From a virus, in the IMG/VR virus record IMGVR_UViG_3300047333_000258, positions 1 to 21,511 of that record: a DNA stretch of 21,511 nucleotides. The stretch is one strand, 5' to 3'. Position numbers and translations under genes: made by a program. This document shows, in pieces, positions 1 through 21,511 of the stretch. A model generated the notes under the pieces. That model was not told the DNA's origin and searched no databases. It saw nothing but the letters and a program-made list of their open reading frames with translations. Position 1 is the first letter of the stretch. Every line of letters begins with the position of its first letter.

Positions 1-9
1 CCGGTAATT

Positions 10-27
10 CGCCGCGTCGGCGCGGCG
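10..27 (-). terminator. terminator-like hairpin after the leftward microprotein
   Basis: A perfect 7-bp inverted repeat (CGCCGCG and CGCGGCG) surrounds a 4-base loop. On the minus strand it begins 13 bases after the stop codon of the zinc-finger microprotein. It lacks a following T-run (AATTACC follows), so it is not a textbook intrinsic terminator. It could end or stabilise the leftward transcript. Confidence 0.35.
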
Positions 28-40
28 TTGCATGTAGCGT

Positions 41-121
41 TTATTTGAACTCGCCGCATCTGGCGCAAGCCAGATTATGGATTAGATTTCTGCAACGGCA
101 GAACTTGCATGTCCAAATCAT
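41..121 (-). CDS. 26-residue zinc-finger microprotein (RanBP2-type signature)
   Basis: This ORF encodes 26 residues. Trp3, Cys5, Cys8, Asn12, Cys19 and Cys22 are spaced exactly as W-x-C-x2-C-x3-N-x6-C-x2-C, the signature of RanBP2-type zinc fingers, and a Gly follows the last Cys. The family is known as a zinc-binding fold that contacts protein or single-stranded RNA; a role in this phage is unknown. The ATG has a GGGAGA ribosome binding site 6 bases upstream. Its start overlaps the stop of another leftward ORF (ATGA), and a hairpin follows its stop. It is the first ATG in its frame after an upstream stop near 215. The gene is too short for routine gene calling and runs opposite to the phage late operon. 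The Cys/Trp/Asn spacing is the main reason to believe it is coded. Confidence 0.6.
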   Translation of the reverse strand: MIWTCKFCRCRNLIHNLACARCGEFK

Positions 122-273
122 TGCGTTTCTCCCAATCGAGTGGATGAAGCTGGTCGCAGAGCATAACGGTCCGTTAGTATAACTTGCATCAGGTTTCGAA
201 TTATGTCAATAGCTTTTGAGCCTTGAGCGCCCCGATAGCCGATCTCGTAGACATTTGCGGTGCAAGGAACCAC
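118..273 (-). CDS. possible small leftward ORF upstream of the microprotein
   Basis: An open minus-strand frame of about 51 residues starts at GTG 273; a TTG at 288 is an alternative. Its stop overlaps the ATG of the zinc-finger microprotein by four bases (ATGA), as in coupled gene pairs. Residues around 9-38 look protein-like, with a YEIGYRG segment followed by a hydrophobic, probably helical AIDIIRNLMQVIL stretch. I do not recognise a family. Neither start has a clear ribosome binding site. The same DNA contains a -10-like TATACT and a palindrome that could instead be the promoter and operator of the microprotein. Coding status is therefore open. Confidence 0.3.
   Translation of the reverse strand: MVPCTANVYEIGYRGAQGSKAIDIIRNLMQVILTDRYALRPASSTRLGETQ
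164..176. promoter_or_regulatory. 13-bp palindrome, possible operator next to a leftward -10 box
   Basis: TAACGGTCCGTTA is a perfect 6+1+6 inverted repeat. On the minus strand it directly follows and slightly overlaps a TATACT box (181-176), the position of a repressor operator just downstream of a -10 element. A TTGACA lies at 209-204 on the same strand, but its 22-base spacer is too long for a normal sigma-70 promoter. No second copy was seen in the window. Confidence 0.3.
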
Positions 274-325
274 GCGTTTTGGGCTCAAGGCATCGGATGC
301 GAATACCTGCAGGATGGGATCACAG

Positions 326-802
326 ATGGCTCAAAACATGACGGAAGATTACGTGATACGGCGTATTGAACATGCCGGCGCAACGTTGCGGTGTTTGCGC
401 ATTAAATCACCCTCGACACTGCTGGCGCGTGGCCGAATTGAGATCCTGCAGGAAGTTGGGGTGGATATGGCGCCGGATCGGGTGCGTTTGGCTTACCCTG
501 TACCATCGGCGCGGGACGTTTCCTTGATGGACGAGGCATTGTCCTGGATTTGGCTGATTCCGAACCGGGCGAAACGTCGGGTTGTTTCAATGCGATCGCA
601 ATTTCATCCCTATCAGGAAAAAAATATCATTTCATGGCGCCGCTGCGGCGAAATTATTGGTGCGGACCATAAGACGGTAAAAATTTGGCATGCGCAGGCG
701 ATTGAGTTGATTGCCCTGGCGCTGCGCGGTACGGAGATCAAGTCGCCTTCCGGATGCAATATTGTTCCGGATCATGTTCATCTCCATTGGCTGGAGGAGT
801 AA
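326..802 (+). CDS. DUF6362-like helix-turn-helix phage protein
   Basis: The protein has about 158 residues from ATG 326, which has GGGA six bases upstream; ATG 314 and ATG 338 are alternatives. Its N-terminal part (EDYVIRRIEHAGATLRCL) and its middle (MDEALSWIW, then an IPNRAKRRVV-like stretch) resemble the DUF6362 family of small alphaproteobacterial and phage proteins. The C-terminal segment (SWRRCGEIIGADHKTVKIW, then a helix) reads as a helix-turn-helix of the sigma-70 region-4 or transposase kind, with the second helix likely to contact DNA. It is the first rightward gene, ahead of the terminase genes. A late-gene regulator or a packaging-related DNA binder are both reasonable. The family name is from memory of its pattern. 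The HTH is visible; the function is not established. Confidence 0.65.
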   Translation: MAQNMTEDYVIRRIEHAGATLRCLRIKSPSTLLARGRIEILQEVGVDMAPDRVRLAYPVPSARDVSLMDEALSWIWLIPNRAKRRVVSMRSQFHPYQEKNIISWRRCGEIIGADHKTVKIWHAQAIELIALALRGTEIKSPSGCNIVPDHVHLHWLEE

Positions 803-806
803 GTTG

Positions 807-850
807 GCGTTCATGGCCGTTCGCGGCAATAACTCCATTGCAGTGAACGC
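807..850. repeat. 7-bp inverted repeat after the first rightward gene
   Basis: GCGTTCA (807-813) and TGAACGC (844-850) can pair around a 30-base loop. An AT-rich stretch without a clear T-run follows, so at best it is a weak terminator or regulatory structure. Confidence 0.2.
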
Positions 851-960
851 AATTATAACAGTAAGTTAGAAGAAATAATAAAATAGTTCCTGGCCAACAA
901 AATTTCTATTGCCCATCTCCCCAAAATTGATTATATATTTTCCTATGATCCGGCTTCTTA
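851..960 (+). promoter_or_regulatory. AT-rich intergenic island, candidate promoter for the packaging operon
   Basis: Between the HTH gene and the small terminase lies about 250 bases without a convincing gene. Its first part is strikingly AT-rich against a GC-rich background. TTGCCC (909-914) and TATATA (932-937) are separated by 17 bases and could be a -35/-10 pair, although both match the consensus poorly. The position just before terminase would also suit a pac or cos site. I saw no repeated motif that would prove one. Confidence 0.3.
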
Positions 961-1055
961 CGCAGAACGGGTCAACGGAAGTGCCAGTTAACAACGTTTG
1001 AAGCTTCATCCCGAAAATTTCATCCGATGCAGTCCGATCGGCCGGGTTTATCCGG

Positions 1056-1694
1056 GTGGCGGTGGCGGGTAAGATGGTGGCTTGCGCTTCGCTGGCCGCG
1101 CGCCGCTTATCCACCACTACGAAGTGGCCGGGGTTGGGTAGAAAAGGGGCCGGGAGCTTGGATGAGGCTGATCCGGTTATTTGCCAGCCTTTCGTTTTAA
1201 GATCTGAACTGCTCGAAAAAATTGCTCAGTTCGCACCGCACTTTGGGGTTCTGCTGGAGGGTCCAAGGGCCGATCTGCACGCATCGCCGCTCACGGCAAG
1301 AACGACGGACGAGTTGGTCCGGTTGCTTGAATTCGGCTGGCTTGTGTCGGAGGTTGCGACCATCTGGCGTGTGGACCGGGCGCAGCTTTCGCAGTGGATT
1401 GAGTCTGATGGGCAGCGTGCATCGCGGGCGCGCCTGGCCCGGAAGGCGCAGGCCGAAATATGGGATAGGATCGCATTTGCCATCGGCCTGTTTACGGCCA
1501 GTGACAAGGTGGAAATGACCCGGGCCAAGTTATTGATGGACCACTGTAAATGGCGGTCCTGCATGTACAGTCCTGAGGATTATGTAAAGCGTGTGGTTGT
1601 TAAGGGCACCAATGAAAACCGGGATGCCCGGGAGCTGACAACCGCGGAGCTGCAGGTTATTGCGCGCGGAGATGTGATTCCTGGCGGCCTCTAA
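1056..1694 (+). CDS. terminase small subunit-like protein
   Basis: This is likely the DNA-recognition subunit of the packaging motor. Residues around 84-118 (numbered from GTG 1056) form a helix-turn-helix (LVSEVATIWRVDRAQLSQWI) followed by a helical stretch rich in Arg, Ala and Lys. The later part (RAKLLMDHCKWRSCMY, then SPEDYVKR) matches the organisation of Sf6-type and related small terminases, where an oligomerisation segment ends in a short tail. It precedes the large terminase, with a glycosyltransferase gene between them. The start is uncertain: GTG 1056 and ATG 1074 both lack a good ribosome binding site, and TTG 1158 has GGGAG only one base upstream. The first 35 residues may not be translated. 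The assignment rests on motif and position. Confidence 0.65.
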   Translation: MAVAGKMVACASLAARRLSTTTKWPGLGRKGAGSLDEADPVICQPFVLRSELLEKIAQFAPHFGVLLEGPRADLHASPLTARTTDELVRLLEFGWLVSEVATIWRVDRAQLSQWIESDGQRASRARLARKAQAEIWDRIAFAIGLFTASDKVEMTRAKLLMDHCKWRSCMYSPEDYVKRVVVKGTNENRDARELTTAELQVIARGDVIPGGL

Positions 1695-1737
1695 TGCGAC
1701 GCGGACCGGATTTTTGAATTCAAATTTAAGGTACTTT

Positions 1738-2673
1738 ATGCACCCGAATCTTCTCCATGTGGTAACCTGCATCTCCAATCCGCTGCGTTGGAAAAGCCGG
1801 ATAGAACTCTATAAGGATTTCGCGCGGCATATGGTGGAGAGCGGGGTTCGGCTCACGGTTGTGGAATGTGCGCTGGGTGAGCGCCCATTTGAACTCGCCG
1901 ATGATCCGCTGGTTGAATTTGTCGGCGTTCGTCATTCCACGATGACCTTCAACAAGGAATGCCTGTTGAATATTGGCATTCAGGACGTGGTGCGCCGCAA
2001 TCCGGATGCGCAATATATTGCGGTTCTGGATGCGGATATCCGGTTTCGCAATCCCGGCTGGGCGGCCGAGACGGTACATGCGCTGCAGCGGTTTGAAGTG
2101 GTGCAGGCCTGGGTGGATTGTTACGATCTGGGCCCAAATGGTCAGCACCTGGAGTTGCACCGGTCGTTCGGCAAGGTCTGGCAGGATCAGCAGCCCATTG
2201 TGCAGGGTCCCAATGCGAAGCAGGGCCCCTACCGTTTTGGGCATCCAGGTTATGCCTGGGCCTGGCGACGGAGCGCTTTGGCTGCGGTTGGCCTGTTGCC
2301 GGAAACGGCAGTGCTGGGTGCTGCCGACCATCACATGGCAATGGCATTGGTGGGCCGCGTGATGGATTCCATTCCAGGCAATCTTGGGGCTGGATATGCG
2401 GCGCCGCTGGTTAGATGGCAGGATCGCGCGACGCGGCTCGGTTTCAATCTGGGTTCGGTGCCGGGGACGATCGAACATCATTTTCATGGATCGAAGCAGA
2501 AGCGCCGCTACGTGGAGCGCTGGGATATTCTGCAAAAGTGGAATTTCGATCCGCAATTCGATCTCATCAAAAATGAATTCGGCGTGGTGGAGCTTGCCGG
2601 CAATAAGCCAGGTCTGCGCATGGACATTGAACGTTATTTTTCCGAGCGGGATGAAGACGCAAATTCGGTCTGA
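1738..2673 (+). CDS. GT-A type glycosyltransferase inserted between terminase subunits
   Basis: The protein has 311 residues from ATG 1738, with TAAGG six bases upstream; an earlier TTG at 1714 is less likely. The N-terminal half has the Rossmann-like pattern of family-2 type glycosyltransferases. It ends in the metal- and nucleotide-sugar-binding DAD motif (Asp98-Ala-Asp100) within AVLDADIRF. The segment HPGYAWAWRRSALAAVG (169-185) and the following acidic/His-rich GAADHHMAMALVGR resemble the acceptor region of galactosyltransferase-like GT7C/GT2 enzymes. It should transfer a sugar from a nucleotide sugar. The acceptor could be DNA, a capsid or tail protein, or a host surface glycan. There is no signal peptide or membrane segment, so it is probably cytoplasmic. 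Its place inside the packaging genes is unusual; base composition does not obviously differ from its neighbours. Confidence 0.8.
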   Translation: MHPNLLHVVTCISNPLRWKSRIELYKDFARHMVESGVRLTVVECALGERPFELADDPLVEFVGVRHSTMTFNKECLLNIGIQDVVRRNPDAQYIAVLDADIRFRNPGWAAETVHALQRFEVVQAWVDCYDLGPNGQHLELHRSFGKVWQDQQPIVQGPNAKQGPYRFGHPGYAWAWRRSALAAVGLLPETAVLGAADHHMAMALVGRVMDSIPGNLGAGYAAPLVRWQDRATRLGFNLGSVPGTIEHHFHGSKQKRRYVERWDILQKWNFDPQFDLIKNEFGVVELAGNKPGLRMDIERYFSERDEDANSV

Positions 2674-2724
2674 GCACGAAGTGCTGCATTTTGCGTGGCT
2701 GCGAAGATTTGAGATGAGGTTTGC

Positions 2725-4155
2725 TTGGCGATTTCCCGCGACGAGGCCGCGCGGCTTTTACTTGAGCGTGAAGCCGCGCTTTCATCCTATGCCGCTTATT
2801 GTAAAATGGCGGTTGGCCGGCGCGGACTGAAACCGGCTGCGCATCATACGCTCCTCATCAATGCCATTGATGACGTGCTGACTGGCGCGGCGCCGCCCAG
2901 ATTACTCGTGATTATGCCGCCAGGATCGGCAAAAAGCACTTATGGCAGTTGTCTCTTTCCGGGATATTTTTTTGCAAAGCGGCCGCGTGGGCTGCTGGTT
3001 GGCGCCTCGCATACGCAAGAGCGCGCCGATGAGTTCTCCTTGAGTGCGATGGATTTTGCGCGTGAAAATCAGGCTGAGCTTGGCTATCGAATAGGCGGGC
3101 GGTCGGCGCGTGGGGCGGCTCGGGCCTGGGGTACGAGCGGCGGCGGCAACTATCGAGCGATTGGCGCCGGCAGGAAGATTGCCGGCCAGCGGATGGATTT
3201 CGTTTTTGCGGATGATCCTGTTGGCAGGTCGGAGGATGTTGAGAGGCGCGAACAGCGCGACAAGTTATGGCGCTGGTTCTGGATCGATCTTCGTACGCGG
3301 CTGCGCCCAGGTGGACGCATCGTGCTGATGATGACGCGCTGGCATGAGGATGATCTTGCCGGCAGGTTGCTAAAGGTGGCGCGGCCGAGTGAATGGGGGG
3401 TTTTGCACATCAAGGCGCAGGCGGGTGAGGGCGATATTTTAGGACGCCAGCCGGGCGAGATGCTGTGGGAGGATGACCCCAAATACGCTTATGCGAAAGA
3501 ACTTCGGATGATCAAGGCGGAGCACGAGGCATCGGGCCAGATGGCGGTTTGGGAAGCGTTGTATCAGGGCAATCCCATTACGCCGGGCGGCAACATATTC
3601 CGCGTTGAGAATATCGGCATTGAGGATGCGGAACCCGCCGGGTTCAATTGGGTTCGGGCATGGGATTTGGCCGCGAGCGATGGCAAGGGCGATTTTACGG
3701 CGGGCTTGAAGCTGGGGATGGGTCCGGGTAGGCAACTTGTTATTGGCGATGTGGTGCGGCTGCGCGGGGGGCCGGACGAGGTTGTAAGGGTTATTCGGGC
3801 GACCGCGCAACGTGACGGCGTTCGAACGATGATTGCGTTGCCGCAGGATCCTGGCCAGGCTGGAAAAGCCCAGATTGCGTTTCTGACGCGAGAACTGACG
3901 GGATACAATGTGAAGTCCTCGCCGGAAAGCGGTGATAAGGTGACGCGCGCAATGGTCGCCGCGGCGCAGGCCAATGTTGGCAATATTTCGATGGTTCGCA
4001 ACGCCGGATGGAATGCGGCGCTGCTTGATGAGCTGGCGTCGTTTCCAAAGGGCACATATGACGACCAGGTTGACGCGCTATGCCGGGGAGTTGGCGAGCT
4101 TGCCAATGTGACGAGGCCAGTCCGGCATTTAACATTCGATCATTTGGCGAGGTAG
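2725..4155 (+). CDS. terL: phage terminase large subunit
   Basis: This 476-residue protein is the ATPase and nuclease of the packaging motor. The ATPase domain has a Walker A loop (PPGSAKST, 65-72), a Walker B strand (MDFVFADD, 157-164) with the acidic pair, and a downstream TRWHEDDLAG motif (204-213) typical of this family. The RNase H-like nuclease domain shows candidate metal ligands at Asp314 (RAWDLA), Asp375 (PQDPG) and Asp447/Asp450 (PKGTYDDQVDAL). The length is normal for the family. The start is TTG 2725 with GAGG five bases upstream. The gene ends two bases before the first possible portal start, so the two are likely translated together. Confidence 0.95.
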   Translation: MAISRDEAARLLLEREAALSSYAAYCKMAVGRRGLKPAAHHTLLINAIDDVLTGAAPPRLLVIMPPGSAKSTYGSCLFPGYFFAKRPRGLLVGASHTQERADEFSLSAMDFARENQAELGYRIGGRSARGAARAWGTSGGGNYRAIGAGRKIAGQRMDFVFADDPVGRSEDVERREQRDKLWRWFWIDLRTRLRPGGRIVLMMTRWHEDDLAGRLLKVARPSEWGVLHIKAQAGEGDILGRQPGEMLWEDDPKYAYAKELRMIKAEHEASGQMAVWEALYQGNPITPGGNIFRVENIGIEDAEPAGFNWVRAWDLAASDGKGDFTAGLKLGMGPGRQLVIGDVVRLRGGPDEVVRVIRATAQRDGVRTMIALPQDPGQAGKAQIAFLTRELTGYNVKSSPESGDKVTRAMVAAAQANVGNISMVRNAGWNAALLDELASFPKGTYDDQVDALCRGVGELANVTRPVRHLTFDHLAR

Positions 4156-4159
4156 CGGT

Positions 4160-5620
4160 GTGGATTCACAAACCTTATGCGACGGGATGGGTCTGAATGA
4201 TCCGGACTATCCCCCGCGCGTCGCGCAGTTGAGGTTCCTGACCAAAGTTAGAGATGGCAAGCTGTACGATCATATTCCGTACGCTTTTTCGGAAGAGCGG
4301 AACGGCAACGGCGAGTATGTTCCCCTATCAAAACGGCGGCCATCGGTTCGCACCGGGATTTGCCGGGTTGTGGTCGAGGATTCCGTCTCGCTGCTGTTTG
4401 GCGAGGGACGGTTTCCGATGGTGGAGGCGCCGACCGCGGAATTGCGCTCCATCATCAAGGCTTTGGTGGTGGAAACCCGGCTTGGCGAAGTGATGAACGC
4501 GGCCGCGATTCACGGTAGTGTGGGTTCGGTAGCGGTGCTGATGCGCATTCTCTCGGGCCGCGCGTTTTTTGAAATGCTGGATACGATGTATCTGACGCCC
4601 AAGTGGTCGTTGGACGCGCCCGATACGCTCGAATGCGTGACGGAGCTGCGCAAGGTGAGGGCGCAGCAATTGCGGGCCGCCGGGTATGTTGTTCAGGATG
4701 GAGAGTATTGGTTTCAGCGCGATTGGGATGCGCAAGCCGAGACCTGGTATTATCCGATTGCGATATCGGATTATGCAAGCGGCGAGGCGCCGCAGGTGGA
4801 CCCTGGACGGACCATCGTTCATGGACTTGGTTTTGTACCCATGGTGTGGATTAAAAATCTGCCCAGCCAGGACAAGATAGATGGTCCATGTACCTTTGAG
4901 CCGGCGATCAGCACGGTCATCGAGATGGATTACCAGCTTTCGCAAGCGGGAAGGGGGCTTAAATATGCCTCGGATCCGACATTGCTGATTAAGGAGCCGG
5001 CGATTGCGGATGAGGGAAGCATTATCCGCAGTGCAGGCAATGCCTTGGTTGTTTCGGAGAAGGGCGACGCCAAGCTTTTGGAGATTAACGGGACGGCCGC
5101 GGCCGCGGTCGTTGAATATGTGCGGGTTCTGCGCGAGGTCTCGCTTGAGTCGATCCATGGCAATCGATCCAATGTCGACAAGATGAGCGGGGCACAGTCT
5201 GGCCGGGCGCTGGAATTGATGAACCAGGGATTGCTGTGGCTGGCGGACCGGTTGCGCATTACTTATGGGCAGAACGGCTTGCTTGCGTTGATCCGGATGG
5301 TCTGTCGGGCGTCTTACAAGGTGAGCATCACTGTGGGCGGCAAGCCGGTGGGCAGGCTGGATGCTGATGGGCTTTCCTTAAAATGGGCGCGGTTTACGCC
5401 GCCGAGCTATGCCGAGAAACTGCAGGAGGCGCAGGCTTATCGCACGCTTCGGGACGGCGGATTGATGTCCCAGGAGACGGTGATCGGCAAGATTGCGGCG
5501 GATAATGATATTGAGGATCTGGGCGAAGAAATTGCCAGGATAACGCGGGATCAGTCCGCCATTGATGCCAGGTTGAAACGGCAACAGGCGCGGGTCTCCG
5601 CGACGGAGACGGATTTATGA
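4160..5620 (+). CDS. phage portal protein
   Basis: The 486-residue length, and the position between the large terminase and the scaffold/capsid genes, fit the dodecameric portal through which DNA is packed. The C-terminal half has the portal pattern: FEPAISTVIEMDYQLSQAGR, a KMSGAQSGRALELMNQGLL segment before the long wing/crown helices, and a charged helical end (EEIARITRDQSAIDARLKR). These resemble SPP1 gp6-like portals. The start is GTG 4160 with GCGAGG seven bases upstream; GTG 4158 is out of frame. A perfect 7-bp hairpin lies in the last codons. The exact portal family is not certain, but the role is well supported by context. Confidence 0.85.
   Translation: MDSQTLCDGMGLNDPDYPPRVAQLRFLTKVRDGKLYDHIPYAFSEERNGNGEYVPLSKRRPSVRTGICRVVVEDSVSLLFGEGRFPMVEAPTAELRSIIKALVVETRLGEVMNAAAIHGSVGSVAVLMRILSGRAFFEMLDTMYLTPKWSLDAPDTLECVTELRKVRAQQLRAAGYVVQDGEYWFQRDWDAQAETWYYPIAISDYASGEAPQVDPGRTIVHGLGFVPMVWIKNLPSQDKIDGPCTFEPAISTVIEMDYQLSQAGRGLKYASDPTLLIKEPAIADEGSIIRSAGNALVVSEKGDAKLLEINGTAAAAVVEYVRVLREVSLESIHGNRSNVDKMSGAQSGRALELMNQGLLWLADRLRITYGQNGLLALIRMVCRASYKVSITVGGKPVGRLDADGLSLKWARFTPPSYAEKLQEAQAYRTLRDGGLMSQETVIGKIAADNDIEDLGEEIARITRDQSAIDARLKRQQARVSATETDL
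5594..5610 (+). repeat. perfect hairpin in the last codons of the portal gene
   Basis: GTCTCCG and CGGAGAC form a 7-bp stem around a 3-base loop, 8 bases before the portal stop. No T-run follows. It may be an mRNA processing or stability element, or chance. Confidence 0.3.
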
Positions 5621-5630
5621 TCGGTTGACT

Positions 5631-5642
5631 GCGGGCGCCCGC
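5631..5642. repeat. 12-bp perfect palindrome in the portal/scaffold gap
   Basis: GCGGGCGCCCGC is fully self-complementary and sits in the 89-base gap between the portal and scaffold genes, just downstream of the portal hairpin. GC-rich DNA gives such palindromes by chance, so a function is uncertain. Confidence 0.25.
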
Positions 5643-5709
5643 TGGACCCGTGGGTGCGGATAAATTTGCCGCGATTTTAGCTGAAACTTCGCAGTACCAA
5701 GGAAATTAA

Positions 5710-6234
5710 ATGTCAGATGATGTGGCGAAGCCGGCCCCTGTTGGTGTCTCGGATGCGGTGCTCGGTGGGAAGATCGCGGAAATGGGCGCCAGGATCTCAG
5801 GCGCGGCGGACACTGATTTGAAAGTCATCCTGGCCGGGGTGCTGAGGGCCGGCGAGAAGACATTGACCGAGATGGATGCGCTGAAAGCCCGGCTCGAGGC
5901 CGCGGAGATGGCGACCAAAGAGGCCGTGGAGGCGAATGTGAAAAAACTTAAGCGTTCCAATCTGGTAGCGGCAGCCAAGGCGGCGGGCGCCGTTGATGCA
6001 ACCGAGGCGTTGCAATTCATCAAGCTTGGCGAGGTGAGCGTAAACGAAGCGGGGGAGAGCAATGCGCCGGAATTGATCGCTTCCCTGAAGGCGGCAAAGC
6101 CGCATTTATTTGCCAAGTCGAGTACGTCGGCGGCGGCGGCGGCTCCGGCTGCCACGGATGCCGTGAAGAAGAGTGTGTTGGCGATGACGAAAGAGGAATA
6201 CGCGGCGGCGAAGGCAGCGATTATTCGACGGTGA
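5710..6234 (+). CDS. scaffold-like head assembly protein
   Basis: This 174-residue protein lies between portal and major capsid, the usual place for a scaffold. It is almost wholly helical in appearance: an N-terminal Ala/Glu/Lys-rich coiled-coil-like region (residues about 10-85), a loop (GEVSVNEAGESNAPEL), then a LKAAKPHLF segment, an Ala-rich linker and a short C-terminal basic helix (MTKEEYAAAKAAIIRR). In known scaffolds a C-terminal basic helix binds the coat protein. There is no protease motif, which suggests assembly by scaffold release rather than by a fused protease. AAGGAA stands five bases before the ATG. A minor structural protein is the alternative. Confidence 0.65.
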   Translation: MSDDVAKPAPVGVSDAVLGGKIAEMGARISGAADTDLKVILAGVLRAGEKTLTEMDALKARLEAAEMATKEAVEANVKKLKRSNLVAAAKAAGAVDATEALQFIKLGEVSVNEAGESNAPELIASLKAAKPHLFAKSSTSAAAAAPAATDAVKKSVLAMTKEEYAAAKAAIIRR

Positions 6235-6258
6235 TTGTTCATCGTTGCGACGGCGGAT

Positions 6259-6273
6259 TGCACGCGGCGTGCA
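6259..6273. promoter_or_regulatory. 15-bp palindrome in the capsid gene leader
   Basis: TGCACGC and GCGTGCA flank a single G, giving a perfect inverted repeat. The one-base centre suits a dimeric DNA-binding protein better than an RNA hairpin. It lies about 100 bases before the major capsid start. Confidence 0.3.
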
Positions 6274-6310
6274 GCGTTGCGTTTATCCGCGCGATTTTTG
6301 GTACGTTTAG

Positions 6311-6352
6311 CCGTGCGGGCCGGTTGCCCGTTTCATCCTGGCCCGCACGGGC
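6311..6352 (+). promoter_or_regulatory. mutually exclusive hairpins upstream of the capsid gene
   Basis: An 11-bp perfect stem pairs CCGTGCGGGCC (6311-6321) with GGCCCGCACGG (6340-6350). An alternative 6-bp stem pairs GCCCGT (6326-6331), inside the loop, with ACGGGC (6347-6352), which uses part of the first stem. The structure ends six bases before the GAGGA ribosome binding site (6359-6363) of the capsid gene. It could tune or protect the capsid message. No T-run follows, so it is not a clear terminator. Confidence 0.5.
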
Positions 6353-6369
6353 AAAATTGAGGAATAACC

Positions 6370-7692
6370 ATGGCGATTAATAATTTTCCGATTGCTTTGC
6401 AGAGCATTATTCAACAGAATTTTCTGGAGCGCGAGTTCCAGACCTCGCTTGAAGCCAAGCTTGGGTTTCGCGCCATTGCCGATCGGATGGATTTTCCCAA
6501 TACGATTGGCGAGACCATTACCAAAACCCGTGCCGGCCTGTTGCAGGTGAGCACCACGCCGCTGGCGCCGGCGAACAATACCAATTTCGATAATGGGTTG
6601 ACGTCGCAGAGTTGGGGCGTTGAACAGTTCACGCTCTCCATCAACGAATATGCCAATACCATCGATCTGAATACGGTGACGGAACGGGTGGGGCTGGCAG
6701 GACAGTTTCTGTTGAATGCGTCGCGCCTTGGCGAGCAGGCGCATCGCACGCTCGATACGTTGGCGCTGAATGCGTTGCGCAACACCTATATGGGCGGCAA
6801 TACCGCTGTTAAGACCACGCTTGGCAGCGCCGGCCCGGCGGTGCATGTTGACGATATCCGCGGCTTCCAGACGACCTTGAATAACGAGGGCCAAGTGGTG
6901 GCGGTGAGCGGCGGCAACACCGTTCTGGTGGCCGTGGGGTCCGACTCCTATACTTTGGTTGGCTCGACACCGGATGGCACCAATACCAGTGCGGCGCTTC
7001 AGCAGGGCGGTATCTCGGGCATTTTGACCTTCTCCGGCAATGTCACGGTGGCGGATGCGACGTTGGGAAATCCGGTTGTGTCGGCCATTGCGCCAAGCAT
7101 CCTGCGGCCGAATAATCGCGCGACGACCGGCGCCTTGGTTGCCGGCGATACGCTGCTGATGGTGACGACAATTCTATCCGCGGCCAGTACGATGCGGGAT
7201 AATAATGTGCCGGACGTCGACGGCGCCTATAACTGCTATTTGTCGAACCGCCAGTTGCAGGGGCTGTTCTCCGATCCGGCGTTCCAGTTGCTGTTCCGCG
7301 GCGCTTACGGGTCGCAGGAATACCGGCAGGGTAGCGTGTTCGAATTGATGGGTGTTCGCTTTGTGCCGGTGAATAACGTGGTTTTGCCGCAGGTTGTGAA
7401 CGGCAATGCTGTTTACCGGGCGATTGTGTGCGGCCAGGGGGCGCTGATCGAAGGCGATTTTGCCGGGCAGGATGCGGATGATACGCCTGGGAATATCGGC
7501 CAGAAGGTGACGATTGACGGGATCACCATGATCACCCGTGAGCCGATGGATCGGCTGCAGGAAATCATTGCGCAGTCCTGGAAATGGATTGGCGGGTTTT
7601 GTGTTCCTTCGGACACGACGGCGAATCCCAGCGTGATCCCGACGGCGAATAACTCCGCGTTCAAGCGGGCGATCGTGATTGAGAGCCTGTAA
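6370..7692 (+). CDS. major capsid protein (HK97 fold)
   Basis: The 440-residue coat protein forms the icosahedral shell. The N-terminal part (AINNFPIALQSIIQQNFLEREFQTSLEAKLGFR) and long helical stretch (VGLAGQFLLNASRLGEQAHRTL) resemble P22-like and N4 gp56-like coat proteins of the HK97 fold. Residues about 165-255 are a beta-rich, Gly/Thr/Val segment that looks like an inserted surface domain, followed by the P-domain core and a C-terminal region with an ITREPMDRLQEIIAQSWKWIGGF motif. There is no propeptide or cleavage site. The start is clear: GAGGA six bases upstream. Placement after the scaffold and before the connector genes supports the call. Confidence 0.85.
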   Translation: MAINNFPIALQSIIQQNFLEREFQTSLEAKLGFRAIADRMDFPNTIGETITKTRAGLLQVSTTPLAPANNTNFDNGLTSQSWGVEQFTLSINEYANTIDLNTVTERVGLAGQFLLNASRLGEQAHRTLDTLALNALRNTYMGGNTAVKTTLGSAGPAVHVDDIRGFQTTLNNEGQVVAVSGGNTVLVAVGSDSYTLVGSTPDGTNTSAALQQGGISGILTFSGNVTVADATLGNPVVSAIAPSILRPNNRATTGALVAGDTLLMVTTILSAASTMRDNNVPDVDGAYNCYLSNRQLQGLFSDPAFQLLFRGAYGSQEYRQGSVFELMGVRFVPVNNVVLPQVVNGNAVYRAIVCGQGALIEGDFAGQDADDTPGNIGQKVTIDGITMITREPMDRLQEIIAQSWKWIGGFCVPSDTTANPSVIPTANNSAFKRAIVIESL

Positions 7693-7804
7693 AATATCGC
7701 GCTTGGATGGATGGGCGAGCGGTGGCAATGGGACAAGCGGTTGGTCGCGATTCCCTTGCCATCGGCGTCTTGGACCGGTTGTCGCGATTTAGGAGTTTTT
7801 CGAC
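7693..7804 (+). promoter_or_regulatory. leader with imperfect hairpin and direct repeat
   Basis: The 112-base gap after the capsid gene holds GGCAATGGGA (7724-7733), which can pair with TCCCTTGCC (7752-7760) with one bulge. It also holds a near-identical direct repeat (CGGTTGGTCGCGATT at 7738-7752 and CGGTTGTCGCGATT at 7776-7789). AGGAG (7791-7795) is the ribosome binding site of the next gene. A function is not evident. Confidence 0.25.
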
Positions 7805-8257
7805 GTGAGCAACAGCGTCACTGAAAACGATCCTGCCCAGCAATACGTCAGCACGCCGCTGAGCGATGACGAGAAGGCTAATATTCGGCGCTTCTGCGGT
7901 TATCCCGCTTATGGCGCCGGGCCGTCCGGCTTTCAGGGATGGCGGTTTTTCCAGGCTTACGGGCTGATGGAATACCGGCTGGGTGTGCAGGCGGATGGAA
8001 CGCCGAATTTGGCGCCGGCTGAATTGTCGATCCTGCGTCAATATCTGGCTGCGCTTTATACGCTTGAGGCGGCGATTCCAGGGGCTGGTGCAAATCTCGA
8101 TACGGAGTCGGCCTCGGTCTGGGTGCATAATGCGAACGAGGTTTCCGATAGAACCGCTTTGTTTGATCAGTGGTGCCGGCGGCTTTGTCAATTTCTAGGG
8201 CTCCCGGCGGGGCCTGGCCTATCCGGCGGCGGCAATAGTGTCGATCTGGTGGTGTAA
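7805..8257 (+). CDS. putative head-tail connector (adaptor) protein
   Basis: This 150-residue protein starts at GTG 7805, with AGGAG nine bases upstream. It lies directly after the major capsid gene, where the adaptor that docks on the portal is usually encoded. The first part (LSDDEKANIRRFCGYPAYG) and the later helix (LAPAELSILRQYLAALYTLEAAIPGAG), with an acidic N-terminus and a helical core, are consistent with the small helical fold of adaptors. I do not recognise a specific family. Its stop overlaps the next start by one base (TAATG). The call is based on position and predicted fold. Confidence 0.45.
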   Translation: MSNSVTENDPAQQYVSTPLSDDEKANIRRFCGYPAYGAGPSGFQGWRFFQAYGLMEYRLGVQADGTPNLAPAELSILRQYLAALYTLEAAIPGAGANLDTESASVWVHNANEVSDRTALFDQWCRRLCQFLGLPAGPGLSGGGNSVDLVV

Positions 8258-8901
8258 TGGTGAGCGGCGCGGTGATTGCCGCAAAAATCAATTATGGGCT
8301 GGGTATTTCGGGATCCAGGGCTGGGTTTCCGATGCAGTGGTACCGGCCGGCAGGGACGGGACCGGTTGTTGCGCCCGGGAATTTATACGGCACTGTTAAC
8401 GCCATTGTTTCGCCAGCAAATAATTTTGTTGCGGCGGCCGGCGCATGGGGAAAAGGCGACCGGTTTGGCGCGTTCGACGCGTCGGCGTTTTTGGCCGGTG
8501 ATTATATCGTGGGAAGCGACACGCTTTTTTTGGCGGAGATTGTGCCGGGCGCGGCTGCGGTTCGGCTGGTGCTTTGCAATTCGGTTTTTATCTGGTCGAA
8601 GACGAGTGACCCGCCGCCGGGGCCTGGGTTTCGGCCTGGGGTGCGGGTGGCGACGCCGGTGGTGACGGGATGGCCGGGATGGCTGCAACCTTCGGACCGA
8701 AAGTCGCCGGCTGAGATGCATCTGCCGGGCGCGGTTGAAATGCCCAGCGTGGCGGTGTTTTTGCCGGCCTCGTTGCCTGGCCAGGTGTTGCGGGGGGACC
8801 AGTTGCAGACCGGAGATGTTTTGCCGGTGACCTATACGGTGGAGAGCGCGATTTATTCGCCGAATGGCTGGCAGGTCTCCGCGATGCGGGCCGGCGCGTG
8901 A
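8257..8901 (+). CDS. putative neck or head-closure protein
   Basis: The 214-residue protein starts at ATG 8257, which overlaps the upstream stop by one base. It is mostly beta in appearance. It has a middle stretch (FLAGDYIVGSDTLFLAEIVPG, then VRLVLCNSVFIWSK) that suggests a small beta-barrel, as in head-closure (stopper) proteins. A Pro/Gly-rich linker follows (PPPGPGFRPGVRVATP). Gene order (capsid, adaptor, this gene, coiled coil, terminator) fits a closure role. No family is recognised, so a minor tail or head decoration protein is possible. Confidence 0.35.
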   Translation: MVSGAVIAAKINYGLGISGSRAGFPMQWYRPAGTGPVVAPGNLYGTVNAIVSPANNFVAAAGAWGKGDRFGAFDASAFLAGDYIVGSDTLFLAEIVPGAAAVRLVLCNSVFIWSKTSDPPPGPGFRPGVRVATPVVTGWPGWLQPSDRKSPAEMHLPGAVEMPSVAVFLPASLPGQVLRGDQLQTGDVLPVTYTVESAIYSPNGWQVSAMRAGA

Positions 8902-8917
8902 CAATAGGGGAAATTGG

Positions 8918-9589
8918 ATGATGCCGCCAAAGGCCAGCGCCTTGTTAACCGCCGCGATCGCGCATGAAGAGATTCAGAAACGCGCGATGGAGGCGAAGGC
9001 TCGGGAAGCCGACGCCGCCAAGGCAGGATGCGGCGAGCTGGTTGCGCGCGCCGCTGCCGGCGCCGAGGTAGACGCTGCGGCCCTGATGCAGGCGCAGGAC
9101 GATGCGCGCGTTGCTTTGGTTGGGGCTGAAATTGCCGCCGCTATTTACAAGGGTGCCGAGAAACGCAGGTGGGAGGCGGAGATTTCCGCCTGGTTCGAGC
9201 AGGCCGCGCAGCTTGCAAATGCTGTGGAACGGCGTCTGGATGAAAGGTTTGCGGCGGCTGCGGAGGTGGATTCACGTCTGGCCGCGTTGAACGGCGCGGT
9301 GACGCGCTTCAACGAAGCGGGGCAGGGGTTCTCGCAGGCTAAAATTGCCGCGGCGCATTTTACCGCTGAGCGCGAATTGCGGATGGCGAATAATCCGGTT
9401 CTTCGGATGATGCCTGCGGGTACCCATCCAAAGGCCACGAACCCTTATAATGCCGAAATTCGGCGGGTTGGCGCCATTGTATTTGATGCCGGGGGCAGCC
9501 TGGAACGGCCAGCGCCGATTGAAAGCCTGGTGCAGCGTGAGGCGTTTTTATGGGGGCGGATGCCGGCGAAGAAGGGGTTGAAATCTTGA
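8918..9589 (+). CDS. helical coiled-coil phage protein of unknown function
   Basis: The protein has 223 residues from ATG 8918, seven bases after AGGGG; a second ATG follows at once. An upstream frame reaching back to 8864 overlaps the preceding gene and is less likely. Most of the protein is Ala/Glu/Arg-rich and helical (HEEIQKRAMEAKAREADAAK, AAIYKGAEKRRWEAEIS, VERRLDERFAAAAEVDSRL), so it probably forms coiled coils. The last third is less helical and ends in a basic LWGRMPAKKGLKS tail. It sits among neck genes. I know no family; a scaffold, neck-whisker or internal head protein are all possible. Confidence 0.55.
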   Translation: MMPPKASALLTAAIAHEEIQKRAMEAKAREADAAKAGCGELVARAAAGAEVDAAALMQAQDDARVALVGAEIAAAIYKGAEKRRWEAEISAWFEQAAQLANAVERRLDERFAAAAEVDSRLAALNGAVTRFNEAGQGFSQAKIAAAHFTAERELRMANNPVLRMMPAGTHPKATNPYNAEIRRVGAIVFDAGGSLERPAPIESLVQREAFLWGRMPAKKGLKS

Positions 9590-9654
9590 ACCGTCATCGC
9601 GCGTCCGCCATCGCGGCAATTTTGCAAACCAGCCGCGGGACCGGCGCATAAAGG

Positions 9655-10635
9655 ATGGCCACGATCGATGACGTTGAACAGGGCGTGTGCAGCGCCTTGG
9701 CGGGGGTATTGTTTCCGGGGCAGGCCTATCTGCCCGGAGCGGTGGCGACCTGCACTATGCCCTGGAATGGGGCGATTGGCGCGCCAAGCTATTCGATGCA
9801 GGCAAAGCTTTATGTTGGCGAGCCGGTAACGGCCGGCCTTGAGGCGGATATTCTGGCGGGCGTTTCCAATATTGGTGTGATGCGAGTGGCGGGAGCGACC
9901 CGCGATATCACCCGGTATAGCCCGTACTGGACGCAGATAAGTTCATGCATGCCGACCCTGTTGGCGGTGCTGGGCGATGGCGCCGTGACCTTTGGCGGGG
10001 TGGCCGGCGCGGGGCAGGTGGTGGGCGTGACGGCGGGCGGGACTTGCTATGCCTACCGGACCGCCGCGACCGATAACCCGGCGACGGTGGCGGCGGCGTT
10101 TGCGAGCTTTATTCCCGCCGCGGTGGCTGCGGGCGCCGTGCTGACGGCGGCTGCAATCGAAGCGGTGAATGTTGTCGCGGATCAGACGGCGTTTTGGCAG
10201 ACCGGGCAGAATGAAACGCAGTTGCAGGTTGCGATCATCGCGGTGCCGTTTGCCGGCGCCGATGGGCCGTTGGTGCGGGCGGCGCTGACGCGGGCGGTGT
10301 ACGCCGTGGAATCCGCGATGCGGCCCAATGGCAGCCTGACCCGGTTTATCGGTCTTGCCGATGGCACGACCGCGCAGATCATGGGGTCGGATGAACGCGA
10401 TGACGATACGGTGCGGCGCGACGATATCTGGCGCCGCTGGATAACGTTTCGACTGAATTACGATGTTGGCATCAGCCAGGTGCAACCCGCGGTGCTGGCC
10501 CCGTTGATTGCGCTGGGAACAAATTCAGCGCGGATCCAATGGGTTGGGAACGGTGCGGCGGTGAGCGGAATTCTTACCGATGGCGCCGGCAATGTTCTGA
10601 CCGATGCGAGCGGCGATCTGATCGGAGTTTACTAA
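9655..10635 (+). CDS. putative tail terminator or tail-completion protein
   Basis: The 326-residue protein lies between the neck genes and the tail cassette. Its C-terminal part has a DDDTVRRDDIWRRWITFRL stretch followed by a beta-like NYDVGISQVQ segment, which resembles terminator or completion proteins that cap the tail and contact the neck. The N-terminal region is a beta/Gly-rich domain. The ATG has AAGG directly adjacent, which is too close; GGGA (9637-9640) at about 14 bases is the other candidate site, so the start is uncertain. The stop abuts the ATG of the next gene. The terminator role is inferred from position and a weak pattern. Confidence 0.4.
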   Translation: MATIDDVEQGVCSALAGVLFPGQAYLPGAVATCTMPWNGAIGAPSYSMQAKLYVGEPVTAGLEADILAGVSNIGVMRVAGATRDITRYSPYWTQISSCMPTLLAVLGDGAVTFGGVAGAGQVVGVTAGGTCYAYRTAATDNPATVAAAFASFIPAAVAAGAVLTAAAIEAVNVVADQTAFWQTGQNETQLQVAIIAVPFAGADGPLVRAALTRAVYAVESAMRPNGSLTRFIGLADGTTAQIMGSDERDDDTVRRDDIWRRWITFRLNYDVGISQVQPAVLAPLIALGTNSARIQWVGNGAAVSGILTDGAGNVLTDASGDLIGVY

Positions 10636-11415
10636 ATGAGCGGTGCCATTACGATTACCGCGCCAGGGGCCGCAACGGTCGGCGTGGCGTTCTCGGTTGC
10701 CGGCACGGTCAGCCCCGCCGGCGATATTGTGCAGGTGCAGTTGGATAGGCAGAACAGCACACTGCCAACCGGACCGTGGGATGCCGCGACGACGGCTGCG
10801 GGCACGTTTGCCGGGGTGGTTGAGATTGTTGCACCCGGGACCTGGTATGTTTGGGGCTATGATCCGATCAGCGGGGCGTCTGCGGTCTCCTCGGCCATTT
10901 CCGTACCCTCTTCGGCGTTGAATTATGTCGAGGGCATTCCTGTATCGACTTCGATTGCCGCATCATTGCTGGGCGGCAGCGCGGCGGGCGAAACGCCGGA
11001 CGAGCTGACGACCGCGGCGGCTGCGGCCGACACCGACACGGCGCTGGTGGCGCAGGGCGGTAAAACGGTGTTTGCGCAGCCATTCTCGGCGATTTGGACG
11101 TGGATTCAGGGGCATTTGCCGGGCTATCTGCTGCCGCAAGTCACGATAGCGGCGGCCGGGACGGTGCAGCTTGATAATTCGGCGCATAATCAGCGGCTGC
11201 TGCTGGTAACCGCGAGCGGCGTGACGCTGACGCCGCTTATAAGTTCAATGGGACCTGGATTTGCCTGCGATGTCATAAATGCCTCCGGATCCGGCGTTGC
11301 GCTTGCGGGCATGACGACGAATACGGGTGCGGGCAGCATCGCCGCCGGCGGGATTGCGCGCATCTTGGCAGCAACGGCGCCGGGCGGATCGCTTACCGTG
11401 TACGCGAAATTATGA
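10636..11415 (+). CDS. Ig-like beta-domain tail or decoration protein
   Basis: This 259-residue protein starts at ATG 10636, directly after the previous stop, with GGAG eight bases upstream. Residues about 2-90 form a beta-sandwich domain of Ig-like type: AITITAP, then AGTVSPA, an internal hydrophobic segment and PGTWYVW. The same pattern recurs in the protein encoded at 13112-13918. A linker rich in Ala/Thr/Asp (about 113-137) leads to a Trp-rich helix (FSAIWTWIQGHLPGYLLPQ). A C-terminal repeat-like beta region follows (VTLTPLISSMGPGFACDVINASG). Ig-like domains in phage virions often bind surface glycans or decorate the particle. The stop overlaps the next start (ATGA). Confidence 0.55.
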   Translation: MSGAITITAPGAATVGVAFSVAGTVSPAGDIVQVQLDRQNSTLPTGPWDAATTAAGTFAGVVEIVAPGTWYVWGYDPISGASAVSSAISVPSSALNYVEGIPVSTSIAASLLGGSAAGETPDELTTAAAAADTDTALVAQGGKTVFAQPFSAIWTWIQGHLPGYLLPQVTIAAAGTVQLDNSAHNQRLLLVTASGVTLTPLISSMGPGFACDVINASGSGVALAGMTTNTGAGSIAAGGIARILAATAPGGSLTVYAKL

Positions 11416-12818
11416 CCACCACCGACATCAAAAGCCGGGGCAGGCTGGTGCTGGCGGCGCCTGGCATAGCGCTGCAAAGTGGCACGGCTGCGAGCGGCGG
11501 CGGCGGCGGTAGCGGCGGCAGTGGGCTTGGCAATATCACCTTGCTGAGTGGACCGGGCCAGAGCAATGCGGGCTATGCCGAGACGCAGGATGGCGCATTG
11601 CTGGCGATGGCGCAGGCAATTTCATTCTACCTGCAGGGCGCCGGCATGCCTTCCGTTTTGACGGCCTGGGTTAATCCAGGCCAGGCCGGCACGGAAGTCT
11701 CCGGCATTGGGGTTATGGAGATTGTAACGCCGGCGTTATATACCGGAGCGTTTTTGGCGAATTCGGCCGGAGCATCGTTTTCCGCGGCGACCGCGGCGGT
11801 GGCGGGGCTCGGTACCTGCGGTGCCGGGTATTCCGACTTTGCCGCCGCCCTCAGCGAAGCGCAAATCGGCCAGGTGAATGCCCTGGTTTCGTATTGGGGC
11901 GAGAATGATAGCCTGGAATACGGGCCTGCGGATAAAGCGGTTTACAAGGCGGCGATCGTCAACCTGCTGGCGCAGATACGCGCCATGCTTGGTAGAACTG
12001 CGGCCGAACTGCCGATGCTTTTCTTCGGGCCGCCTTATGGGCTGTTGCCGAATTATATTAGCTACCCACCAACGTTGCGCGAGGTATGGGCCGAGCTCGA
12101 TGCCGATCCGGCGCAGAATTTTCGTTGGGTTGTCAGGCAGACCTATGACACGATTTCGCGCAATGAGTCGTGGAATGCCAGCACGGGCGTCGCCAGCGGG
12201 GGCAATACCGATGGCGGGCACCGGAGTGCCACGGATAATGTGATATTGTTCAAACGCGCGGCATTGCCGGCGGCGCGGGCGATCTTGGCGGCTAACGGCT
12301 TGTCAGAGGCGCTGATTCCCTCTGCTCTGGGTGTGGGGACCGGCCCGGCAATTACCGGGGCTACGCTGAGCGGCGAGGCTTTGACGATTACCGTTACCCA
12401 TGATGGGGGTGACGATCTTGTCGTGCCGCTGCTGGCCGCCCAAGGCGTTGGTTTCTCGCTGATGGATGGCGGGAATACGGCGTCGCCGGGGAATATCATT
12501 CGGGCCATATCCTGTGCTCGGGTGGATCCGACACATCTACTTGTCACCTTGGCGAGCCAGCCCGCGAGTCCCCATACGCAATGCCGGCTATTATATCCAT
12601 GGGCGGGAGAATATTGGACCGTGCAACCCGATACCGAGATTGGCCGGGGTTGCGCGGTAACCGATAATTTCGCAACCATTGTGAAGCCGGCCGGATACGA
12701 TATCAACGCCGCGCTTGGCAATGGCTGGGGCGCCGATATGCCGCTTGGAACGCCGGTAACGGTTACGGGAACCGGGCCTTCGGCGGTCGCGACATTTGGA
12801 ATCGCGCTCTCCGCTTGA
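11412..12818 (+). CDS. SGNH-type esterase with Gly/Ser linker (tail-associated)
   Basis: The 468-residue protein has a short N-terminal segment (1-28), a Gly/Ser linker (GGGGGSGGSG, 29-38), then an SGNH hydrolase domain. Block I is GPGQSNAG with the nucleophile Ser51. A GEND motif (162-165) supplies a likely oxyanion residue. The DGGH motif (Asp266, His269) gives the Asp-His pair. This is the layout of sialate/polysaccharide O-acetylesterase-like enzymes. A C-terminal beta domain (about 310-468) may bind glycans. It should remove acyl groups, for example acetyl, from a host surface polysaccharide. The start overlaps the previous stop (ATGA). There is no signal peptide, as expected for a virion enzyme. 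Substrate and position on the particle are inferred. Confidence 0.7.
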   Translation: MTTTDIKSRGRLVLAAPGIALQSGTAASGGGGGSGGSGLGNITLLSGPGQSNAGYAETQDGALLAMAQAISFYLQGAGMPSVLTAWVNPGQAGTEVSGIGVMEIVTPALYTGAFLANSAGASFSAATAAVAGLGTCGAGYSDFAAALSEAQIGQVNALVSYWGENDSLEYGPADKAVYKAAIVNLLAQIRAMLGRTAAELPMLFFGPPYGLLPNYISYPPTLREVWAELDADPAQNFRWVVRQTYDTISRNESWNASTGVASGGNTDGGHRSATDNVILFKRAALPAARAILAANGLSEALIPSALGVGTGPAITGATLSGEALTITVTHDGGDDLVVPLLAAQGVGFSLMDGGNTASPGNIIRAISCARVDPTHLLVTLASQPASPHTQCRLLYPWAGEYWTVQPDTEIGRGCAVTDNFATIVKPAGYDINAALGNGWGADMPLGTPVTVTGTGPSAVATFGIALSA

Positions 12819-12828
12819 TAGGACGCCC

Positions 12829-13101
12829 ATGTTAGACGAAGAGGTGAATTTGACCGTGCTCAAATCGGAAGTCGCCCGATTGAGTGTGGATTTTTACGCA
12901 CATGCCAAAAAGGTGGACGAGTATATTCTGAAGATTATGGAATTCATGTCTGAGGAAATGGGCGCCCGAAAAGAGCGTGAAAAAAAGATTTCCGAACGGG
13001 CGGCTTCCATTGAAATGACGTGGACGAAAGTGATGGCGCTGGCTGCGATCCTCAGCGCAATCACATCGCTTCCGACGATTATTCGTATCATCGATCGATA
13101 G
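12829..13101 (+). CDS. small coiled-coil protein with C-terminal membrane segment
   Basis: The protein has 90 residues from ATG 12829, just after the esterase stop; an in-frame start at 12796 would overlap the esterase. Residues about 3-65 are charged and coiled-coil-like (LKSEVARLSVDFYAHAKKV, ARKEREKKISERAA). Residues about 67-86 (VMALAAILSAITSLPTIIRI) form one likely membrane helix, followed by a short basic end. This resembles XhlA-type phage membrane proteins and small lysis accessory proteins, but no endolysin is nearby in the window. Alternatives are a tail-associated membrane-contact protein or a superinfection-exclusion factor. Confidence 0.55.
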   Translation: MLDEEVNLTVLKSEVARLSVDFYAHAKKVDEYILKIMEFMSEEMGARKEREKKISERAASIEMTWTKVMALAAILSAITSLPTIIRIIDR

Positions 13102-13111
13102 AGGAATTTGC

Positions 13112-13918
13112 ATGGCATTTGCTCCAACACCGCCGCGCACAAGCGTGCCGGCCCAGCTTCTATCCATAACATCTATAACCTCAACGGCGGTTCAACAATC
13201 TGGCGGCACGTCGGGGGGGTCGGGATCGATCACCATTTCCAACGCGCCAACGACGGGTACCGCTGGGACCGCAATTTCGCTCGCCGGGACCGTTTCGCCG
13301 GCGGCGAGCGCGGTGCGGATTGGTCTTTCCGGTTCTGCAAGCGTTGCGCCGGCCAGTTGGAGCAATGCGACGGTTTCCGGCTTGGGTTGGACAGGAACGC
13401 TCACGCCAACGGCCGCCGGCACATATTATATCTGGGCTGAGCAAACGGCGGCGCCGTCCATTCAGGCGATATCCGGCGCCCTGGCGGTCTCGGCGGCGAG
13501 TGGCGGAACGGGATTATCCTATAGCCTCATTGCGGGGTCTGGAAATGCGTCGCTGACCGGTTTGACATTGACGACCACGACATCCGGATCGGCCCCGGCG
13601 GTGGATTGGACGACGAGTATTGTTCACGGATCAACCGATGTGGCGCCGAATGTGAACCTATCCACGGTCGGCAATATAACGGCGGGCAAATTCTGGTTCG
13701 ATACGACGAATACCGGTGTCGCGCCGGGAACCTTTGGCAACGCGCTGTTCAACGGAAATGCGGTCGCGTTTTACGCTTTCGCCGATGGTTTCGGTACCCC
13801 GACCTGCGCGCCGGCCGCACCGAGCACCGCGGGCACATATTATGGCAAATACGCCTTCTATAACAGCACTGGCACGCTGCTGGGCGTTTTTACCACCAAT
13901 GCCATTACCGTTACCTAA
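13112..13918 (+). CDS. second Ig-like beta-domain protein (tail or decoration)
   Basis: The 268-residue protein starts at ATG 13112, six bases after GAGGA. A short N-terminal segment (1-29) leads to a Gly/Ser linker (SGGTSGGSG). An Ig-like domain follows (SITIS, AGTVSPA, AGTYYIW) that closely parallels residues 2-90 of the protein at 10636. A C-terminal beta region (about 130-268) is Thr/Gly-rich and ends in VFTTNAITVT. The linker-plus-beta layout is shared with the esterase two genes upstream. The protein is probably a virion surface or tail-fibre-like adhesin component. The exact role is unknown. Confidence 0.55.
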   Translation: MAFAPTPPRTSVPAQLLSITSITSTAVQQSGGTSGGSGSITISNAPTTGTAGTAISLAGTVSPAASAVRIGLSGSASVAPASWSNATVSGLGWTGTLTPTAAGTYYIWAEQTAAPSIQAISGALAVSAASGGTGLSYSLIAGSGNASLTGLTLTTTTSGSAPAVDWTTSIVHGSTDVAPNVNLSTVGNITAGKFWFDTTNTGVAPGTFGNALFNGNAVAFYAFADGFGTPTCAPAAPSTAGTYYGKYAFYNSTGTLLGVFTTNAITVT

Positions 13919-13932
13919 TAAGGGATATCTAA

Positions 13933-15480
13933 ATGACAATTGTACAACAGGGTGCGATCAACACGACCGCGCTGATTGTTCCCGATCTGTACGTGCAGAT
14001 CGTTCCGCCACAAAACCTGCTGCTGAACGGTGTGCCAACGGATGTGCTTGGCATGGTGGGTACGGCACCGTGGGGGCCGGTTAATTCACCGGTCATTGTC
14101 GGCAGCATGAGCGACTTTGCCGCATCCTTTGGTACATTGATTAACCGCAAGCACGACCTGGGGACCCAGGTTGCCATTGCGGTCTTGCAAGGTGCTTCGA
14201 ATTTCCGATTAGTGCGGGTGACCGACGGGACGGATACCGCCGCCAGTGTTGTGCTGCAGAGCACGTGCATGACTGTCACCGGAAAATACACCGGCAGCGC
14301 CGGCAACGGTATTGTTATCACCCTGGCCGCCGGTTCGGCTGCGAATAGTTATCAAGCGGTCGTAACCCTGCCGGGTGCGACGCCGGAAATATACAATAAC
14401 GTTGGCGGTACCGGAAATGCATTCTGGATTAATCTGGCGGCGGCGATCAATAGCGGCAATAGCGCGTTGCGCGGACCCTCGCAGTTGGTGACCGCGATTG
14501 CCGGTATCGGTACGGCGGCCCCTGCTTTGACTAGCTACGCGCTTGCTGGTGGCACTGATGGCGTAGCCACCATTACTACCGCATCGTTGATTGGTGTTGA
14601 TATTGCGCCGCGCACCGGCATGTATGCGCTGCGTGGCCAGGGTTGCGGGATTGGGGTGTTATCGGATCTTGACGACTCCACCGCCTGGACGACCCAGGTT
14701 GCCTTTGGGCTGTCCGAGGGCGTTTACATGGTGATGACCGGGCCGGCCGGCGATAACATCGCGAACGCCGTTTCCACAAAAGCCAGCGCCGGCCTGGATA
14801 GCTATGCGGGCAAGCTGATGTTCGGGGATTGGATATTCTGGTCGGATCCGGTGAATGCGGTAACGCGGCTTTGTTCGCCGGCCGCTTTTGCTGCGGGGCG
14901 GCTGGCCAATCTGTCGCCGGAGCAATCGTCTCTCAACAAGCAGATTTATGGTGTCGTTTCCAGCCAGAAGTCAGGCGCTCCGGGTTCGCCGACCTATTCC
15001 ACTTATGCAACTGCCGATCTTGCGGCACTGCTTGGCGCCGGCATTGATGTGATCTCAAATCCGCAACCCGGGGGCGCTTACTGGGGTGTTCGCGGTGGAC
15101 ATAATACGTCCTCCAACGAAGTGATCGATGGGGATAATTATACGCGGTTGACAAACTATATTGCCGCAACACTTTCATCCGGCATGGGCCAATATGTGGG
15201 GCAGTTGGTTAATTCAACGCTGTTTCAGAACATCAAGGCCACGCTTCTGTCATTCCTGAGCGGAATGCTTTCTCAGGGGCTGCTCGGGAGCACGGATGGA
15301 AGGTTGCCTTTTGCGGTCGTGTGCGATGCTTCCAACAATCCGCTGGGCCGGACGGCGCTAGGTTATGTGCAGGCCGACGTGCAGGTTCAATACCAGGCCA
15401 TCAACGAGAAATTCATTGTTAACGTGCAGGGTGGACAGTCCGTAGTGGTCTCGCAGACGGCCACGATTCCGCAACAGTAA
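13933..15480 (+). CDS. contractile tail sheath protein
   Basis: This 515-residue protein forms the contractile outer layer of the tail; its presence makes the phage a myovirus. It matches the Mu gpL / P2 FI-like sheath pattern. An N-terminal stretch (VPDLYVQIVPPQNLL, then TDVLGMVGTAPWGPVN) is the typical opening. The middle has a variable beta domain (about 110-190). The C-terminal core carries LTNYIAATLSSGMGQYVGQLVN, VQADVQVQYQAINEKFIVNVQGGQSVVV and an ending that extends as a strand to neighbouring subunits. The length is normal. It is followed by the tube gene, the invariant order in contractile tails. Confidence 0.9.
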   Translation: MTIVQQGAINTTALIVPDLYVQIVPPQNLLLNGVPTDVLGMVGTAPWGPVNSPVIVGSMSDFAASFGTLINRKHDLGTQVAIAVLQGASNFRLVRVTDGTDTAASVVLQSTCMTVTGKYTGSAGNGIVITLAAGSAANSYQAVVTLPGATPEIYNNVGGTGNAFWINLAAAINSGNSALRGPSQLVTAIAGIGTAAPALTSYALAGGTDGVATITTASLIGVDIAPRTGMYALRGQGCGIGVLSDLDDSTAWTTQVAFGLSEGVYMVMTGPAGDNIANAVSTKASAGLDSYAGKLMFGDWIFWSDPVNAVTRLCSPAAFAAGRLANLSPEQSSLNKQIYGVVSSQKSGAPGSPTYSTYATADLAALLGAGIDVISNPQPGGAYWGVRGGHNTSSNEVIDGDNYTRLTNYIAATLSSGMGQYVGQLVNSTLFQNIKATLLSFLSGMLSQGLLGSTDGRLPFAVVCDASNNPLGRTALGYVQADVQVQYQAINEKFIVNVQGGQSVVVSQTATIPQQ

Positions 15481-15558
15481 GCGCGTAATTCTGTTCGCGT
15501 AGGCTTTTCTGCGCCGTAACGGGATACGCTTCCATATTCTTTTCACAAGGAATTTTTC

Positions 15559-15981
15559 ATGTCATCATATACCATAGGTGAGGATGTTCGTGCGCAGATT
15601 ATAGGGCCTTACGGTCCGATCACCGCGCCTCAGCAGACCGTGATATCGATTGCCCCAAATCATACTATCCAGGCATTTCAGGATCTGACCGGCACCACCA
15701 ATTCGCGCACGGTGGTTAAAGGCGTTTCCGGCAAAATAACGTTTACCCGAACCAATTCGGACCTCGAAAATCTTGCGGCGCAGATGAGCCAGAATTGGAA
15801 GGCCGGCGTTCCGATCCCGGGAGGAAGCTTTACCTACACGATAAGCGAACTCAATGGTACCGAAACGACGGTTCACCTTAGCCCGGTTTCATGGATGATT
15901 ACCAAAATTGGCGATGCAACGCCAGGAAAGCCGGTTATGCAGGAACTCACCTTTGTTGGCGATGGGTATCAAACCGTATGA
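15559..15981 (+). CDS. tail tube protein
   Basis: This 140-residue protein follows the sheath and forms the rigid inner tube through which DNA passes. It is beta-rich, with strands such as GVSGKITFTRT and TETTVHLSPVSWMIT, and ends in VMQELTFVGDGY, like the Mu gpM / P2 FII-type tube proteins. The length is right for the family. AGGAA stands six bases before the ATG. The stop overlaps the next start (ATGA), so the chaperone is probably translated by coupling. Confidence 0.85.
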   Translation: MSSYTIGEDVRAQIIGPYGPITAPQQTVISIAPNHTIQAFQDLTGTTNSRTVVKGVSGKITFTRTNSDLENLAAQMSQNWKAGVPIPGGSFTYTISELNGTETTVHLSPVSWMITKIGDATPGKPVMQELTFVGDGYQTV

Positions 15982-16538
15982 TCGAGATTACGCTGCGCGA
16001 TGGCCGTGTGTTGGGGGTAGAAGGCGTAACGCCGGCGGAATCCATGAAGTTGGCGGAGGGAACGCGTGAGCTCAGCGGCAATCGCGGATGGTGTTCGATG
16101 GCGATTATTGTCGCGTCCATCCGCAGTATCGATGGCATTCCCCGGCCGTTTCCGACGCATAAGAAGCATATCGAGTCGCTGTTGAAGGATCTGAACGAGA
16201 ATGACCTGGCGGCAATCCGCGCCGCCTATAAGAATGTGGAAACGGATCCGGTGACGATCGAGTTTAGAAAGCTATCTCCGTTCGAGCGCCTTAAAATATA
16301 TGAATTGGCCGGGGAGTTTAACGATGTGCGTGGTTGGGTGGGTCCCGCCACGATTGCGGCCTCGGTACGAAAAATCGACGAGAAGGCGATCGCCTTTCCC
16401 GAAACCCAGGCCGATCTTATTGCGCTTGTGACTCAGCTTGGAAATGCCGGCTTTGCGGCCGCGAACGTTCGGATGAACGAGAGTTGGGACGCGGCGGATG
16501 CCGAAGCGAGGTCTTTGGAGACCGCGGCAAAAAACTGA
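15978..16538 (+). CDS. tail assembly chaperone (zero-frame product)
   Basis: The 186-residue protein has ATG 15978 overlapping the tube stop. It opens with a small beta element (MIEITLRDGRVLGVEG). A helical body follows with RSIDGIPRPFPTHKKHIESLL and LKDLNENDLAAI segments, typical of the Mu gp41/lambda gpG-type chaperones that coat the tape measure during assembly. It ends at a TGA (16536-16538) placed directly after A AAA AAC, so some ribosomes should slip back one base and add a second domain (see the extension). The two products at a fixed ratio are a known feature of phage tail assembly. Confidence 0.8.
   Translation: MIEITLRDGRVLGVEGVTPAESMKLAEGTRELSGNRGWCSMAIIVASIRSIDGIPRPFPTHKKHIESLLKDLNENDLAAIRAAYKNVETDPVTIEFRKLSPFERLKIYELAGEFNDVRGWVGPATIAASVRKIDEKAIAFPETQADLIALVTQLGNAGFAAANVRMNESWDAADAEARSLETAAKN
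16529..16535 (+). promoter_or_regulatory. -1 programmed frameshift slippery heptamer
   Basis: A AAA AAC is in the exact X XXY YYZ register relative to the chaperone frame (GCA AAA AAC TGA). The zero-frame stop follows at once, and the -1 frame stays open for 62 codons. A clear downstream stimulatory stem was not seen. Confidence 0.85.
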
Positions 16539-16723
16539 GTAGCCGGGCGTTATTTCAGGACGCAGTCCTTATGGCGATGCGTGGAGCGGCTTCCAGCATG
16601 GAGGCGGCACTGTCCATGTCTGACGTTTGGCGCTCGGCGACAATTTTGGCGATCAGGGAAATTGAGGCGCAACATCGCCGGGACATGGTTACGAGCATTG
16701 TTGAGGCGTTGAGGGGACATTGA
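16535..16723 (+). CDS. -1 frame extension of the tail assembly chaperone
   Basis: This frame is read after slippage at 16529-16535 and adds 62 codons, giving a fusion of about 248 residues from 15978. The extension (LSSRALFQDAVLMAMRGAAS, then helical segments, ending EALRGH) is helical and Arg-rich, like the T part of gpGT that binds the tape measure. No useful start lies near its beginning, so it is best seen as an extension, not a separate gene. An internal ATG at 16571 exists but has no good ribosome binding site. Confidence 0.75.
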   Translation: MSSRALFQDAVLMAMRGAASSMEAALSMSDVWRSATILAIREIEAQHRRDMVTSIVEALRGH

Positions 16724-16770
16724 TGAATTTGCTGTCAAGCCATGATGCAATGGCCTCCTGGCGGAATTGA
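16723..16770 (+). CDS. possible 15-residue coupling mini-ORF
   Basis: ATG 16723 overlaps the stop of the chaperone extension (TGATG) and has AGGGG six bases upstream. It ends at TGA 16768-16770, next to the AAGGAG ribosome binding site of the following gene. It may bring ribosomes to that site. Nothing in the 15 residues suggests a function. Confidence 0.2.
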   Translation: MNLLSSHDAMASWRN

Positions 16771-16785
16771 AGGAGCGAGATTCAT

Positions 16786-18246
16786 ATGATCGGTTATGAT
16801 ATCGGAGCTCGCTTCGAACTGAATGATGAAGCGGCCGGACCGTTTGGCTACGCCAACAGCGATCATTCCAACCATTTCGAGAATCTGCTGCCGGCTGATA
16901 CGCTGATGGATAGGATGCCGGAGATTGGCCCGCTGCACATATCTGGCGGTGTTGCTGAACATGATGCTGACATGAATGCGGCATCGGAACTGTTGGCCGT
17001 TATACCGCGAGGTTTGGGAACGGGCGGATTGCCAGAGGGCGAGGTGCCGTCGGATATTGGACGAGATGGAATGGGTGCGCCAGTTGGCGACGCGATAGCG
17101 GCGTTGTTCCATCCAAACCGCGGTGGGTTGTTGGCTGATATGCCCTCGGGCGAGCAGGCTTCAGCTTCGATAGGCATGCCAATCCAAAAATCTGACTTTG
17201 AGAGCGACACCCGGCTCTCCGGGAGGGATGGGGAGGTTCCGGAAGTTGGGAGCAGCCAGCGCCGCTTTTTTGTTCCGGACGTTCCTGGATTGGCGAAGGG
17301 CCAGGCTGATACTGAATATGCCTATCCGCATTTGCCCAAAACCTTTGAAAGCGCCACGGAATCTGATCCAATTCTAAATGCCATGGAGCCGTTTGATCAT
17401 CGGGGCGACCGAGAGACGTTTTATGATGCGCCGGCAACGAACAACGCCAGCGGCAGATCGCGTGAGAGTGGCGTGTTCGAGCCCGCGGGCGTAGCCGGGG
17501 ACGACGCCACCGAATCAGATAATGGCGAGAGCCAAGGCGCGGATATGCTCGACGAGGCACCATATGATCGGATTATTCAGGCCTTTGGAGACCTGTTTCC
17601 GGATCGTCCGGCAGGAGGCGACGCGGCAACGGCAGAAGATGAGGCGGATTTTGGCGTTGCAATTGCCGGGCTCAATGCTCGCTTTGATCGGCTAAGCGGA
17701 GAGAGGTCGGCGCGCACTGACGGGGTGGCGCCCGCGCAGCAGGGAGACACCTGGCACATGGCAGGGGTCGATTTACCTGATGAGCCAGAAGGCGAGATTG
17801 GTGAGGCGTTGAGATTGCAGCCAGACTCGCGCAATTTTTTGTCCACTAACGAAACATCCGACGCAGCGGGTATAACGGGCATCGCCGGAATGTGGGAGAT
17901 GATGCGCAATGCTGAGCGGTTCTTGCCGAAACAGGGCATCGTGGCTCGACAGAGCGCCGAGGTTGCCACGAGGGGGCTGAGCGATGCCGCGGCGCCCCGT
18001 CCAAAGGGCTTGCCGGGCGAATGGCTGGCGAGAGGCAACGTTAATGAGGTCGATCCCGAGGCCCTGAATATGCCGGCAAGTAGAGGAAATTCCGGAGGGG
18101 AACGGAGCGGTCCTTCCGGGCATAAGAATGACCCGATTTATATGGTGGCGGTGAACCAGGTAAACGGGACATTGATGCCCACCGTACCAACTGCAGGGAC
18201 CGGCACGCGCAGCCCAGCGATGCCGGGACAAAGGAATCTACCGTGA
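16786..18246 (+). CDS. acidic, low-complexity protein in the tape-measure position
   Basis: This 486-residue protein starts at ATG 16786, ten bases after AAGGAG. It lies between the tail chaperone and the baseplate proteins, where contractile-tail phages normally encode the tape measure. It does not look like one: there are no long coiled coils and no membrane segments. The sequence is rich in Gly, Pro, Asp, Glu and Ala, poor in Lys, and looks largely disordered. A short helical stretch (GMWEMMRNAERFLP) near 366-379 is the best-ordered part. It may still set tail length, or it may be a specialised substitute or an unrelated tail protein. The stop overlaps the next start (GTGA). No family is recognised. 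Confidence 0.5.
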   Translation: MIGYDIGARFELNDEAAGPFGYANSDHSNHFENLLPADTLMDRMPEIGPLHISGGVAEHDADMNAASELLAVIPRGLGTGGLPEGEVPSDIGRDGMGAPVGDAIAALFHPNRGGLLADMPSGEQASASIGMPIQKSDFESDTRLSGRDGEVPEVGSSQRRFFVPDVPGLAKGQADTEYAYPHLPKTFESATESDPILNAMEPFDHRGDRETFYDAPATNNASGRSRESGVFEPAGVAGDDATESDNGESQGADMLDEAPYDRIIQAFGDLFPDRPAGGDAATAEDEADFGVAIAGLNARFDRLSGERSARTDGVAPAQQGDTWHMAGVDLPDEPEGEIGEALRLQPDSRNFLSTNETSDAAGITGIAGMWEMMRNAERFLPKQGIVARQSAEVATRGLSDAAAPRPKGLPGEWLARGNVNEVDPEALNMPASRGNSGGERSGPSGHKNDPIYMVAVNQVNGTLMPTVPTAGTGTRSPAMPGQRNLP

Positions 18247-19082
18247 CGGTGAATTCGGATATTCTATCGGCGATTTCTGCGGCCGGCCAGTTGTTCGCAG
18301 GCTATGGGACGGTGACGCTTGGCCCGGTGCAATTTAGCGGAATGAGCTTGCCGACCGCCATTCCGATTGGCGGTGGACAGTTGATGTCCGTGCAAAAACT
18401 GCCGGGTGGCGCGCGAATTATCGACGTTATGGCGCAGGATGATGATGATATTGGATGGGCCGGTTATCTTGACGGTCAGTTTGCGACGGAGATGGCGCAG
18501 GTTTTAGACAAGATTCGGCGCTCGGGCCAAGCGGTGACATTGGCTTGGGATGTGTTTTCCTACCAAGTGATTGTTTGCAAGTTTTCTTGCCAAATTCGCC
18601 ATGCGCCGATGCCGTATAGGATATTGTGCACGGTGATTGCCGACAACACGCTGGTTGCGGGCACAACTGCCGTAAATATGACGTTGCAGGTGACGGCCGA
18701 CCTTATCGATGGCAACCCGGCGGGAGCGCTTGGTGCCGTAAGTCAAGGTATCGTCGGGTCAAGCGTTGCGAATGCCGCTGCAGCCGCTTCGGCGACGAAT
18801 GCTACGACGGTGGGGAGTGCCGCATATACCGCGGCGGTGAGCGCCGTGAACGTCGCCGCGACCTCGTTGCAGACAGCGTCAGTAGCGACGGATGCCACGT
18901 TGGCGCCATTGGGAGCGTCGCTTTCGTCTCTGACACAGGCGGCGGGTACGGGGTTGGATACATTTGGATTTTCCGCCAGTGTCAACAATGCGTTGGCGGC
19001 TTGCGGCGATGCGGCCAATCTCAGTGCCGCCCAAGGCTATGTTGTTCGTGCCCAACAGAATTTGCTGAGAGCAAGCGCATGA
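18243..19082 (+). CDS. hub-adjacent tail protein (gpN / circulation-protein-like N-domain)
   Basis: The 279-residue protein starts at GTG 18243, which overlaps the upstream stop; AGGAA stands six bases before it. Residues about 20-140 form a recognisable phage tail domain: VTLGPVQFSGMSLP, GGGQLMSVQKLPGGARIIDVMAQDDDDIGWAGYL, and a later TLAWDVFSYQVIVCKF. This domain occurs in proteins that link the tail tube end, baseplate hub and tape measure in Mu/P2-like tails. The remainder (about 170-279) is Ala/Thr-rich and helical, and could bind the tape measure or hub. The stop overlaps the next start (ATGA). The exact partner is inferred from gene order. Confidence 0.6.
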   Translation: MTVNSDILSAISAAGQLFAGYGTVTLGPVQFSGMSLPTAIPIGGGQLMSVQKLPGGARIIDVMAQDDDDIGWAGYLDGQFATEMAQVLDKIRRSGQAVTLAWDVFSYQVIVCKFSCQIRHAPMPYRILCTVIADNTLVAGTTAVNMTLQVTADLIDGNPAGALGAVSQGIVGSSVANAAAAASATNATTVGSAAYTAAVSAVNVAATSLQTASVATDATLAPLGASLSSLTQAAGTGLDTFGFSASVNNALAACGDAANLSAAQGYVVRAQQNLLRASA

Positions 19083-19270
19083 CGATCGCGGTTATGGTGA
19101 CGGGAACGGATTGTTTTATTCTGGCCGCGCAATATCTGGGTGATGCGACCGAGTTTTATCGCATTATGGTACAGAATGATTTGACCGATCCGGTTATATC
19201 CGGACCGCCGATCAGCTTGGTTATCCCCGATGTTGAGACAGACCTGACAGATGGGATTCCGACACTGTGA
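19079..19270 (+). CDS. LysM / tail protein X-like small protein
   Basis: The protein has 63 residues from ATG 19079, overlapping the previous stop (ATGA). It has the small beta-alpha-alpha-beta look of tail protein X and LysM domains: VMVTGTDCFILAAQYLGDATEFYRIMVQND, then PPISLVIPD. In P2-like and Mu-like tails this protein helps attach the baseplate hub to peptidoglycan or stabilises the tube end. The position, directly before the hub gene, supports this. Confidence 0.65.
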   Translation: MTIAVMVTGTDCFILAAQYLGDATEFYRIMVQNDLTDPVISGPPISLVIPDVETDLTDGIPTL

Positions 19271-19329
19271 CTTGTAAAAGGCTCAACGATCGCGCCGAGG
19301 CCGCGGCTCTATTGGGTCGCCAGCGATGA
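19267..19329 (+). CDS. possible 20-residue coupling mini-ORF
   Basis: GTG 19267 overlaps the stop of the X-like gene (GTGA), and its own TGA overlaps the ATG of the hub gene (ATGA). It therefore bridges a 55-base gap between two neighbours without leaving an untranslated base. The 20 residues are basic and Ala-rich. It may serve to carry ribosomes to the hub start, which lacks a strong ribosome binding site. Confidence 0.3.
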   Translation: MTCKRLNDRAEAAALLGRQR

Positions 19330-20441
19330 GTGAGAGCATGGTGAACTATCCAAGGTTCCTTGTGACTGTCAATGGCACGGTTTTGGAGGGGGTAAGCAAA
19401 GTAAGCGTTAAGCAGGCCGGCGCGTTCCAGATTGGTGGGTTCTGCTTGAAGAAAGGCTTTATTCCAGAAGATGAATTTCCGGCTTTTTGGTGGGCCGCGA
19501 CGACCAACAAGACGATTTTGGTCACAATCGAATTATCGCTTGACGGCAGCACATTCTTTCCGATGATGACCGGCAACGTTGACAATCATATTTATGATGC
19601 CATTGAGAATACAATTTCAATCGTAGGCCGGGATCTCGCGGCCGGTATGATCGACACGAGAATTGTGACCACGTTCAGAAACCTGACGGCGAGCGAGATC
19701 GCAACGCAGTTCGCGGCTGAGCATGGTTTACAGGCGATGGTGACACCGACCACCACGATCGTTGGACGCATCTACGACGTTGACCACGATGAGACGAGCA
19801 GCGGCGATTTCTCTCAAATGACGAATGAGTGGGACTTGCTTTGCAGGTTAGGCGAGGCGGAAGGGATTGTTCCCTACGTTTCGGGTACAACGCTTTATTT
19901 CAATCCACCCAGCGGCAACCCTCCGGTTTACCCCGTTGAGCTTACACGAGATTTTAATGGACTGCTCGTTGCGGGGGTCACGGAGTTATTGCTGGAGCGG
20001 CATATGACATACGCTCAAGACGTGGTCGTTAAGGTAAAATCCTGGAGCAGCCGTAAAAAGACTGCGATTATTTCCACGGTGCGGACCAAGACCGTTGATG
20101 AGGGCGCGGTCACGCGGGTTAAATTACCAGTCTATTTATATGAGGTGCCGAACCTGAGCCAAGCCCAGTGCTTAGCCAAGGCTCAGCAACTCGCATTGGA
20201 TATCTCCCGGCATGAACGGTATGTAAGGGTGATCATTCCATCGCTGGCATTGATGAGTCCGCAAACGTTTATACCGGTGTCCGGTACCGGTACGGATTAC
20301 GACTCAACCTATTTTCCGCTGACCATCACCTATGAGGTGACGACCGAACGCGGTGCGTCAACCTTTATTGAGGCGACGACTTCATCACCATTAGCGTTGT
20401 ACGATGACGCCACCGGGCAGCGATTAGGGGATTTGCAATGA
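19326..20441 (+). CDS. baseplate hub protein (gpD / Mu gp44-like)
   Basis: The 371-residue protein is likely the trimeric hub at the centre of the baseplate. The N-terminal beta domain (FLVTVNGTVLEGVSKVSV, then FEATTNK-like strands) and the following FRNLTASEIATQFAAEHGL segment resemble the late-control gpD / T4 gp27 family. It lies between the X-like protein and the spike gene, as in Mu. The start is ATG 19326, which overlaps a mini-ORF stop; ATG 19338 is an alternative. Its stop overlaps the spike start (ATGA). Confidence 0.8.
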   Translation: MSESMVNYPRFLVTVNGTVLEGVSKVSVKQAGAFQIGGFCLKKGFIPEDEFPAFWWAATTNKTILVTIELSLDGSTFFPMMTGNVDNHIYDAIENTISIVGRDLAAGMIDTRIVTTFRNLTASEIATQFAAEHGLQAMVTPTTTIVGRIYDVDHDETSSGDFSQMTNEWDLLCRLGEAEGIVPYVSGTTLYFNPPSGNPPVYPVELTRDFNGLLVAGVTELLLERHMTYAQDVVVKVKSWSSRKKTAIISTVRTKTVDEGAVTRVKLPVYLYEVPNLSQAQCLAKAQQLALDISRHERYVRVIIPSLALMSPQTFIPVSGTGTDYDSTYFPLTITYEVTTERGASTFIEATTSSPLALYDDATGQRLGDLQ

Positions 20442-21022
20442 GTTTCACCGACGCACAACGCCGGGAGATCGCTGCGGTCGCTTCCCTTTCCGCCGCCAAC
20501 AGGTCGGGCATTGTGACCGGCTGGCAAGCAATCCCACCGATGGCAAAAGTGCAGATCATGCCGTGGGATCCGGCGGATGGAACGGCTCCGGAAACGGGAT
20601 GGATCCCGGTTTTGTCGAGCGCGGCCGGGTTTCTTGGTAATGGTTGGCGCATATTGATCCCGCCCATGATTGGTGCTCAGGCATTTATCCAGCCAGAGGT
20701 TGGCAATGCACAGAATTGGGTCATCACAGGATTTTATTTCTCCGACGTGGATCCGGCGCCGGTCGGCGCGCAGCCGGGAGAAATTATGATAGAGAATGCG
20801 AATGGAGCGCAGGTCTATTTACAAGCCGACGGCGTTATCACGCTGGTGACACCGACGCTTAACGTCGGGGCGCCGGACGGAGGCGACGCAACTGTAAACA
20901 TTACCGGTTCGCTCAATGTGACCCGTGAAACGACGACCGCCGACATCGCGTTCACGCCGCATACCCATCGCTATATTCCGGGTGGTAACCCCGAAACACA
21001 AACCGGCGAACCGCAAGGATAA
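20438..21022 (+). CDS. baseplate spike protein (gpV / Mu gp45-like)
   Basis: The 194-residue protein starts at ATG 20438, overlapping the hub stop, with AGGGGA upstream. An OB-fold-like N-terminal part (SGIVTGWQAIPPMAKVQI, then GNGWRILIPPMIGAQAFI, NWVITGFYFSD) is followed by a triple-stranded beta-helix-like region (GEIMIENANGAQVYLQADG, then VTPTLNV, ATVNITGSLNV). The tip carries FTPHTHRY with His175 and His177. In P2 and related spikes an HxH motif binds iron at the membrane-piercing apex. The protein should form the cell-puncturing needle. Confidence 0.85.
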   Translation: MSFTDAQRREIAAVASLSAANRSGIVTGWQAIPPMAKVQIMPWDPADGTAPETGWIPVLSSAAGFLGNGWRILIPPMIGAQAFIQPEVGNAQNWVITGFYFSDVDPAPVGAQPGEIMIENANGAQVYLQADGVITLVTPTLNVGAPDGGDATVNITGSLNVTRETTTADIAFTPHTHRYIPGGNPETQTGEPQG

Positions 21023-21024
21023 AA

Positions 21025-21384
21025 ATGGGCGATATTTCGCATGTTTACGGCGCTGATATTGATCTGAGCGCCGGTGGGGATTTTCTGTACGTCGCAGATG
21101 AAACACAGCAGCATGTTATTAAGCGGCTACTGACGGCAGCCGGCGCCGACATTTGGAACCTGACGTATGGCGCCGGGCTAGGACAATTTGTTGGACGGCC
21201 TGTCAGTTTACCCGCGATAACGAATGCAATTCTCTCGCAGATATTTAAAGAGGAGACGGTTGCGCAATTACCGAACCCTACCGTTTCCGCAGTTGAGAAC
21301 GGAACAATAATCACCGTTACCGTAACGTATACCGACGCTACAACCGGACAAAGCCAGGTTTTGACACTTCCGCTGGGGGGTTAA
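21025..21384 (+). CDS. baseplate wedge protein (Mu gp46 / GPW-gp25-like)
   Basis: The 119-residue protein starts at ATG 21025 with AAGGA five bases upstream. It has the GPW/gp25-like pattern: GADIDLSAGGDFLYVADETQQHVIKRLLTA is interrupted by a typical turn, then TYGAGLGQFVGRPV, and a C-terminal beta strand (TIITVTVTYTDA). It follows the spike and precedes a J-like gene, the same order as Mu gp45-gp46-gp47. Confidence 0.8.
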   Translation: MGDISHVYGADIDLSAGGDFLYVADETQQHVIKRLLTAAGADIWNLTYGAGLGQFVGRPVSLPAITNAILSQIFKEETVAQLPNPTVSAVENGTIITVTVTYTDATTGQSQVLTLPLGG

Positions 21385-21385
21385 T

Positions 21386-21511
21386 ATGCAGCTTTCGCTT
21401 CAGACGAAGAGTCAAATCGTCGCAAATATGACCGCGGCGATTCAAGGAGCCGCTGCGATTGGCGGATTCACAATTTCGATGAATCCGGGATCTGCGATGC
21501 TGGCCTTTGTG
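21386..21511 (+). CDS. baseplate J-like protein, partial (Mu gp47-like)
   Basis: This gene starts at ATG 21386 after a GGGGGG site and runs off the window end, giving 42 codons. The visible part (LQTKSQIVANMTAAIQGAAA) matches the helical opening of baseplate J/gp47 proteins. The rest is outside the window. Confidence 0.7.
   Translation, partial: MQLSLQTKSQIVANMTAAIQGAAAIGGFTISMNPGSAMLAFV

Follow-up and report, generated by a model that had tools for sequence, protein, structure and literature searches.

A shortened, predicted disordered protein in the tape-measure slot of a contractile-tailed Acetobacteraceae element: a candidate tether in place of a ruler

Introduction

Long phage tails are generally considered to depend on a tape measure for a fixed length. 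Before assembly, this protein requires chaperones, a task that normally falls to the G/GT arrangement. Hydrophobic or membrane segments are common in these proteins, if not universal. For TP901-1, infectivity was shown to require the N-terminal 154 and the C-terminal 60 residues of the tape measure as well as one hydrophobic region. Deletion of the repeats of this protein shortens the tail in proportion, and alanines can take the place of one 11-aa repeat (PMC5099701). The tape measure of diffocin has its C-terminus on the spike and its N-terminus at the collar, and forms a coiled-coil trimer of about 139 nm (PMC11329794).

From the Acetobacteraceae, particles of the source strain of the Komagataeibacter phage phiKX1 (tape measure of 742 aa) were reported with a tail of 98.9 nm (PMC8566455), and those of Ameyamaea chiangmaiensis NBRC 103196 with a tail of 15 nm (PMC8566455, Table 1). 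In a peat-moss virome, phage-like contigs matched Acetobacteraceae genomes, and defective prophages were suggested (PMC12142844). The literature on phages without a tape measure yielded only a paper on a Bacillus plasmid-prophage, in which the role of tape measure was assigned to a 2161-aa helical protein, along with a review of T6SS and a paper on giant viruses. Here, a contractile-tailed element is described in which the slot of the tape measure is filled by a shorter, acidic and apparently disordered protein.

Results

The window is a 21.5-kb fragment from IMG/VR (IMGVR_UViG_3300047333_000258, 21,511 nucleotides) that carries terminase, portal, scaffold, capsid and head-completion genes, followed by the genes of a contractile tail (Table 1). 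The chaperone gene (15978-16538) ends in GCA AAA AAC TGA and thus contains the canonical -1 slippery site A AAA AAC. Of the three forms of this locus distinguished below (F, S and M; the window is of type S), the heptamer was identical in 8/8 S and 6/6 M loci, and also in L015 and L017; across most of the clade, the site reads A AAA AAC or G GGA AAC. The -1 frame was open for an extension of 61-63 aa in every S and M locus. S, M and F loci all have a homologue of the tube protein in the corresponding position, the N-like gene occurred in all three forms as well, and homologues of the G part (dN/dS of 0.08-0.10) were present in S, M and most F loci.

Two further ORFs inside the structural cluster had no Pfam match, namely 11412-12818, a possible SGNH hydrolase by the look of its sequence, and 1714-2673, likewise a possible glycosyltransferase. 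Another ORF (8864-9589; 241 aa) looks rich in helices, lies between two neck genes, was found in S-type contigs only and had no Pfam match. It was considered as a replacement ruler and is unlikely to be a general answer, because M lost the tape-measure body without such an ORF.

Table 1. Features of the tail region of the window (positions in the window).
Feature	Position	Strand	Basis
Contractile tail sheath	13933..15480	+	PHROG phrog_23 tail sheath, E=1.5e-45
Tail tube protein	15559..15981	+	follows sheath; phrog_12993 (function unknown), E=8e-15
Tail assembly chaperone, G part	15978..16538	+	phrog_20383 (function unknown), E=1e-18
-1 slippery heptamer A AAA AAC	16529..16535	+	just 5' of the chaperone stop
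GT frameshift extension, 62 aa	16536..16723	+	-1 frame
Putative reduced tape-measure gene	16786..18246	+	486 aa, ATG start, acidic, predicted disordered
Putative N-terminal anchor MIGYDIGARFELNDEAAGPFGYANSDH	16786..16866	+	hhalign to classic tape-measure N-terminus, E=3e-4
Predicted disordered, fast-evolving, rewritten middle	16906..18093	+	not alignable to classic body
Short conserved amphipathic patch AGMWEMMRNAERFLPKQ	17881..17937	+	conservation in 8 homologues and predicted helix
Putative C-terminal anchor GPSGHKNDPIYMVAVNQ..GTLMPTV..MPGQRNLP	18109..18243	+	hhalign to classic C-terminus, E=4e-6
N-like hub-side tail protein	18243..19082	+	phrog_21362, E=1.6e-34; far border of the slot
Baseplate hub (gpD-like)	19326..20441	+	phrog_52, E=2e-14; phrog_177
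Spike (gpV-like)	20438..21022	+	position; weak Pfam Phage_base_V match, E=0.016
gp25-like baseplate wedge	21025..21384	+	phrog_120 and phrog_43, E=2e-6

The earlier note had described a disordered, acidic protein without long helices or membrane segments where the tape measure should be. Its ORF was recovered exactly (16786..18246, +, 486 aa), and since this is the only gene between the end of the GT extension at 16723 and the start of the N-like gene at 18243, the claim that it alone occupies the tape-measure slot holds. The codon log-odds were +0.104 per codon in its own frame, whereas the five alternative frames scored between -0.20 and -0.37. When the bases of its DNA were shuffled 2000 times, no stop-free run exceeded 277 codons, as compared to the 486 of the real gene, and homologous ORFs were present at eight S-type loci. 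The protein is indeed acidic, with a net charge of -41 and 16% D+E. A largely disordered chain was predicted both from composition (TOP-IDP, Uversky) and by AlphaFold2. The TOP-IDP score was 0.144, compared to 0.03-0.05 in the controls (sheath, hub and N-like protein), and 53% of the 51-residue windows fell on the unfolded side of the Uversky plot versus 1-21% in the classic tape measures of the clade. The AlphaFold2 model had a mean pLDDT of 32.8 with 474/486 residues below 50; this part of the disorder call uses a shallow alignment, and classic members, too, score low outside one domain. Membrane segments were lacking (best 19-residue hydropathy of 0.79), and so were long helices, with a longest run of 18 residues free of proline and glycine and a weak heptad signal in the coiled-coil check. 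In all S members, proline or glycine recurs at least every 13-25 residues, with no strong heptad pattern. The span of about 70 nm quoted for a fully helical chain is plain arithmetic (486 x 0.15 nm). The profile search against tape-measure families gave no direct Pfam or PHROG match for the slot protein.

Relatives were gathered via the neighbouring N-like gene, and in this first set the slot between GT and the N-like gene took three forms. In form F, the slot holds a classic tape measure (623-746 aa) with a Neck1/gpS-like gene upstream (L011, L013, L015, L017, phiKX1, L024 and L026; also L014, the contig of which starts inside the gene). Form S comprises acidic proteins of 465-540 aa, with 24-49% identity to the window protein, and form M basic proteins of 367-409 aa. 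The tape-measure identity of form F was given by matches of several members to PHROG tape-measure families and, by fold, by tape-measure models; a search of PDB folds with the classic form returned nothing significant. In the AlphaFold model of F, the N-terminus forms a helix of 75 residues and a helical domain covers about 252-512; S lacks both. The only named phages among the relatives were phiKX1/2 and, distantly, an Alicyclobacillus phage. In L018, the M-type slot gene (8231-9561) lies in two frames, owing to a genuine frameshift or to an error in sequencing.

In the classic sister loci L011, L013, L014, L015 and L017, the slot gene likewise lies between G/GT and the N-like gene and encodes a homologous C-terminal motif. 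phiKX1 has its gene at the same slot position, although other genes intervene before the N-like gene: in this locus (L022), 9629-13869 holds unrelated genes, including one for a KilA-N protein, between tape measure and N-like gene. An IDAYEIGV-type N-terminal motif is common to the slot protein, the sister loci and phiKX1. In contrast to the slot protein of 486 aa, which lacks both, these classic forms (689-746 aa) have a helical body and a Neck1/gpS-like gene. The latter (e.g., L011 2189-2707 and L015 6095-6619) adjoins the F tape measure and was present in all classic loci tested. None of the S and M contigs has it, which looks like a joint loss with the body of the tape measure; it is also absent from part of a third group described below.

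Both ends of the slot protein were related to classic tape measures by profile comparison. For S against F, 0/100 column-shuffled controls came close to the values of the N end (3e-4) or the C end (4e-6); with such controls, the comparison of M with F gave 2e-10 and 6e-5, respectively. The F-like start (IDAYEIGV / MIGYDIGARF) and the F-like end motif PxYxxxV...MPTxPT...PG are kept in S and M. Within the middle, the amphipathic patch has W370, M372, L380, P381 and K382 invariant across the eight homologues, and a short helix is predicted at 366-379.

A full-length profile built from four full tape measures was run against the complete six-frame translations of the S contigs and of a whole 88-kb host contig. 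On the S contigs, the slot proteins were the sole matches at E<=1, with the best stretches at the C-terminal end and weaker ones at the N-terminal end. This six-frame search revealed no second tape measure in the S contigs, including the complete element from Rhodovastum, and a clear tape measure elsewhere, the possibility raised in the earlier note, appeared in none of the contigs of the S group. A tape-measure body hidden in another frame of the slot DNA was likewise rejected, as there was no six-frame match. The case for homology draws jointly on ends, position, chaperone and the series of reduced forms, and the S ends by themselves would be modest evidence. Judged by these features, the slot gene is a descendant of a tape-measure gene, and not an ordinary tape measure because the long helical or coiled-coil body is absent.

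The two parts of the protein differ in their rates of evolution. In four S pairs, the middle had a dN/dS of 0.43-0.60, with upper confidence bounds of 0.66-0.90 and thus all below 1, as compared to 0-0.15 for the last 50 codons in four close pairs. The genes neighbouring the slot gene had values of 0.03-0.17. The difference between middle and end argues that the S slot protein is kept and that the sequence of its middle matters little.

In a tree of concatenated tail proteins, S was placed beside L014 (100/99 support), in which the F-type body and C-terminus are intact. Since this sister has a classic body, the body was lost on the S branch. S and M as a single event or clade was rejected (p-AU of 5e-98). 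A scan with the sheath added 78 loci, for which slot size was taken as the distance from the GT stop to the N start, a measure that is free of ORF calls. In this wider set, slot size ranged from more than 2700 nt to 22-90 nt. A third group combines an N-anchor of the F type (E=1e-14 to classic) with a Pro/Ala-rich linker and a C-anchor of its own, and in a fourth group only the C-anchor is left (E=1e-16 to that of the third group). Finally, eight further viral contigs and five chromosomes have no slot gene: the GT extension and the N-like gene are about 0-90 nt apart, and the other tail genes are still present; one of these contigs, of 26 kb, runs from terminase to endolysin with no tape measure. 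The classic tape-measure profile found no match on the contigs without a slot gene. The frameshift site was recognised in 7/8 of the viral loci without the gene, and G/GT retains its frameshift (G GGA AAC) in viral contigs (including L086, L053, L055, L083, L064 and L084) as well as in the chromosomal loci (L163, L165, L178, L179 and L177). In the wider tree, which was built quickly and has some weak branches, full tape measures were basal and also found in the S/M part. Reduction occurred three times or more, and the loci without the gene were nested inside a reduced group. On this tree and these slot sizes, the slot gene represents a step in an erosion that has recurred and that leads to the disappearance of the gene.

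The sheath was found in 132/299 Acetobacteraceae genomes. Among 47 chromosomal clusters with a tube gene, 39 had a reduced slot, five had none, three were unclassifiable and none was of full length, a short slot being scored as one with no ORF of at least 600 aa, with only part of such ORFs inspected individually. In four genomes (G239, G155, G202 and G298), the cluster lies at the same site beside Tim44-like, glycosyltransferase and HTH genes, and in three of the four also beside a K+ transporter, with flank identities of 58-94%; three have no slot gene and one has a short form. No integrase was seen in the clusters at conserved Acetobacteraceae sites. The Rhodovastum S element is complete, spans about 26 kb within the 88-kb host contig and directly borders host ABC-transporter and ParB-like/sulfate-permease genes. 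Head, packaging, tail and lysis genes are present in its ORF list, in which no integrase or replication gene was recognised. In two other S contigs, the lysozyme gene is followed by the same host gene, of the carboxymuconolactone-decarboxylase family. Thus, the clusters are probably domesticated, gene-transfer-agent-like elements. Since the S form itself was found in only 1/397 genomes, domestication is less well shown for S than for its relatives.

Discussion

The earlier note had left two possibilities, an unusual way of setting tail length or a new kind of tail protein. The former is favoured here; the latter does not fit, as both ends descend from the classic tape measure of the sister loci. 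We consider it about two-thirds probable (roughly 0.66) that the slot protein is a two-anchor tether which has replaced a rigid ruler in a domesticated, phage-derived, contractile-tailed element of Acetobacteraceae. The gene still encodes both ancestral ends and still follows a frameshifting chaperone, but the helical body (about 500 residues in the sister loci) has gone, as has the neighbouring Neck1-like gene. In this scheme, the rest is as follows. The C-terminal anchor would still seat on the hub and spike and nucleate tube growth, G/GT would still escort the chain, and the N-terminal anchor would still meet the head-proximal end. The middle would be a flexible tether and no longer a rigid helical ruler, and tail length would be set loosely, by the reach of the tether or by the assembly of tube and terminator itself. 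In a domesticated, gene-transfer-agent-like element, the need for a precisely measured tail may be relaxed, and in sister lineages the same erosion would proceed to full loss of the gene. Homology is the basis for the proposed anchoring of both ends. That the protein no longer acts as a ruler is inferred from its predicted disorder, rapid evolution and drifting length, and from relatives that have lost the gene entirely.

The analogy with TP901-1 and diffocin is the reason why the two anchors should still link the hub and the head-proximal end. As in TP901-1, the ends would be essential and the middle largely dispensable; in TP901-1, however, tail length scales with the repeat-containing middle, whereas the middle of the slot protein has apparently been rewritten as disordered by evolution. 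Diffocin is likewise a contractile machine, but its coiled coil has no clear counterpart in the slot protein. The 742 aa and 98.9 nm of phiKX1 fit a classic helical ruler for form F.

A true ruler of another kind, i.e., an extended disordered chain the contour length of which sets the tail, is an unlikely reading. Conserved ends and a length that stays within 465-540 aa in 8/8 S proteins despite 24-49% identity to the window protein would be expected of such a chain, which could be stretched inside the tube, and the Pro/Ala-rich linkers of the sister group would be naturally extended. However, close relatives with about 96% tube-protein identity differ in length (486 vs 540 aa), and the slot shrinks to 251 aa and to zero with the tube and sheath genes retained.

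That the gene is functionless and decaying on its way to loss appears quite improbable. Decay would agree with the complete loss in sister lineages and with the weak constraint on the middle, where dN/dS reaches 0.6 (0.95 for one pair of M), but the frame is intact in 8/8 S loci up to a dS of about 1.5, the C anchor is strongly constrained and the upper bound of dN/dS for the middle is below 1. We hold it to be very improbable that the protein is an ordinary tape measure that is disordered alone and becomes a helical bundle once inside the tube; the retained G/GT chaperone would suit such folding, but the spacing of proline and glycine (every 13-25 residues in all S members) and the lack of strong heptads do not, and the classic sister proteins have a predicted 75-residue helix. 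Replacement of the tape measure by an unrelated protein, e.g., a tube cargo, would agree with the lack of Pfam and PHROG profile matches and with the tape-measure-related effectors known from Streptomyces contractile injection systems (PMC11126660), but is scarcely credible given the homology of both ends to sister tape measures and the terminase, portal and capsid genes of the element.

The tether reading places the slot protein in elements that resemble the gene transfer agents of Alphaproteobacteria, which likewise have head, tail and lysis genes, no integrase seen and conserved chromosomal sites in relatives. RcGTA is of the siphovirus type; the clade described here differs by its contractile tail and its reduced or absent tape measure. 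More tentatively, and with a little less than even confidence, the clade may be a widespread, domesticated, DNA-packaging contractile family that has no ruler and has, depending on the member, a disordered tether between two anchors, a C anchor only or nothing in its place, with the chaperone and its frameshift kept. If the family has dispensed with the tape measure, tail length would be set without a ruler, and the chaperone would have a role beyond escorting the tape measure.

In this clade, nature has produced a graded set of deletions, with 746 residues at one end and none at the other, in which the sheath, tube and chaperone genes are conserved. It makes accessible to experiment which portions of a tape measure cannot be spared, how the growth of a contractile tail stops without one, and what the job of the G/GT chaperone is when no tape measure needs an escort. 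Should the elements prove to be gene transfer agents, the occurrence of a contractile type in so many Acetobacteraceae genomes would be notable.
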